DNA of 64,000 nt from a bacterium SCSIO 12741 (GTDB lineage: Bacteria > Bacteroidota > Bacteroidia > Flavobacteriales_G > Salibacteraceae), in NCBI GenBank assembly GCA_024398055.1, contig CP073749.1, positions 3,906,594-3,970,593 of the forward strand, in the 5' to 3' direction. Of this stretch, positions 1 through 64,000 are shown in pieces. Position 1 is the first letter of the stretch. Every line of letters begins with the position of its first letter. The notes beneath the pieces are model-generated. The model did not search any database. It saw only the letters and a program-made list of their open reading frames with translations, and was not told the DNA's origin. The position numbers were made by a program, and so were the translations under genes.

Positions 1-1
1 G

Positions 2-622
2 CATATTTCAGGTAATAGTGGCTTGAGAAGGTTGACCACAAGACGAATGAATAACCAAGGAAAGGGCCTGTTTGATAAAGTGGAGTTTGAACAGGAATTG
101 AAGGGCTACCTGAGCGAAGATGAAATTCAGGATATGAAATCCTTTAAAAATGGAGCTACTCGCTTAATTGACCGTCAATCAGAAGATTTGATGAAGCTGC
201 GCGAAAAAGGTTTGATCGACGATTTCCGTCACATGGAGCTTCAAAAAATGCTTACCGATTTCTACACCCAACAAGGTAAATGTGAGCGGATTAAGAACTA
301 TCCTTTGCCACGTCAGTATGCCTCTATGAGCGTTTATTTGATTGGCATCTTCATCATCATGCTTCCCTTTGGTATCATGACTCAAATGCAGGATATGAAC
401 CCAGGACTACTTTGGCTTACTATTCCCATGACCACCGTGATTGGCTGGGTGTTTGTCATTATGGAAGTCGTAGGAGATTGGAGTGAGAATCCATTCGAAG
501 GTTTGGGCAATGATGTTCCGATGAAGTCTCTGGTTCGAACCATTGAGATCGATCTACGAGAGATGATTGAGGATGATGACATTCCAGAAAAACTGCAGCC
601 TATTCGCAATGTACTGATGTAG
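2..622 (+). CDS. Bestrophin-like (YneE/RFP-TM family) anion channel, C-terminal part
   Basis: The frame is open to the window edge, so the gene starts upstream and only about 205 C-terminal residues are visible. Two hydrophobic segments follow a Pro-Arg-Gln-Tyr stretch. The end carries the bestrophin-family signature: an ENPF motif after a short loop, then an ND(V/L)P motif and a final amphipathic segment with many acidic residues. Bacterial bestrophins are homopentameric inner-membrane channels of about 300 residues, so roughly two thirds is present. A TTG at 23 is a possible start codon, but starting there would remove the N-terminal membrane segments of the family. The next gene is convergent and 2 bases away. 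Family assignment is from motif recognition only; ion selectivity cannot be read. Confidence 0.75.
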   Translation, partial: HISGNSGLRRLTTRRMNNQGKGLFDKVEFEQELKGYLSEDEIQDMKSFKNGATRLIDRQSEDLMKLREKGLIDDFRHMELQKMLTDFYTQQGKCERIKNYPLPRQYASMSVYLIGIFIIMLPFGIMTQMQDMNPGLLWLTIPMTTVIGWVFVIMEVVGDWSENPFEGLGNDVPMKSLVRTIEIDLREMIEDDDIPEKLQPIRNVLM

Positions 623-624
623 GG

Positions 625-1452
625 CTAACAGTTCTTCTTCACCACGCGAAATCCGTGATTGGAAAAAGACGCTTCTTTCCTTACCCGGCCAATGTCTATG
701 GAATTGAAGTAGTTGCAGGAGTTCATGGAGCACCACCAAGATCCACCTCTGGCACTTACTATCCCGGGAATGGAGTCTAAAGCCGGAGGGAGGCCATCGC
801 AAAACTCAAAGACATTTCCGTACATATCGTATAGCCCCCAAGGATTAGGTAAATAGTTGCCAACTGGTGCCGTATGAGCAAATTGTTCGGCTGTGGATGG
901 CTTTAAATGGTCTTTCCCTTTCCAAATGTTTCCATTCATGTGAATCAACGAATCAGCCATGCCCCAGTAATAGGTTTTATTCTGTCCGCATCGGCTTGCG
1001 GCCTCCCATTCATTCAGTGTAGGTAGACGCACACCGGCCCATTCGCAGTAGGCTAAGGCATCCAGGTAACTTATGGTGGTTACCGGATGGTTCATTTTGT
1101 TTTCAATTCCTCCCTTTTCCTTGCCTTGAGGATATCTCCAGTAGGCTGTAGTTTCCCGAATCCATTCATATTCTCCCATACCGATTCTAAACACCATCGC
1201 ATCAAAGTGCATTTCAGCCTTGGTCCGGTAACCGGTGGCCTCTACAAATTCAGCAAATTCGGCATTGGTCACTTCATGAATACTTAAGCAAAAGGGTTCC
1301 AGAATTACTTCCTTTGCCGGATTGACCAAATGTCCTGAGGTACCGAGATAATACTTGCCTCCAGGAATTTGAACAAACTTTTCTGGCTCCGAGCAGGAAA
1401 TTAGACTCAAGGCCATTAGGAAACCAAGAATTACTTGTTTCGTTCTTGCCAT
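625..1452 (-). CDS. Formylglycine-generating-enzyme (SUMF1/FGE-sulfatase) domain lipoprotein
   Basis: 275 residues. The N-terminus is a lipoprotein signal with a lipobox ending at Cys20, so the protein is probably exported and lipidated. The rest is one FGE-sulfatase fold: IPGG start, VTNAEFAEF, NHPVTTISYLDALAYC, RLPTLNEWEAA, GLYDMYGNVFEFC, RGGSW and GFRVV. Many family members lack the catalytic cysteines, but here Cys241 and Cys246 have the C-x4-C spacing of the active-site pair of true formylglycine-generating enzymes, just after RGGSW. No sulfatase gene lies in the window. The start overlaps the end of the upstream gene by 22 bases, so the two are probably co-transcribed. Alternatives are a gliding-motility-type (GldJ/GldK-like) structural paralogue or another non-enzymatic member. 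The family call is strong; activity is inferred. Confidence 0.88.
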   Translation of the reverse strand: MARTKQVILGFLMALSLISCSEPEKFVQIPGGKYYLGTSGHLVNPAKEVILEPFCLSIHEVTNAEFAEFVEATGYRTKAEMHFDAMVFRIGMGEYEWIRETTAYWRYPQGKEKGGIENKMNHPVTTISYLDALAYCEWAGVRLPTLNEWEAASRCGQNKTYYWGMADSLIHMNGNIWKGKDHLKPSTAEQFAHTAPVGNYLPNPWGLYDMYGNVFEFCDGLPPALDSIPGIVSARGGSWWCSMNSCNYFNSIDIGRVRKEASFSNHGFRVVKKNC

Positions 1453-2114
1453 TTTTTTTGGTAAAAATTCATTGCCAAGCTTTCTATTTCGGCTCTGGTT
1501 TTTTCGGAATACGGAATTGGGGGAGCTCTAAATTCACCGGATCCATACAGTTCCTGATAAATGGTGGATTTCAAAAAAGCTTCGTCTTCACAACTCCAAA
1601 GAATCAATAGTATAGCCGTAAGGTATTCCGTGTTGCGAATGGATCCTTGATCGAAGTTTTCGAGCAGGTAAGGGATGCACAACCAGGCTTTTGACCAAAC
1701 CATGGCTTGGAGCATCAATCGGTCGGGGATAGCTCCAATTTCAACACATTCGGCCAGGTATATTCCAATGGAATCGTGTTGGCTCAGTAGCAGTTTTCGT
1801 TGCCTTTCACTGAATCGAAGGCCACTCATGGTGCCGGAAATATGCCCGCGGATTTCATTTGGATCTTGACGTTGAAAATAACAGATCTGGGAGTAACTTT
1901 CTGGGTAGTTTAAAGCATAGTGCAATTTATCCTTAATCGAAAGATTCTCGTAATCCTCTTCGGTAATCCAGATACGATTGCTGGTCGCATTTTCATGGTA
2001 ATTGGGATGGGAATGAACCATAAATTCTACCCGACCAGATACCGGACAACCCGTTTGAGCCACTACAATCTGAGAGCTCAATAACACACTTAACAAAAGG
2101 AACAAACACTTCAT
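1431..2114 (-). CDS. Hypothetical secreted protein, co-transcribed with FGE-like lipoprotein
   Basis: 227 residues with a Sec signal peptide of about 19 residues ending VVAQ. I do not recognise the family. The mature part is rich in Tyr, Glu, Trp and Leu, looks mostly helical in its second half, and has single Cys residues near residues 23, 79, 123, 146 and 175. The stop lies inside the start region of the FGE-like gene (22-base overlap), which suggests translational coupling and a shared role in the periplasm or at the cell surface. Confidence 0.7.
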   Translation of the reverse strand: MKCLFLLLSVLLSSQIVVAQTGCPVSGRVEFMVHSHPNYHENATSNRIWITEEDYENLSIKDKLHYALNYPESYSQICYFQRQDPNEIRGHISGTMSGLRFSERQRKLLLSQHDSIGIYLAECVEIGAIPDRLMLQAMVWSKAWLCIPYLLENFDQGSIRNTEYLTAILLILWSCEDEAFLKSTIYQELYGSGEFRAPPIPYSEKTRAEIESLAMNFYQKKWQERNK

Positions 2115-2147
2115 GCGATTGGATGTGGTAACGGTCTGTAAAATAGC

Positions 2148-3803
2148 TTATTGCGGATTTAGGTTTTGAGCTGGCACCATTTCTATTTCCTCGCTCTTTG
2201 GACTGTAGGTTATCACTTGACCATTGATTTTAACCCCACCCGGAATCTTTTCACAACGAATAAAACCAAAGTTGTTTTTTTCTTCAAAGACCAATCGTTC
2301 AGCACGTACGCGTTCGTCTTTTGGTGGTTTGCTACTCCCGTATTGACTGTAATTGATTTGCTTGTTGCTAATAGGAGTGTCAAATGATGCGGCCCCACGG
2401 CTAATTCCAGAACAAGTCATTTGAAAAACATTGGCCTGAGGGCGATCCTTGCGCCACAATCGAAAAATGGCAGCGCTGTGCACATCTCCACTTAGGAATA
2501 TGACGGGCTTACGCATTTCTTCGGAAAGGTCGAATATGGGGTTGAGGAAGGAGTCTCGCTCAAAGTGATTGGGTTTGGAGTCCCACTCGTCTTTGGTATC
2601 GTCCTTTGCACTTGGAATGAGGTGGCCAATATGAACCATTTCGCCCCAATGATAAACGGGTACAGGAGAAACGATGAAAAGTGCTTCGCATTCGTCATCA
2701 TTAAATTTTTCCTCCAGCCAGTATTGTAAATCCTGATGTTGCACATCGCCAAGAATCCACTTTTTGAGTTCGTCATCGTTATCCGGATTTACCTGGCGCC
2801 AATCCCGGTGACTTCTCATATCCATCACAAAAAAGGAAACGAAACCTTTGTCGAAAGTGTAATGGATTTGTCCCACTTCACCGTCGTCGCCCACGTCGTT
2901 GCCTTCTTCTGGATTTTTGGCTCCCTGGTATTCGGAATAGGCCAAGGTGGCGGCCCGAAACATCGCATCTCCTAATTGATTGGCCTGTTTTACTTTTTGA
3001 GCATTTCCGTGTACTCCCAGCTTTTTGGCCAGGTATTTTTCCGAGTGACTTCCCCAGCCATCGATGATTTCATGATCATCCCAAATGACGTAGGACGGAA
3101 ATCGACTTTGAACCGTTTGCAGAGCCTTGTAATTCAAATAGTGCCGGTAATTGCAACGGTAGGCATCCAGTAGAAATTCTTTTAAAGAGTCGCTACCAAT
3201 GGGGTGTTTGGCCAAAATAGCTTCCCGGTTTTTTCGAATAAATTGATTGAAATTGTGGTTTTCACTGCCCTTGGAGTCAATGTACATTTGATCTCCAGCA
3301 CCAATTAAAAAATGGACAGGAGAGTTCTCTAAAAAGTGCTGAAAGTGCGTCCAGGCTTGATCGTGAAATTTTCCTTCTTCTGGGTCATGGCAGCTAAACA
3401 GCGCAAACCTGATTTCTGTGGCTTTTTCAGGATCGGTTTTAAAATGAAAATGCTTGTGATGGCCTTTAACCCATTCAAATTTGTTGGATCCTAATTCCCG
3501 AAATAGGGCATAGTAATACTGCGTATCGGGTTGAAGATCATTTAATGGAAACTGCACCGTGTTATCTCCGCGGTGATCTGCCAGTTTATGCTGGCGTTCA
3601 AATTCTGAGAAATGAGCATTTAGATCAGTCGTTTCAAAGAGAATGGAATCGAAATGAAAGGGTGTAGTACGGTAGATTAAATGATAGGTACCCGCTATCG
3701 GGAAACGCGCCCATATTTTACACGATCGGGCAGTGGTGTGTCCCAAAGAAATAAAGGCAGGCAGGTGAACCGACCGGTCCTCGTACTCGCTGTACTTAAG
3801 CAT
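2148..3803 (-). CDS. PhoD-like alkaline phosphatase / metallophosphodiesterase family protein
   Basis: 551 residues. After an N-terminal beta-sandwich-like part (about 1-125) come the metallophosphatase motifs of the PhoD family: FSCHD (137-140), GAGDQ (Asp171), WDDHEIIDGWG (Asp242, Asp243, His244) and FLSGDVHS (439-443). These provide the metal ligands for phosphomonoester or diester hydrolysis. There is no clear signal peptide or twin-arginine motif, unlike classical PhoD, so it may act in the cytoplasm or leave by another route. The start at 3803 directly precedes the conserved N-terminal strand region. It is a single gene between the FGE pair and the SulP transporter, all on the same strand. 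Confidence 0.85.
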   Translation of the reverse strand: MLKYSEYEDRSVHLPAFISLGHTTARSCKIWARFPIAGTYHLIYRTTPFHFDSILFETTDLNAHFSEFERQHKLADHRGDNTVQFPLNDLQPDTQYYYALFRELGSNKFEWVKGHHKHFHFKTDPEKATEIRFALFSCHDPEEGKFHDQAWTHFQHFLENSPVHFLIGAGDQMYIDSKGSENHNFNQFIRKNREAILAKHPIGSDSLKEFLLDAYRCNYRHYLNYKALQTVQSRFPSYVIWDDHEIIDGWGSHSEKYLAKKLGVHGNAQKVKQANQLGDAMFRAATLAYSEYQGAKNPEEGNDVGDDGEVGQIHYTFDKGFVSFFVMDMRSHRDWRQVNPDNDDELKKWILGDVQHQDLQYWLEEKFNDDECEALFIVSPVPVYHWGEMVHIGHLIPSAKDDTKDEWDSKPNHFERDSFLNPIFDLSEEMRKPVIFLSGDVHSAAIFRLWRKDRPQANVFQMTCSGISRGAASFDTPISNKQINYSQYGSSKPPKDERVRAERLVFEEKNNFGFIRCEKIPGGVKINGQVITYSPKSEEIEMVPAQNLNPQ

Positions 3804-3862
3804 TGTTTTGCGGTTTTAGGTTTGAAGTGATCTAAAATACACCAAAAACCGCAGGGGCGGAA

Positions 3863-5431
3863 CTAAGCCATTACTTCGGAATCCACTACCACATAGTAGC
3901 GTGGATCATCGATATCGGTCACAATCAATTCGCGAAACTTAGGATTAGCTTTGATCAACAGACCCTTACAATCTGGGCTCAAGTGTTTTAGGCGTACCGT
4001 TTTTCCTGCTTTCTCGTATTTGCCAACCAAACCACGAATGGCCTCAATTCCAGAGTGATCAGAAACTTTTGACTCAATGAAATCGATTTCTACATTTTCA
4101 GGATCCTCTTTTACATCAAACTTGCTGTTGAAGGTCTGAACCGATCCAAAGAACAAGGGACCCCAAATTTCGTAAACCTTGGTGCCATCTTCTTTAACGT
4201 GTTTGCGAGCACGAATCCGTTTTGCATTTTCCCAGGAGAAAACGAGAGCAGAAACGACCACACCAGCAACTACGGCAATGGCTAAATCAAAGATGACCGT
4301 GAGGGAAGAAACCAGGATGATAACAAAGGCATCACTTCTCGGAATCTTTGGTATAACGCGGAAACTTGACCAGGCAAAGGTTCCAATAACCACCATGAAC
4401 ATAACGCCAACCAAAGCAGCGATCGGAATTTGCTCGATAAGCGGCGAGAGGTACAAAATGAAGAGCAAGAGGGCAGAGGCGGCAACAATTCCTGACAAAC
4501 GACCACGCCCTCCGGAGTTCACATTAATCATCGATTGACCAATCATAGCACAACCGCCCATACCACCGAAAAATCCATTTAGGATGTTGGCCGCACCTTG
4601 GGCCATACATTCCCGGTTACCATTTCCACGTGTATCCGTCAATTCATCAATCAGCTGCAGTGTCATCAAGGATTCAATCAATCCAATGGCCGCCAAAATC
4701 AAGGCGTAAGGGAAAATGAATTTTAAGGTTTCCAGATTCAAAGGAATCGTGGGAACTCCAAAGGTGGGTAGAGAACCTTGAATGCCTTCTCCACCTACGA
4801 ATGAGCCTACCGTTTGCGTATCCAATCCGCCAAAAATCACCAGCAAAGAAACCGTGAGAATAGCGACCAATCCGGCCGGAACCTTATTAGTCAATCGGGG
4901 GAGGAGGTACATGATAGCCATGGTGAGACCCACCAATCCGGCCATGAGGTAGAAGGACTGATCGAATACGTATTCGCCTTCCACCTTAAACATCCCCAGT
5001 TGTGAGACAAAAATGACAATGGCCAATCCATTTACAAATCCCATCATCACAGGGTGGGGGATCAAACGAACGAATTTACCCAGGCGGAAAACACCAGCGG
5101 CAATCTGAATGATTCCCATGAGAACCAAGGTGGCAAAAAGAAACTGAAGCCCGGCAGATTCTACTTGAGGGTAGAGTTCGCCTGCTTCTTTAACCAAGTG
5201 GACCATGACTACAGCAAGAGCACCCGTAGCACCTGAAATCATTCCCGGACGTCCGCCAAGAGCAGCTGTTACCAAGCCTACCATAAAAGCTCCATAGAGT
5301 CCGATGAGCGGAGGAATGCCAGCTACGAATGAAAAGGCCACGGCCTCTGGTACAAGAGCCAGAGCTACGGTGATACCCGATAGAATATCGTCTTTGGCGT
5401 TGGCTGATTTTTTACGAATAAGTTCCCACAT
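3863..5431 (-). CDS. SulP family inorganic anion transporter with C-terminal STAS domain
   Basis: 522 residues. Residues about 15-400 form a multi-pass membrane domain with SulP signatures: ALALVPEAVAFSFVAG near the N-terminus, GLYGAF, ISGATGA, and the conserved LIESLM and GGCAMIGQSMINV stretches. Residues about 420-515 form a STAS domain with an IDF strand and a DHSGIEAI turn. SulP proteins move sulfate, bicarbonate or similar anions, often with Na+ or H+; substrate cannot be read here. The architecture resembles BicA-type bicarbonate transporters, but that is only a resemblance. It is divergent from recQ across about 290 bases that must hold both promoters. Confidence 0.93.
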   Translation of the reverse strand: MWELIRKKSANAKDDILSGITVALALVPEAVAFSFVAGIPPLIGLYGAFMVGLVTAALGGRPGMISGATGALAVVMVHLVKEAGELYPQVESAGLQFLFATLVLMGIIQIAAGVFRLGKFVRLIPHPVMMGFVNGLAIVIFVSQLGMFKVEGEYVFDQSFYLMAGLVGLTMAIMYLLPRLTNKVPAGLVAILTVSLLVIFGGLDTQTVGSFVGGEGIQGSLPTFGVPTIPLNLETLKFIFPYALILAAIGLIESLMTLQLIDELTDTRGNGNRECMAQGAANILNGFFGGMGGCAMIGQSMINVNSGGRGRLSGIVAASALLLFILYLSPLIEQIPIAALVGVMFMVVIGTFAWSSFRVIPKIPRSDAFVIILVSSLTVIFDLAIAVVAGVVVSALVFSWENAKRIRARKHVKEDGTKVYEIWGPLFFGSVQTFNSKFDVKEDPENVEIDFIESKVSDHSGIEAIRGLVGKYEKAGKTVRLKHLSPDCKGLLIKANPKFRELIVTDIDDPRYYVVVDSEVMA

Positions 5432-5718
5432 AATTCCCGAGTTTGCCTCAAAAAGCCGGCAAAAGTACTCCGGTTTTTTCGATTTATGAATACCTAATAC
5501 GCACTTTTCCAGCTTGTTTTTAGCAGAACAAGCCGGATATTGATTTCAGGTGAAGTCTGAATGCTGAGGAGGGTCGTGGAAAAGATGTACACATCTTTTG
5601 GCAAAAGAAAGCTCGCAAAACGGCAAAAAGTGGACCTTTGATTGGTGATGTTTGAAGGAATAGGAGCTCTTAAAAGAATCAATTGCATTAGATTTGAATT
5701 CAACCCAAACCAATCTTT

Positions 5719-7527
5719 ATGCTAACTACCTTAAAACAACATTTCGGGTATTCCGAATTCCGCCCGCTCCAAAAAGAAATCATCGAAAACGTCATGGATG
5801 GCAAAGACACCGTGGTGTTGATGCCTACCGGAGGAGGTAAGTCCATTTGCTACCAGTTACCGGCTCTTTTAATGGACGGATTAACCCTGGTGGTGTCGCC
5901 CTTGATTGCCTTGATGAAGGATCAGGTAAACGCCCTTCAGGCCAATGGAATTGCCGCTGAATACCTCAACTCAAGCTTGGATGAAACGGAAGAGCGAGCC
6001 ATTGTCGATCGATTGATGAACCAGGAGTTAAAGTTGCTCTACGTGTCGCCTGAGAAAATCTTTTCGGCCAATTTTCTGGACTTTCTCCAACAATTGCCCA
6101 TTCGATTAATTGCCATTGATGAAGCCCACTGTGTAAGTAGCTGGGGGCATCACTTTCGTCCCGAATACCGTGAACTTAAGGTATTGAAAGAAACCTTCAC
6201 AGAAGTTCCCGTGGTGGCACTTACCGCCACTGCTGATCGAGCTGTGAGAGCCGATATTGGGCAACTTTTGGGCATGGAATCGCCGAGCTATTTTGTGGCT
6301 TCATTCGATCGGCCCAATCTTTCCCTGGCCGTGCTACCGGGGCGTCAAAAGTGGGAACAAACCCGAAGGATTCTGCGGAATTTTAAAAATGAATGCGGAA
6401 TTATTTATTGTGGCAGTCGCAAGGCTACCGAGGAATTAAGTTCGAAGCTGAAGCTGGCTGGATTTAAAGCCGGGCACTATCATGCTGGAATGAAACCGGA
6501 CCTCAGAGCTCAGGCCCAGGAGGATTTTATTCAAGGCAACCTTAACATCATTTGCGCAACTATTGCCTTTGGAATGGGGATAGATAAATCCAATGTTCGC
6601 TTCGTGATTCATCAAAATATGCCGGGTAATCTGGAGAGCTATTACCAGGAGATTGGACGTGCAGGTCGTGATGGATTGGATTCTGAAACCTATCTCTTCT
6701 ACAGTTACCGGGATGTGCAAACCCAAATGGGATTCATTGAAGCCATTGACAATCCCCAATACCGTGAAATTCAGGAACTGAAACTACAGCGAATGCAGGA
6801 GTTTGCTGAAGCTCAAGTATGCAGGCGTAAAATTTTGCTGAGCTATTTCAGCGAAAATCCGGGTGAAGACTGTGGTAATTGCGATGTCTGTAAGAATCCA
6901 CCCCAATACATGGATGGAACCCGAGAAGCTCAAATGGCTCTTTCGGCCGTGACCAGAACCGGAGAACAAGCCGGTGTGACGCAACTCATCGACATTCTAA
7001 AAGGAACCCGATCGGTAGCTGTATTGCAAAACCAATGGCACCAGCTCCGAACATTTGGGGTAGGACAGGCAGTAACCGCATTTGCCTGGCAGCTCTTTCT
7101 GCAGCAGCTGATTCAACAAGGGTTTCTCGAAATCGATTACCGGGATCACAACAATTTAAAGCTGACCGAATTGAGCCGGGAGGTACTTTTTGAAAACAAA
7201 AAAGTGCGGCTGGTAACTCCGGAAACTATTCGGGAGCGTCAAAAACAGCCTGATAAAGCGCCCGTTTTGGATGAGGTAGAATTCCTGTCTTCCGACGAGC
7301 GGTTGTTTGAAGCACTTCGTACTTTGAGAAAATCCATTGCCCAAAAAATTGGAAAACCGCCCTTTGTTGTCTTTAGCGATGCATCACTTAAAGATATGGC
7401 CGCCAGAAAACCGAGTGATCGGGATGAATTCCTGGAAGTTAGCGGGGTTGGAGAGTTTAAAGCCAAGCGTTACGCGGAAGCCTTTTTGGAAGTGATCAAG
7501 ACCAATCAGGAAGCCGCACAAGAGTAA
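5719..7527 (+). CDS. recQ: ATP-dependent DNA helicase RecQ
   Basis: 602 residues, normal length for a short bacterial RecQ. The sequence shows Walker A PTGGGKS (Lys41), DEAH box (135-138), aromatic-rich loop following it, helicase motifs V/VI (IAFGMGIDKSNVRFVIH; YYQEIGRAGRDG), the Cys-rich zinc-binding RQC part (CRRKILLSYF ... CGNCDVC) and a C-terminal HRDC domain (about 525-600). RecQ unwinds DNA 3' to 5' in recombination and fork repair. In the aromatic-rich loop, the usual WGHDFRP reads WGHHFRP, a change next to a residue that couples ATP hydrolysis to DNA. All other motifs are intact. Confidence 0.97.
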   Translation: MLTTLKQHFGYSEFRPLQKEIIENVMDGKDTVVLMPTGGGKSICYQLPALLMDGLTLVVSPLIALMKDQVNALQANGIAAEYLNSSLDETEERAIVDRLMNQELKLLYVSPEKIFSANFLDFLQQLPIRLIAIDEAHCVSSWGHHFRPEYRELKVLKETFTEVPVVALTATADRAVRADIGQLLGMESPSYFVASFDRPNLSLAVLPGRQKWEQTRRILRNFKNECGIIYCGSRKATEELSSKLKLAGFKAGHYHAGMKPDLRAQAQEDFIQGNLNIICATIAFGMGIDKSNVRFVIHQNMPGNLESYYQEIGRAGRDGLDSETYLFYSYRDVQTQMGFIEAIDNPQYREIQELKLQRMQEFAEAQVCRRKILLSYFSENPGEDCGNCDVCKNPPQYMDGTREAQMALSAVTRTGEQAGVTQLIDILKGTRSVAVLQNQWHQLRTFGVGQAVTAFAWQLFLQQLIQQGFLEIDYRDHNNLKLTELSREVLFENKKVRLVTPETIRERQKQPDKAPVLDEVEFLSSDERLFEALRTLRKSIAQKIGKPPFVVFSDASLKDMAARKPSDRDEFLEVSGVGEFKAKRYAEAFLEVIKTNQEAAQE

Positions 7528-7584
7528 GGTTTATGGAAATTGGTATGGTTTTGGTCTTTAGTATAGTCCTAAAAACGAACGACC

Positions 7585-9615
7585 ATGGATACCCGAAAAA
7601 TTACCTTACTGCTTACCGGCCTTCTTTTTACTTTATTCGCCTCGGCTCAAACCGTGCCAGTTCCCACTGGAATAATTCATTTTCAGGTAAGCGATGGAGT
7701 CACGAAGAAACCTGTGACCGGTGTTAAGATTTTAATTAAGGAATCCAGCGTCAACATTACCGAGGATGACAAGGCGATGAAGACAAAGTCGGATAGTTTA
7801 GGCAACCTGGAGTTACGTATGTTGCAAGGCGAGTATCGTTATATACTACGGGCAAAGGGATATGAAGATTACTTAGGCTTTATAATGGTGTTAAACCGGA
7901 AAACGACTTTTAAATCGATCACTCTAATTCCAAAAACTACTTATAGTAACAAGGAGGGGACAGCTGAACCCGATTTGGTTATAGTGGAGATGGATGAAGA
8001 TATAGCTTCCGAAAGTATGGCCGTGGTTAAAGCTCCTAAAATACTCCATGATGCGGTGGGGTTTATGTCGGCTTCGTCCGCTTATACCTCAGAATCTTCA
8101 GGTGGAATGTCCGTTAAACCCGAGGTAGGCTCTGGTTTTACCCAAAAGGCCGGTCAGCTTACTGCCGGACAATTGAATGATTTTGCGAAATGGAGGCTTT
8201 GGTCCGATTTGAGTGATAGTCAATTGAAAGAGCATGCAAGTACCTGGGGCATGAAAACGGGGCAACGATATTCCGTGTTGGTTCGCAACAAGGATGATTT
8301 TCCCGTAGTATCCGCTGAAGTCAGGTTGGTAAACCGAGATCGGAAAATTTTATGGGCAACCCGAACAGATAATACGGGGCAAGCCGAATTGTGGCCCGGG
8401 TTATTAGGCGGTGCAAAAGATGTTTATCGAATTGAGGTTGTAGTAGAGGAGGAGACTTATCCTATTAAATCTCCCATTCCGTTTGATCAGGGCGTGAACC
8501 TGCTTCGGGTGGATGCAAAATGCGGGGCGGAAAACTCTGTAGATATTGCCTTTGTAGTGGACGCCACGGGATCTATGGGAGATGAAATTGCCTACCTCAA
8601 GGCGGAGCTCAAAGATGTGATGGAAAGAGCATTGAAAAAACACCCGGATCGTGTTATCCGTTTGGGAAGTGTGTTTTATCGCGATGCCTCTGATGCCTAT
8701 CTTACCCAGCATACCCCGTTGACTTCTAAGTATGAAAAGACCATTGAGTTTATTAAAAAACAGTCCGCTGCCGGAGGAGGGGATTACCCTGAAGCCGTTG
8801 ATGCTGCCCTCGAAGTAGCCATAAACAAGTTGGAGTGGAATGAGCAGGCCCGAGCCAGAATTGCTTTCTTGGTTTTGGATGCGCCACCCCACAACAATGG
8901 AGAAAGTCGTAAAAGAATGGAAGAGTCCATCAAGGAAGCAGCTCGAAAAGGAATTCGCATTATTCCGGTTACGGCCAGTGGGGTGGACAAAAGCACAGAA
9001 TACCTCATGCGATGCCTGGCGCTGAGTACCAATGGAACCTATACCTTTTTGACCAACCATAGTGGCATTGGCGGAGATCATATTGAACCGACTACCGATT
9101 CTTACGACGTAGAACTTCTCAACGACTTGTTGCTCCGTTTAATTGATGAATATTCCTTCGTTCCCGATTGCAATCAGCGTAACGACGAAACCCCGGATAC
9201 TTTGCAGGTACTGGCCCCTAAGATTATTGAACACGAAATCATCAACGACCTTTGGGTCGTGCAATACGCCGATTCCCACGTTGTTCGATACGATACCACA
9301 AATTTTCTACCTGTAGCGACTCTTCCTGGAGATGATACCACCCAGTTAGACAACGAACTTCCTGAAAAGGTAGAGAGTGCTTTGTTTGGCATGAAGATCT
9401 ATCCCAATCCCGTTTACGACCAGATGACGATTCAATTTAAGGGAAGAGCCAAAGAGCTACACATAGCCGATTTAAGTGGAAAAATTTTACGATACTATGC
9501 CGATCCGGGAGAGCAAGTGAGTTTATCGATGCTCGAATATCCCGTTGGACAATATCTGGTGATTGCCTGGACTGGAGAAGAGAAAGTAACTGGTAAGGTG
9601 ATTGTGGTTCATTAA
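7585..9615 (+). CDS. Secreted VWA-domain protein with T9SS C-terminal sorting domain
   Basis: 676 residues. Signal peptide of about 21 residues ends FASAQ. A carboxypeptidase-regulatory-like beta domain follows (about 30-110), then a linker, another Ig-like stretch (about 230-310), and a von Willebrand factor A domain starting near residue 320 with a DATGS MIDAS metal site (Asp326). The last ~75 residues are a T9SS type A sorting domain beginning KIYPNPV. The protein is therefore predicted to be exported to the cell surface, probably for adhesion or protein binding. It starts 57 bases after recQ on the same strand but seems functionally unrelated. Confidence 0.88.
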   Translation: MDTRKITLLLTGLLFTLFASAQTVPVPTGIIHFQVSDGVTKKPVTGVKILIKESSVNITEDDKAMKTKSDSLGNLELRMLQGEYRYILRAKGYEDYLGFIMVLNRKTTFKSITLIPKTTYSNKEGTAEPDLVIVEMDEDIASESMAVVKAPKILHDAVGFMSASSAYTSESSGGMSVKPEVGSGFTQKAGQLTAGQLNDFAKWRLWSDLSDSQLKEHASTWGMKTGQRYSVLVRNKDDFPVVSAEVRLVNRDRKILWATRTDNTGQAELWPGLLGGAKDVYRIEVVVEEETYPIKSPIPFDQGVNLLRVDAKCGAENSVDIAFVVDATGSMGDEIAYLKAELKDVMERALKKHPDRVIRLGSVFYRDASDAYLTQHTPLTSKYEKTIEFIKKQSAAGGGDYPEAVDAALEVAINKLEWNEQARARIAFLVLDAPPHNNGESRKRMEESIKEAARKGIRIIPVTASGVDKSTEYLMRCLALSTNGTYTFLTNHSGIGGDHIEPTTDSYDVELLNDLLLRLIDEYSFVPDCNQRNDETPDTLQVLAPKIIEHEIINDLWVVQYADSHVVRYDTTNFLPVATLPGDDTTQLDNELPEKVESALFGMKIYPNPVYDQMTIQFKGRAKELHIADLSGKILRYYADPGEQVSLSMLEYPVGQYLVIAWTGEEKVTGKVIVVH

Positions 9616-9703
9616 GAGTTTGGGACCGGTAAACGCTTCTTTAAATCTCTGAATTGGTTTATCCTTTGTTTAGAAACATTTTAAAATTGACCACCTTTGC
9701 CTC

Positions 9704-10216
9704 ATGAGCAAACGGGAGTTAAACAAGTACCTCGATACCCTAAGTCACGAACAGATGAAGGAGCAGGTGCTGGATTTGTATGGTCGTTTTAAGGAGGTAA
9801 AGGAATTCTACAATTTTGTATTCAATCCCAAGGAAGACAAGCTGTTAGAAGATGCTCGATTTAAAATATCGAAAGAATACTTTCCGATTTCATCCCGCCG
9901 GCCTAAAGCTCGTAGGTCGGTTGCTCAAAAATTGATCAAGCACTTTATCCGATTGGGGGTAGATCCTTTGGTTGTGGGTGACCTAATGTTGTATAATCTT
10001 GAAATTGCTCAATCCTATTCCGCCACTCGCTTCATTCGGCAGGACTCTTTTTTTACCAGCATGCTACGATCATTTGACGAAGCCTTATCCTATTTATTAG
10101 AACATGGGCTACGGGATGAATTTGAAGATCGCATTCAAGATATCGTTAAGCAGAGCTTTGAGCAGAATTGGTTTAACCGTGGAGCCTTTGAACAATTGGC
10201 TGGAAAATCAGAATAA
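9704..10216 (+). CDS. DUF6155 family protein
   Basis: 170 residues, no signal peptide, helical and highly charged. The N-terminus (MSKREL, then a KEVKEFYNFVFNPKED stretch) and the RRPKARRSVAQKLIKHF stretch match what I remember of the DUF6155 family in Bacteroidota, whose function is unknown. A Lys/Arg-rich segment near residues 66-85 could contact nucleic acid, but this is speculation. It stands alone between the VWA gene and a convergent small lipoprotein gene. Confidence 0.72.
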   Translation: MSKRELNKYLDTLSHEQMKEQVLDLYGRFKEVKEFYNFVFNPKEDKLLEDARFKISKEYFPISSRRPKARRSVAQKLIKHFIRLGVDPLVVGDLMLYNLEIAQSYSATRFIRQDSFFTSMLRSFDEALSYLLEHGLRDEFEDRIQDIVKQSFEQNWFNRGAFEQLAGKSE

Positions 10217-10353
10217 ATGTGCCCCTGGCTACTCAAGGTAGTTCAAAGGCACATTTTATCAAATAGGACACAGTCAGGTTAACTGAATGCAGTTTCAAAG
10301 GTAGATTCGGTTATTAGACTCTACCATAGGACATTTGCCTTATTTTTTGAGAA

Positions 10354-10791
10354 TTAGTTGAGAATTACTGCCTGGCACGTTTTCGGTAAAACAGTAAAAG
10401 ATTGCGGGCCTATGGTACCTATGGTATCCCATTGATCATCCAAATCGTTGTACTGTAGCTTCCAGGCGGTGACTTGATAGGTACCTTCCAAATTGTCGGT
10501 GAAGTAGCCCACCGAACAGCCCTCTGGATCGCAAGCCACAGATTGATCCGTGTAGCAATGGTTGATCAGGTAACCTAATCCGCGACCATCCACTTTGAGG
10601 TACAATTTGTGGTTGTCGTCTAAGGATTGAGTGGTAACAATATGAACATCGCCATGGTACACGCAACTTCCATCATCTTTTTTCGCCTTTAAATCCCAAT
10701 TGGCTGCATCAGGATCTGTGCAACCTTTCTGTTGGCTACAGGAACCGCAAATTAGAGCGGCTAAGATGATAATCAGCAGTTTGAAAGACAT
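10354..10791 (-). CDS. Small lipoprotein with GCTDPxAxN/DDGSC motif
   Basis: 145 residues. Lipoprotein signal with lipobox ending at Cys18. Directly after it comes the short Cys-containing motif GCTDPDAANW...KKDDGSCVY (about 23-43), a module common in surface proteins of Bacteroidota and thought to bind calcium. The remaining ~100 residues look like one beta-sandwich with a possible Cys pair (CYTDQSVACDPEGC). I do not know a function. The 137 bases between it and the DUF6155 gene hold no clear terminator. Confidence 0.72.
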   Translation of the reverse strand: MSFKLLIIILAALICGSCSQQKGCTDPDAANWDLKAKKDDGSCVYHGDVHIVTTQSLDDNHKLYLKVDGRGLGYLINHCYTDQSVACDPEGCSVGYFTDNLEGTYQVTAWKLQYNDLDDQWDTIGTIGPQSFTVLPKTCQAVILN

Positions 10792-11038
10792 GTTCCCGAA
10801 TTCGATTTCTCAAGGTAACAATTAATTAACATTAAATCAAACTTTAGTTAATGGTATTCTTGGCCTTGTCGGCAGGAAAACATGCGGATACATCGCCCCA
10901 AAAAATACCCGAAAATTGACCTAAGATGTGTCTTTGCTCAGTATCTTTATACCCACAATTTTAAGAGGGAACACCGGGCCGGGAGGCTAACTCAAAAAAA
11001 GTATGTTTTAGTGGCCCACGGCTGGTTGACCCAGCATC

Positions 11039-12345
11039 ATGAAAGCACTCAACATTCCCGCACTGGACCTACCCAGAGTGGTCATTCTGGGGGAGGGTTT
11101 GCCGGGTTGAAGCTGGCGCGTAAATTGAACGACAGCTTAGTCCAAACCGTCCTGATTGACGAAAACAATTACCACACTTTTCAGCCCCTGATGTATCAGG
11201 TAGCAACCGCTGGTCTCGAACCGGATTCTATTGCCTATCCGCTGCGAAAGACGCTGAAAAACAAAAAAAGAACCCACATCCGAATGGCTACCGTTCAGGA
11301 AATTAGAACGGACGAAAAGCGAGTGGTAACGAACATTGGCGAATTGGAATACGATTACCTGGTGATTGCCACCGGGGCCAAAACCAATTTTTTTGGGAAC
11401 AAAAACCTGGAGAAATTTGCCATGCCCATGAAGAGCCTGACCGAGTCATTGGACTTGCGAAGTCTTATCTTACAAAACTTTGAAGCAGCTCTCAACGAAA
11501 AAGATATTCAAAGGCAGGATAGCCTGATGAATTTTGTGATCGTTGGGGGAGGGCCCACAGGGGTAGAACTGGCAGGTGCGCTCTCCGAACTTCGAAAGCA
11601 TGTGCTGCCACGGGATTATCCCGATCTGGATATCCGCCGTATGCAAATTCACCTTATCGAGGCAGGGCCAAGATTGTTGGCGGCGATGTCTCCTGAGGCT
11701 TCTGCCAATGCACTTAAGTACCTAAGAGGTATGGAGGTGAATGTTTGGACCGAGACCTTGGTAAAGGATTACGACGGGCAAACCATTTATACAGCGGAGC
11801 AGAACATTAATTCCGCATTGCTTATTTGGGCAGCCGGCGTTATGGGAAATATTCCCGAAGGAATTCCGGAAAGCAACATCGAACGAGGCCGAATAGTGGT
11901 TAATGAATACAATGAAGTTCAAGGACTTGAAGGCGTATTGGCCATAGGGGATGTGAGCGTACTCAAAACCGATGAATTTCCTCAAGGTTTACCTATGTTG
12001 GCTTCTGTAGCCCAGCAACAGGGTCAATATTTGGCAGGCTCATTACAGGATAAATTGCGGAATAAAGAACCGAAGCCCTTCCGATATGTGGATAAGGGGA
12101 CCATGGCTACCGTCGGAAGAAACAAAGCTGTAGTGAAGGTTGGTAACTGGCAATTCGGAGGATTTTTCGCCTGGCTCACCTGGTTGTTTGTTCACCTTAT
12201 GCTTCTGGTTGATTTTAGAAGCCGTTTGGTGGTTTTGATCAATTGGATTTGGAGCTATGTGAATTTTGATCGGGGAACTCGGCTAATTGTTCGTCCCTTT
12301 AAAAAGAAAAAGGCTCCTGAGAAAGAATTATTTCCAAATAATTGA
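11039..12345 (+). CDS. ndh: Type II NADH dehydrogenase (NDH-2), frameshifted near the 5' end
   Basis: From 11092 to the stop the frame encodes a standard FAD/NAD(P)-dependent oxidoreductase of the NDH-2 family: FAD-binding GGGFAGLKLA, second Rossmann motif IVGGGPTGVELAGALSEL, ATGA motifs, DVSVLKT and a hydrophobic C-terminus typical of membrane-attached NDH-2 feeding quinone. The natural start appears to be ATG 11039, whose frame reads MKALNIPALDLPRVVILG and then runs into a stop at 11108-11110. One extra G in the G run at 11089-11093 would join the two frames and restore ILGGGFAG. The in-frame upstream alternative beginning at 10882 gives a Lys/His-rich leader unlike the family, so I reject it. 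This is either a real frameshift or a consensus error. Family certain, integrity uncertain. Confidence 0.85.
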
Positions 12346-12445
12346 GCCGTTAACACGAAATAATCCATCCATTACCAAAGATTAATCATTTCTTTAGAAA
12401 CGCGTTGAATAAAAAAAGGTAGTTTCGTAGCCTATTACAATTATT

Positions 12446-12640
12446 ATGAAAACTGGAACAGTTAAATTTTTCAATGAGACCAAGGGATTTGGTTTTATTG
12501 TGGAGGATGATACCAAAGTAGAATACTTTGTGCATACCACTGGATTAATCGACCAAATCCGCGACAAAGATAAGGTTGAGTTCGAACTCAAAGAAGGTAG
12601 AAAAGGCCCTAATGCCGTGAATGTCAGAGTAATCGACTAA
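12446..12640 (+). CDS. Cold shock domain protein (CspA family)
   Basis: 64 residues, one cold shock domain. It shows TGTVKFFNETKGFGFI (RNP1-type), an EYFVHTTGL stretch (RNP2-type) and a final NAVNVRVI strand. These small OB-fold proteins bind single-stranded RNA/DNA and act as RNA chaperones. A strong intrinsic terminator follows directly. The 100-base leader is AT-rich. Confidence 0.95.
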   Translation: MKTGTVKFFNETKGFGFIVEDDTKVEYFVHTTGLIDQIRDKDKVEFELKEGRKGPNAVNVRVID

Positions 12641-12669
12641 TCGGATTATTATACTTTATTTTTTTTGAG

Positions 12670-12703
12670 AAAGGCCGTTCCCTCAGGGAATGGCCTTTTT
12701 TTA
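12670..12703 (+). terminator. Intrinsic terminator after cold shock gene
   Basis: A near-perfect hairpin (AAGGCC, one mismatch, TTCCC; loop TCA; GGGAA, one mismatch, GGCCTT) is followed by a T run. It ends where the convergent DUF2834 gene stops and may work weakly in the other direction too. Confidence 0.85.
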
Positions 12704-13030
12704 TTTCCCTTCCTGATGCCTTTCTCTCAGGTATAAGAACAAAGGAAGACCACCGGCTAAACCTAAAAGCATCGTTGCAATCCAAACTCCGTAAAGTCCT
12801 TTCATGGCCGTTTTTTTAGCTTCGGCATAGCTCCAAGTAAAAAAAACAAGCACCGCAAAGAGCAGATCGATCATAAAAATGGTGGAAATACGATTGGCAA
12901 ACATACCCGACATCGTTGCCAGAGGTTGCGTGTACAATAGAATATTACCAGTTTCAAATGTTTCTTGTGCTACCCAAATGTTGGGCAGAACGAAGCCTAT
13001 GAGGGCTAAGGTGAGATAGGTGTTTTTCAT
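12701..13030 (-). CDS. DUF2834 family membrane protein
   Basis: About 109 residues from the ATG at 13030; an earlier ATG at 13069 would add 13 residues that lack the family pattern, so I prefer the internal start where a hydrophobic helix begins at once. Three membrane segments are visible, with the small-membrane-protein pattern of DUF2834 (FVLPN start, FMIDLLF middle, GLAGGLPLFLYLRE end). Function unknown. It lies downstream of a Crp-like regulator on the same strand and is probably co-transcribed with it. Confidence 0.78.
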   Translation of the reverse strand: MKNTYLTLALIGFVLPNIWVAQETFETGNILLYTQPLATMSGMFANRISTIFMIDLLFAVLVFFTWSYAEAKKTAMKGLYGVWIATMLLGLAGGLPLFLYLRERHQEGK

Positions 13031-13087
13031 GGAATCAAGTTTGAAGCAAAGCTCGGTGGAGTAGTGCAATGCGTTTCTTGATCCAGG

Positions 13088-13666
13088 TTAAGATTTTTGG
13101 TAGTAACGTTTTTTTATCCGGCTTAGAGATTCAGGTTGCATGCCTAAATAAGATGCGATATAGTGCTGGGGAATTCGGGTAAAAACTTCTGGGTTCTTTT
13201 CCAGTAACGACGCAAACCGTTCCTCCGGAGTCAAGGTTAATAACATTTGAACCATATCCTGGTGGCTAATAAGTTCTTCTTCCATCGCCATTCGTGCCAG
13301 GGCTTCGAAGCGTGGAGAGCCTTGAAGTAATGCCATCGAAGCTTCCAACGTAATTTCAATCACCTCGCCATCTTCCATGGCTTGCAGGTTCATTTGAGAC
13401 GGTTCTTGCCTCACAAAGCTGGCATAAGCGCTGATAAATTGATTCTCCGGATAAAACCAAGCCGTACGTTCCTCGCTTCCCAGGGTATAATACAATCGAA
13501 TAAATCCAGACTGATTGAAAAAGAAGGATTTTGAAATCTCGCCTTCCTGAAGCAAGAGTTCACCTTTTTGGACTGGGCGAGCGGGAAGGTACTTTTCAAC
13601 GAGCTCCCAATCCGACGATGTTAATTCAATGCGCTGAGCGAGGTAATTTCGGAATCCCATGGACAT
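13088..13666 (-). CDS. Crp/Fnr family transcriptional regulator
   Basis: 192 residues. Residues about 15-125 are a cyclic-nucleotide-binding-type beta barrel (PVQKGELLLQEGEI, SFFFNQSGFIRLYY), and the C-terminus is a short helix-turn-helix (IPQHYIASYLGMQPESLSRI). It lacks the Arg-Ala phosphate-binding pattern of classical CRP, as is common in Bacteroidota members, so its ligand is unknown. The neighbouring DUF2834 gene is the likely partner or target. An ATG two codons downstream is an equally plausible start. Confidence 0.9.
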   Translation of the reverse strand: MSMGFRNYLAQRIELTSSDWELVEKYLPARPVQKGELLLQEGEISKSFFFNQSGFIRLYYTLGSEERTAWFYPENQFISAYASFVRQEPSQMNLQAMEDGEVIEITLEASMALLQGSPRFEALARMAMEEELISHQDMVQMLLTLTPEERFASLLEKNPEVFTRIPQHYIASYLGMQPESLSRIKKRYYQKS

Positions 13667-13719
13667 AGCTCAAAAATAAGTCATTGCTTAACGACAAGAG
13701 TATAGTACTAACTCAGGTC

Positions 13720-13757
13720 CTAATTCAGGTGCGCGCTTAAACGCGTACCTGAGTTAG
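13720..13757. repeat. Palindromic REP-like repeat, copy 1
   Basis: Imperfect palindrome: half-site CTAATTCAGGTGCGCG, a short AT centre, then CGCGTACCTGAGTTAG. A second copy of the left half-site lies directly before it (13708-13718). Same family as copies at 14986, 15069, 58602 and 58781. It sits between the Crp-like gene and a divergent-region membrane protein gene. Confidence 0.8.
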
Positions 13758-13771
13758 TTTAGGATTTAGTT

Positions 13772-14461
13772 TTAGCGACTCTTTTCTTCCAGCATTCGCT
13801 CAAAAACGCCATCAGCGTTCGAATCCTCTAACTTCAGCACCTCGCCATCTTGTAAGATCATTTCTAGGTAATCGATATAGGTATCACCATTTCTGTCTTC
13901 CGAAATTCCAATATAGTTGCCATTCACATCAAAGCTTCGAATGTTCTCGTAATAGCCGTCGCCATTGTCATCTATGCAGCGTTCAATAATCACATTGTCC
14001 TGATAGGTTTCCATACGTTCAAAAACCAAATCCCAGTCTTTGTCAAAGTAGCTCCATACCAGTTTACCATTCGATTTCTCGAAATAGTTCAAGCGTGTGG
14101 CCGAGTTGTTCCACTTAATGTCAAAGTTTTTATCGGCCAGCGTGTCCTGCAATTCATGGCGGTATTTAAAACATAATAGGCTGATAAATACGGCATATAT
14201 ACCAAGACCAATTTTGAGGTAATCCAGTTTCTTACGGGGAACTTCAGGAATTCGTTCAGAATCTTCTTCTTCGAGGCGTTGTATCAGAGGAATGCATTCA
14301 TCGGAGTATTCATCACTTATCTTAAAGATGCCATAGGGTTGCCGTTCCGATGGAATCATTCTTTGTTGGTTTAGGATTTGCTCTTCAAAGGGAATGTTGA
14401 GTTTTCGAAATTCGTCAATGATCCGATTATGGTGGTATGGGTGGTGAGAATAGATTTCCAT
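13772..14461 (-). CDS. Membrane protein with Asp-rich (EF-hand-like) loops, function unknown
   Basis: 229 residues. The N-terminal ~70 residues look like a small soluble domain (YSHHPYHHNRIIDEFRKLNIPFEEQIL) resembling the signal-transducing DUF2007-type modules, which I offer only as a suggestion. One membrane helix follows (about 98-115). The C-terminal half carries three Asp-rich loops, DDNGDGYYE, DRNGDTYID and DSNADGVFE, that resemble calcium-binding EF-hand or dockerin loops. A REP-like palindrome lies directly downstream. Confidence 0.62.
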   Translation of the reverse strand: MEIYSHHPYHHNRIIDEFRKLNIPFEEQILNQQRMIPSERQPYGIFKISDEYSDECIPLIQRLEEEDSERIPEVPRKKLDYLKIGLGIYAVFISLLCFKYRHELQDTLADKNFDIKWNNSATRLNYFEKSNGKLVWSYFDKDWDLVFERMETYQDNVIIERCIDDNGDGYYENIRSFDVNGNYIGISEDRNGDTYIDYLEMILQDGEVLKLEDSNADGVFERMLEEKSR

Positions 14462-14647
14462 TAGACCAATTTAAGATTTGTTCCTAGGTCTAATTCCATT
14501 GTCCGAAAAATTATTGCCGGTGCCGCAATTAACGGTAGGGGAGAACTCTGAAAATTTTTTTTCAAAAAAGTCATATAAGCAACCATTTCGCACTCAATTG
14601 GTTATAAAATGGCGGTTTCTGCGAATCAAATTTATTTTGAAAAACGC

Positions 14648-14677
14648 TTGTTGAATTTAAAAATTGGTCTACTTTTG
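14648..14677 (+). promoter_or_regulatory. Predicted Bacteroidota sigma-A promoter for tRNA-Asp
   Basis: TTG at 14648-14650 and TACTTTTG at 14670-14677, separated by 19 bases, fit the TTG / TAnnTTTG promoter of Bacteroidota. The expected transcript would start near 14684, about 140 bases before the tRNA. Confidence 0.55.
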
Positions 14678-14735
14678 CTGCCCGTTACAACAACGGATAG
14701 TTCTAAGACAAACAGCGGAAACGCTAAATGATATC

Positions 14736-14751
14736 GAATCTTTCGAGATTC
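14736..14751 (+). other. Small perfect hairpin in tRNA-Asp leader
   Basis: GAATCT-TTCG-AGATTC: a 6-bp stem closed by a TTCG loop inside the predicted tRNA precursor. Possibly a processing or folding element. Confidence 0.4.
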
Positions 14752-14796
14752 ACTTTAAAAACGAACAGCTTGTTGATTTTTCTTCAAGTGGTTCAT

Positions 14797-14821
14797 TTTA
14801 AAAACGCACTGCGTTTTTAAA
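14797..14821 (+). other. AT-rich palindrome directly upstream of tRNA-Asp
   Basis: Perfect 12-base inverted repeat (TTTAAAAACGCA and its complement around one C) ending one base before the tRNA acceptor stem. A related stretch (CTTTAAAAACG) occurs about 45 bases earlier. Function unknown; a 5' processing structure is plausible. Confidence 0.45.
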
Positions 14822-14822
14822 G

Positions 14823-14896
14823 GGTCCGGTAGTTCAGTTGGTTAGAATACATGCCTGTCACGCATGGGGTCGCGGGTTCGAGTCCCGTCCGGACCG
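14823..14896 (+). tRNA. tRNA-Asp (anticodon GTC)
   Basis: Complete cloverleaf: acceptor GGTCCGG pairs with CCGGACC (14889-14895), discriminator G at 14896, anticodon stem with loop CTGTCAC giving GTC at 14857-14859, and a GGGTTCGAGTCCC T-arm. The CCA end is not encoded. A strong terminator follows within 15 bases, so this is a monocistronic tRNA unit. Confidence 0.97.
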
Positions 14897-14908
14897 CTGA
14901 GAAACAGA

Positions 14909-14941
14909 AGCCTCTTCACGAAAGTGAAGGGGCTTTTTTTA
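14909..14941 (+). terminator. Intrinsic terminator after tRNA-Asp
   Basis: Eleven-base stem (AGCCTCTTCAC with GTGAAGGGGCT, one G-T pair) closed by a GAAA tetraloop and followed by eight Ts. Confidence 0.93.
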
Positions 14942-14985
14942 TGTCTAAAACTCGAGTTTACTCGAAGTTCAAGACCTAAAAAAAG

Positions 14986-15019
14986 ACTCAGGTGCGCGTT
15001 TAAACGCGTACCTGAATTC
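14986..15019. repeat. Palindromic REP-like repeat, copy 2
   Basis: ACTCAGGTGCGCG, centre TTTAAA, then CGCGTACCTGAATTC. Nearly a perfect palindrome and closest to the consensus of the five copies in the window. Confidence 0.85.
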
Positions 15020-15068
15020 ATCTTTTTTCGAAACTCAAGTTCACCCAAAGTTCAAGACATTAAAAAAG

Positions 15069-15115
15069 ACTCAAGTGCGCGTCCCGATACCTATCGGGAT
15101 CGCGTACCTGAATTC
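15069..15115. repeat. Palindromic REP-like repeat, copy 3, with a nested hairpin in the centre
   Basis: Same arms as copy 2 (ACTCAAGTGCGCG / CGCGTACCTGAATTC), but the TTTAAA centre is replaced by a second inverted repeat TCCCGATA-CC-TATCGGGA. The structure is therefore a hairpin on top of a hairpin. Confidence 0.82.
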
Positions 15116-15208
15116 CATCGTAATGGCACACCTGAGATTTCCATTTTCATAATCCAATCAACTGACTATTTTTGAGCTTCCAAAAATTGTCGTCTAACTG
15201 ACATTTCT

Positions 15209-16555
15209 ATGAAAACTAAAACGAACCTACTGATCGCCTTGACCCTTGTGATGACGGCTTGGGGTTGTCGTAAAGAGGTGGTTACCACAAATTTGGACGA
15301 ATCATTAAGCGATATCCTTGCCGAGGCGGCTTCCGGAAAAGGATTGTCCTATTTTAAACTTCCTGCATCGGATCATTTCCAATCCATACCTCAGGATCCC
15401 AAAAATCCATTAACCAAGGAAAAGGTTTTACTGGGTAAACTTTTGTTTCACGAAACGGCCTTAGCGGTGAACCCGAGAATTGAGGGAGGAAGTAATACCT
15501 ACTCCTGTGCCAGTTGCCATCATGCCGGTGGTGGATTTCAGGCCAACGTACAGCAAGGTATTGGTGAAGGAGGAATTGGTTACGGCAATACGGGGGAAGA
15601 AAGACATGCTAACCCTCTTTATGTTTCAGATTCTCTCGACCTACAACCGCTAAGAACTCCCAGTGCCATGAATGGAGCATGGCAGGAATTGATGCTATGG
15701 AATGGGCAATTTGGAGCAACGGGTGCCAATGCATCTACCCAAAGTCAATGGACACCGGGAACACCCAAAGAGACCAATACCCTTGGTTACCAAGGATTAG
15801 AAATTCAGGCGATAGCTGGATTAAAAGTGCACCGAATGGATGTGGATACGCAGCTACTATTCAAGTATGGTTATCAAGAATTGTTTGATATGGCTTTTCC
15901 GGATATCCCTGCTTCTAAACGGTATACCCGAGAAATGGCTGGATTATCTATCGCGGCCTATGAACGCACGATTATTTCCAACCAAGCTCCGTTTCAAAAA
16001 TGGCTCGATGGAGATCACGATGCGATGACGGAGGATGAAAAGTTAGGGGCGGTTCTGTTTTTCGGAAAAGCAAATTGTGTGAACTGTCATACAGGTCCAG
16101 CCTTGAGCAGTATGGAATTTCACGCCTTAGGAATGAATGACATGCTGGCCGGTCAACCGGTGATAAAGGATGCAGCAGAGGCAGAAAATGCGAACAAGGG
16201 TAGAGGAGGGTTTACCGGAAACGCCTCGGAAAACTACCAGTTCAAGGTTCCTCAATTATACAATCTGTCTAATTCCGCTTTTTACGGTCATGGAGGAACA
16301 TTCACAAGCTTAAAGGATGTAGTGATTTATAAAAATACCGCGGTAGCCGAGAACTCCAAGGTTCCAACATCCCAACTTTCCAGTGAATTCAACCCCTTGG
16401 AACTAAGTTCCGAAGAAGTCGATCAGCTTACGTCGTTTATGATGTATGCCCTAAATGACCCGAACCTGAACAGGTATGAGCCAGATCATGTAATGTCTGG
16501 TCAATGTGTACCCAACAACGACGTAGTCTCGCAGATTAGCCGTGGATGCAAGTGA
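15209..16555 (+). CDS. Di-heme cytochrome c peroxidase (CcpA/MauG family) lipoprotein
   Basis: 448 residues. N-terminal lipoprotein signal with Cys20 after AWG. Two c-type heme sites: CASCH (100-104) and CVNCH (290-294), the arrangement of bacterial di-heme peroxidases, with ...RTPSAMN and ...KVPQLYNL motifs that flank the active site in this family. These enzymes reduce H2O2 to water with electrons from small cytochromes in the periplasm; MauG relatives modify proteins instead. Length is near the usual 330-450. No partner gene adjacent. The start is preceded by the REP-containing region. Confidence 0.92.
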   Translation: MKTKTNLLIALTLVMTAWGCRKEVVTTNLDESLSDILAEAASGKGLSYFKLPASDHFQSIPQDPKNPLTKEKVLLGKLLFHETALAVNPRIEGGSNTYSCASCHHAGGGFQANVQQGIGEGGIGYGNTGEERHANPLYVSDSLDLQPLRTPSAMNGAWQELMLWNGQFGATGANASTQSQWTPGTPKETNTLGYQGLEIQAIAGLKVHRMDVDTQLLFKYGYQELFDMAFPDIPASKRYTREMAGLSIAAYERTIISNQAPFQKWLDGDHDAMTEDEKLGAVLFFGKANCVNCHTGPALSSMEFHALGMNDMLAGQPVIKDAAEAENANKGRGGFTGNASENYQFKVPQLYNLSNSAFYGHGGTFTSLKDVVIYKNTAVAENSKVPTSQLSSEFNPLELSSEEVDQLTSFMMYALNDPNLNRYEPDHVMSGQCVPNNDVVSQISRGCK

Positions 16556-16710
16556 TTTTCAGGGCGAGGTTGAGAGTCGAGAATCGATTGCCATTAGAAG
16601 ATGATGAGGGTTGTTTCATAAACAACTTCTGGAGTTGAAAATTGATCATTGCCCCTAAAAATTTAAAATTCCCCCAATTCCCTATCTTGTTGGTTCTAAG
16701 TTATAGTACC

Positions 16711-17736
16711 ATGGTTCATTCGCGAATTCTGTTTTTTCTTTCCTTTTTGCTTCAGGCTGGTTTTCTTCAAGCCCAGCATACTTTTTCCATCGTTGCCGTC
16801 GATTCGGTAACCCGTGAAATTGGTAGCGCCGGTGCCACTTGTGGTGATAGCATAATTTGGCCGGGAACTAAAGGAGCCTTGGTCATTAGTGATGTTATTC
16901 CCGGCGTTGGAGCCATTCATACCCAAGCCTTATACATACCTTCCAATCAGGCGAATGCCCGAAATCGAATGAACCTCGGAGATTCTCCCCAAGAAATTAT
17001 TGATTGGTTAGGGCAAAACGACGCCGGGGGAGACTCCTCCGTGAGGCAATACGGAATTGTAGATTACAATGCCGGAAGCCCACGTTCTGCGGCATTTACC
17101 GGAGCTGGATGTATGGATTATAAGAACCACATTACCGGGCCGGGTTATTCCATTCAAGGAAACATTTTGTTGGACCAATCGGTGCTGGACTCGATGGAAG
17201 CTCGCTTCCTTCGAAGCGATGGTTGCTTGGCTGAGAAGCTGATGGCAGCCATGCAAGGCGCCAAGGTAATTGGGGCAGATACGCGCTGTGCCCCAGAAGG
17301 AACAAGTTCTCTTTCCGCCTTTTTACGAATGGCCAAGCCCAATGATGCAGCCAACAATTTGTTTATAGATATCAACGTGGCTGGAACACCGGATAGCGTG
17401 GAACCGATTGATGTGCTTCAATCCAAATTTGACGCCTGGAAGCAGGCCAATGGATTCTACTGTTTTCCCATTATTGGCGGGCAAGAAGAATGGGAGGCGG
17501 CCTCTGGATTTTCACTTTACCCCAATCCAGCTGAAGATCACTTAAACTTATCTTATCCTCCGGGTTTTTATCATTTTTCGGTACTCGATTATCAGGGCAG
17601 GATTGTTTTTCAGCAGGCATTCGGAGAGTTGCAAGTGGAATACGATTGGCAATTGCATGATTTGCCACCAGGCATTTATCAAATACGGTTAATGGATTCA
17701 AAGGGACAATGGCTGCATCAGAGCTTTGTGCACTAA
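16711..17736 (+). CDS. Secreted DUF1028 (Ntn-hydrolase-like) protein with T9SS sorting domain
   Basis: About 341 residues from ATG 16711, chosen because it gives a proper signal peptide (ends FLQAQ); an upstream ATG at 16642 would bury it. Residues about 23-240 are a DUF1028 domain: HTFSIVAVDSVTREIGSAGAT start, GVGAIHTQA and a GAGCMDYK segment. DUF1028 proteins are placed in the Ntn-hydrolase superfamily but their substrates are unclear. The last ~75 residues form a T9SS sorting domain starting FSLYPNPAEDHL. The stop overlaps the convergent neighbour's stop by 4 bases. Confidence 0.88.
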   Translation: MVHSRILFFLSFLLQAGFLQAQHTFSIVAVDSVTREIGSAGATCGDSIIWPGTKGALVISDVIPGVGAIHTQALYIPSNQANARNRMNLGDSPQEIIDWLGQNDAGGDSSVRQYGIVDYNAGSPRSAAFTGAGCMDYKNHITGPGYSIQGNILLDQSVLDSMEARFLRSDGCLAEKLMAAMQGAKVIGADTRCAPEGTSSLSAFLRMAKPNDAANNLFIDINVAGTPDSVEPIDVLQSKFDAWKQANGFYCFPIIGGQEEWEAASGFSLYPNPAEDHLNLSYPPGFYHFSVLDYQGRIVFQQAFGELQVEYDWQLHDLPPGIYQIRLMDSKGQWLHQSFVH

Positions 17737-19184
17737 TGGTCTGAGGTAACCACCACTGATAAGGTTTTGGTTTCGTTGGGAAAGACCAGAACTATTTCAA
17801 ACGTTCCTCCTTGAGGCGACTCCAGAACGACAAAAATTTCCTGATTATCTCCTCGGTAATAAGGCTTGTGTTGTTTACCCTCAGCATCCAATCCAATCAC
17901 CGATTTTAATCCTTCCAGATCACCTTTTACATGAAACGATCCATAGTTTGGATTGGGGTACAACTGAATATCCCGGGAACTGATGTTCTCCTTAACGCGA
18001 ATGGAGGAGATGGGAAAAGTCGTAACCTCTCCGTTAATGTCCACTTCACTGAGTCGATAGTAGTTCAGCCCGATTTCATAATCTTGGTCTTGCCAGAAAT
18101 AATTGAGTGATTCATTGCTTTCCCCAGCAGCGTCTAACGTAGCGATCTCCAACCAGTCTCCATTTTGAGATTGACGTTCGATAATGAAGTGGTCGGATTG
18201 AGTTTCAGAAGCAGTAGTCCAACTGATCAATACATGTGCATACTGAAATTGGAGATGGAAACCAACTAATTCTACTGGAAGTGGGTAGGATCCAAGGCCA
18301 CCCCAGGTATGGCCACTCACACTTGAACCGCAACCAAAAGTATTGGCCGAATCGATGGAAAAATCTGTATCCGTGTGAAAGCCGCCGCTGCCAGAACCAT
18401 TGTCGTCGGTAAAGGCACTGAGTGTAGCATAATCAGAACCACCTTTGACCCTCCAAGTAGGTTGAGTAGAACTTCCGGAGGCTGAACAAACATTGACGCA
18501 ACCCAGTCCTCCAGGTCGGTCTTTGTTTAGGTCAAATTCTACAAGTGGGGTATATATAGCGCCACAGCAGCTTACTGAAGAACCATGAGGTTTAAAAAGA
18601 GTTTCTGCTTCGATCGTACCACAGTTTTCCAGCTCTCCATCCACATGCAATTCACCTTTGGCTTCGCCCAGGGTTGCAGAAATTAATATGTATCCGGAAG
18701 TGGCATTGATTGTTTTTCCAGAGGAGGCAGTTCCATTTTCTGAATTGGTACCCGTATGAACTTTTCCTGTGCGAATAGTATCGTGATTGTGGAGCAAGGG
18801 GAGTCCGCTTACCGGAGTTTTATCTATTCCTTTAATCTCCACTTTTCGGGCATGAATCACACCGTAGTTGATGCATTGCCCAGTATTGGTCCCATCACCA
18901 ATTTTAAGATTATCCGAATATCCTTTTAGCGAACCTCCCGCATTGATAAGAAGAACACCTTCTATGGATAACTCATTAGCGAAGGTAACCGGAGAATTGG
19001 CAGAAATAATGACTGAGTCTCCATTGGACAAAGTGGTGCCAGGCGCAGAGCCACCCTCCCAGGTTCCGTTGGTTTCCCAATCGCCACCTGCTACTTTGGA
19101 GGTGTAAGTGGTTGCATGAAGGTGTGTAAGAGCCCCTATCGCGCATATCAGAAGTAATAATCCAATTGTCTTTGTATAAGGCAT
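17733..19184 (-). CDS. Large secreted T9SS cargo protein of unknown function
   Basis: 483 residues. Signal peptide ends THLHA. The N-terminal half is Gly/Ser/Thr/Asn-rich beta structure with GGDWETNGTWEGG, a G8- or pectate-lyase-like sheet pattern common to surface proteins. Around residues 300-370 lies the FxxxxxYxxVLISWTTASETQSDHFIIERQ segment, the fibronectin-like module that usually precedes T9SS tails. The C-terminal sorting domain starts QLYPNPNYGSF. A surface or secreted role is likely; no enzymatic motif was seen. Confidence 0.8.
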   Translation of the reverse strand: MPYTKTIGLLLLICAIGALTHLHATTYTSKVAGGDWETNGTWEGGSAPGTTLSNGDSVIISANSPVTFANELSIEGVLLINAGGSLKGYSDNLKIGDGTNTGQCINYGVIHARKVEIKGIDKTPVSGLPLLHNHDTIRTGKVHTGTNSENGTASSGKTINATSGYILISATLGEAKGELHVDGELENCGTIEAETLFKPHGSSVSCCGAIYTPLVEFDLNKDRPGGLGCVNVCSASGSSTQPTWRVKGGSDYATLSAFTDDNGSGSGGFHTDTDFSIDSANTFGCGSSVSGHTWGGLGSYPLPVELVGFHLQFQYAHVLISWTTASETQSDHFIIERQSQNGDWLEIATLDAAGESNESLNYFWQDQDYEIGLNYYRLSEVDINGEVTTFPISSIRVKENISSRDIQLYPNPNYGSFHVKGDLEGLKSVIGLDAEGKQHKPYYRGDNQEIFVVLESPQGGTFEIVLVFPNETKTLSVVVTSDH

Positions 19185-19288
19185 AATCTTCTCCCTCGCA
19201 GCAGTTAGCTGTTAAAATCAAAGTTAAGCAATAAAGGAGAAAAGTTAAAGATTATCAGTTGGGTAGGTTTAAATCTACGATTGGATAC

Positions 19289-19318
19289 AAGCGAAAAAAA
19301 AGAGCGGATAACCGCCCT
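19289..19318 (-). terminator. Intrinsic terminator of the 143-residue hypothetical gene
   Basis: On the minus strand, AGGGCGG-TTAT-CCGCTCT (7 bp with one wobble) is followed by eight Ts. Confidence 0.75.
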
Positions 19319-19338
19319 TTTCTTGGTAAATAAACCTC

Positions 19339-19770
19339 TTACGAGATTACAATGGATTTCGTGAAATTGAAACCAACGCTGGTTCCATCCGATTTTTCCA
19401 AAGTTCCGGTTACGCTACCATCAATGGTTACCGAACCTGATGGTGAGTAATTGCAGTAATCCATACCGGTGTAGCTGCCATCACCTGAGGTGGATATAGG
19501 GGAGAGCTGGGACGCGATGGAGGCCGTTACAATGTTTTCGCCTTCCATTAATCCGGAAAGGGTGCAACTCACTACATCTCCGGCATTTTTAGGAGTAAGG
19601 TTATAGGTAGAAGTAATTTGCTGATACTCTGCTTGGTAATCGATGTCCCATTGAATGTCTACGGAATCATTTCCATCACTGTTCGCATTACTTTTTAAAC
19701 GTTTTAGGGCATCTATGTTCCCTTCTTTGAGGGCACTGACCACTTTGGACCAATCTCTGTTAGTACTCAT
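19339..19770 (-). CDS. Hypothetical protein, 143 residues
   Basis: No signal peptide, which contrasts with its surface-like Ser/Thr/Gly-rich sequence. The first ~30 residues (MSTNRDWSKVVSALKEGNIDALKRLK) form an amphipathic helix; the rest is predicted beta. I do not recognise a family. A good terminator follows its stop. Leader peptides of this type occur in some peptide natural products, but there is no modifying enzyme nearby, so I do not propose that role. Confidence 0.6.
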   Translation of the reverse strand: MSTNRDWSKVVSALKEGNIDALKRLKSNANSDGNDSVDIQWDIDYQAEYQQITSTYNLTPKNAGDVVSCTLSGLMEGENIVTASIASQLSPISTSGDGSYTGMDYCNYSPSGSVTIDGSVTGTLEKSDGTSVGFNFTKSIVIS

Positions 19771-20012
19771 GATTTTTGAATTTTAGTTAAGGTTGCCATA
19801 AGCCTGCATAGCGCGGCAACAACAGTTTGAATTTAAATGTGAAAGTAGGCCGGATAGTTGTCCTGGAAAAGCGTAGAAATAGCTGATTTACTCACCGTAG
19901 AATTCCCTAAAAAATGATCGGTAGAATTACGCCCTGAAAAATAAGGGTAGCCAAATATGGGGTATCGTGGAAATGTGTTAGTTGAACTGGAAATCGTGTA
20001 TGTACCTGTTAA

Positions 20013-20045
20013 TTAGGATGAAGGAATTTTGTTGAGTAATCCTAA
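20013..20045 (+). promoter_or_regulatory. Inverted repeat upstream of SDR gene
   Basis: TTAGGAT and ATCCTAA, 7 bases each, separated by 19 bases and ending 13 bases before the ATG. Possibly an operator or a weak stem; low confidence. Confidence 0.25.
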
Positions 20046-20057
20046 AATTCTCGAACG

Positions 20058-20839
20058 ATGAAAAAGACAGCACTCATTACCGGCGCATCCAGCGGAATTG
20101 GAAAAGAAATGGCCCGAATTCATGCCTCTCAAGGTGGAAATCTCATTTTGGTGGCTCGCAACGAAAAGCGATTAAACGACCTAAAAGCAGAATTGGAATC
20201 GAAACATGGAGTTCAAGTCCTGGTAATCGCCAAAGATCTTTCACTGGCCAATGGCCCTCAGGAAGTTTACGATGCGGTAAAACAAGCGGGCGTTCAGGTG
20301 GATTACCTGATCAACAATGCAGGCTTTGGGGACACGGAAAGTTTCATGAACGCGATTGGGAAAAGGATTTGACCATGATTAACCTAAACATTGTGGCGCT
20401 CACGGCACTCACCCGACTATTTTTACCAGATTTTGTAAGTCGCAACAGCGGCAAGATTTTGAATGTTTCTTCTACAGCGAGTTTAATGGCAGGCCCCTTA
20501 CAAGCCGTTTATTTTGCCACCAAGGCCTATGTTACTTCCTTTAGCAATGCTTTGGCCGAAGAACTTCATGATACCCAGGTTACGGTTACAGCCTTGCTTC
20601 CAGGAGCCACCGAGACGGAATTTGCTCAAGTCTCAGGCATGGATAAAACCGATTTGTTTACCAACACGTTTAGTGCTCAATCTGTGGCTAAGGACGGTTA
20701 TGATGGAATGATTCAAGGAAAACTGGATGTACTTTCCGGATTAACCTTTGGGCAAAAAATGATGATGAATATGATTCCCCTCACTCCAAAGAAAATGTTG
20801 TTGAAGCAAATTCGGCAAATGCAGGAGATCAAGAATTAA
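20058..20839 (+). CDS. Short-chain dehydrogenase/reductase (SDR), frameshifted
   Basis: Two overlapping frames encode one SDR. The first (20058-20372) has the NAD(P)-binding TGASSGIG motif (9-16) and LINNAGFGD; the second (about 20369-20839) has ILNVSSTAS, YFATKAY (catalytic Tyr and Lys) and LLPGATETEF. The junction reads ...AAAGTTTCATGAACGC; one more T in the run at 20341-20343 would give SFHERDWEKDLTMINLN, which is continuous with the family. All catalytic motifs survive across the break, so this is either a very recent mutation or a consensus error. It stands alone upstream of ppk1. The SDR substrate cannot be predicted. Confidence 0.85.
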
Positions 20840-20940
20840 AAGGAACAAGGAAGTCTTAAGTCCAAAACTTAGGAAAAACTTTACGTTCCAAATTTTTAGA
20901 TGTGCTCATTCTGGTCCAAATTTGTGGAAATTGGTGACTT

Positions 20941-23007
20941 ATGAGTAAGCAGAAAGAAGGGGCAAGCAACCGGTATTTTAATCGCGATTTAAGTTGGTTA
21001 TCCTTTAATTACCGCGTTCTTCAAGAAGCCCAGAATCCCAAGGTTCCATTGCTGGAACGCTTGAAATTCCTGGCTATTTACTCTTCCAACCTCGATGAAT
21101 TTTACCGGGTGCGGGTGGCTTCCTTGCGCAAGCTGGCCTTGTTGGGCAAAAAGAAAATCAACAAGGGGATAGGTCTCAATCCCGCTGATGTAGTCCGGGA
21201 GATTCAGGAAATTCTTCCCGCTCAGTTGGCTGAATTTGGTCATACTTTGAGTGAGGTGGTTCTTCCAGCCCTGGAAGAGCATGGCATTAAGTTGGTTTCG
21301 GGTAATGATTTAAAGGAAGATCAGCTTCGTGAGTTGCGTCACTTTTTCAAAACTCAGGTACTGGCCTTTATTCACCCCCGATTTTTGGATGACCATGCCG
21401 ATGAGTCGTTTTTGGTAAATCGGAAGTTATATCATGCGGTAAGTCTGAGTCGCAAAAAGGACCCGGAACAACGGGAGCTGGCCGTGGTCAATATCCCTTC
21501 GGACGAGCTGCCCCGATTTATTCCGCTTTCAGGCGAAGAAGGGCATGCCTTCATTTTGCTCGATGAAGTGATTCGTGTTTTCCTTCCGCTTATTTTTCCC
21601 AAGCATAAGGTAGAGGAGTGCGGGAGTGTAAAATTGAATCGCGATTCGGATTTGCTCATTGAAGATGAACTGGATGGTGATTTGGTCGAAAAGATCAAAC
21701 GTCAGATTCAAAAACGAGATTTAGGCGTTCCTTGCCGGTTTCTATACGATATGAATATGTCAGAGGCTATTGTCGCCGAATTGCAGCAAAAGCTGGCCTT
21801 CGAAGACGAGGACATGGTAAAAGGAGGATCCTACCACAACATTTCTGATTTTATGGGTTTGCCCGGCGTACACTCCAAAAAATTGCAATACCCCAAACAC
21901 CAAGGCGTACCGGCTCAGTTTTTTAGACAACACGAGTTAATTTTCTCGGCCATTGATCAAGGCGATCAGCTGTTACATTTTCCGTATCATTCCTACGATT
22001 ATGTGCTGCAGTTTTTCAACCAGGCTTCCATCGATCCAGATGTGCATTCCATCTACACCACGATCTATCGGATGGCTTCCAATAGCTTAATTGGCCAAGC
22101 CTTGAAAAGTGCTGCCCTCAACGGAAAACAGGTAACCGTATTTATGGAGGTAAAAGCCCGATTTGATGAGGCCAACAACCTCAGATGGGCAGAGGATTTA
22201 TCCCAGGCCGGAGTGCGAATTATCTACAGCTTACCCGATTTAAAGGTACACGCCAAAGTAGCCCTGGTAGCCCGTAAAACGAAAAAGGAGCCCAATACTT
22301 GGTACAGCTTTATTGGTACCGGAAACTTGAATGAGAAAACCGCCAGTATTTACACCGATTTTGGACTCTTTACCCGTCATCCAGATATTGGCAATGAGCT
22401 AAAGCAGTTGTTCGGATTTTTGGAAGGTAGTGCCATTCCTAAGGAATTTAATACGCTTCAAGTGGCTCGTTTTAACCTGATGGATACCTACCTCGATCTT
22501 ATCAATCGTGAAATTGAACTGGCCCGGGAAGGTAAACCGGCTCGCATTATCATCAAGCTCAACAACCTGGAGGAGCGAACCATGATCGATAAACTCTATG
22601 AAGCCAGTAGAGCAGGAGTTCAGATTGATTTGATTATTCGAAGCATTTGCTGTTTGATTCCTGGTGTTGAAGGGATGAGTGAAAATATTCGGGTAACCCG
22701 CTTAGTGGGCCGCTACCTGGAGCATGCTCGCATCCTTTGGTTTCATCAGGATGGAGAACCCGTTTGTTGCATCGGTTCTTCCGATTGGATGAATCGAAAC
22801 CTACACAAACGTATTGAAGTGAATGTGCCCATTTTGGATCCCGTGCTCAAAGGACGTATCAAAGGGTTGCTGGATCTTCAATTGTCTGATAATGTGCAAG
22901 CTGTAAATCTGGATACGGAACTTGTTAATCAGTTCAAAACACCGGATTCAGATGATCAAATCATACACGCTCAGGGAGAAACTCCGAAGCTTTTAGCAGA
23001 TTGGTAG
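20941..23007 (+). CDS. ppk1: Polyphosphate kinase 1
   Basis: 688 residues, typical PPK1 length. The N-domain begins YFNRDLSWLSFNYRVLQEA, followed by ERLKFLAIYSSNLDEFYRVRV. The catalytic half carries PYHSYDYV, the LKVHAKVAL segment holding the phospho-accepting His, FIGTGNLNEKTA and EHARILWFHQDGE with the second conserved His. The enzyme polymerises the gamma-phosphate of ATP into polyphosphate at the inner membrane. No ppx or PhoU-type gene is adjacent. Confidence 0.97.
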   Translation: MSKQKEGASNRYFNRDLSWLSFNYRVLQEAQNPKVPLLERLKFLAIYSSNLDEFYRVRVASLRKLALLGKKKINKGIGLNPADVVREIQEILPAQLAEFGHTLSEVVLPALEEHGIKLVSGNDLKEDQLRELRHFFKTQVLAFIHPRFLDDHADESFLVNRKLYHAVSLSRKKDPEQRELAVVNIPSDELPRFIPLSGEEGHAFILLDEVIRVFLPLIFPKHKVEECGSVKLNRDSDLLIEDELDGDLVEKIKRQIQKRDLGVPCRFLYDMNMSEAIVAELQQKLAFEDEDMVKGGSYHNISDFMGLPGVHSKKLQYPKHQGVPAQFFRQHELIFSAIDQGDQLLHFPYHSYDYVLQFFNQASIDPDVHSIYTTIYRMASNSLIGQALKSAALNGKQVTVFMEVKARFDEANNLRWAEDLSQAGVRIIYSLPDLKVHAKVALVARKTKKEPNTWYSFIGTGNLNEKTASIYTDFGLFTRHPDIGNELKQLFGFLEGSAIPKEFNTLQVARFNLMDTYLDLINREIELAREGKPARIIIKLNNLEERTMIDKLYEASRAGVQIDLIIRSICCLIPGVEGMSENIRVTRLVGRYLEHARILWFHQDGEPVCCIGSSDWMNRNLHKRIEVNVPILDPVLKGRIKGLLDLQLSDNVQAVNLDTELVNQFKTPDSDDQIIHAQGETPKLLADW

Positions 23008-23020
23008 ACCGTTTCTGAGT

Positions 23021-23827
23021 TTAAGGAACCACGTAGGTCAGTTCATCCAATCCGTAGGTGGTGAAATTGCCTACCACAGGTCCGGTCCAATTGTTGATCG
23101 GATTTCCGGGTGCGGCAGCACTAAAGTTGGAGGCAGCGCTCACAAAGGCCATGTCAAACACTTCTCTTTGGTAGCGGAAGTTTTCCTTGGTCATACTCAG
23201 TAATTCCAATTTCACTTCATCTCCCGATTGAAAGGTTTTGTTGCGAATGGTCCGGGTAACCGTTAATCCATTGTTGGACTGGTCGTTGAAGAAAATAGCG
23301 TCCGCTCGTTCACTGTTTTGCACTTTTCCATTTACAGTCATTCGAAGCCGGTAGTAATCATCCCGATTGGCCGGATCCTGGTAGCTGAATTTGATCTGAT
23401 ACCCGATAAAAATACCGGATGAATCTTGGGGTTCGGCCCGGGCACCGAGTAGCTCAGAATGGGCGGGCAAAAAAGATTCGGCCAGGTATTGCTCGCCACC
23501 AAAATCAACTTGAAGGCGGTAGGTGTGATCCGGTAAAGCTTCGTAGGTCGTTTGGTAAATTCCACTGTCTCGATGAACCAGTGGAAGGGAGTTTCCTTGG
23601 TCGTCATAAAGAACAACGGATGCATTTTCCACCCGTTTGGGTTCGTCGCCAGAGAGAAAGGGAGCCGTTTGCGATATTTTGAGCGCAACCACCTTAGGGC
23701 CACCTTCCGTCATTTCGCTTTCCAGAACATATTGCAGATCCGATTCCTGAATATCGAGTTCGATCACCTTTTGGCAGGAAGTAGCTGTAAGTCCTGCCAA
23801 CATCGAAAAGAGAAGTAGCTTTTTCAT
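23021..23827 (-). CDS. DUF4249 family lipoprotein, partner of the TonB receptor
   Basis: 268 residues. Lipoprotein signal with Cys18 (TATSC), then a DUF4249 beta domain: the KVIELDIQE start, LESEMTEGGPKVVALKISQTAPF and VENASVVLYDDQGN. The family almost always follows a TonB-dependent receptor gene in Bacteroidota, as here (3 bases between them), and probably forms a surface complex with it. The substrate is not known. Confidence 0.9.
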   Translation of the reverse strand: MKKLLLFSMLAGLTATSCQKVIELDIQESDLQYVLESEMTEGGPKVVALKISQTAPFLSGDEPKRVENASVVLYDDQGNSLPLVHRDSGIYQTTYEALPDHTYRLQVDFGGEQYLAESFLPAHSELLGARAEPQDSSGIFIGYQIKFSYQDPANRDDYYRLRMTVNGKVQNSERADAIFFNDQSNNGLTVTRTIRNKTFQSGDEVKLELLSMTKENFRYQREVFDMAFVSAASNFSAAAPGNPINNWTGPVVGNFTTYGLDELTYVVP

Positions 23828-23830
23828 GGA

Positions 23831-26242
23831 TTAAAATTTGAAGTTGTAGGTAATAGAGGGGACCCAGCGAAACAAGGAAAGCTGCACGGGCTCCGTTATT
23901 TCGGGATTGTCCTCATTTTCCTGGAAGGAGATGGAATACGCATTTTCCCGGCCGTATACATTGTAGAGCGAGAAGTTGAGATCCGATTGGAACTTTTCCG
24001 TTTTCTTCAGTTTCCAGGTAAGTCCCAAATCCATTCGGTGATAGTTGGGCATGCGGTAACCGTTACGTTCCGTGTAATAAGGGATTGTGTTTCCTTCTAC
24101 CGTGTATTCGCCTGTTGGGAAGGTAACGGCATCGCCGGTGTAGAATATAAAAGCTCCGGAAAGGGTCAACTTTTTATTTAACTCATACATTGCTACGACA
24201 TTGATGTCATGGGTACGGTCCTGTCGGGCCCGAAATTCCTCCCCATTGTTGATTTCATCAAATTGTCGCGTGGTTTTGGAAAGGGTATAGCCCAGCCAGC
24301 CGGTAAACTTTCCCTTGGTTTTCTTTACCGTTACCTCCAGCCCGTATGATTCTCCGGTTCCATACACCAGTTCTCCTTCCACTTGATCGTTAAGAAAGGT
24401 ATTGGCCCCAGTACGGTAATCAATGGTATTCTGCATGTATTTGTAGTAAACTTCAGCTGAAACTTCGATGGGAAGCTTACGCAGGTTTCTGAAGTACCCC
24501 AGGGCTACTTGATCCGCAATTTGGGGCTTGATGTTATTCGAACTCATCACCCATACATCAACTGGAGTGGAGGTGGTAGAACTCGTGAGCTGATGCAGGT
24601 ATTGGGCATTTCGATTATAGTTCAATTTTACGGAGTTGTATTCATTCAACAAATAGGTCGCCGAGAGCCGCGGTTCAAGGTTGGCATAGGTTTGCATGGT
24701 TTTGCCACTGCCATAGTAAGTTTCTGACAGGTATTTTCCTTCTTCATCAAAAGTGTAGGCCGTTCCCGATCCCAATCGATTAAATAGCGAGAACCTTAAG
24801 CCGTAGTTTAAGCTAAACACACCACTTATTTTTTGCTCGTTCTGGATGAACAGGGCGCTTTCCAGCCCATAGGCTAATTCAGCTTGATTGTCGCTTACAC
24901 CTGAGCTGGAGCCACCTTCAATGCTTCCAGGTTCCATGGTATGGTGAATGACGTTAGCACCAAACTTTATGGAGTTTTTGCTATTGGGGTAATAGGAGAA
25001 GGTTTGCTTCACGTTGTAGTCTTCGATGGAGGATTCGATGCTACGTCTTTCTTCATCAGAGCCCAGGGCAATGTTGTAGTTGTAATTACTGTATATCAGT
25101 GTAGTGTTAGAAAACAGCTTGTCGTTTACCAGGTGGTTCCAGCGAAAGGTTCCGGTGGCATTTCCCCAGTTAATTCCAAATTGATCTTCAAATCCCATGT
25201 TATCGCGACCGAAGTATCCGGAGAGGTAGATTTTGTCTTTGTCGGTTATTTTATAACTGGCTTTCAGGTTCAAATCATAAAAGGAGAGGCTTGAGTTTTG
25301 AATGCTTTCTTGTCCTGAGAGGCTGAGGTAGGGCTCCACGAAAGAGCGGCGCCCTGAGATTAGAAATGATCCTTTGTCTTTAACGATGGGGCCTTCCACG
25401 GTGAGTCGGGAAGCGATAAGGCCGATGCCTCCGCTAACTCCAAAATTCTTGCTGTTCCCATCCTTCATTCTCACGTCCATCACCGAGGCTGTTTTGCCAC
25501 CGTATTCCGGCATCATTCCACCTTTATACAGGGTTGCGCCCTTGATAGCATCACCGTTGAATACAGAGAAAAATCCGAGCACGTGCGAGGGGTTGTACAC
25601 CGGTGCCTCATCAATAAGTACCAGGTTTTGATCCAAACCACCACCTCGCACGTAAAAGCCCGAATTCCCCTCACCTGCGGTCTTTATTCCCGGACTCATC
25701 TGCGCCACCCGAAGCACATCCGGTTCGCCGCACAGCGTTGGAATTTCTTTGACATCCTGCATGTTTATCGTGGTCACGCTTCCTTCATTTCGGGAGACGT
25801 TTTCATTTTCTTTTTCCGCGGAGATGACCACCTCTTTTAGCGTTTCCTGCGAGGCCGATAACTCCACGCTAAGTTTTAGATCCTGGGTAAGCTTTATGGG
25901 TTTTTCCACCGAGGCGTAACCAATGAAACTAAAAACAAGGGTATAGTTTCCAGCCGGCAGGGTGAGGGAGTAAAAACCATACACATTGGAAGTGGTACCC
26001 ACGCCGGGTTGTTCCTTTACCTGAATAGTGGCAAAGGGGACATCTTCACCATTCGAAGCATCCTTAAGCTGACCACTCACGGTATACTTCGTTTGAGCCT
26101 GAAGTAATGGTCCTGTTAAAAGCAATAAAGCCAATCCAAGCCAGAAACCTATTCGCTGAAAAGATGTATTCGCTTTTTGATCAAAGGGTTGAAAAACAGA
26201 TGGAAACGCCTTTGAACTTTGAAAAAGAGGAATGAGATTCAT
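23831..26242 (-). CDS. TonB-dependent outer-membrane receptor with carboxypeptidase-like N-terminal domain
   Basis: 803 residues. A long charged leader precedes a hydrophobic signal segment (about 32-50, ending LLQAQ). A CarboxypepD_reg-like domain follows (about 52-135), then the plug (KEIPTLCGEPDVLRVAQMSPGI, GFYVRGGGLDQNLVLIDEAPVYNPSHVLGFF) and a 22-strand-type barrel ending in an aromatic residue (YNFKF). It imports an unknown substrate across the outer membrane with TonB energy. It is co-transcribed with the DUF4249 gene and divergent from a LytS/LytTR pair that might control it. Confidence 0.93.
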   Translation of the reverse strand: MNLIPLFQSSKAFPSVFQPFDQKANTSFQRIGFWLGLALLLLTGPLLQAQTKYTVSGQLKDASNGEDVPFATIQVKEQPGVGTTSNVYGFYSLTLPAGNYTLVFSFIGYASVEKPIKLTQDLKLSVELSASQETLKEVVISAEKENENVSRNEGSVTTINMQDVKEIPTLCGEPDVLRVAQMSPGIKTAGEGNSGFYVRGGGLDQNLVLIDEAPVYNPSHVLGFFSVFNGDAIKGATLYKGGMMPEYGGKTASVMDVRMKDGNSKNFGVSGGIGLIASRLTVEGPIVKDKGSFLISGRRSFVEPYLSLSGQESIQNSSLSFYDLNLKASYKITDKDKIYLSGYFGRDNMGFEDQFGINWGNATGTFRWNHLVNDKLFSNTTLIYSNYNYNIALGSDEERRSIESSIEDYNVKQTFSYYPNSKNSIKFGANVIHHTMEPGSIEGGSSSGVSDNQAELAYGLESALFIQNEQKISGVFSLNYGLRFSLFNRLGSGTAYTFDEEGKYLSETYYGSGKTMQTYANLEPRLSATYLLNEYNSVKLNYNRNAQYLHQLTSSTTSTPVDVWVMSSNNIKPQIADQVALGYFRNLRKLPIEVSAEVYYKYMQNTIDYRTGANTFLNDQVEGELVYGTGESYGLEVTVKKTKGKFTGWLGYTLSKTTRQFDEINNGEEFRARQDRTHDINVVAMYELNKKLTLSGAFIFYTGDAVTFPTGEYTVEGNTIPYYTERNGYRMPNYHRMDLGLTWKLKKTEKFQSDLNFSLYNVYGRENAYSISFQENEDNPEITEPVQLSLFRWVPSITYNFKF

Positions 26243-26470
26243 ATTTTGCAGGTACTTTATTATGACCTTCTGAGAGGGAAGGAAATGCGATTAAATACCC
26301 CGCAAATTTTCGGGAAGCATAACGCGTAACCTAAAGTATTCAAGCAAGGATTCGAAAAAATCAAGGAAGGGCCTTAAGTCTTCAGAAATCCCGTTCACTG
26401 ATAAAATGTAGGGTTTGCTTGATTAATCTTGAAAAATTGAGCGAGCTGGCAGACTTTTGGTTTTGGAACA

Positions 26471-27481
26471 ATGAATGTATTGGTAAATAAAAGAGAAAAA
26501 CGGTTGCAAGTCCTTTTGTGGGGTGGGTTGTGGTTTTTGTTCTTTTGGATTTATTCCGACATTGGAAATCCCTTTTACGATGTGGGCAAGGCACTCATGA
26601 TAGGAGTAGGGTCCATGGTAGCTTGCTCCATTAACTTGAATCACCTGATTCCACGCTATTTGCTGCCGCGTAAGTACCTGTATTACATCCTTGGGTTGGT
26701 GGCGACCATTACGCTGCTCAGTTTGATTACGGATTTGATTATCTACGCCTGGGTCATCTTCGTAGCCGGGCGAGAAAAGAGTTTTGAGTTGGTAAGCACC
26801 ATCTTTAAGTGGCACACCACAGCACCCTTTATCATGACCATTATAGCGAGTAGTTTATGGCAAATGGCAATCCATAATCGAAACATGCAACATGAGCAGC
26901 TTAGTATGGAGCTGCGCTTGCTTAAGAATCAGATTAATCCTCATTTCTTGTTCAATTCGCTCAACAACATTTACACCCTCATTTTGCTCAAATCCGATAA
27001 GGCTCCTGAAAACCTGATGAAGCTTTCGCGGATGCTGCGCTACGTCATTTATGAGTGCAGCGAGGAAAAGGTGCTTTTGTCTTCCGAAATTGCCCACATT
27101 CGAGATTATTTGGATTTGGTACTACTTAAGGATAGTGAAGGCCTGAACTTACATGCTGATCTGGAATCTGATCCGGGTTCGGTGCGGGTAGCGCCCATGA
27201 TCTTCATTACCTTCATTGAAAATGCCTTTAAGCATGGGCGAATTGAAGATTTGGAAAACGGCTGGGTGGACTTGAAACTTAAGGTAACCGATGGAGTTAT
27301 TATCTTTCACTTGAGTAACAGCATTCCGCGAACCCCATCCACCGAAGAAAGGGAAGGAGGAATAGGCTTAAACAATGTAAAACGGCGGTTGGAGGTTATT
27401 TATCCCGATAAACACCTCTTGGAAATTGATAATACAGACCGCGAATTTCGAGTGAGGCTTGAAATTCAAACGGAATCATGA
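26471..27481 (+). CDS. LytS-type sensor histidine kinase
   Basis: 336 residues. Four membrane helices lie in the first ~130 residues, with no periplasmic sensor domain of note. The His_kinase domain has NQINPHFLFNSLNN (phospho-acceptor His158) and a short HATPase part with ENAFKHG (Asn252) and GIGLNN. It overlaps the response regulator gene by 4 bases (ATGA), so the pair is translationally coupled. Members of this class sense the membrane or intramembrane signals. Confidence 0.93.
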   Translation: MNVLVNKREKRLQVLLWGGLWFLFFWIYSDIGNPFYDVGKALMIGVGSMVACSINLNHLIPRYLLPRKYLYYILGLVATITLLSLITDLIIYAWVIFVAGREKSFELVSTIFKWHTTAPFIMTIIASSLWQMAIHNRNMQHEQLSMELRLLKNQINPHFLFNSLNNIYTLILLKSDKAPENLMKLSRMLRYVIYECSEEKVLLSSEIAHIRDYLDLVLLKDSEGLNLHADLESDPGSVRVAPMIFITFIENAFKHGRIEDLENGWVDLKLKVTDGVIIFHLSNSIPRTPSTEEREGGIGLNNVKRRLEVIYPDKHLLEIDNTDREFRVRLEIQTES

Positions 27482-28209
27482 AAAGTTTGGAGAAAATACG
27501 GTGTCTGATTGTGGATGACGAAGAGTTAGCCCGCAAGCTTATTGAAACCTACATTCAACGTATGCCTCAATTGGAGTTGGTGGGTAAGTGCAAGAATCCC
27601 ATGGATGCGATGCGTCGGTTGAATGATGATTCGATAGACCTCGTTTTTTTAGACATACACATGCCCGAATTAACAGGACTCGAATTACTCAGATCTTTGC
27701 ATCGACCTCCCTTGGTCATATTAACTACCGCTTACAAGGAATACGCACTGGAAGGCTACCGACTCGATGTAGTGGACTATTTACTCAAACCCATTGATTT
27801 TTCCCTTTTTCTGCAAGCGATAAACAAGGCCAGTTCAAGATTGGAATTGGAGAGACGTAAAAATCAAATTGCACCTCCCCGGACGGAGGCAGCCGAACCC
27901 GATTACCTCATGGTGAAATCTGAGCATCGTATTATTCGGCTTCCGCTTAATGATTTGGTATACGTACAAGGCATGAACGAATATGTGGCCTATCACACCG
28001 AAGAAGGGCGGGTTCTTTCTCTAAAATCGCTCAAAGCGTTGGAAAGGGAGTTGCCCGCAGATCGGTTTATTCGCATTCACAAGTCCTATATTGTGGCCAA
28101 GGACAGAATTACAGCTCTGGAAGGAAATCAGGTAGTGATCGACAGCAATAAGCTGCCCATAGGAGGGAGTTACAAACAGCAGGTTATGGCCCAGCTGTTT
28201 CAGGCCTAA
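27478..28209 (+). CDS. LytTR-family response regulator
   Basis: 243 residues. Receiver domain 5-120 with acidic pair Asp13/Asp14, phospho-acceptor Asp59 (FLDIHMP) and Lys in LLKPIDF. LytTR DNA-binding domain from about 145 (YLMVKSEHRIIRLPLNDLVYVQGMNEYV to FIRIHKSYIV). It is the cognate partner of the preceding kinase. Likely targets include the divergent TonB/DUF4249 operon, but the site was not identified. Confidence 0.94.
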   Translation: MKSLEKIRCLIVDDEELARKLIETYIQRMPQLELVGKCKNPMDAMRRLNDDSIDLVFLDIHMPELTGLELLRSLHRPPLVILTTAYKEYALEGYRLDVVDYLLKPIDFSLFLQAINKASSRLELERRKNQIAPPRTEAAEPDYLMVKSEHRIIRLPLNDLVYVQGMNEYVAYHTEEGRVLSLKSLKALERELPADRFIRIHKSYIVAKDRITALEGNQVVIDSNKLPIGGSYKQQVMAQLFQA

Positions 28210-28293
28210 AACCCGTTCAGGCTAAATTATATTCTCATTTACCGCGAAACATTACCCATTTTCTACAAAAAAACGGGGGCAATTACAGTACGT

Positions 28294-28428
28294 TTAAGGC
28301 ATGGACACAGATTCCACCTGGGAACCCGCCATGTCTCCATTTGCCGGTCTACCAAAGGCATAAACCAACCAGGAGTATATGCACAGCCCAGTAAAGAGAA
28401 GAATCGCTCTTAGTAGTGAAGATTTCAT
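28294..28428 (-). CDS. Putative 44-residue single-pass membrane protein
   Basis: An ATG at 28428 begins MKSSLLRAILLFTGLCIYSW, a hydrophobic helix, followed by about 22 polar residues ending SVSMP and a TAA stop. Positive N-terminus, one helix and short polar tail fit a small membrane protein. It sits in the otherwise gene-free 320 bases downstream of the response regulator. No family is known to me. Confidence 0.4.
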   Translation of the reverse strand: MKSSLLRAILLFTGLCIYSWLVYAFGRPANGDMAGSQVESVSMP

Positions 28429-28626
28429 AAAGTTTGTCGTTGATCTATAAAGTTCGGAATAAAAAATTGAAAATGAAATTTTTTAGGGCACAGATTTATC
28501 TGAAATTCAATGGGATGACTCAATCGAGCCTTGGAAGCTACGGGCCATACACCTTTTGCTCCAAGACATTACCTTAAAATTTTAGCTACCGATGAGCTTT
28601 ACATTAATCCTGCTTATTTTTGGGAT

Positions 28627-29205
28627 ATGAGAGCCACACTATCCATCCTTGTTTTAGTCCTATTTCTGGTATCCTGCAAAAAAGAAGTGGTTGATGCCAC
28701 ACCTGAGAGTAGCGATACTACTCAAACGCCGAGTGCTCAAAACAACCAAACGCCAGCGGTAGTTTGTGATTCAACCACCTTTCAAAACTTACCCGCTGCA
28801 ACTGGTTTTTATCAAATGAAATACAACCATGGACCTGATAATCGGGGAGAGGTGACCAAGAAATACTGCACCACGTCCATTCGGATTCTTCAGGACAGTG
28901 TGTATTATGATGATTTGGACACCACCATGTATAGCCACTTGATTCAAATTGATTCCCTGAATTACGAAACCGACTCATTAAAATCGGATGAGCACAGGTA
29001 TACAAGTTTGGCCTTTCCGGTGAATGCTAGCCTCGATTACCAAAAACGTCATGCTGAGGTGAATGGAATAACCGATCCTACAGTCTCCGTGAGTATTACG
29101 CCCAATTCCGGGTATTCCAGAATCGTTTTGGACCGTCAAAACTTTGGTATCGGTGGAGTGTTTGTGGAGGAACGGAGTTACTTGGAACTGCGCGCTGCAC
29201 TTTAA
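28627..29205 (+). CDS. Hypothetical lipoprotein
   Basis: About 192 residues from ATG 28627, chosen because it begins a lipoprotein signal with Cys17 (FLVSC); the frame is open upstream to an ATG at 28531 that would hide the signal. A Thr/Ser/Gln-rich linker (about 25-45) precedes a beta-rich domain with a Cys pair (VCDSTTF ... KKYCTTSI). No family recognised. A TATTTTTG box lies directly before the ATG (28615-28622), so a very short leader is possible. It converges with the choice-of-anchor L gene through a shared terminator. Confidence 0.62.
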   Translation: MRATLSILVLVLFLVSCKKEVVDATPESSDTTQTPSAQNNQTPAVVCDSTTFQNLPAATGFYQMKYNHGPDNRGEVTKKYCTTSIRILQDSVYYDDLDTTMYSHLIQIDSLNYETDSLKSDEHRYTSLAFPVNASLDYQKRHAEVNGITDPTVSVSITPNSGYSRIVLDRQNFGIGGVFVEERSYLELRAAL

Positions 29206-29238
29206 CTCCAATGGGCTTAACTCTCCACCCGATGAAAT

Positions 29239-29281
29239 AAAAAAAGCCCGACGAGCTTAACCAGGCTATCAGGCTTTTTTG
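29239..29281. terminator. Bidirectional terminator between convergent genes
   Basis: AAAAAAGCC pairs with GGCTTTTTT across a loop that contains a second small AGC/GCT pairing. Both strands end in a T run, so it can serve the lipoprotein gene and the large secreted gene. Confidence 0.75.
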
Positions 29282-29299
29282 CGATTGACTTTATCGGTC

Positions 29300-31618
29300 C
29301 TATTTTTTCAAAATAGTTTTGATTTCAGCACTCTGATCCGGAGCGATGATTCGGATAAAGTAAGTGCCATTTGAGTAATTTCCCAGATCAATAGGATAGC
29401 TCTGTTGACCCGCTTCCAGGGTCCAACTACCCAGAACTTTTCCGGTTCCATCAAGTAGATGAATCGGAATGTCCTCAGTAGGAGCTTGTTCAAAAGAAAC
29501 TGTGGTAGAATTTGTTGCTGGATTCGGATGAACTGTGATTTCGTTTTCTTCAAATCCTAAAGGTTCCTCAACTGAAGTTAACTCCGAGTCATCGGTTTTA
29601 CCCGGCGAAGCGAAAATGGTGACATCACCTGCGTTAAGTTCAACACTGTTTCCACAAGCCTCCAATTCCACGATGATGAAGTAAACTCCGTTGACCACAA
29701 AGTTCCCCTGGTTGTTTCTACCATCCCAATGAATGGAAGGTAGGCCATTGGTGGGGGATACAAAGGGACAACATCCCATACCCGTTTCGCTACGTTGAAA
29801 CACGATATTTCCCCATCGATTAAAAACGGTAATGGTGAATTTGGTGGCGTTGTAGGCACAATTCGGATTAGCATTATCTGAAAGAATCCAGAAGTCATTA
29901 ACACCATCTCCATTAGGCGTGAACACGTTGGGAAGAAAGTCGTGTGAAAACCCAGGCCATTCGTCACAACAATTGTCACAGGATTCGGCTTCTGTACAAA
30001 CGTCTCCTACACGAGCCTTAAAACTTCGATTGTTGGTGGCCCGAGCAGAGAATCCGGTTTTCAATTTTACTTTCAATCCACCGGCAAATTCCGTGGTTCC
30101 TGAAGTACCAGTCAGGTTTACCGGCCCATTCACCAAAATGGGGGTAACACTTCTTCCAGCAATAACCTGTGCACCAGCCTCAGTAAGCGAGGGTAGAGGA
30201 AAGGCGTTGCCGTTTCGGTTTTCGTGGAAAATGGTGTGGGGACAAAATTCACAGATTACCCTTACGTTATAGGTTTCCGTGGTGGAACTTGACCCACAAA
30301 GATCGGTTCCTGTGGTAGTTACCGTGAACTGATGGTCGCCTAACTGTCCGACTCCAGGTGTCCAAAAAATCGTACCTACCGGAGTTGCCGTGTTGTTTCC
30401 TGAAACCGAAACAGTGGCTCCAGGTAGGCCGCCATTCCAGGTCATGGTCACATCGTCGTAGGCATCGTAATCAAAGCCATGAATGTTGACTCCCAGGGTT
30501 TGATTTGCGTTGACGACTACCCAGTATTCACCGGTTTGATTGTAACCGGTGGTATAAGGAGGCGTGTCATCAAGTGGATGAACCTTAATGTTGGAGACAA
30601 ACACCTTTTGACAGCCAGTAGGCGTGGTAACCGTGACGCTGTAAGGATCCGATTCCAACCGGGCGATGTCGGTGATGCTTCTGGTAGTTTCACCAGTGGA
30701 CCATTGGTAAGTATTACCGGCCCCAACGTCAACCACCGTCAAGTTCATCATTTGATTCTCACAGATTTCGGATGGAAAATTCATGCCCAGCACATTTGTA
30801 GGACTATTAAAACTCCCAGCTTCGATAAATACTCCGGAGTCTTTTAAGCGGTCCTTACCATCGGCAATGGCAATTTTGATGTGGTATTCTTCGCCACAAG
30901 TAAGGTTGTTGTAGCTCGCTTGAAACACATCCGTGTACCGGTCAAATTCGAAATTGGCCTCAATTCCGGTAAAATCTTCAAAGAGATTCTCATTGTAGTA
31001 TTGAGTATTCGTTTGAGAATTGATGGTACAAATACCCACTGGAGTGGAGGTGCCGGGAATTACGGCCAGGTTAACAGCATCATTGCTAAATCCTTGTCCG
31101 CCAGCTATTCCTGGACCACTTAGAAAGAAACCCATGATGTCGGCAAAACCGTTGTTGCATTCCGATAACGATTCTTCCGTTCCGTAACAAAACCGAAAGT
31201 TGATGTGGTTTTCGGAGGGAACAAAATCGAACTCCAAAACGGCCACATCGAGCATGCTAACAGCGCTACCCGACAAGATGGAAAGGTCTGGCTCGCCTTG
31301 GCTGCTCATCGAAATGGATTCGACCCTATGGTTGTTGGCCGGGCCCACTTCTATGGCTGTTCCGGTAGAGAGAACAATTCCTTGACTAATTCCGATCGTT
31401 GGAGCGGGAGGATTAGCAGGATTGACAAAGGTGCCCAATTGTCTCGGGTCACCTTTGCTCAGGGTCATGTTCGATACAGTAACTCCATTTCCCGTGAGAG
31501 CGTTTACCGCAGCTGTGGCCGAGGCCTGGGTAGGGGTTAACTGGGCTCGGGAGGTCAACTGCCCGCCGAGTATCAAGAGCATGAACCCGAGCGCTTTAAG
31601 GCTAAGGGATAACTTCAT
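29300..31618 (-). CDS. Secreted choice-of-anchor L protein with CHU_C-type region and T9SS tail
   Basis: 772 residues. Signal peptide ends TSRAQ. Residues about 30-275 form a choice-of-anchor L domain (GISQGIVLSTG, FRFCYGTEE, ADIMGFFLSGPG). Ig-like repeats follow. Around 550-660 is the gliding-motility-associated C-terminal domain (LPNVFTPNGDGVNDFW, FNRWGNIVFQ, WDGRNNQG), and the end is a T9SS tail starting ITVHPNPATN. Having both domains is unusual because CHU_C often serves as the terminal signal itself. Predicted cell-surface adhesin-like protein. It starts one base after the upstream gene's stop, hence one operon. Confidence 0.88.
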   Translation of the reverse strand: MKLSLSLKALGFMLLILGGQLTSRAQLTPTQASATAAVNALTGNGVTVSNMTLSKGDPRQLGTFVNPANPPAPTIGISQGIVLSTGTAIEVGPANNHRVESISMSSQGEPDLSILSGSAVSMLDVAVLEFDFVPSENHINFRFCYGTEESLSECNNGFADIMGFFLSGPGIAGGQGFSNDAVNLAVIPGTSTPVGICTINSQTNTQYYNENLFEDFTGIEANFEFDRYTDVFQASYNNLTCGEEYHIKIAIADGKDRLKDSGVFIEAGSFNSPTNVLGMNFPSEICENQMMNLTVVDVGAGNTYQWSTGETTRSITDIARLESDPYSVTVTTPTGCQKVFVSNIKVHPLDDTPPYTTGYNQTGEYWVVVNANQTLGVNIHGFDYDAYDDVTMTWNGGLPGATVSVSGNNTATPVGTIFWTPGVGQLGDHQFTVTTTGTDLCGSSSTTETYNVRVICEFCPHTIFHENRNGNAFPLPSLTEAGAQVIAGRSVTPILVNGPVNLTGTSGTTEFAGGLKVKLKTGFSARATNNRSFKARVGDVCTEAESCDNCCDEWPGFSHDFLPNVFTPNGDGVNDFWILSDNANPNCAYNATKFTITVFNRWGNIVFQRSETGMGCCPFVSPTNGLPSIHWDGRNNQGNFVVNGVYFIIVELEACGNSVELNAGDVTIFASPGKTDDSELTSVEEPLGFEENEITVHPNPATNSTTVSFEQAPTEDIPIHLLDGTGKVLGSWTLEAGQQSYPIDLGNYSNGTYFIRIIAPDQSAEIKTILKK

Positions 31619-31619
31619 A

Positions 31620-32291
31620 CTACTTGTTTTTAAGGAGGTTTATCTCTTTCTCTAATTCAATGACATAAAGGGTCAATTCTTCGATTTTTTGCAACAAAAT
31701 GGCATCCATCTTTCCCGATTGAATCCCTTCTTCCTTTACTTCTTCTTCTGAAGGAACATTGGGCAAATGATGATTTTCCTGGATGAAAGACTCTAATTCG
31801 CCAAGACTCATTAATTCATATTTGTCGGCAAAAACGAAATCAGGCCAGTTGCCTTCCAGTTTTACGGTCAATTCCTCACAGATGGCCTTGCCTCCTACAT
31901 ACAAGAGGTGGTCGCCTACCAGGTTGTTGGTACCTACGCCTACTTTACCATCAGCACGAACGGTAAAGCGAAGGTGGCCAGGGCTAGACATAGATGCACC
32001 AGAAATCGAGGTTTCCACTTGAAAGACGGGCTCGGTTCCGTTGATCCATCCACTTTTGAACAGGCCGGCACCACCGCCTCCGGCAGTATTCATGGCTGTA
32101 AAGGCCCATTGGGAGTTGGATCCGTTCATGACTTCAAGTTTACCAAGTCCATTACTTGATCCTACGGTTACATCGCCAGATCTGGAAAGGGTAGATGTGG
32201 TGTTGTTGGATCCGGACCATTGTTGTCCGAAAACCAAGTTAGCGTTAACGATCAGGACGATTAGAAGTCCTGCCAATTTAAGGGTATTCAT
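31620..32291 (-). CDS. Secreted tail-fibre-like protein (C-terminal coiled-coil domain)
   Basis: 223 residues. Signal peptide ends LVFGQ. A Gly/Ser/Asn-rich beta region (about 25-135, with the VRADGKVGVGTNN repeat-like stretch of fibre proteins) is followed by WPDFVFADKYELMSLGELESFIQ...HLPNVPSEEEV and a coiled coil (about 185-223). This C-terminus is frequent in Bacteroidota secreted proteins and resembles peptidase-S74-like fibre ends, without the catalytic part. It is directly upstream of the choice-of-anchor L gene and probably assembles with it at the surface. Confidence 0.75.
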   Translation of the reverse strand: MNTLKLAGLLIVLIVNANLVFGQQWSGSNNTTSTLSRSGDVTVGSSNGLGKLEVMNGSNSQWAFTAMNTAGGGGAGLFKSGWINGTEPVFQVETSISGASMSSPGHLRFTVRADGKVGVGTNNLVGDHLLYVGGKAICEELTVKLEGNWPDFVFADKYELMSLGELESFIQENHHLPNVPSEEEVKEEGIQSGKMDAILLQKIEELTLYVIELEKEINLLKNK

Positions 32292-33144
32292 AATTGTTTA
32301 ATTAATGGGTAATTAATGCCTACTCTGGATGGCTAGCTTTTCGGCTTCCGCTAGTATTCCGGCAGAATAATCCCACATAACGTCTAAGGCCTATGCGCAA
32401 TAAAATATAAGGCTAGGACGAGGCTCTCCATTTTGGGGCATGAATCGAAAGGGCATGTTCTTGGTTAAGTATTAACCACCAAGAGCTTTACAAGCCCCAC
32501 AAGAAGAGTATGGGATTGTGTGTACCAGGTAAATAAAAAGATTAATGGTATTAGATATCCATATACGCGCTAAGAGCGCCACAGCCCAAATTGAATTTGA
32601 GTCTGTAGAAGGTTTGCATTCAGTCAAGCTGAACGGGCTGAGCAAAAAAGAAAATTTCCGGCTAAACGGAGATCGTGTGCAAGGGTAAGAAGTTAATTTA
32701 TAGGGTTATTAAGGTGCATTTAGTTTAATCCATGTAGGGTGCATAATAGGTCTTGATCTGGTCAAATCGCTTAACAAGTATAAGGAACATCTTTCGTTTT
32801 GCGAAATTTTTTTTTGAGTGCTATGTTTCTGATAATGAGCCACTGTTTGGCTTTTTCCCGTTCTTCTTGGGATAGTGGACATTTGCCTAAATCGGCTCTC
32901 TTATGAAAGTGCTTTTTCGGTATTTGAAACGCCCTTGATGGTTTACGAGTGTTACACGCATGAAAATTGGAGATTAGGGGTGAAACAGGCGCTCTTCCTA
33001 GTTCCTTCAAGGAAGGTTATACAACAGGAAAATGACTTCCGCCAAAACTGCCTGGATCCTTAGTTTTGCAGGGGGGCAATACCCTTTACTGAATCGCCTT
33101 ATCCTTCTCGCCGTTAAATTCTATCTTGAACCCAAATTAGAACT
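32292..33144. other. Gene-poor 850-base region
   Basis: No convincing protein-coding gene apart from one weak small ORF (32545-32688). Frames on both strands here are short, start at TTG or lack family features. I see no RNA gene, repeat or mobile-element remnant. Confidence 0.4.
32545..32688 (+). CDS. Possible 47-residue small protein
   Basis: ATG preceded by an A-rich stretch; the product begins MVLDIHIRAKSATAQIEFES and is beta-prone with charged residues. Composition looks protein-like but no family or conserved context supports it. Confidence 0.25.
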   Translation: MVLDIHIRAKSATAQIEFESVEGLHSVKLNGLSKKENFRLNGDRVQG

Positions 33145-33672
33145 ATGGACCATTACCTCGAAACCGAACGATTAATCTTAAGGCCTTTTGATCAGGAGGA
33201 TATTGAGCCGTCTTACCAGATGAATCTGGATGCCGAAGTGAGTCGATATACCGGCGATGGAGGTGTGGTTAGTAGGGAAGAGGTAGCCCACCGAATCCAG
33301 GAAAACGTTCTTGGAGATTACCGAAAACATGGATTTGGACGTTTTGCCGTAGAGCTCAAGGGAGGACCTCGTTTCATCGGTTTTGCCGGACTTAAATATC
33401 TACCAGACTGGAAAGAAGTGGACCTGGGCTATCGGTTTATGCAAGATTATTGGGGACAAGGCTTAGCTACAGAAGCCGGACGTGCTTGCCTGAAGTTTGG
33501 TTTTGAGACCCTCCATCTCTCCAAAATTATCGCCATGGCTCTGCCCGAAAATGAGGGATCCGTTCGAGTGCTCCAAAAATTGAACTTTCAGTTCGAAAAG
33601 GAAATCCTTGAAGAAGGGGACTTGGTTCATGTTTTTCAGTTGTTCAATCCGGATTCCACCGATTCCCAGTAA
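33145..33672 (+). CDS. GNAT family N-acetyltransferase (RimJ/RimL type)
   Basis: 175 residues. ETERLILRPFDQEDIE start, GRFAVELKGGPRFIGFAGL central strand, DLGYRFMQDYWGQGLATEAGRACLKFGF (acetyl-CoA pyrophosphate loop, Q-G-L-A) and SVRVLQKLNFQFEKE at the C-terminus. This matches GNAT enzymes that acetylate protein N-termini or small molecules with acetyl-CoA. The substrate cannot be read. Confidence 0.93.
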   Translation: MDHYLETERLILRPFDQEDIEPSYQMNLDAEVSRYTGDGGVVSREEVAHRIQENVLGDYRKHGFGRFAVELKGGPRFIGFAGLKYLPDWKEVDLGYRFMQDYWGQGLATEAGRACLKFGFETLHLSKIIAMALPENEGSVRVLQKLNFQFEKEILEEGDLVHVFQLFNPDSTDSQ

Positions 33673-33798
33673 CGATTGAAAATCGAAGCTTCATTTGTGC
33701 CAAATGGGCTTTCTTGAGTCTGCTTTAACTTGTTGATAATTTGCTTTTTAGCTCAATTTCTTTTTACTTAGAAGAAACATTGTCAAAATCCTTAAGCC

Positions 33799-34701
33799 AT
33801 GTATCAATTCGTATTCCAATCGGGTGGAGAATTCGGCGTGTCCTGTGCGGTTCAAACCCATTATTCCTTTGGTGAAAATCATTACCTGTTTCAGCAAGAT
33901 GTCAACTCCAAAGGCTGGGTAGTATTAAACCTTAACACCGACGGATCTCCGGGCCCATTGCTTCAGTCCGGCACCAGTGCACTGGCTTATGACATAGCCT
34001 TTACCTACGAAATTGAAAGCAATCTTTTTTTGTTTGGAATTGATGTGGGAAGTCTACACTTCATTAGTCCAAGTCCCTGGGAAATACGGGCCATTCATGC
34101 AGATGGAAAAATCGGCGCTATCACCGACCATGGTATTTGGAACAACACCTACGAATTGCAGTTTCCTTTTCATATCGACGGACAGCATTACCTCTACGGT
34201 GCCAGCATCACGGGCTCCGACCGCTGGTTTATCCAACCTTTGCTTCCCGGTGGAAAAATGGGCAAAGACGAAACCGACCACGGCAACCAAAAAACGAAGT
34301 ACCTCATTCCGCTGCAAATCCCTATTTACCTGCACAACAATCCCACCCAGTTATTTCGCTACGATGATTATGATGGCGTAACCCGTGCCCAGGATTTCCT
34401 GCCCGACGGAAAACTTGATCCAGATCAGTATCAGTCACCCACCTTTGGGCTGCGTTTTCAGCAGATTTTCTTTGCCAATTTACCCGATGTACAGGCGATG
34501 ATTGGGCTGGGAGGCCAACCCGATTATGGGTGTTTTATCTATCCTTTTACAGCAGAAGGTGGTATAGGCGAACCCATTGGGGAAGGGCAGGTAGGGCCCT
34601 TTGACAAGGCCTTGTACTACACCATTCAGGGACGGCATTTTGTGTATTTGTTTAGTAAGGATGCCGTAGAGTGGGCGGTTTGGGAAATCGTGTCTCAATA
34701 A
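33799..34701 (+). CDS. Predicted beta-propeller-like protein without signal peptide
   Basis: 300 residues, no signal peptide or membrane segment. About six repeats of 45-50 residues share a pattern of an aromatic strand, [HN]xYLF, a W- or F-containing strand, and a DGKxG turn (for example at residues 22-60, 70-110, 115-160, 170-210, 220-265, 268-300). This suggests a six-bladed propeller. I do not recognise a family. Role unknown; the lack of an export signal suggests a cytoplasmic or non-classically exported protein. Confidence 0.6.
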   Translation: MYQFVFQSGGEFGVSCAVQTHYSFGENHYLFQQDVNSKGWVVLNLNTDGSPGPLLQSGTSALAYDIAFTYEIESNLFLFGIDVGSLHFISPSPWEIRAIHADGKIGAITDHGIWNNTYELQFPFHIDGQHYLYGASITGSDRWFIQPLLPGGKMGKDETDHGNQKTKYLIPLQIPIYLHNNPTQLFRYDDYDGVTRAQDFLPDGKLDPDQYQSPTFGLRFQQIFFANLPDVQAMIGLGGQPDYGCFIYPFTAEGGIGEPIGEGQVGPFDKALYYTIQGRHFVYLFSKDAVEWAVWEIVSQ

Positions 34702-34824
34702 TAGGTGCTAATTGGTATTTGCGTTGGTATAGGAACCCGATTTGCCTACCATCTGAATCTTTCTGAATTACTTGACCTTCCGCTAGAAATGTATTTTCTT
34801 TGAAAGAACTCTAAACCAATTACT

Positions 34825-35673
34825 ATGAGCTTTTTTACCAGGATGGGAAAAGGGTGGTCCATGGGAACCGCCAGTCTCAAACTCATTCAGAAAAACAAAC
34901 AACTTGTTCTATTTCCCATCATCTCGGGAATCGCCTTGGGTGCTGTGTTGGCTACCTTCTTTGGCTTTTTCTATGCCAACTGGGGTTTTGACTACAGCGA
35001 AGCCATGAGACAGGGAACAGCCGCTGATTATGCTTTAACCTTTTTGTTTTACCTCGTTTGCTACTTCATTATTGTTTTTTTCAACGTGGGCCTCGTGCAC
35101 TGTACCCGGGTCTATTTACAAGGTGGAACTCCCAGTTTTAGTACCGGTGTAAACTACAGTATGTCTCGCATTCCCGTCATTTTGGGTTGGGCTATGCTAT
35201 CGGCCACCGTTGGTTTAATTCTCAAAGCCATTGACGAATACGGAGGCATATTGGGAAGTTTCTTCTCCATGATTGTAGGAGTTGTATGGTCCATCATGAC
35301 CTTCTTCGTAGTACCCATCCTTGCCTACGAAAACGTAGGCCCCATCACCGCCCTCAAACAATCCGGCAAAATCATGAAAGAGAAGTGGGGTGAATCCATC
35401 GGAGCCTCCTTTAGCTTCGGTATCTTTTCCTTCATCGGTTTGCTTTTGGTAGCCTTACCCATAGGCCTATTGCTCGGCGCCATCAATCCCATAGTAGGCA
35501 TTGTAGCCGGCGTATTGGTCTTTTTCTTAATCCAGAGCATCGTCTCCGCCGCCGAGATGGTTTTTGTCGCTGCTGTTTATCACGAGTTGGTTGAGGAACA
35601 GCCCGTTGCCGAGTTTGAAGGATTGGCATTGGATGATTTGTTTGAAGCTAAGAAGAAGAAGGGGTTGTTTTAG
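34825..35673 (+). CDS. DUF6159 family membrane protein
   Basis: 282 residues, about six membrane helices. Start MSFFTRMGKGWSMGTASLKL and the VVPILAYENVGPITALKQSGKIMKEKWGES segment match what I recall of DUF6159 proteins; the C-terminus is charged and cytoplasmic. Function unknown. Downstream lies a 320-base gap without a gene. Confidence 0.75.
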   Translation: MSFFTRMGKGWSMGTASLKLIQKNKQLVLFPIISGIALGAVLATFFGFFYANWGFDYSEAMRQGTAADYALTFLFYLVCYFIIVFFNVGLVHCTRVYLQGGTPSFSTGVNYSMSRIPVILGWAMLSATVGLILKAIDEYGGILGSFFSMIVGVVWSIMTFFVVPILAYENVGPITALKQSGKIMKEKWGESIGASFSFGIFSFIGLLLVALPIGLLLGAINPIVGIVAGVLVFFLIQSIVSAAEMVFVAAVYHELVEEQPVAEFEGLALDDLFEAKKKKGLF

Positions 35674-35994
35674 GGATTTTTCCTTCTTCCGTCCATATTC
35701 TACTTTAGGCTGTTATTCAGTTTTATTAAAGAGATTTTGTTCTCAATCTACCGGCCAATCTTCATTGTGGCCGTAGGGTAGTAGCGTCCAAGTTGGTAGG
35801 AAAGAAAAGAGAATTAGGCCCGCTCAACTTTAAGCCCAATTAACCCCTGGTAAAAACACCTGGCAAAAAAGGAAACTTCCTCCTGAGAGCCAGCATTATT
35901 TAACTGGTGAATATAATTCCGTTGTTCAAAAGAATTCAGAATTGCGCCCAATCATGGCTTAAATTAGCATGGTAATATCATCAAACCTTAAACT
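35674..35994. other. Intergenic region before the KAP NTPase gene
   Basis: 320 bases, AT-rich, no gene or repeat seen. It must contain the promoter of the KAP gene, whose ATG is at 35995. It marks the left edge of the defence island. Confidence 0.4.
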
Positions 35995-38823
35995 ATGTCT
36001 GAAAATAGAATTGAGTATGACCTGACCTATCTCTCAGATTCTGAACGAAGAGAAATTGCCTTAGAAATCTACAATCATTCAGAAGATGCGCATGCTGAGT
36101 TAAATTCGGAAACCGGAGGTCCGGACCTCTTTGAACGAGACGAAGTACTCGACTATTATATGGTCGCCAAAATATATGGAGATAAGGATATTTCGGTCCA
36201 AGAAATTCGCGAAACCGCCGATCATTATATCGATTCCTATAAACCATCACGATACGTCATATTTTATTTTGATGAAATACATGGAGATAAGGAATTGGAG
36301 ATTGCCAACTATCTTACAAACATCCGTGGGATTGAACTCCAGCAGTTCTCACCCGTATGGATTCAACATACGTTGAACGATGCTCCTCAAATTGCTCAAA
36401 AGTTCAATCTGAAAAGTCGTGGTTATCCAGGAAATGAATTTTTGGTTAATATAAACAAGGACTTTCTCATTCAAAAATATAGCTCATTTGTTCAATCGCA
36501 AGAGTACTATTTTGAAAAGGCAAGAGAGGCACTGAAAAGATGCATGCCTCACGAGGATACGTCCAGTGGATTTGCTGGATTTATTGATTTACAGGCAGCA
36601 ATAGAAAATCCAACCATCGAACAATACGCAGAACTGAAGGTTCTTTGGAAGTCTAGAGGAGATTTAAGCCCTACAGGATTTGAACTATTTCTGGACGAAA
36701 AGAATAGCTCCTTATCAACTTTATACAGGAAAATCAATACTCTGATAGCCTATGCCGATACCAATGGCCTTCATAAACAGGAATTTAACCTCTATAAGGA
36801 TAAACGGGCGATTGCTAAAATAGGACCGAGGCAGCATCATTTGATTCCCCATTTTATTGATTATGCTCTGGATGGATTTAAAAGCACCTCTAAAACGAAA
36901 CACAGGGCATTTAATCAAATTCTCGATTACCTGAATGATCCAATAAAGCGATTCAATATTGCTTCCAAACCGCACCGGGAGAAAATATTTAACTATTTCA
37001 TCGGGACAAAATTTTCCGAAAATGACTTTCATATTAAACTAAAAGAGTATTTCGATCAATTCGATTTTCTTGTAACCAACCCGGAGAATGTTACCGCTTT
37101 TTACACCCGAATTATCTACGATCCAACATTCAAAAAACTATGGTTAGGTTCGACCATTCCTCGTCGTCGTCTTTCAAAGAGCAATGAGGAAGATGAAGGA
37201 ATCGACACAAACGGCGAGCAAGAGCTTGATCGTCGAGAAAACATTCCCTTTCATTTGGATCAGGTGGAAGAGGTTGATCGATTAAACCGCGATCGAATTG
37301 CCAAATCGTTGACCGGCCTTTTGAACAATCAAATTTTCAACTCAAAGGGAGCTTCTAAGGATAAGGATCACTCCTTTATGATTCACCTTCAAGGTGCCTG
37401 GGGAGATGGGAAATCTACTTTCCTCAAGTTAATTGAAAAAAATCTCGATACAGAAGAGAACAAGTGGATTGTTATTCATTTCAATGCCTGGCAACACCAG
37501 CATGTCAATCCTCCCTGGTGGCCCTTTCTGGATCAGATTTATAATCAGGCAATTGGGGGAATGAAAGGCTATTCAAAAGCTAAAATGTTTGGATTCGAAT
37601 CTTTAAGAAGGTTATTCAACCCTAAGTTTGTATATAGGTCTCTCAGCTTTCTTGGGTTTGTTTTATTGATATACCTCATGTATATTTTCTTTCCTGAAAT
37701 TATGTCTTGGGCGAGTGAAGGTCTCAAGTCTCCATTAAAATCTCACCCTAACTCTGAAAACCTTATCTATTTCTCGAAAATAGTTGGCTCAATGACCGCA
37801 ATTGGTGGGGTGCTCTACACACTTTCCCAATTTGTTATTCGACCCGTTTTTATCAAGTCCCCTGACACTGCCAAATCATTTATGCAGAATGTACATGATC
37901 CTATGATGAAAATTAAGAAGCATTTTGAGTCATTGATCAAAAACATCGAACAATCAGGTTATCACACAGCTATTTTTATTGATGATATAGATCGATGCAA
38001 TTCGACCTTTGCCGTTGAACTTCTTGAAGGAATACAAACACTCTACAAGGAGAAAAAGGTGCTTTACATCGTAGCTGGGGACAAACACTGGATCAGTACC
38101 TGTTTTGAAAATCATTACAAAGACTTCACCGGAATAGTACGAGAACCCGGGCACCGATTGGGGTACTTTTTTATAGAAAAAGCCTTTCAACTATCGGTAA
38201 GACTGCCGCAAGTTACCGGAAGTACAAAAGAAGAATACTGGAACTTCATATTGGACCCACAAGGAAAGTACAAGCAAAAAGAAGAAGTAAAAGAGGCAAT
38301 AGAAATGACTGATGAGTTAAAGGATGAAATAAAATCCTTTGCCAAAAAGGAGATAAAAAAGGATTCACTTAAACCCTCACAACAAACAAAGAATGTTCAA
38401 GAGAAATTCGGAATTTCTATGGCAGATGCCAAGAATGCCTTGTTTGAATCTTTAGATGAGGACACCGAAGAATTGGGGCATTTGTTTCAAAATCATCACG
38501 ACCTAATTGAGGCTAACCCAAGGAGCATAAAGCGGCTGGCCAATCAGTATAGCATGTACAGAAATATCCTTTGGGAGGAGGATATCAATCCAGACATTGA
38601 TAAACTATTTCGATGGATTATACTTCAAAACAATTATCCGATTTATACCGATACGGTTGAACGAGATTCAACTCTATATACGAGTGAAGGCCTACCAAAA
38701 GAACTGGAAGGGTTGAAATCAAATGAGCATTGGAAAATGCTGGTCAACGATCCTGATGACAAAAAGGGAGGTTCCTTAATATGGGCAGACGTAGCTCAAT
38801 TTCTCGGTAAAGAGACTAACTAA
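35995..38823 (+). CDS. KAP family P-loop NTPase with large unrecognised N-terminal region
   Basis: 942 residues. Residues 1-450 match no domain I know. The KAP domain starts near 460: Walker A GAWGDGKST (467-475), two membrane segments inserted after it (about 545-575 and 595-620), Walker B IFIDDIDRC (660-668) and ARG/sensor-like motif SIKRLANQYSMYRN near 840. KAP NTPases are membrane-associated signalling ATPases found in defence systems. Here it is convergent with hsdS and overlaps it by 8 bases, beside a type I R-M operon. Codon use seems more AT-rich than the flanking housekeeping genes (by eye). Likely a phage-defence effector or sensor; mechanism unknown. Confidence 0.85.
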   Translation: MSENRIEYDLTYLSDSERREIALEIYNHSEDAHAELNSETGGPDLFERDEVLDYYMVAKIYGDKDISVQEIRETADHYIDSYKPSRYVIFYFDEIHGDKELEIANYLTNIRGIELQQFSPVWIQHTLNDAPQIAQKFNLKSRGYPGNEFLVNINKDFLIQKYSSFVQSQEYYFEKAREALKRCMPHEDTSSGFAGFIDLQAAIENPTIEQYAELKVLWKSRGDLSPTGFELFLDEKNSSLSTLYRKINTLIAYADTNGLHKQEFNLYKDKRAIAKIGPRQHHLIPHFIDYALDGFKSTSKTKHRAFNQILDYLNDPIKRFNIASKPHREKIFNYFIGTKFSENDFHIKLKEYFDQFDFLVTNPENVTAFYTRIIYDPTFKKLWLGSTIPRRRLSKSNEEDEGIDTNGEQELDRRENIPFHLDQVEEVDRLNRDRIAKSLTGLLNNQIFNSKGASKDKDHSFMIHLQGAWGDGKSTFLKLIEKNLDTEENKWIVIHFNAWQHQHVNPPWWPFLDQIYNQAIGGMKGYSKAKMFGFESLRRLFNPKFVYRSLSFLGFVLLIYLMYIFFPEIMSWASEGLKSPLKSHPNSENLIYFSKIVGSMTAIGGVLYTLSQFVIRPVFIKSPDTAKSFMQNVHDPMMKIKKHFESLIKNIEQSGYHTAIFIDDIDRCNSTFAVELLEGIQTLYKEKKVLYIVAGDKHWISTCFENHYKDFTGIVREPGHRLGYFFIEKAFQLSVRLPQVTGSTKEEYWNFILDPQGKYKQKEEVKEAIEMTDELKDEIKSFAKKEIKKDSLKPSQQTKNVQEKFGISMADAKNALFESLDEDTEELGHLFQNHHDLIEANPRSIKRLANQYSMYRNILWEEDINPDIDKLFRWIILQNNYPIYTDTVERDSTLYTSEGLPKELEGLKSNEHWKMLVNDPDDKKGGSLIWADVAQFLGKETN

Positions 38824-40576
38824 ACACCTGTTTTAAACAGCTTTTCATCCAGTCTTCCTGTACTCGATTTTTAAGCTCGATTTGTTCTTCCAGGCGATCG
38901 CATAAGGCCATTAACCCGTTGACTTTTTCGACGATGACTTTTTGTTCAATTAACGGGGCAAAGGGGACTAAGATATTGCGGAGTTTAGTTCCACTGAAAT
39001 TTGCTTGATTCGTCTGAGCAGTAATTTGAGGGTTAATTTGAGTCACTCTACAAATCATCGAGTTAATGTAGTTATTAATATAGACGGGGTCGACAAATTT
39101 CATGACCAATGAAACTTTGATCAAATATGACGCTAATGTGTAGGTAAATCCTTCTCCAAAATAAACACCTGATTTTCCTACTAAGTCGTAGCTATTGGTC
39201 CTATTAAATACGAGATCGTACTTATCCAAATACAGTTTAGGAAGATCCTTGTGATCAGGAGGGATATATTTTAAGTTACCGAAAGTTAATTGTCCTTTTG
39301 AAGTGATGTTTCCCATTCTTAAAACAGGCACATTTTCATCATTATCATTTGTTTTTTGTGATGTCCCATATGCCATGAACTTCACCAATTCACCAAACCT
39401 ACACCAAACCCACCCCTTAGGCAATTCAAACGGAACCTCCTCCGGGAGAATAGGAGGCAGGGTTCTTTCTTTTCGAATCTTTCCTTCTTTTACCAATCGG
39501 GCCTTCTCTTTTTGAATGCGCGTTAAAAGCTCCGAAGCAGGCTCCATTGGGGGCTCCTGAGCCTGACGAATGGAACGCCAATGAGCCGTCAACTTCCCTT
39601 GAACCGCCAATTGCAAAATCGTCTCCCGAAGTTTTTGTACGTTGGTTTTTTCGGTAAAAAAAGTGCCCAAATGCTGTTGGACCATCTCCCAATCTCGTTG
39701 AAGTTCTGTGTCTTGAGACTGAGATAAACGACGTAGGGCAGAGGTAACCCAGTTCTCCTTAAGCTGAACTCTTTTTTGGGTCAAGTTTTCCAGTTGATTG
39801 ACTTCATCAAAAAGTTGGTTTACGATGTGGACAATAACCTTTTGTTCTTCGATTGGAGGAATAGGAATCTCTATCGGTCTCAATCTCCCTACCGAGATAT
39901 TGGCAATATTCGTTGTTTGACTTGAACTTAATATCAAATTTGTTCTAGTTGAAGGTGCTTTAAGAAAAAAGGCTAAATAATTGGAATCAACTTTGTATGG
40001 ACGAATAGCGGAAATAAAACCACCCAATGTATACTCACGATTCATTTGATTGTCAATCAATGCGACTTTCCCAACTAACTCTTTGCTATTAGCCATAGAC
40101 ATAATTACATCCCCAAGCCTTAAAATCTGGTCATCTCTCTTGACGAATTTTCGATTGACATAGATTAAATCATCCCAATCAACCTTCTCTTGTACGTTAG
40201 CTGTTCTAAGACATGGAATGTTTTCCGAAGAATCAATTATAGATTTTTCAGAGCTTGGAAAGGTAACTCCCCTGACTATTTCAACAATATTTCCAAGAGG
40301 TACTACTTTCCATTTTTTTGGTTTCTTTGATTTTGGATAGATATTATAGGCAAGTTGTATTTCTTCAGTTCTCCTTATTTTTCCTAGCTTTACTAACCGA
40401 ACTTTTTCCTCTTGAATCTTTTTCAATAAATCTGAAGCTGATTCGATGTCAGGATTTTGCCGCCTCCATTCCGAGGTCAACTTTCCTTCAATTGCCAATT
40501 GTAAAATCAACCCCCTCAACTCTTGAGCATTTTTAGGATGAAGGGTTAAAGCCTTAAAGTGTTTCAACAATTCCAT
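38816..40576 (-). CDS. hsdS: Type I restriction-modification specificity subunit HsdS
   Basis: 586 residues, with two target recognition domains (about 95-245 and 385-545), each followed by a helical spacer (IPIPPIEEQKVIVHIVNQLFDEV; VPFAPLIEQKVIVEKVNGLMALCDRLEEQI). The N-terminus and the middle carry an internal repeat: LQLAIEGKLTSEWR near 27 and LQLAVQGKLTAHWR near 325, each followed by a SELLxxIQxEKxRLVKxGKIRK segment. This is the two-fold HsdS design in which each TRD reads half of a bipartite DNA site. The start lies 4 bases after hsdM. Confidence 0.96.
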   Translation of the reverse strand: MELLKHFKALTLHPKNAQELRGLILQLAIEGKLTSEWRRQNPDIESASDLLKKIQEEKVRLVKLGKIRRTEEIQLAYNIYPKSKKPKKWKVVPLGNIVEIVRGVTFPSSEKSIIDSSENIPCLRTANVQEKVDWDDLIYVNRKFVKRDDQILRLGDVIMSMANSKELVGKVALIDNQMNREYTLGGFISAIRPYKVDSNYLAFFLKAPSTRTNLILSSSQTTNIANISVGRLRPIEIPIPPIEEQKVIVHIVNQLFDEVNQLENLTQKRVQLKENWVTSALRRLSQSQDTELQRDWEMVQQHLGTFFTEKTNVQKLRETILQLAVQGKLTAHWRSIRQAQEPPMEPASELLTRIQKEKARLVKEGKIRKERTLPPILPEEVPFELPKGWVWCRFGELVKFMAYGTSQKTNDNDENVPVLRMGNITSKGQLTFGNLKYIPPDHKDLPKLYLDKYDLVFNRTNSYDLVGKSGVYFGEGFTYTLASYLIKVSLVMKFVDPVYINNYINSMICRVTQINPQITAQTNQANFSGTKLRNILVPFAPLIEQKVIVEKVNGLMALCDRLEEQIELKNRVQEDWMKSCLKQVFS

Positions 40577-40580
40577 AGGT

Positions 40581-42020
40581 CTACTTTAAAGCCTCGTTTA
40601 GCACAGTCACAATTTCTTGTTGAATGGACGAAATTTGATTTTCTACCTGTTGAAACTCTTCCAACAATTCTTCAGGACTGGCCAAATCATCGCTTTCCTG
40701 GTAGGGATTTTTGATATCCAGGTTGTAGTTGCGGTTTCGGATCTCTTCAGCTGAAATCTTCCAGGCGAATTTTTTAAAAGATTCGTCGTCCCGGTCGTTC
40801 CACCAGGATTTTTCGAGATCAAATTCCTGAATACGAATAGGTTTGCCTTTGTTGTAGCTTTTCACTCCTTCCGGGTAGGGGTGTTCAAAATACCAGATAT
40901 CCTCCGTTGGGTTTCCCTTTTCAAAAAACAATACGTTTGTTTTTATTCCGGTATACGGGTTAAACACCCCGTTGGGTAAGCGTACAATCGTATGGAGGTT
41001 ACATTTGGCCAGCAACTCTTCCTTGATCCGGGTTTTTACGCCTTCACCAAACAATGAGCCATCAGGCAATACCACCGCACAGCGTCCTCCTTTTTTGAGT
41101 ACACGGATAATCAAAGCGAGAAATAAATCAGCGGTTTCTTTGGTACGAAATTTTTGAGGAAAATTGGTTTCCGTTCCGTCTTCTTCCACACCTCCAAACG
41201 GTGGGTTGGTTAAGATAACGTTCACCCGGTCCTTGCTACTCCAGTCGGCATAGGGTCGGGTCAACAGGTTGCCCCGTTTTACCGCAGGAACATCAAATCC
41301 GTGTAACATTAGGTTGGTCGTACAGAGTAGGTGAGGGAGGGGCTTTTTTTCTATACCTCGAATACTTGCTTGTAGTTTGGCTTCGTCCTTGTCGTTTTTT
41401 ACCAGCTTCTTTTTGTGGTCAATCGAGCAAGTCAAAAAACCACCTGTTCCACAAGCTGGGTCCAAAACACTTTCGTCCAGTTGCGGATCAACAATATCCA
41501 CCATAAACTGGGTGACCGCTCTCGGGGTGTAATATTCACCCGAAGACCCGGCACTTTGAAGCTCCTTGAGAATAGTTTCGTAAATGTCGTTAAACAAATG
41601 ACGTTCGCTAGTACTGTTAAAATCAATTTTATTGATCTGGTTGATGACCTGTCGAAACAAGGTCCCATTTTTCATGTAGTTGTAGGTATCTTCAAATATC
41701 GAGCGAATGATGTGGGCTTGAGGGCTGGTTTTAATATCTAACTCCTTGAGCGTAGGGAACAGTTCGTTGTTGATGAACTCCATCAGGTCGTCACCAGTTA
41801 ACCCTTCCTCGTCAGAGGCCCAATTTTGCCATTTGAGGTCTTCAGGAATAGGGCTTTTGTAGTTGTTTAGCGTGATTGCCCATTCTTCCTCCTTGTCAGC
41901 AAAGATTTTCATAAACAGCATCCACACCATTTGCGAAATGCGCTGGGCATCGCCGTCTACTCCAGAATCTTTCCGCATAATATCGCGGATACCTTTGATG
42001 TTTGTTGTGATTGTACTCAT
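40581..42020 (-). CDS. hsdM: Type I restriction-modification DNA methyltransferase HsdM
   Basis: 479 residues. SAM-binding DPACGTGGFL (187-196) and catalytic NPPFGG (272-277) of N6-adenine methylases; the N-terminal helical HsdM_N domain (about 1-125) and a helical tail with coiled coil. It methylates the host recognition sites, with HsdS. The ATG overlaps the stop of the upstream gene by 4 bases (translational coupling). Confidence 0.97.
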   Translation of the reverse strand: MSTITTNIKGIRDIMRKDSGVDGDAQRISQMVWMLFMKIFADKEEEWAITLNNYKSPIPEDLKWQNWASDEEGLTGDDLMEFINNELFPTLKELDIKTSPQAHIIRSIFEDTYNYMKNGTLFRQVINQINKIDFNSTSERHLFNDIYETILKELQSAGSSGEYYTPRAVTQFMVDIVDPQLDESVLDPACGTGGFLTCSIDHKKKLVKNDKDEAKLQASIRGIEKKPLPHLLCTTNLMLHGFDVPAVKRGNLLTRPYADWSSKDRVNVILTNPPFGGVEEDGTETNFPQKFRTKETADLFLALIIRVLKKGGRCAVVLPDGSLFGEGVKTRIKEELLAKCNLHTIVRLPNGVFNPYTGIKTNVLFFEKGNPTEDIWYFEHPYPEGVKSYNKGKPIRIQEFDLEKSWWNDRDDESFKKFAWKISAEEIRNRNYNLDIKNPYQESDDLASPEELLEEFQQVENQISSIQQEIVTVLNEALK

Positions 42021-42760
42021 ACGTGCCTTTCGAACTCATTCCAGTTGATTACCGGAAGCCACAAAGATTGGTATTCGTTCATTAACAATCCACGTACCTG
42101 ACGAACAAATTCTCCCGGTTGATTTCTGTAGTCCTGAATTTGGTTGTAGTGTTCACTTCTATCTACCTCACGCATAATTTTCTCAGCCATTTTAAAAAGG
42201 CTCAATCGGTTGTTGTGATTTTCTTCTACATCCAAATTCGGATTGGATTTCTTGATACGCCGGGGTTCCGAAAAAAGCGTACCCGAATTATCCTTATCGT
42301 TATATATCAGGTAATGATCTCCTGTTAGATTATCGGGAAAATCATTTAACGAAAAGTGCGCTGATCCATCAATGATCGAATGACTCGCAAATCGTCTTTT
42401 GAGCTCTCTACGAGTATGAAACTCTGGAGTCACATACATCACCTTGTTGAAATTCTGGTTTAGTCGAGAGATTTTTTTCAAAAATTGGAACTGCCGTTTA
42501 TCCGCTTTAATCTTGATTTTAAAATAGTTGGAGTTAAACGCATTGTAAAAACGCGGTTGAGGATCATTGATATCAAATAGGTTCGATTTTTTGTATTGTA
42601 AAAAGTAATTTCCCACACAAACGTCGAATCCATAATACCTTCCTTCATTCACCGTATCCGGAAAGAAGGGGAGGTTGGTAATAGATTTGGCTTGAACAAA
42701 TTCGTTGGTGTAGTTAAATGAGAATTGTGTTTCTGAAAACCCACATTTTTGCATAATCAA
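42017..42760 (-). CDS. Unknown protein embedded in type I R-M operon, possible PD-(D/E)xK-like nuclease
   Basis: 247 residues, no signal peptide. I do not recognise a family. Residues 44-58 read GFD, eight residues, then LQYKKS: Asp46 with Gln55-Tyr-Lys57 has the spacing of the D...QxK variant of restriction-endonuclease folds (as in Mrr). PD at 34-35 and Glu39 lie upstream. The rest is basic and Asn/Arg/Phe-rich. It overlaps mrr-like and hsdM starts by 4 bases on each side, so it is fully embedded and co-expressed with the R-M genes. A nuclease or recognition role is inference only. Confidence 0.55.
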   Translation of the reverse strand: MIMQKCGFSETQFSFNYTNEFVQAKSITNLPFFPDTVNEGRYYGFDVCVGNYFLQYKKSNLFDINDPQPRFYNAFNSNYFKIKIKADKRQFQFLKKISRLNQNFNKVMYVTPEFHTRRELKRRFASHSIIDGSAHFSLNDFPDNLTGDHYLIYNDKDNSGTLFSEPRRIKKSNPNLDVEENHNNRLSLFKMAEKIMREVDRSEHYNQIQDYRNQPGEFVRQVRGLLMNEYQSLWLPVINWNEFERHV

Positions 42761-43737
42761 AGAGGAATTAGGGTTTTCTTGAATTGAAGTTTTTCAATAA
42801 GTACTTCGTTTTCGTCATCAAATAGCAGTTTCATTACGTCATCATATTGAAGGATAAATAAATCGACAAACTGCTTTCCGTTAATCAGATTAATTGTTTC
42901 CATGGCTGGATTATTGGCTCCTTCAATAGCTTTTGGGGCAAAATTTGAAAGGGTAATAAAAGTTCCTTGAAAGTCACGTTTTAGTGAACCTCGAAAGTTT
43001 CGAATATCGGTATCGTTTATTTTGTTGCTCTCATATCGTTTTACCTGCACTTGCAGTTTTACTGAAGCCACGCCATTTACTTTCAAAATTCCTTCATAGT
43101 CAATTCCTCTATCGCCAACATGTCCTGTTTCCTGAGTAGCCTCAAATCCCAGGGTCTGCAATAGTTTACTCACCAATAATTCAAATTCGGCAGCATCGAG
43201 GGTCAATATCTTCTTCCTAATGTTCTCTGTGAGTTTAGCCTGATCAAAGGGAATAGTATCCTTTTTTTTAGATTCAGGCACATCAAACCCGGCAGCTTGG
43301 GCAATCTCTTCTACTTGTGATATGGAAAATACAGTCAAGGAACTCTTGAGGGTGTTTTGCAATCCTATAGATAGTTGATATCGATTAACCGTTTGATCAT
43401 TCCATTGAACAGGTATTCGTTCATAGAAAGTAAAATCGTCTTTTTCGAAGTATGGATTTCCCGTTGCCTTGCCCACAATAAGTCGACCATCACGATAGGT
43501 AGAAACGACAATGTCACCTTCCTTAATGTGGTTCCAAAATCGAAATATTTGCCCTGCATTTTGATAAGTACGGGCATCTCCATTATCGGGAAACAATCGA
43601 CGATGTTCTTGAATAAAGTAATCTCGTGAATGGGGTTCTGCCGGAATTTTGTCCAACCAACCAATCGCTGCAAATCTTCTATCTTTAAAGATTTGAGTGT
43701 ATTCGCCCCAAAGGGCACGAATAAAATAGGCTTTCAT
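42757..43737 (-). CDS. Mrr-like restriction endonuclease with EVE/PUA-like N-terminal domain
   Basis: 326 residues. C-terminal half (about 175-300) is an Mrr catalytic domain: ...AAEFELLVSKLLQTLGFEATQETGHVGDRGID (Asp213), LQVQVKRY (Gln231, Lys233), NFRGSL and GTFITLSNFAPKA. The N-terminal half (about 1-145) has FAAIGWLDKIP, WNHIKEGDIVVSTYRDGRLIVGKATG and ERIPVQWND, a layout resembling EVE/PUA-type readers of modified bases. Together this suggests a type IV-like, modification-dependent nuclease, consistent with its place between hsdR and hsdM. The C-terminal call is strong; the N-terminal one is tentative. It is linked to neighbours by 1- and 4-base gaps or overlaps. Confidence 0.82.
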   Translation of the reverse strand: MKAYFIRALWGEYTQIFKDRRFAAIGWLDKIPAEPHSRDYFIQEHRRLFPDNGDARTYQNAGQIFRFWNHIKEGDIVVSTYRDGRLIVGKATGNPYFEKDDFTFYERIPVQWNDQTVNRYQLSIGLQNTLKSSLTVFSISQVEEIAQAAGFDVPESKKKDTIPFDQAKLTENIRKKILTLDAAEFELLVSKLLQTLGFEATQETGHVGDRGIDYEGILKVNGVASVKLQVQVKRYESNKINDTDIRNFRGSLKRDFQGTFITLSNFAPKAIEGANNPAMETINLINGKQFVDLFILQYDDVMKLLFDDENEVLIEKLQFKKTLIPL

Positions 43738-43738
43738 G

Positions 43739-46078
43739 TTAAGCAGATTTGTACAGTTCAGTTTCTAATTCGTTGATGGCCCTCTCAAATGCCTCTTTAT
43801 TACCAAAAGCCTTAACAATTTCTACCGGTGAACCTATCTCGTTTAGTGGTCTTACTTTAAGAATTGATCCTTTTTCAATGGAGCCAATTCCTTCATCCTC
43901 GTATTTATCCAATAAACTTTCTATGACCTTTTTAGCAACCGGTCCATATTTTGAAAAGTAATTGCGTTTTCGCACGGCGTTGGCCCTTTCCTTTCGGGTG
44001 AGGGGAGGTTGGCCGAATGCAACGTGACAAATTAGGTCAAAGGCATCCATATCTTTTCCAACTTCTTCACGAAGTGCCTCAAACAAAACACCGTGTTCCG
44101 TGAGCTCAGTAATTAACTCCTCCTTCTTTTCTGTTTCGCTCCATTTATTTAAAAAGGCCTCTAAGGAGGAAAACTCTTTTTTGATATTGGTTCGGGTATA
44201 GTCCTTCAGGGACTCGGTTATGAGCTTACCGTCTTTACCATAGTATTGAACCTGTTCTCGAACTACATCAATGGGAACATTGTTCACATAATATTTGGGC
44301 ACTCCTGGAAGGGGATCTGAAATGATTACATCATCTCGGCCGCCTTTTGGTTTGGAATCACCGTCTCCAGGAATCTCTGGGGGAACCACGGAATCTCCTG
44401 TTGCTGGTTCATAAATCTGTACAGGATCACCATCAAAATCAGGATCGGCAAATAAATTTGTCGCCTTTTTGAAGTCCATAATGGTGAAAAAGACCTTTCC
44501 TTCAGCTTCTCTAATCCGCGTTCCTCGGCCAACAATCTGTTTAAATTCAGTGGTTGATTTTATGGTTGAATCCAAGACAATCAGTTTAACCATTTTGGTG
44601 TCAATACCAGTGGTCAACATTTTTGACGTCGTTGCGATAACAGGAAACCTTTCTTCTACATCGATGAAATTATCCAGTTCCTGTTTTCCCACTTGATCAT
44701 CACCGGTAATTTTCACCACATAATTCCTATGTTTAGCAACCAGATCAGCATTTTCGTTGATCAAGGCCTGCCTCATTCTGTTGGCGTGGTTAATATCATC
44801 GCAGAAGATGATAGTTTTCGAAAAACGATCGGTGTTTTTCAAAAACTCAGAGACCTTGTGAGCAACGAGTTCGGTGCGTTCATCAATGACTAGGTTTCGG
44901 TCGTAATCCGTTAGGTTATAAATGCGGTCAATGATCTCGTTTCCATATTTGTCTAACATTCCTTTGGTTGGCCGCCAACCGTCATCAACCGATGTAGCTA
45001 TTCGTACTACTTTATAAGGTGCAAGGAATCCGTCATCAATTCCTTGTTTCAAGGAATAGGTATAAACCGGATCTCCGTAGTAGTCAATATTAGAAACCCT
45101 CTTGGTCTCTTTGGGAGTTGCCGTCATTCCAATTTGTGTCGCTCCTTCGAAGTAGTCCAATACCTCTCTCCAGGCAGAGTCCTCAGAAGCACTCCCTCGG
45201 TGACACTCATCAATCACAACCAAGTCGAAAAAATCACGGCTGAAATGCTTGTATGCATTCATAGCCTCTTCATTACCAGTTAAGCCTTGATAAAGAGCGA
45301 AATAAACCTGGTAAGACTTGTCGATCTTTCGATGTTTGATAATGTGCATGATATCGTTACCGAAAGGGGAGAAGTCGCCATTTTTAGTTTGGGATAACAA
45401 TGCATTTCTGTCCGCAAGAAAAAGGATCCGTTTTTTTATTCCCCCTTTCCAAAGTCTCCAGATGATATTAAAGGCCGTAAACGTTTTACCTGTTCCTGTG
45501 GCCATAACCAAGAGGATTCGGTTTTGGCCATTGGCGACGGCTTCCAAAGTCCTGTTGATGGCATTCATCTGGTAGTACCTTGGTTCCAACCCGCCTTCTT
45601 CAGAATAATATCCTTGTTCCAGTACTTTTCTTGGTTCAGGATCATCAAGTCCTTTGAACCTTAAGTACTTGTTCCATAAAGTCTCGGGTGATGGAAATTC
45701 GCCTAATGCGATTTCAGTTTCAATGTTTTCAGAAACCGTTTTATCGTGAAAGACAAATGAATCTCCATTTGAGGTAAAAACGAAGGGAATTTGAAGAATA
45801 TCAGAATACTCTAACGCTTGTTGCATACCCGTTCCCACAGGCTGCTTGTTATCTTTTGCTTCAATAATGGCGATTGGCTCATTATCGCGGAAGTATAAGA
45901 TGTAATCAGCTCGTTTCCGTTTTCCACGGGTATTCATTTTTCCCTGAACGATAATACGCCCATCGGTAAATGACTTTTCCTCACGCACTTGGGATTTCAT
46001 ATCCCAACCTGCTTCGGCTAGTGCTGGGTTGATGAATTTGGTGCAGATATCCCTTTCAGAAAGGTTCTTCTTGTTCAT
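43739..46078 (-). CDS. hsdR: Type I restriction enzyme subunit HsdR
   Basis: 779 residues, EcoEI/EcoAI-like. N-terminal endonuclease motifs: Asp58 and EAK (73-75). SF2 helicase motor: ATGTGKT (193-199), DECH box (290-293), TATPKET, TGIDTKM and QIVGRGTRI. The C-terminal part contains an HsdR/EcoEI_R_C-like helical domain. It translocates DNA and cuts at random sites away from the recognition site, with HsdM and HsdS. It is first in the R-M transcription unit, after ORF6N. Confidence 0.96.
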   Translation of the reverse strand: MNKKNLSERDICTKFINPALAEAGWDMKSQVREEKSFTDGRIIVQGKMNTRGKRKRADYILYFRDNEPIAIIEAKDNKQPVGTGMQQALEYSDILQIPFVFTSNGDSFVFHDKTVSENIETEIALGEFPSPETLWNKYLRFKGLDDPEPRKVLEQGYYSEEGGLEPRYYQMNAINRTLEAVANGQNRILLVMATGTGKTFTAFNIIWRLWKGGIKKRILFLADRNALLSQTKNGDFSPFGNDIMHIIKHRKIDKSYQVYFALYQGLTGNEEAMNAYKHFSRDFFDLVVIDECHRGSASEDSAWREVLDYFEGATQIGMTATPKETKRVSNIDYYGDPVYTYSLKQGIDDGFLAPYKVVRIATSVDDGWRPTKGMLDKYGNEIIDRIYNLTDYDRNLVIDERTELVAHKVSEFLKNTDRFSKTIIFCDDINHANRMRQALINENADLVAKHRNYVVKITGDDQVGKQELDNFIDVEERFPVIATTSKMLTTGIDTKMVKLIVLDSTIKSTTEFKQIVGRGTRIREAEGKVFFTIMDFKKATNLFADPDFDGDPVQIYEPATGDSVVPPEIPGDGDSKPKGGRDDVIISDPLPGVPKYYVNNVPIDVVREQVQYYGKDGKLITESLKDYTRTNIKKEFSSLEAFLNKWSETEKKEELITELTEHGVLFEALREEVGKDMDAFDLICHVAFGQPPLTRKERANAVRKRNYFSKYGPVAKKVIESLLDKYEDEGIGSIEKGSILKVRPLNEIGSPVEIVKAFGNKEAFERAINELETELYKSA

Positions 46079-46198
46079 AGTTTAGGCCTGCGTCAGAATA
46101 CCAAAATAGGAAAAGAATTAATTGGAGACAAATTCTGCAAATCCAAGAACCTTTTTCAGCTTATCCAAAGTTGAGTCAATTAAGGGGATATTTATTAT

Positions 46199-46738
46199 TC
46201 AATCCTCTTCACCCCGCCGCCGAAACCCAACCCGCTTCAGCGGAGGTTCGGATTCAGCCTTTAGCAACTGCTCCAAATAAGTAAAAATCGTCTGGATCTC
46301 TTCTTGGTGATGCGAAAGTCCTCGCTCCAATTGCTCAAGTCTGAGCAGGGTGTCTTTATGCGTCAAAAGCAATTCCCTCATTTTGGTAAAGACCCTAATA
46401 ATCTGAATATTCACCTGAATAGCTACCGGACTTTTCAAAACCCCAGATAGCATCGCAACACCCTGTTCCGTAAAGGCAAGCGGAAGGTAACGCGTACCTC
46501 CCCAACTTGAGGTGCCAAATTGGCTCCTCAAGATCTCGAGTTCTTCAGTGGTGAGTTCAAACATAAAGTCCTCTGGAAATCTTTCCAGGTTTCGACGGAC
46601 TTGTCGTTTAAGGTATTTGGTTTCTACACCATACAGCTCAGCTAAATCGCGATCCAGCAAGACTTTTTGTCCACGGATAAGGTGAATTTTTCGAATGACA
46701 AGTTCTTCTGGAAGTGTGGAGTTGGTTGATTTTTCCAT
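46199..46738 (-). CDS. ORF6N domain-containing protein
   Basis: 179 residues. The ORF6N domain covers about 10-100: VIRKIHLIRGQKVLLDRDLAELYGVETKYLKRQVRRNLERFPEDFMFEL. The C-terminus is a coiled coil. ORF6N proteins occur in phage genomes as antirepressor-like DNA-binding factors and also as solo genes beside restriction systems in Bacteroidota. It lies 120 bases upstream of hsdR on the same strand and may act as its regulator. Confidence 0.85.
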   Translation of the reverse strand: MEKSTNSTLPEELVIRKIHLIRGQKVLLDRDLAELYGVETKYLKRQVRRNLERFPEDFMFELTTEELEILRSQFGTSSWGGTRYLPLAFTEQGVAMLSGVLKSPVAIQVNIQIIRVFTKMRELLLTHKDTLLRLEQLERGLSHHQEEIQTIFTYLEQLLKAESEPPLKRVGFRRRGEED

Positions 46739-46835
46739 GACGATGATAGTAAATGTTTGGTTAGTTTTAGGTTATTGGTTGAACTAAAATAGAGGATTTC
46801 GATGATTTAGGTTTCGATATACGGATAAGGGGCTC

Positions 46836-47498
46836 CTACCTCACACACCGAACAGTAAACCGTCTCACCTTCTTAGCCTTATCCCGAATATGAAAATCAT
46901 GCCCATGCTTTACATAGGTATGCTCATAGATATGTAAGTGCAAGGTGGAATCTGGAGCTTCGGGTTCCAGGATCCAAAAGGTGGCGGCTGGGTATTTGGC
47001 CAGTTTTCGATCGCTTTGGGCTTTGTGGCCTTGAATCCAGCCGGTGGATTGCAGCTGGAGGCCGGTGGAATCGTTAAACAGGTTTAGTCCGATGACGCGT
47101 TCCGAAGAGCGTAGACTTTCATGTTCGATATTTTCTGTTTCCAGCGTACTGTCTTCAATGCCCATGGCTGTTTGATAGAGGTCTACCGCGGCTTCCCAAT
47201 CCTGCCAGGTGGGGATGCGCCATCCGGGTGGACAAACGCTATCGAGGGTTTGGTAGGAGTAATAATTCGATTCACAGCGGTAGTGGTCCTTTTGGCCTTC
47301 GCACCAGGAGAGGCGGGTTTCGTAGCGTAGGTTGGATTGGAACCACCAGGTGTCACCGAGTTTTACAATGGGATAGATTTCGCTGTCTCTGGGGTCTATT
47401 ATCGTGTCCTGGGAAAAGATGGAGGTGGTGAAAAGGAGGGAGGTTAACAGGAGGAAAAAGGCTCTGGTGATGCTGGAAAAGGGAAGGCTTGAGTCCAT
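46836..47498 (-). CDS. Secreted FISUMP (Fibrobacter succinogenes major paralogous domain) protein
   Basis: 220 residues. Signal peptide ends SIFSQ. The domain pattern is DPRDSEIYPIVKLGDTWWFQSNLRYET, CPPGWRIPTWQDWE, GLQLQSTGW and a C-terminal VRCVR. This is the FISUMP domain, found in cell-surface proteins of fibrobacters and Bacteroidota. Two pairs of Cys may form disulfides. Function unknown. Confidence 0.85.
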   Translation of the reverse strand: MDSSLPFSSITRAFFLLLTSLLFTTSIFSQDTIIDPRDSEIYPIVKLGDTWWFQSNLRYETRLSWCEGQKDHYRCESNYYSYQTLDSVCPPGWRIPTWQDWEAAVDLYQTAMGIEDSTLETENIEHESLRSSERVIGLNLFNDSTGLQLQSTGWIQGHKAQSDRKLAKYPAATFWILEPEAPDSTLHLHIYEHTYVKHGHDFHIRDKAKKVRRFTVRCVR

Positions 47499-47600
47499 AA
47501 ATATTTTCGCGAATTATTGGAAAAAGTTAAGATTAAAAGTTCGAATCCTGAGGTTTCGTTTAATGGACATACCTCTTATCTATTTCAATAGGATCCGAAA

Positions 47601-47655
47601 AATACGCTTCAGAGCGTATTGTTTGAGCAGTATACTCTTTTTTCATTTGAGTATA
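47601..47655. other. Two adjacent hairpins upstream of a small secreted protein gene
   Basis: AATACGCT-TCAG-AGCGTATT (47601-47620, perfect) followed by TATACTC ... GAGTATA (47631-47655). They lie in the 266-base gap between divergent genes. Possible regulatory element. Confidence 0.35.
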
Positions 47656-47765
47656 GCTTAATTCAACAAAATCTTAGACCAGACGCTGCAGCAAAATGAT
47701 CGTTGGCTGGTCCCGAAGGCAGGGGCGGAACCTCTCCAAATTCATTCATTAATTCTTAATAAACT

Positions 47766-48155
47766 ATGAAAAGAATCACTTTGTTAGTGGCTATTATTAG
47801 CTTGAGTTTTTGCGGATTTGCGCAAAATCCACCGTCTACCATTGTCAATACCGGCAACGGTTTAATCTATCATCGCATTCAAACGGTTTCCGAATACCTG
47901 TCTTTAGGCGGATCAATTGTAAACGTTCCTCTCGATCCGGCTTGGGGAAAGAAGTCGAAGTCTGGAAGTACACTTAATTGTGGAAAAGGACAAGGATGCT
48001 GTTGGCACTCCGTAGTAGCTCCCGAACCCAACGATATTTTGGGGGAAATTACCTTGGTTGAACAATACGGAGATGACGGATCTTATATGCCGGAAACACC
48101 CGGATTATATGCTTATTACAATGCGCAGGTAGATGAAATATTGTTTCACCCTTAA
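47766..48155 (+). CDS. Small secreted protein, unknown
   Basis: 129 residues, signal peptide ending CGFAQ. Beta-prone, with CGKGQGCC near residues 72-79. No family recognised. Followed by a strong terminator at 48166. Confidence 0.68.
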   Translation: MKRITLLVAIISLSFCGFAQNPPSTIVNTGNGLIYHRIQTVSEYLSLGGSIVNVPLDPAWGKKSKSGSTLNCGKGQGCCWHSVVAPEPNDILGEITLVEQYGDDGSYMPETPGLYAYYNAQVDEILFHP

Positions 48156-48165
48156 AACGATAGTG

Positions 48166-48198
48166 AGGCAACCGTTTCCAGGAGCGGTTGCCTTTTTT
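48166..48198 (+). terminator. Intrinsic terminator
   Basis: GGCAACCG / CGGTTGCC 8-bp stem with a 10-base loop, then six Ts. Confidence 0.92.
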
Positions 48199-48207
48199 CT
48201 TTCGGTT

Positions 48208-49878
48208 ATGAATATTCGGTCGTTTGTTTGCTTGTTTGGAATATTGCTTCCCTTATTTCTGTTTTCTCAGGCCGTTCAATCTCCCTTTCGCACCGAGCAT
48301 CCACATGGAGCCAAACTGGATTCGATGGTTCGTACAGAGGTAGGTGGGGCTTTGGACGACAGCTATTTTATCATTACCTATCCCGTTGTTGGGGCTACAA
48401 CCAGCTGGGTACCTCAATTTGTTGAGACTTATCAATCGGTAAAAAAATTGGGCCGACAGGTTGTTCTCGTTCTTAACAATCAGGGTGGATTAAGGGCCCG
48501 GGATTTGCCTTTGTTTCTACAAGAAACCCTCCAACTAAACCAGGAAGAAATTAAAAAAATAACGGTAGTCTCTGATACCCAATTATACCATACCCTCAAT
48601 CAAAAAACGAACTTGGTCAGGTTGTTCTATTTCTACCGCAGGCATTTGTACTATAATGGCTCCACCAAATGGAATAAAACGAACCCCATATACTTTCCCC
48701 GGGAAAGAGTAGAAATAAACTTTGACCGAAAAACCGAGCTGTTGGACATCGATACGCTGCTGGTTCAGGCCAAGGATCCAGTATTTAAGTACCAGCCAAA
48801 TCAGTGGTTGCTGCTGACCAATACGCGAAACGAAATTGTACGGATCCATTCCATTTCGGGTAAGGCAGAGTTACTTTTAAATGTATCCAAACGGTACAGT
48901 GCTGCAGATTTATACTGCACCTTTTTTGCCCGCAACGATTCTTCAAAATGCCGTTACGCCCAGGAATATGAGCCCAAAGTACGTGCCACCGGAAGAAAAA
49001 TCGTTCGGGTATCGTCGGTTCATCCCTTGGGAAAGGATACCCTGATGTTTACCCTCCAACTCGAGGTAATGGAGGTCAACGAGGAGGTATTTGCCTTCAA
49101 AAATGATCAAGGAGACTCCACCCTTATTAATAAGGGGCAGTCAGTATTGACTCCCTATTCCTTGCTTGGTTTTTACGACCTGAAAACGGGTGCCATATCA
49201 TTTAGAAAAGTAGAGGAAGTGTCTCCTCAAGGGCAAAGGGAGCATTATACCATGTTGGAAAACGGATTGCGAGTAGAGCAAAACCGAATCTATACGTCCA
49301 GCTTAGTTTACACGCCTGATTCCACCTTGCTCCATTTGACCCAGATCGATTTGACTGATTCGTCAGCCCAGGTGGTAGGCTACCGCGAACCGGCCTCCAT
49401 CCAATCCGCCAAGTTCGATTTGTTTTATAACCAAACCTTTTTCGTAAACTATTCTTCCCAAAGCTTAGTCATTCTAAATTGTGAGCCCGATCTCTATTTG
49501 GAGGGGCAGAATGAAATTCAATCTCGTTTTTTTGGTGACGGACACAAGCCTTACGCCCAGGAGAGTATTCCGTCTTATTTAGAAGACACGTTGACAGCCA
49601 AGATCAATTTTCTAATTCACGATGTTAGCCCTATTATAGACGGGAAATTCTTGGCGGCCTACATCAAATACCAAGGTAGACCGCTGCTCGAAATAAAAAA
49701 CAGGATGCTAAAAACAGTGGACGTCATTGACTTGAGTTACCTGCCGCCATTCGCCAATTACAATGCAGATCCCTTCCGCAACGATATGCAAATTGCCAAC
49801 GATCGGCTTGTATTTAAGATGATTGAAGGGGATGAGATGTATTGGTATGAATACAAACTTTCCTTGAAGGCCTATTAA
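48208..49878 (+). CDS. Large secreted protein, unknown
   Basis: About 556 residues from ATG 48208, chosen since it opens a signal peptide (ending LFLFSQ) and lies just beyond the terminator; the longer frame from 48133 would run through the terminator and the previous gene's end. Many beta-prone stretches rich in Tyr, Asn and Leu throughout, no CxxC or lipobox. No family recognised and no T9SS tail is obvious. Confidence 0.7.
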   Translation: MNIRSFVCLFGILLPLFLFSQAVQSPFRTEHPHGAKLDSMVRTEVGGALDDSYFIITYPVVGATTSWVPQFVETYQSVKKLGRQVVLVLNNQGGLRARDLPLFLQETLQLNQEEIKKITVVSDTQLYHTLNQKTNLVRLFYFYRRHLYYNGSTKWNKTNPIYFPRERVEINFDRKTELLDIDTLLVQAKDPVFKYQPNQWLLLTNTRNEIVRIHSISGKAELLLNVSKRYSAADLYCTFFARNDSSKCRYAQEYEPKVRATGRKIVRVSSVHPLGKDTLMFTLQLEVMEVNEEVFAFKNDQGDSTLINKGQSVLTPYSLLGFYDLKTGAISFRKVEEVSPQGQREHYTMLENGLRVEQNRIYTSSLVYTPDSTLLHLTQIDLTDSSAQVVGYREPASIQSAKFDLFYNQTFFVNYSSQSLVILNCEPDLYLEGQNEIQSRFFGDGHKPYAQESIPSYLEDTLTAKINFLIHDVSPIIDGKFLAAYIKYQGRPLLEIKNRMLKTVDVIDLSYLPPFANYNADPFRNDMQIANDRLVFKMIEGDEMYWYEYKLSLKAY

Positions 49879-49977
49879 GGATGACTATGAGGGTAGGGGA
49901 AGCGCTTTCATTACTCGGTGTGATAAAATCTCAAGTTTCCCTAATTTAGTTTTCGGAATAACCCCAAACCACCATTC

Positions 49978-51684
49978 ATGAAAACAACTCTTTTTTTTAT
50001 CGCGACTATGATAGCCGCCTCTTCGCAATTGTCGGCTCAATCCCTCGTGTGGGCCAAATCCATTGGAGGTTCGTTCATTGATCAGGGAAATGCGATAGCT
50101 ACCGATCCGTCTGGAAACGTATATACCACGGGTGTTTTTCACCATTCCGTAGATTTCGATCCGGGGTCTGGAACTACGCCCCTTCATTCCTCGGGTAACC
50201 GCGATGTGTTTGTACAGAAAATGACCTCTTCGGGTAAAATGCTTTGGGCACACTCATTTGGCGGTAGTGGAAATGATGTGGGACAGTCAATTGCTGCAGA
50301 TGCCGTGGGTAGTGTGTATACCAAAGGCTATTTCAACGGTACGGTGGATTTTGACCCTGGGCCTGGAAACGAAAGCATCACATCCACAGCCTTTTTTGGA
50401 GATGAGATTTTTATTCATAAGATGGATGCCTCCGGAAACTTCGATTGGGTGAAAACGATTGAAGCCAGTTCGTCGGGTTCCCATTCTTTGGTGGTGGATG
50501 CCTCTGGAAATGTCTATATCACCGGGCATTTTAGAAGGGAAATAGATTTTGATCCCGGACCTGGAACGGTATTGATTGACCCGGGGAGTAGTCGGGATGC
50601 CTTTGTGCTTAAGCTGGATATTTCGGGCGATTTTCTTTGGGTAAAAACCTGGGGTGGAAGTTCTTCGGTGGAAGGGTTGGCCCTGGATGTGGATGGTCAG
50701 GGAAATGTGTACACCACGGGATACTTTAAAGGCACTGCCGATTTTGATCCTGGTGCCGGATCAGCGCAACTAACAGCCGCTGGTCACGATGATGTATTCG
50801 TCCAGAAATTAGATGCCTCAGGTAACTTCATTTGGGCCAAGGCCTTTGGAGGTAGTAAAGCAGATCGCGGAGTATCTATAAGTGTAAACGCTTCGGGAGA
50901 GGTGTATACCACAGGTTATTTCTACGATACCGCCGATTTTGATCCAGGATCGGGGACAAGCAGTTTTACTTCTAAGGGATTGGATGATGTTTATATCCAT
51001 AAAATGGATGCCAGCGGAAATTTCGTCTGGGTGAAAATCTTCGGCGGACCGAGCAACGATAGTGGTTTGGCCATTGAGGTGGATGATGTAGGAAACGTGA
51101 TTACTACCGGATACACTTTTGGAGCCGTAGATTTCGATCCGGGTGCAGAAGTAGTTAGCCCGCCTTCCTTTGGAAATCGTGATGCTTTTGTCCACAAGCT
51201 GGACGCCTCAGGGAATTTTGTTTGGGTGCAGAGTTTTGGAAACAAAGACGATGATCAGGGTGAAGGAATCGCTATCAATCCCACAGGATACTTGTATTCC
51301 ACGGGCCATTTCAAAAGAACGGTTGATGTGGATATGGGACCTGGAATTGTAGAGCTTACTTCTGAAGGGTACGATGATATTTTCATCCAGAAGATGAATC
51401 TCAATTCGGGCAGTTCAACGAATTCTTTGGAGGATTTTGAGGGACGTGGAATCAGGCTAAAGGCTTACCCGAACCCAACAGAAGGGAAGATTAGACTTAC
51501 TTTTAATCAAACCATTGATCAGCTGGTGTTGGTGCTCCGGGATATTCATGGTTTGGAGATGGTACGTCAGTATCACGAACACGCGTCCGAACTCGATTTG
51601 GAATTTGAAGGGGATTGCGGATTGTACTTTTTAACCGTTCAACTCCCTGAAGGTCAAAAAACTCTGAAGTTGATTAAGCAGTAA
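49978..51684 (+). CDS. Secreted SBBP-repeat beta-propeller protein with T9SS tail
   Basis: 568 residues. Signal peptide ends LSAQ. Seven repeats of about 50-65 residues each carry WxKxF/xGGS, (V/A)DxxGNVYTTGYF and (V/A)DFDPG; the seventh is diverged (VDVDMGP). This is the SBBP (seven-bladed propeller) family. The C-terminus is a T9SS sorting domain starting KAYPNPTEGK. Predicted cell-surface or secreted. A 100-base gap separates it from the upstream gene. Confidence 0.85.
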   Translation: MKTTLFFIATMIAASSQLSAQSLVWAKSIGGSFIDQGNAIATDPSGNVYTTGVFHHSVDFDPGSGTTPLHSSGNRDVFVQKMTSSGKMLWAHSFGGSGNDVGQSIAADAVGSVYTKGYFNGTVDFDPGPGNESITSTAFFGDEIFIHKMDASGNFDWVKTIEASSSGSHSLVVDASGNVYITGHFRREIDFDPGPGTVLIDPGSSRDAFVLKLDISGDFLWVKTWGGSSSVEGLALDVDGQGNVYTTGYFKGTADFDPGAGSAQLTAAGHDDVFVQKLDASGNFIWAKAFGGSKADRGVSISVNASGEVYTTGYFYDTADFDPGSGTSSFTSKGLDDVYIHKMDASGNFVWVKIFGGPSNDSGLAIEVDDVGNVITTGYTFGAVDFDPGAEVVSPPSFGNRDAFVHKLDASGNFVWVQSFGNKDDDQGEGIAINPTGYLYSTGHFKRTVDVDMGPGIVELTSEGYDDIFIQKMNLNSGSSTNSLEDFEGRGIRLKAYPNPTEGKIRLTFNQTIDQLVLVLRDIHGLEMVRQYHEHASELDLEFEGDCGLYFLTVQLPEGQKTLKLIKQ

Positions 51685-51691
51685 GGTTATT

Positions 51692-52297
51692 ATGAAAAGG
51701 TTCTTCATTCTTTTGGTTGCGATTGTTACAGGTTTTGCCTTCTGGTCCTTCCTCCCCAAACAAAAGCCACATGAAGTGCTGTCGTATGTGCAGCATGGCA
51801 AGGAAACGGTGATTGCCGAGAATCAATCCGAGATATTGATCGATCGGGAAGATTTTGGGCTACGCTTTTTCTCCAAGCGCTATAATTCAGTTAACAAGGA
51901 GTATTATTCCGTTCAGATTGCCGCATTTCGGAATAAGGATAGCTGGGAATTGATTCAGGAAGGGCAGAAGCTTAATGAGACCGCTTGCTTTGGTCGAGGC
52001 ATGGGAATGGCGGCTGGTCAAGCGGGATATGAAGCGCTATTCATTCGAAAAAATGGGCATCACTATTTGTTTTACGAAGACGGTGAATCCGGCAGAGTGG
52101 AGCTTTTGGAAGAAAGAGGGGAATACCTCAAGCTGGAGTTTCAGATCTCCCAGTTTTCCTACAACGGAAAGACGGTAGCGGTAGGGCAGTCCAAGTATCC
52201 CGAGATCTATTTGGCCATTCTCACCAATCGAAATCTGAACGACAAGATTGACAAAGGTGAGTTGCGGAAACTGAAGGTGCGGTTTAAAAATGGGTAA
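51692..52297 (+). CDS. Hypothetical membrane-anchored or secreted protein
   Basis: 201 residues with one N-terminal hydrophobic helix (about 4-20) and no cleavage site I trust, so possibly anchored in the inner membrane. The rest is alpha/beta with charged stretches. No family recognised. It starts 7 bases after the SBBP gene and shares its transcript. Confidence 0.65.
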   Translation: MKRFFILLVAIVTGFAFWSFLPKQKPHEVLSYVQHGKETVIAENQSEILIDREDFGLRFFSKRYNSVNKEYYSVQIAAFRNKDSWELIQEGQKLNETACFGRGMGMAAGQAGYEALFIRKNGHHYLFYEDGESGRVELLEERGEYLKLEFQISQFSYNGKTVAVGQSKYPEIYLAILTNRNLNDKIDKGELRKLKVRFKNG

Positions 52298-52298
52298 A

Positions 52299-52330
52299 AA
52301 AAGCAACTCCCACCTCTAAGAGTTGCTTTT
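52299..52330. terminator. Bidirectional terminator
   Basis: AAGCAACTC and GAGTTGCTT (9-bp stem, 10-base loop), with A and T runs on both sides. It ends the previous + gene and the following - gene. Confidence 0.85.
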
Positions 52331-52337
52331 CTTAAAA

Positions 52338-52763
52338 CTATTGTCCCGGTTCGGGATCGCAGGGTGGTCCGGCTTTTACCCAACCCGTAGGAGTGACGGT
52401 CACGGTTATAGTCTTGGTTAATTGATCCACCACTACATTAACAATGTATTCGTTGCATCCGCAATACCCCGTAAAGGTGTAACTGGCGGGACCATTGGAA
52501 AAATCATCGATTCCGTAAGAACCATCAAAACGATAAAAACGGACGTAACCCGCAGTAGCTGCTGAAACGGGTAAATCAATGGTTGATTCTGATGACGTTG
52601 GGTAGGCCGAAATGTATTCGTTAGAAGCATTGTTAACAAACATGATCGACCATTCGCAATCGTCCAAATGGGGCCCGTTCCACTGTATGGTCCAGGCATC
52701 GGTTTGTGCCATGATTCCTGTGGGAAGCAAGACCATGATTAATAAATATAAATATGATTTCAT
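52338..52763 (-). CDS. Small secreted protein, unknown
   Basis: 141 residues, signal peptide ending GIMAQ. Beta-rich, Ser/Thr/Tyr/Gly-rich domain with CGC (about 100-102) and a CDPEPGQ end. No family recognised. A 170-base gap separates it from the putAbiC gene. Confidence 0.65.
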   Translation of the reverse strand: MKSYLYLLIMVLLPTGIMAQTDAWTIQWNGPHLDDCEWSIMFVNNASNEYISAYPTSSESTIDLPVSAATAGYVRFYRFDGSYGIDDFSNGPASYTFTGYCGCNEYIVNVVVDQLTKTITVTVTPTGWVKAGPPCDPEPGQ

Positions 52764-52935
52764 ATTAAAAGGATTAATTGATGCCTACTCGGTTAAAGGT
52801 TTTTCGGCTGTCACCTTCTGTAAAGGTCAATATTGGATAAGGACAAACCAACACCAACTTTGAAAGTGGTAGCCAATAGCTTGAAAGTGTATGCTTAGGG
52901 TTTGAAAGTGGTTGAATGAGGATTTTCGTACAGGA

Positions 52936-53832
52936 TTAGTCGCTTTTTCCCAAGGCCCGTTTGGTGTAGTTTGACTCAAATCCTTCGGCATGCAACTCTT
53001 CCAGAGGCATGTTTTTAAGGAGCGAGTAGCGATCCATTAGGGGCTTGAACTTTTCCCTTCCGTTTTCGGATAAACCATTGTAAAAGAGCCAGAGCAATTC
53101 ATAGTCGGAAAGTAGTGCTCTAACCATGGAAGTGTAGTGGTAGCGGATTTTGAAATTGGCGACCCAAAGTTTTTTGCTTTCCGTGTGGGTAGGAGGATCT
53201 GCGGTAATATTCAAATCTTGTTTGGAAACGAATTCGGTTTCATCAATGAATTTGATGATTCGGTAAAGAGTGCGGAAGTAGTGGCCGAAATCGCCTTTTA
53301 CCACGGTATAATATTCAAGATAAATTTCATTGAATCTCTCATTCGATTTTAGGTTGCCGACCAGCAATTTATAGTGATGTTTGAATACATCCCTTCCATT
53401 TATGGCGACATGTTTCCTATCAGCATGATTGAAAAGGTTTATTTCGAGTTTGTTTTCATCTAAATCTTTTACAATCTCCTGATGTACACTAAGCATTTGA
53501 AAGAAGGTGTTTTCGAATCGCTGCATTCGCAATGTTTTACTTTGATCCTCAAATACTTGTCGAGTTAGTTTTAGCTCTTTTCGGGTAAGCTGAAGTTCTT
53601 CCTGCTGATTCTTCAGTTCCAGCCGTTGCAGGAGTATGGTTAGGATAATCCCGGCCAGAGCCAATCCGGAATACAGCGCATTTATGGAGCCAAAGAGGTC
53701 GCCAAAAGTTCCTCTGCTAATAACGGTATATTCAATGATAAAGGGGGTGAGTACCCAGGTCAGGGTAATGAGCAATACAGACCATTTGGCCACACGGTAA
53801 ATTCCAGCTTCTTCGTTCAGGTCAAATTTCAC
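52936..53832 (-). CDS. Putative phage abortive-infection protein (putAbiC-like)
   Basis: 298 residues. Two membrane helices near the N-terminus (about 16-36 and 50-68), a coiled coil (about 68-105), then a helical region with FENTFFQMLSVHQEIV, YRIIKFIDETEF and YHYTSMVRALLSDYELLWLFYNGLSENGREKFKPLMDRYSLLKNM. This matches the putAbiC family as I recall it. Members are named for abortive infection of phage, but activity here is untested. Lone gene. Confidence 0.78.
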   Translation of the reverse strand: MKFDLNEEAGIYRVAKWSVLLITLTWVLTPFIIEYTVISRGTFGDLFGSINALYSGLALAGIILTILLQRLELKNQQEELQLTRKELKLTRQVFEDQSKTLRMQRFENTFFQMLSVHQEIVKDLDENKLEINLFNHADRKHVAINGRDVFKHHYKLLVGNLKSNERFNEIYLEYYTVVKGDFGHYFRTLYRIIKFIDETEFVSKQDLNITADPPTHTESKKLWVANFKIRYHYTSMVRALLSDYELLWLFYNGLSENGREKFKPLMDRYSLLKNMPLEELHAEGFESNYTKRALGKSD

Positions 53833-53935
53833 AGCTAAATGTTTAAGGTAAAGCTGAAAATTAAGCTTTTATGAAGAACAGTGGAACCTTAGTTCTTAGA
53901 CATAGTAACGAGTGAGGCAGTAATTTTTGAAATCG

Positions 53936-53977
53936 ATTGAATCTTAAATCTTAAGGTTAAATCTTAAATCTTTAAGT
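53936..53977. repeat. AT-rich short direct repeats
   Basis: TTAAATCTTAAATC occurs twice (about 53943 and 53957), with related units around it. Located between the divergent ends of putAbiC and the frameshifted lipoprotein gene. No function known. Confidence 0.5.
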
Positions 53978-54061
53978 GATACTCAAGGCACCCGCATCAT
54001 GGATGTTATTCTTCAAACTCCTGAAAATTTAACTTGATCATTTAAAATTCACGAGCTTCGC

Positions 54062-54669
54062 TCATTCATTTTCCTCCACAAACGCTTTTCCACGCTCAAT
54101 ACTTGAAGAAATCGTTGCTCTGGGAGTCAGGTGGTATTTTTTCTCAAACTTTTGGCAAGCTTCGTAGCTTTTGGTTTCTGAGGTGACGATTTTATCAATC
54201 AGATCCACGAGATTATCAAATACTCGGGTCGAGTCTTCAGTGGATTGCTCCTTGTGCATGTACATTTTCTCCCAATAGCTTGGAAGCATAAATTCCTGTT
54301 CCATACGAATTTGCTCCAAGGTTACTGCCTTGATGGGGATTTCCGGATCAAACTCGGGCATGTCGAGTAAAGTGGCTTCTAGCTCTTTTTTCTTTTTGAG
54401 TTCGGCTTCAATTTTTTCTTTCATCTGCTGTTGCACTTCCATCGGAGGAGGATCATCGGGCATGATGAGGGTGGAATAGGATACCGTGATCAAATTAAAC
54501 GATTCGGCCGATTCTCCCGTATTTCATGAATCTGACTGTAGTATTCCTCAGCGGCTTGTTTCTGTTCTTCGGAGGGACCAGATTGGCAGGAAGAGAAAAG
54601 GGTAAGTACAAGCACAAGTACCAAGCTTAGCTGAGCGTTTAAGTGCGTGGTAAGTTTTGTTGAAATCAT
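54062..54669 (-). CDS. Lipoprotein of unknown function, frameshifted
   Basis: Two frames read as one protein of about 202 residues. The N-terminal frame (54669 down to 54490) starts MISTKLTTHLNAQ and has a lipobox ending at Cys28 (LFSSC), then stops. The C-terminal frame gives a Glu/Lys-rich domain that continues from GESAESFNL. One extra G at 54516-54518 joins them (EIRGES). The mature part is acidic with many Met, Glu and Lys, probably helical. No family recognised. Confidence 0.72.
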
Positions 54670-54701
54670 ATTGTTGGTTTTTAAAGGGAATTAAATGAGT
54701 A

Positions 54702-55601
54702 TTACTGGATCAGTAAACGATTCTGAAAGACCCGATGGTGCTGGGAATCTTCAATGATTAATTGATAAACTCCAGGTTCAAATGGATCAATGTTAATTTG
54801 CTGTTGAAGGGGACCGGTAAAAACGACTTTTCCTGTGATATCTAACAAGGTCACCCGATACCCTTCCACTAAACTATACGCTGGCCAGATAATATTCACC
54901 TTATCGTACGCTGGATTGGGATACAGACTAAAGGCTTCGTCGTTCAATACTGATTCACTTACCGCAACATACAATTCGGCTTCGCAATCGCCGGAGGTTA
55001 ACTTATAGGATGGTCCACCTGGACTTTCAAAACAGCGCAGATTTCCCGCCGAAGAACCATCGCAGATAATGTAGGTTACTTCAGGATTTAACCCGAGCGC
55101 ATCAGCGTAACCCAGATTTTCATAGAGCACGCTAAAAATGCCATTGATACCTACGTTTAGGCTGGTGAGGTGAAACTTTTTGAGTCCTTTCAATTCTGCA
55201 GGCGTGGTAATGGAATCTACCCGAAGAAGAACGGAGTCCGCATCGTGCCAGTCGTAACGAACCAGAGTGTCTCCTACGTTCACTGTATAATCCGCGTACA
55301 ATTCGAAGTCAGCGGCATGAGGCAGGTAGCGGTAAGCTTTCCCGTTTTCTTCGTAGAAATAGGAGATGCCGAGTGGTCCGCAGGTCAGGTTTCTATCCCA
55401 AACCAGTTTGCTGCAGGTTTTTCCTAAAATCACGGTGTCCTTTACCGCTTCGAGTTTGGTAAAGCCGCTTTCCTTGTCACTACCATACATATCACCGCCG
55501 TAGTAAGCTCCAAAGGTCCATTGGCTTCCGACAGGAACTTGTTGACCAAAAGTTAAAAGACTAACCAAGAGTAGAATTGAAAAGGGAAGGAGCAGTTTCA
55601 T
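54702..55601 (-). CDS. Secreted protein with T9SS sorting domain
   Basis: 299 residues. Signal peptide ends LLTFGQ. Beta-rich domain of about 200 residues with paired Cys (TCSKL, LTCGPLG, ICDGSS, RCFESP) and no enzyme motif I know. The T9SS tail starts FSLYPNPAYDK. Role unknown. Confidence 0.82.
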   Translation of the reverse strand: MKLLLPFSILLLVSLLTFGQQVPVGSQWTFGAYYGGDMYGSDKESGFTKLEAVKDTVILGKTCSKLVWDRNLTCGPLGISYFYEENGKAYRYLPHAADFELYADYTVNVGDTLVRYDWHDADSVLLRVDSITTPAELKGLKKFHLTSLNVGINGIFSVLYENLGYADALGLNPEVTYIICDGSSAGNLRCFESPGGPSYKLTSGDCEAELYVAVSESVLNDEAFSLYPNPAYDKVNIIWPAYSLVEGYRVTLLDITGKVVFTGPLQQQINIDPFEPGVYQLIIEDSQHHRVFQNRLLIQ

Positions 55602-55732
55602 TCCACGAATGTAGAGGATGAAGAGGTATTGGACAAAATTTCTTGGTTTACCGAATAAAGGTCTCCTCCGAATGAGACCTCAGTCGACGTAAATCGTGCT
55701 ACTTTTGGCCCACAAAACACAACCTTGAGACC

Positions 55733-56464
55733 ATGAAAATAGACTTAAGCGATATTTACTTATTAACCTGGGGCGAACTAACCTATTTTGAATTTGAGGT
55801 AAACTTAGGGGTGCAATCCTTGTGGAAGTTTGAGCAGAACTTGACATCGTCGTTAGCCGATTCACTAAGCGAATTCAAACAGGCCATCGAATCAGACGAA
55901 ACGCTTAAGGCACAGGAACCGGAATTTGAAGGGCAATACTTCTATCAGTTTTATGGGCAGGAAGAACAGATTTTAGAAGAGCTGCGCAATCGTCAAAACC
56001 ATGCCTTAACCTTGTCGATATACTCCTTTTTTGAAGGGCAATTGAGATCGATGTGTGGCTTGATTGAGAGCTCTTTTGATTTTAAAATTAAATTGAAGGA
56101 TCTTGGAAGTCAGGAGGATTTAATGCTTTATTGGAACTACCTGACTAAGGTGTATGAGATAAACCCGGGCACTTTGGAGAAGTTCTTTACCCCGATAAAA
56201 CAAAATAAGGTTATCCGGAATGCTATTGCCCACCAAGGTGGCGTACTCAATAACAATCAGTACAAAAAAGCGGATAAAAGAAAGGAGATTGGATTGCAGT
56301 TTCCAGTGGTGCACAACGGGTATAGCATTGAATTTGTAGAATCCCGGTTTTTTCAATTCCTGCTGACCCAAATGGATGAATTTTTGAAAGAGCTTATTCT
56401 TTGTGTTGACAAAAGATACATTGAGCTTACGGGAGAGGAATGGGGTAAACCGGCCGAATCATAA
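55733..56464 (+). CDS. HEPN-like domain protein
   Basis: 243 residues, all-alpha and charged. HALTLSIYSFFEGQLRSM near the middle resembles HEPN first helices. Residues 162-167 read RNAIAH: Arg and His with four residues between, the Rx4-6H motif of the HEPN superfamily. HEPN proteins are often RNases in toxin-antitoxin or defence systems. No partner gene (MNT or SAM-dependent) is next to it; the neighbour is a convergent kinase gene. The start at 55733 follows the T9SS gene by 130 bases. Confidence 0.6.
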   Translation: MKIDLSDIYLLTWGELTYFEFEVNLGVQSLWKFEQNLTSSLADSLSEFKQAIESDETLKAQEPEFEGQYFYQFYGQEEQILEELRNRQNHALTLSIYSFFEGQLRSMCGLIESSFDFKIKLKDLGSQEDLMLYWNYLTKVYEINPGTLEKFFTPIKQNKVIRNAIAHQGGVLNNNQYKKADKRKEIGLQFPVVHNGYSIEFVESRFFQFLLTQMDEFLKELILCVDKRYIELTGEEWGKPAES

Positions 56465-56475
56465 GTCAATCCATT

Positions 56476-57486
56476 TTAAGATTTGTCTTTAATCCGATCA
56501 CTTAAGCTTGAAACCGCTCGAATCACGCACCGTTCCGCATAATTCGTAGATTTCCAATGCCCGGGTGCCCAGCCTTGAAGAAATCGCTCAAAATCTGCTC
56601 TTGCAACCACGTAGAGCGGCCTCCAATCGGCTTCAAGAGCTTCTGTGTCCATATTTGGGTGTTCTTGTCGAACGGTATCTTTAAGGTCCTTGAAATAAGC
56701 ATCCAACAGATCCGATTCCTGAGCAAGGGATAGGTCACCCGGAATGCAGCTCAGTAGATAGGCTACATCTTTCATCCCACATCCGCCGCCCACGTATTGA
56801 AAGTCTACCGCCGCCACACGTCCATCTGGAGCAAAACAAAAATTGGCGTATTTCGCATCTCCGTGCACCAAGGTTTGAAATCGGCTACCTTTCAGGGTTT
56901 GGTGCAACATAGATGCCGCATCTTTGAGTGGACCTGAAGGCATTTTGTCGTACTCCTCGGTACGGGTTTCCAGCTGCCAATAGGTTCCTATCGGCCAAAG
57001 CCCCTTAGTGATTTCTTCAGATTGAGTCTGTAAAAATCGGCTGTGAAAATGAGCCAGCCAACTCAAGCACTTTTTTAGCTCAACAGGGGTGAGGTGATTT
57101 TTGCGCAAAGGATAACCAGCTTGATCCAAATCTTCCATGACCAAGAGCATACCGCCCGAGATCTCTTTATGGCCCAGGTATTGGGGAATTCGACATGAAT
57201 CATCACCTCGTTTAGCCAGATTGGCGTACCAATGGCATTCTACCTCGTAGGACTTCAATTTTCTCTGATGCCCCAATTCACTGTTCCAGCCTCGTGGATG
57301 CTGCGCCCCAAGCGGTGGGGTAATACGTTTAACGATGACTGAATCGTAGGAACTTCCCTGCAGTTTTACCCGTAGCAGGCTACCATAGCCCGACCAGAGC
57401 GATTGTATGATCTCCCATTTTTCAACTGAATCGAAGGAGAGAATGGATTTTAATTCCGTTTCGAGGGATGTTTTCATCGGCCACAA
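56476..57486 (-). CDS. Aminoglycoside-phosphotransferase-like kinase (EcKL/DUF1679-type)
   Basis: 336 residues (or 333 from the ATG at 57477). Kinase fold: VIVKRI, VMEDLD, LVHGDAKYANFCF with the HGD-x4-N catalytic loop and VAAVDFQYVG with the metal-binding Asp. This resembles the ecdysteroid/choline-kinase-like group of APH enzymes. The substrate is unknown. It is convergent with the HEPN-like gene (about 12 bases apart). Confidence 0.88.
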   Translation of the reverse strand: MWPMKTSLETELKSILSFDSVEKWEIIQSLWSGYGSLLRVKLQGSSYDSVIVKRITPPLGAQHPRGWNSELGHQRKLKSYEVECHWYANLAKRGDDSCRIPQYLGHKEISGGMLLVMEDLDQAGYPLRKNHLTPVELKKCLSWLAHFHSRFLQTQSEEITKGLWPIGTYWQLETRTEEYDKMPSGPLKDAASMLHQTLKGSRFQTLVHGDAKYANFCFAPDGRVAAVDFQYVGGGCGMKDVAYLLSCIPGDLSLAQESDLLDAYFKDLKDTVRQEHPNMDTEALEADWRPLYVVARADFERFLQGWAPGHWKSTNYAERCVIRAVSSLSDRIKDKS

Positions 57487-57539
57487 AATTAGGTTTTGTG
57501 AGGATTGAGGTTAACTCAATATCAGACTAAGTAATTTCC

Positions 57540-58007
57540 CTAAAAGGCAGGGCAACCCATCCAATGTTTGGATCTCCGTTTTCCGTTCCGTTTGCGAGGG
57601 TTAAACCAGTGAAACCAGCTCTTTTTAACCTGTTCTTCCGGTTCTGGAACATCACTCACTGAATAAACCGTTACCTGATGGTGCTGTTCATTCTTCGTTT
57701 GAATGGAATCCACCTGAACGGGGTCTACCGTCTGTGCCTGAAGGGGCTTCACGGAAAAGCCGAGGAGTGAAATACCCGTCAACAAGGCAAATGCAAATCG
57801 ATTCCATCCCTTATATCGGGCTGGTGCCTCAAGCTGATCTTCGTTGAAAATGCCACAAAAATGAGGATCTTCAATGGCCTCAATTTCCGCCTGACTTTTC
57901 GCTCGACAGTCGATGAGGTGCTTTTGGCATCCCTTGCAAAAGAAGGCTTGACCATCTTTACTCTTAAGTTGGGATAAGGCTACAGGGCAGGGATGAGGTA
58001 GATGCAT
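57540..58007 (-). CDS. Membrane protein with N-terminal Cys-motif (first of tandem pair)
   Basis: 155 residues. The N-terminus has PCP (Cys7), CKGC (24-27) and CGIFNEDQL (Cys51): the small zinc-binding-type module common at the N-terminus of Bacteroidota membrane proteins, where it reads CxENW...FCxxC...CGRFxxxQL. A membrane helix follows (about 75-92), then a basic C-terminus. Tandem paralogue of the next gene, with conserved GFSVKPLQAQT and PVQVDSIQ stretches. Function unknown. Confidence 0.7.
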   Translation of the reverse strand: MHLPHPCPVALSQLKSKDGQAFFCKGCQKHLIDCRAKSQAEIEAIEDPHFCGIFNEDQLEAPARYKGWNRFAFALLTGISLLGFSVKPLQAQTVDPVQVDSIQTKNEQHHQVTVYSVSDVPEPEEQVKKSWFHWFNPRKRNGKRRSKHWMGCPAF

Positions 58008-58063
58008 TCAAATTCGTTTTTAGTTCTGTTTAAGGTCATTGGCGGTCCATTCATGAGGCAGAT

Positions 58064-58525
58064 TCAAATCCACCCGACCATGGAACCAGCTATTCTTTTT
58101 CTCCGAAAAAGTCTTCTTTTTCGTTTGTGGCGAACCGGAAGAGCTTCTTCCTCAGAGGATTCGTCAATTGCCGGGCTAACCGAGATCACAGTAACTTCCT
58201 GATTTTTCTCCGGCTTGGCCTGAACCGAGTCTACCTGAATAGGTTCGGTAGTTTGCGCAGAAAGAGGTTTCACCGAAAAACCGATTAGGGAAAGCAAGGC
58301 CAAAGCCGAGAATAGCATCTGGTTCCAACCGGAATATCTCTTTTGATCAGGAAGTTGATCGAGATCAAACACACCGCATAGGTCTTTTCCCGCACAAGCC
58401 CGGATTTCCGCCTCAGATTTTCCTCTAAAGTCAACAAGGTTTCGGGCACAAGCCGAGCATGAAAAAGAGCCATCCTTATTCTCCAGGCGAGATAGGGCCA
58501 TTGGGCAGGGGTGTTTGAGTTCCAT
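58064..58525 (-). CDS. Membrane protein with N-terminal Cys-motif (second of tandem pair)
   Basis: 153 residues, about half identical to the neighbour: HPCPMALSRL (Cys7), CSAC (23-26), CGVFDLDQLP (Cys50), the same membrane segment and GFSVKPLSAQT. The C-terminus is basic (KRKRRLFRRKR). The pair looks like a recent local duplication. It sits directly left of the RAYT/REP region. Confidence 0.7.
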   Translation of the reverse strand: MELKHPCPMALSRLENKDGSFSCSACARNLVDFRGKSEAEIRACAGKDLCGVFDLDQLPDQKRYSGWNQMLFSALALLSLIGFSVKPLSAQTTEPIQVDSVQAKPEKNQEVTVISVSPAIDESSEEEALPVRHKRKRRLFRRKRIAGSMVGWI

Positions 58526-58601
58526 AACTGCTTCGTTTTAAGAATGAACAGGAATTAGAAACAAACCGTTTGGCAAAATTCGGATCCAGCAAGCATACAA
58601 C

Positions 58602-58639
58602 GGAAATCGGGTGCGCGTTTAAACGCGCACCTGAGTTCC
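58602..58639. repeat. Palindromic REP-like repeat, copy 4
   Basis: GGAAATCGGGTGCGCG, centre TTTAAA, CGCGCACCTGAGTTCC. Same family as the copies at 13.7-15.1 kb. Lies about 230 bases before the RAYT gene. Confidence 0.85.
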
Positions 58640-58649
58640 CAAAAGTAAA

Positions 58650-58677
58650 CTCTCCGGGAGGTCCACCTCTCGGAGAG
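58650..58677. repeat. Second palindromic hairpin between REP copies
   Basis: CTCTCCGGGAGGT-CC-ACCTCTCGGAGAG: a 13-base stem with one mismatch. It does not share the REP sequence and was seen only once in the window. Confidence 0.55.
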
Positions 58678-58780
58678 AATCCACTCACCATCATCAATAT
58701 TTCCATAAATTAGCTCGTCAAACCAACTTAAACTAACTATGGGCCTCAAGAATCCAATGCATCCAGGCAATACCTATTTT

Positions 58781-58819
58781 CACAATCAGGTGCGCGTTTA
58801 AACGCGTACCTGAGTTGTG
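58781..58819. repeat. Palindromic REP-like repeat, copy 5
   Basis: CACAATCAGGTGCGCG, centre TTTAAA, CGCGTACCTGAGTTGTG. It ends 51 bases before the RAYT start codon. Confidence 0.87.
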
Positions 58820-58870
58820 GTTGATTTCCAAAACTTTAATTGTATACCTTAGCCCTTCAAACCAACCTTT

Positions 58871-59419
58871 ATGTCCGAAAAGTATAAGTTTAGAAATCCC
58901 GATGGGATCTATTTCACTACGTCCACCGTTGTTGGCTGGATCGATTTGTTTACCAGAGAAAACTACCGAAATTTAATTCTTGATTCCTTGCAATATTGCC
59001 AAAAGGAAAAGGGACTGATCATTCATGCCTGGGTCATCATGTCCAATCATATTCATCTTATGGTTAGTAATGATGGTAGGCAAGAATTGGGTGCTGTTAT
59101 GCGAGATTTTAAAAGACATACTAGCGTCCAAATTATCAAAGAGATCAAAGCAATTCAAGAGAGTAGAAGAGAATGGATTTTGGCTGAGTTTAAAAAAGCA
59201 GGAGATCGTATCAAGCGAAACAACGGTTACAAAGTTTGGAGGGATGGCAATCATCCAGTTGAGTTATGGAGCAACGAAATGATAGACCAAAGATTAAATT
59301 ACATCCATTTAAATCCGGTGAAGGCTGGGTTAGTTGCAGATCCAATTCATTATTTGCATAGTAGCGCCAAGGACTACGCCGGTGAAAAAGGAGAATTGCA
59401 GCTCCTTTTAATCGATTAA
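58871..59419 (+). CDS. REP-associated tyrosine transposase (RAYT, Y1 transposase family)
   Basis: 182 residues. Single-strand-type Y1 transposase domain with MSNHIHLMVS, in which His60-Ile-His62 is the HUH metal-binding motif, and the family C-terminus LNYIHLNPVKAGLV. I cannot assign the catalytic Tyr with certainty. RAYTs are usually found with palindromic REP repeats that they are thought to spread; here two copies (58602, 58781) flank it and three more lie at 13.7-15.1 kb. It is a stand-alone gene. Confidence 0.9.
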   Translation: MSEKYKFRNPDGIYFTTSTVVGWIDLFTRENYRNLILDSLQYCQKEKGLIIHAWVIMSNHIHLMVSNDGRQELGAVMRDFKRHTSVQIIKEIKAIQESRREWILAEFKKAGDRIKRNNGYKVWRDGNHPVELWSNEMIDQRLNYIHLNPVKAGLVADPIHYLHSSAKDYAGEKGELQLLLID

Positions 59420-59421
59420 AT

Positions 59422-59484
59422 ACAAAGTCTTTTTCAAAAATGGACCTCCGAAAAAGGCTTAGGGAAACCCAAAAGAGACTTTGT
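59422..59484 (+). other. Inverted-repeat structure just after RAYT stop
   Basis: ACAAAGTCT (59422-59430) pairs with AGACTTTGT (59476-59484); inside, CTTTTTC pairs with GAAAAAG. This may end the RAYT transcript or mark its right boundary. Confidence 0.45.
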
Positions 59485-59505
59485 AAAACTCATAATCAAA
59501 CCCTA

Positions 59506-60660
59506 CTACTCACTCAAAACATTCGCCACATCTTCCATCATTCGGAGGTAAACTTCCCACTCATCGCGCTCCATTAAAAAGACGGTGATTGATGCGTTCA
59601 ATTCGGGAAAGTATTGCGACGTTGTACCCCAAAAACCACCGTGGCCGTAGGCTTCATGTTTGCCCAAAACTCGTCGTTCTATTCCGAGTCTATAATCTGT
59701 TGATCCTGAATCCGGTGTAATGGTTTGAGTGAATATTTTGTTTAGGGTTTCTTTTTGATCAAAAACTTGTCCGCTAAACAGGGCTTGAGTAAAGTGATTC
59801 AAGTCCTTTGCAGTAGCTGCAATTCCACCGCCGCCATATAGGTCAAAGGTAGGGTGTAGGGTATACGTGTTCACCTGATATTGAGTCGCAAATTGTTGGA
59901 CCAAAGGAGGCAAATCCTGAGGCATTTCTTCCAGGCCATGAAACCAGGTATGTTTTAGGTCTAACGCTTCATACTTCAGCAACTTTCGAATGGCCAGCTC
60001 AAATGAAACGTCCAATTGGGATTCCATAATCTCAGTGAGCAATAGGTAATTCACTTCTGAATAGCTAAAGGATTTGCCCGGCGAATCAAGTGGATTTCCT
60101 TCTTCCATCGCCAGGGCTATCTGTTCATCACGAGACCAGTGATAATCTGGGTTTTCGACCGATCGTTTGAGAAATGTTGGAGCCTGCGAATAATCGAATA
60201 ACCCACTTGTGTGCGACAAAAGATGTTGAACGTTAATAGAGTCTGTGGTATATCCCGATCGATTGAGTAATTCCCTGCTGCGTTCAGAAATCAACTCAGT
60301 AATGGCAGATTCCAGTGAAAAGTAGTCCTGTTCGATTAATCGAAGCGTGGCTGCTGCTACATAGGTTTTGGTGTTACTCGCTATCCAGGCTGGGAAATGA
60401 GATTCCAATTGGCGACCGGCCGAATCTGCAGATCCTACTGCACCGCCCCAGAACAAGTGAAGGTCGGGAGCATCAATTTGAAGGATAATGCCCTTCGTAT
60501 TAGGATGATTGGCAAAGGTGGTGTCCAGAATTAGCTGGAATTTCTTTTCCATGGTCAAGGTTTGTTTTTCAGGTTCGGATGAAGGCTTAGAAGTGGAGGT
60601 GCAAGCTCCGAAAATGGCAGTAATGAGAAGAAACGCTGCTATAGATTTCCAATAAGTCAT
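59506..60660 (-). CDS. Serine hydrolase lipoprotein (beta-lactamase class C-related)
   Basis: About 384 residues from ATG 60660, chosen because it opens a lipoprotein signal (Cys20 in FGAC); a longer open frame extends to 60831 but buries it. Catalytic SNTK (Ser95, Lys98), second motif YSEVNY, and a C-terminal HGGFWG-type motif correspond to SxxK, YxN and HxG of penicillin-binding-protein-like hydrolases. Acts in the periplasm or at the surface; substrate unknown (esterase, peptidase or beta-lactamase). Overlaps the upstream small membrane gene by 4 bases. Confidence 0.87.
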   Translation of the reverse strand: MTYWKSIAAFLLITAIFGACTSTSKPSSEPEKQTLTMEKKFQLILDTTFANHPNTKGIILQIDAPDLHLFWGGAVGSADSAGRQLESHFPAWIASNTKTYVAAATLRLIEQDYFSLESAITELISERSRELLNRSGYTTDSINVQHLLSHTSGLFDYSQAPTFLKRSVENPDYHWSRDEQIALAMEEGNPLDSPGKSFSYSEVNYLLLTEIMESQLDVSFELAIRKLLKYEALDLKHTWFHGLEEMPQDLPPLVQQFATQYQVNTYTLHPTFDLYGGGGIAATAKDLNHFTQALFSGQVFDQKETLNKIFTQTITPDSGSTDYRLGIERRVLGKHEAYGHGGFWGTTSQYFPELNASITVFLMERDEWEVYLRMMEDVANVLSE

Positions 60661-60908
60661 ACTGGGTATAACGATCCCAAAATTAAGTAAATAGCCAAGC
60701 CTGCCCATCCCAATTCGATGGCGATAAACAACACCGGATTTTGTTTCCAGCTCACCGTTTCGATCAGGTGGGTTTTTCCAGAATAAATGTCGATACCTGC
60801 CCAAAAAAGAAGGGCAAGACCCCATACCCAATACAGGTCATAGATGGTGGCGTATGCCAGTACGGCCAAGGCCAACATGGGTTTCCATTGCCATTTAGAG
60901 GGATTCAT
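60657..60908 (-). CDS. Small membrane protein
   Basis: 83 residues, two to three hydrophobic helices rich in Trp, Leu and Ala. The start overlaps the stop of the Crp-like gene by 4 bases and its stop overlaps the hydrolase start by 4 bases (ATGA/TCAT overlaps). It is therefore part of one tightly coupled operon. No family recognised. Confidence 0.75.
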   Translation of the reverse strand: MNPSKWQWKPMLALAVLAYATIYDLYWVWGLALLFWAGIDIYSGKTHLIETVSWKQNPVLFIAIELGWAGLAIYLILGSLYPV

Positions 60909-61477
60909 GAGCCGCGATTACCCGATCGAATTCTACTAAGGGTTTCAATGCTAATGCCCAGCATCGATGCGATGTGGCCGATTTTGGCCCGCAATTCGAT
61001 TTCTGGAAAATAGGAGAGGAGTAGCTCGTATTTTTCACGAGCCGATAGGAAGTAATACCCGCGGCTAAAATAGTCGAGGAAGGCAAACTGCTCCTGCATG
61101 AGCAAGCGGCCAAAACGGTCCAAATTGGGATAGCTCTTATACAGGCTTTGTAATTGTTCGTGACTAATGGCCATCAATTCACAATCTTCCAGGCATTGCA
61201 CATACTCGGGAGAGGGCTCTTGTCTCAAAAAACTGTACCAACCCGTGGCAAATAAACCTTCTGGATAAATCCAGCTGGTTATTTCTCGAGTGTCTGTTTC
61301 GCTGTACGTGCGAATCAGTCCTTTTTGAATGAAGTACAGGTAGCGAGCCGTTTGATTCGCTTTGATGATGACTTCATTTTTAGCCCCTGAAACGGGTTTA
61401 AAGGCGCTTACTACTGCATCTCTTTCCTCTGCGTTCAAAGAGACCCTTTCTTCTATGTATCCGAGCAATTCTGACAT
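60905..61477 (-). CDS. Crp/Fnr family transcriptional regulator
   Basis: 190 residues. cNMP-binding-like barrel (about 15-125; GAKNEVIIKANQTARYLYFIQKGLIRTY) and C-terminal HTH (AKIGHIASMLGISIETLSRIR). It heads an operon with a small membrane protein and a serine hydrolase, which are its likely targets or partners. Second Crp-like protein in the window. Confidence 0.9.
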   Translation of the reverse strand: MSELLGYIEERVSLNAEERDAVVSAFKPVSGAKNEVIIKANQTARYLYFIQKGLIRTYSETDTREITSWIYPEGLFATGWYSFLRQEPSPEYVQCLEDCELMAISHEQLQSLYKSYPNLDRFGRLLMQEQFAFLDYFSRGYYFLSAREKYELLLSYFPEIELRAKIGHIASMLGISIETLSRIRSGNRGS

Positions 61478-61553
61478 TACTGAGCCAATTTAGATTTTTT
61501 GACTTAGATCAAAACCATTTTTTTCGGCTTCCTTTAGGTTTGCATGGCATCTT

Positions 61554-62492
61554 ATGGTCCAAATTTTATTCGTGAATCGCTTTTTTCTTCCCTTACTGGC
61601 AGTTTTTGTTCTTTCCTTGTCCGCACGTAGCCTTCATGCTCAATACAGCAATTACGACGAAATTTTTCAGGTTTCCGGTATGTCCTTTGGAACAGCCGAG
61701 TTGAATCAATCCAAGTTGTCGATCGATCAGCGGCAATGGGGAATTTCAGGCGGATACGGATGGGATTTAAATGATCGATCCGATCGATTGACTTTGGCCG
61801 CATCTTACGATTACCTTTCGCTGGAGCATGGTGGACCCATAACTCAACCTCTGGACATTCATCAGGTATTTGTGGGGGCCGAGTTTCTCAAAACCTGGAA
61901 GAACCCCTATTGGGGGAGTACCATTTCCGCCTATTTCGGACTCTCTTCCGATTTTGACACCTTGTACAATTCGTCTTTTCAATCGGCCATTACCGGTATG
62001 GTTCATTATGGAAAAAGCAACGACTTAATCTGGTCGGCAGGAATATTTTATTCAGATCAACCTTTCGGACCCTGGGTTTTTCCCATTCTCGGAGTAGACT
62101 GGAAGTTTTCCAAACGAGGGTACCTCTCCTTTTTTCCCATGTATCGTATCTACCTGGAGTACGGTTTAAAGCTCGATCATCTGTACATTGGCCTGGAGAG
62201 CTTGGCCGAAGGAATGAGTTTTAACCTGTCTGAATTTCAAGGGCAAACCGATTCTTATCTAACCACTTTCTCCGACCAATTTCCCTATTATCCTTATAAC
62301 AACACCCTCTTTATAGATTGGTATATCAAGAAGAATTACGTTCTGTTTCTCAAAGGAGGATGGACTCTGGGCCGCGAATTCCGGCACTACACCTCAAATC
62401 ATGATGAACTGACCACCAGCGTGTACAACAGTAGCATTTCCAACGCCCTGATTCTTCAGGCCGGATTTGCCATCCGATTCCGCAAGTTTTAG
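61554..62492 (+). CDS. Outer-membrane-barrel-like protein (DUF6268-type)
   Basis: 312 residues. Signal peptide ends RSLHAQ. Repeated amphipathic beta strands with aromatic ends, ending in Phe (IRFRKF), as in outer-membrane barrels. The family is, as far as I recall, DUF6268. Function unknown. It is divergent from the Crp operon across 76 bases and converges with the heme-binding gene (4-base overlap of stops). Confidence 0.7.
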   Translation: MVQILFVNRFFLPLLAVFVLSLSARSLHAQYSNYDEIFQVSGMSFGTAELNQSKLSIDQRQWGISGGYGWDLNDRSDRLTLAASYDYLSLEHGGPITQPLDIHQVFVGAEFLKTWKNPYWGSTISAYFGLSSDFDTLYNSSFQSAITGMVHYGKSNDLIWSAGIFYSDQPFGPWVFPILGVDWKFSKRGYLSFFPMYRIYLEYGLKLDHLYIGLESLAEGMSFNLSEFQGQTDSYLTTFSDQFPYYPYNNTLFIDWYIKKNYVLFLKGGWTLGREFRHYTSNHDELTTSVYNSSISNALILQAGFAIRFRKF

Positions 62493-63940
62493 TTCTGGTG
62501 CTCAATACCCGTTACCCGTAAGCTCTTTTGCTCTTTAGCACCAATACTCACTTTTTGACTAATGCTGGATATATCGCCCTTGGAGGCATACATATCCTTG
62601 TTTACGTCGGCAATCACCGTTAGGTAGTAATCCCCTGGATGTAAGTAGGTGATCTCAAAAGAAGAAGTGCCTGGTTCCAGTTCTGGAAACAACAGTAAAC
62701 CATTGTAGAGGTCTTCTTTGATGTAGCCGTGCTCCATGATGAATTCGCCTTGATCATTGGTCAATGGTTTTTGGGTCAGGTAGACTTCCAGCTTATGGCC
62801 TTTGATTTTTTCATTTTGTTCAATTTCCAGGTTCAATCGACCGAGGTAGGGGATGTCGTCAATGGTTACGGGATCTCCTGCTTCATGAGCCAGTGTAATG
62901 ATCTCTTTTCCTTGACCTTCAGACATGTACGTAAAGGATGAAATGACAGGATATTCTTCGCCCCAATCCGGTGTTGGTAATCCATTGGGAAAACTAAAGG
63001 CAGCTTCGTTTTTAGGATAACCTACTTTTTCGGCAGCTTGTTGAGCCAATTCCGGATGCATTTTTTTAGCTTCAAATTCCATGTGCAGTTTAGGAGGAGA
63101 TTGCAATCCCAATCGACTGGTGTAGGACTTAAATACCAATTCGTTATCCGTAAACGTTAGTTCCATCCACATGATGTCTGTACTACCATAGGCATCTACC
63201 AATCGATAGTAATGGCCATTTCCACGTTTTTCGGCTTTATCCATGACGAAGTAGCTGGTTCGGTAAATACCTTGCAGAATACCCCCATTACGAGCCATAA
63301 TCCGCTTTTCTCCTTGATAGTCGGCAATGAAAAAGGAGGTAAATAGATTTCCCATAGAACCCCCTTCGAAAATTCCATGAACGTGGGAGGGTGAAATGGG
63401 GCGGTAGTCGAAGCAAAACCATGGGTATTTGATGCCCATGATGTTCATTTTACCTACCCAATGTCCTGGCATGTGGTCAAAAAAGGCGAGGGCCGATTCA
63501 TCCATTCCAGCGGGTGCAATCGTTGGAGGAGTCCAATCGTAGGTAGAAGAAGATTCTTTTTCAGTAGCCGCAGCACTTGTAGCAGAGGGAGAATTTTCTG
63601 GAAAGCCGTTTTTGGCCCATAGCAAGATTTTTTTGCGTTCTTCCCGAGGCATTAGTCCCGATTGTGGCATGGGATTTTCAGCGTCCATAATGCGTTTTAG
63701 CAAGGGGCCGTGTTCTGCTGCTTTTCTCACCGCCGAATATTCCGTTAAATCCAGGCCGGCACTGGCATTTTCGCCACGGTGGCAAGTGGTGCAGTAATCT
63801 CGAATAATAGGACGAACATCCGATTGGTAAGCGATCTCTTGATCAGGTTTGCTTTCTGGCGTGCGTTCGCCGTTTTTACAAGCTCCGGCAACCAGAGCCA
63901 TAAGCAACAAAGTATTGGAAGAAAAGGTGACTATTTTCAT
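62489..63940 (-). CDS. Mono-heme c-type cytochrome-domain lipoprotein
   Basis: About 483 residues from ATG 63940, chosen since it opens a lipoprotein signal with Cys21; an earlier start at 63961 adds 7 residues. CTTCH (50-54) is a heme-binding motif in a planctomycete-type cytochrome c domain (IIRDYCTTCHRG, then MPREERKKILLWAKNG). The larger C-terminal domain is beta-rich and carries GHWVGKMNIMGIKYPWFCFDY and a GNLFTSFFIADYQGEK stretch, which I do not recognise. Redox-linked periplasmic role likely. Confidence 0.8.
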   Translation of the reverse strand: MKIVTFSSNTLLLMALVAGACKNGERTPESKPDQEIAYQSDVRPIIRDYCTTCHRGENASAGLDLTEYSAVRKAAEHGPLLKRIMDAENPMPQSGLMPREERKKILLWAKNGFPENSPSATSAAATEKESSSTYDWTPPTIAPAGMDESALAFFDHMPGHWVGKMNIMGIKYPWFCFDYRPISPSHVHGIFEGGSMGNLFTSFFIADYQGEKRIMARNGGILQGIYRTSYFVMDKAEKRGNGHYYRLVDAYGSTDIMWMELTFTDNELVFKSYTSRLGLQSPPKLHMEFEAKKMHPELAQQAAEKVGYPKNEAAFSFPNGLPTPDWGEEYPVISSFTYMSEGQGKEIITLAHEAGDPVTIDDIPYLGRLNLEIEQNEKIKGHKLEVYLTQKPLTNDQGEFIMEHGYIKEDLYNGLLLFPELEPGTSSFEITYLHPGDYYLTVIADVNKDMYASKGDISSISQKVSIGAKEQKSLRVTGIEHQN

Positions 63941-64000
63941 ACAAATGGGGTCTTTCGACATTTACAAAATACAAAGGACTATCTAATCCCATCCATATGT

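Follow-up and report, generated by a model that had tools for sequence, protein, structure and literature searches.

A one-base frame break in the FAD motif of a bacterial NDH-2 gene is very probably a homopolymer undercall in the assembly

Programmed -1 ribosomal frameshifting, of which dnaX is an example, follows the rule that a slippery heptamer X XXY YYZ stands in phase. Apparent frameshifts can also come from the reading of the DNA: bacterial assemblies made from long reads only are described as keeping up to hundreds of residual errors, mostly homopolymer indels, which frameshift genes (PMC8812927), and in the account of one MinION assembly it was after runs of four to five that deletion errors were most frequent (PMC12007338). 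Here we describe a gene for a type II NADH:quinone oxidoreductase (NDH-2) that is divided between two reading frames at a short run of Gs. It lies in a window of 64,000 nucleotides (the whole stretch of DNA that was analysed) from the genome of bacterium SCSIO 12741, and the features of the window used below, all on the plus strand, are the following.

11039 to 11110, plus strand: start of the NDH-2 gene, read in the ATG frame as 23 residues followed by a stop, with the first Rossmann strand PRVVILG
11089 to 11093, plus strand: run of five Gs joining both frames, one base short relative to relatives (from the sequence and the relatives' loci)
11089 to 12345, plus strand: remaining 418 residues of the NDH-2 gene and its stop, in the other frame, with the FAD and NAD motifs and NDH2_C
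10882 to 12345, plus strand: reading frame of 487 aa open to a gene caller's choice, its pre-motif residues unlike the family
11545 to 11549, plus strand: repeat of the word TGGGGGAGGG later in the NDH-2 gene, inside the NAD motif VGGGPTG, unshifted (from the sequence)
20058 to 20839, plus strand: short-chain dehydrogenase, broken, the first frame running to the stop at 20370-20372 and the rest in another frame

The window also holds a single tRNA-Asp gene at 14823-14897 (plus strand) and, on the minus strand at 52782-52817, a match to the Rfam family DUF805b, a cis-regulatory RNA (41.2 bits, gathering score 35.6).

The frame that begins at ATG 11039 opens with MKALNIPALDLPRVVILG and carries the first Rossmann strand PRVVILG; in the translation of the window it reads 23 residues, MKALNIPALDLPRVVILGEGLPG, and then meets TGA at 11108-11110. 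One base off lies the frame that carries GGGFAGLK, i.e., GGGFAGLKLARKL..., which runs for 418 residues to the stop at 12343-12345 and, when read from inside the run at 11089-11093, gives GGGFAGLKLARK... The switch between the two falls at this run, which is exactly five Gs long. Reading both frames anew from the sequence thus bore out the first-pass annotation as to a break in the FAD motif at this place, the five Gs and the roughly 400 residues left intact in the other frame. That annotation had also let the ATG frame stop about 8 codons after the motif strand; the early stop stood, but it comes 5 residues after VVILG.

The protein read in the second frame matches the Pfam profile Pyr_redox_2 over positions 7-291 of 291 (E 3.2e-42) and NDH2_C (PF22366, E 1.4e-7), and its matches to solved NDH-2 structures include 9mqy (the best, E 6.5e-66) and 5na1 (E 1.6e-39); NCBIfam returned only matches below the curated cut-offs. 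Its nearest named record, at 71% identity, is from Reichenbachiella versicolor. By its domains and structure matches, then, the gene is an ordinary NDH-2 gene, as the first-pass annotation had named it. NDH-2 matches of some sort, many strong and some partial or weak, were found in 51 of 60 genomes, this one included. In the genome itself (5,103,034 bases, one contig) the protein has a single match at E 0.001 and hence no second copy; the 18 matches to other Pyr_redox_2 proteins there are without a match to it at that threshold.

A set of 59 relatives' loci was compared at the site (57 of them distinct there; part of the genome-search matches came without a locus). Four aliphatic residues stand directly before the G-x-G motif, in a single frame, in all 59, so that the first strand and the FAD motif share one frame in every relative and are split at 11089-11093 here. 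The residues ahead of the break resemble the relatives' N-termini, e.g., DLPRVVI in two of the loci. The single frame of the relatives and this N-terminal likeness together indicate that both frames belong to one gene that is one base short at the G run, which agrees with the one missing base proposed in the first-pass annotation.

For a wider view, 1.664 Mb of this genome (G000), window included, was compared with 0.8 Mb of a genome of the same family (G001). Open reading frames of G001 were used as queries on the 1.664 Mb; 279 of 643 matched, and 15 candidate frame breaks were obtained. Two of these lie in rRNA operons, the second being hit by the same query and adjoining the second 16S. The net change is -1 modulo 3 in each of the other 13 candidates, several of which are weak (identity below 40% or larger net values), and in 10 of them the printed 49-118 bases contain a G or C run of at least 4, the remaining three having no such run nearby; in long open reading frames these runs occur about once per 341 coding bases. 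Among the strong cases are an alpha-2-macroglobulin-like gene, broken twice, and the short-chain dehydrogenase of the window, in which (over 20046-20836) one frame covers adh_short profile positions 1-93 and the other 93-189, a run of four Gs stands at 20328-20331, and the net change is -1 relative to a G001 homologue that is continuous. The reverse control, in which 407 of 1686 G000 open reading frames matched the 0.8 Mb of G001, gave two candidates, one in 23S rRNA and a weak one with 24-28% identity. In a further 400 kb of G000, where 106 queries matched, this homology test showed no break.

A gene model with frame switches permitted pointed the same way, with 31 clean switches (190 in all) in the 1.664 Mb of G000 and 2 clean switches (80 in all) in the 0.8 Mb of G001. 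The model flags ordinary overlapping genes too, and homology is therefore needed to judge its candidates, of which 69 were listed in the 1.664 Mb (31 clean and 38 that have a start close by) and 11 in the further 400 kb. Twenty of the 69, all of the one-base-loss type, were picked by hand; 16 went to Pfam, and those near 4017902, 2178402, 2569657 and 35457 were picked without a Pfam check. With 6 from the list of 11, Pfam checks covered 22 of the 80 candidates, and a single domain family continued over two frames in nine (two of them in the further 400 kb): adh_short, ACR_tran, FAD_binding_2 (sdhA), PPIC rotamase (called from a further, incomplete domain of the upstream piece, with two stretches reported and one shown), Sulfate_transp, DMFA2_C, Carboxyl_trans, Hydrolase_4 (about 48 profile positions missing between its pieces) and Lectin_L-type. 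A run of 4-6 Gs lies in the frame overlap of all nine. The choice of these nine was biased on direction; the homology test is a sample made without hand-picking for the direction of the break.

The other 13 of the 22 were left unconfirmed by Pfam. Among these, candidate 1187181 has alpha-2-macroglobulin domains in order over the break and candidate 6545 (6481 in the homology test) has LuxC on one side only, both being supported by G001 homology; candidate 486749 has the appearance of an ordinary kinase and regulator pair, and in candidate 3184258 both frames carry MORN repeats. Over the 69 switches, a G or C run stands within 25 bases in 20 of 51 of the loss type versus 1 of 18 of the gain type. 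GGG-GGN codon pairs are not rarer in G000 than in G001 (ratios 0.53 and 0.35), and the long A and T runs of this genome are seemingly little affected.

The gene for the succinate dehydrogenase flavoprotein, sdhA, is the sole gene of its family in the genome, and it too is split: one frame covers profile positions 1-51, another 13-603. The split gene was located at G000:C1:2164973-2166861, near a run of five Gs, and positions 4847-6228 of locus L099 span its break.

Breaks in the direction of base loss thus occur, mostly near G and C runs, in unrelated genes of this assembly, in excess of the related assembly, in which no convincing one was found. Because one-base losses of this kind turn up repeatedly in genes that have nothing to do with each other, and were not found in the related assembly, an error in the reading of the DNA is the most likely cause, and we consider it very probable that the break in the NDH-2 gene is a homopolymer undercall. 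The organism would then carry one ordinary, intact NDH-2 gene, and one G would have been dropped from the run in the FAD motif in an assembly whose run lengths were undercalled and incompletely corrected. Long reads are the presumed source of the error, the missing base should be present in the DNA of the living cell, and six Gs are expected at 11089-11093 in the true sequence. Counting against this reading are the further 400 kb free of breaks in the homology test, the weak candidates and the three away from any G or C run among the 13, the 13 candidates left unconfirmed by Pfam, the GGG-GGN codon pairs and the long A and T runs that show no depletion, and the intact nqrF described below. The same breadth of one-base losses, the only sdhA included, speaks against the choice offered by the first-pass annotation, namely that the enzyme is off or is made by -1 slippage.

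A recent, real loss of one G that inactivated the enzyme, with NADH oxidised by a Na+-translocating NADH:quinone reductase (Na+-NQR), is unlikely, though it deserves some weight. The break is present in the sequence as given, and homopolymer runs are real mutation hotspots as well. The genome has an intact nqrF, so that loss of NDH-2 could be bearable, and the NuoH family (PF00146) was not found in it; NADH might therefore be oxidised by Na+-NQR without NDH-2, a stand-in that we infer from nqrF, the one part of Na+-NQR that was searched for. Against a real deletion, the NDH-2 gene shows no sign of decay beyond the break, and with sdhA and other functions broken in the direction of base loss and none convincingly so in the relative, undercalled runs fit better than real loss. 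At the far end of the scale, we give almost no credence to a gene that is intact as written and simply has an unusual N-terminus. The GGGFAGLK frame is indeed open from 10852 to 12345, with in-frame starts at ATG 10882, GTG 11011 and TTG 11026, and a gene caller could for this reason annotate a single gene as long as 487 aa, its N-terminus false and the break concealed. Yet this reading places TGPTQSGHS before the motif, against the hydrophobic strand of all 59 relatives, the matching strand PRVVILG lies just upstream in the other frame, and the Pfam match to the frame begins at profile position 7. The alternative start was dropped because the first strand is absent from that reading.

Production of the full enzyme from the sequence as given, by -1 ribosomal slippage or by transcriptional slippage at the G run, would fit in direction and place, and GGG in the P site could re-pair after a -1 slip. 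The phase, however, is CTG GGG GAG, which does not form a good slippery heptamer, and the A-site codon GAG would become GGA after the slip and re-pair poorly. No stable structure was found in the 87 bases downstream (z = 0.49, with 140 of 200 shuffles folding at least as well, in a fold without pseudoknots). The first-pass annotation had turned to the run length in relatives, and this could be followed up: the run is not conserved, only 4 of the 59 relatives having at least five Gs at the motif, all in frame, and so no conserved slippery site stands there. Five bases are also short for transcriptional slippage, and a further point against it is that the gene contains TGGGGGAGGG once more, at 11545-11549, and is translated there as VGGGPTG with no shift. 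A literature search on frameshifting and slippage in connection with NDH-2 found no paper, and the viral_contigs scan found no relative. Slippage, which the first-pass annotation had raised, was dropped on the grounds of phase, fold, conservation and the second TGGGGGAGGG word, and we hold it to be highly improbable. An equally slight chance goes to a bacterium in which many genes are one base short at G and C runs and a general, relaxed -1 slippage restores them, so that sdhA and NDH-2 would be made in full.

If a homopolymer undercall is indeed the cause, the biological weight of the break is slight, the enzyme being an ordinary NDH-2, and automatic annotation may assign it a false N-terminus. 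The case is also a warning that frame breaks in this assembly are not to be taken for pseudogenes or recoding without the reads. Were the breaks real, they would mean either widespread recent gene loss, including that of the only sdhA, or a new habit of recoding.

Compared with programmed -1 ribosomal frameshifting of the dnaX type, the site is alike in the direction of the shift and differs in being without a good heptamer, an unusual downstream structure and a conserved site. Its likeness to long-read homopolymer errors, as far as these are described in PMC8812927 and PMC12007338, is that one-base losses at runs frameshift genes across the genome; the breaks confirmed here, in contrast, lie at G and C runs and not at the commoner A and T runs. 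To other NDH-2 systems the gene is alike in its Pyr_redox_2 and NDH2_C domains, in both dinucleotide motifs and in relatives of up to 71% identity, and the sole difference is the one-base break that the reading frame has in the first motif in the window.
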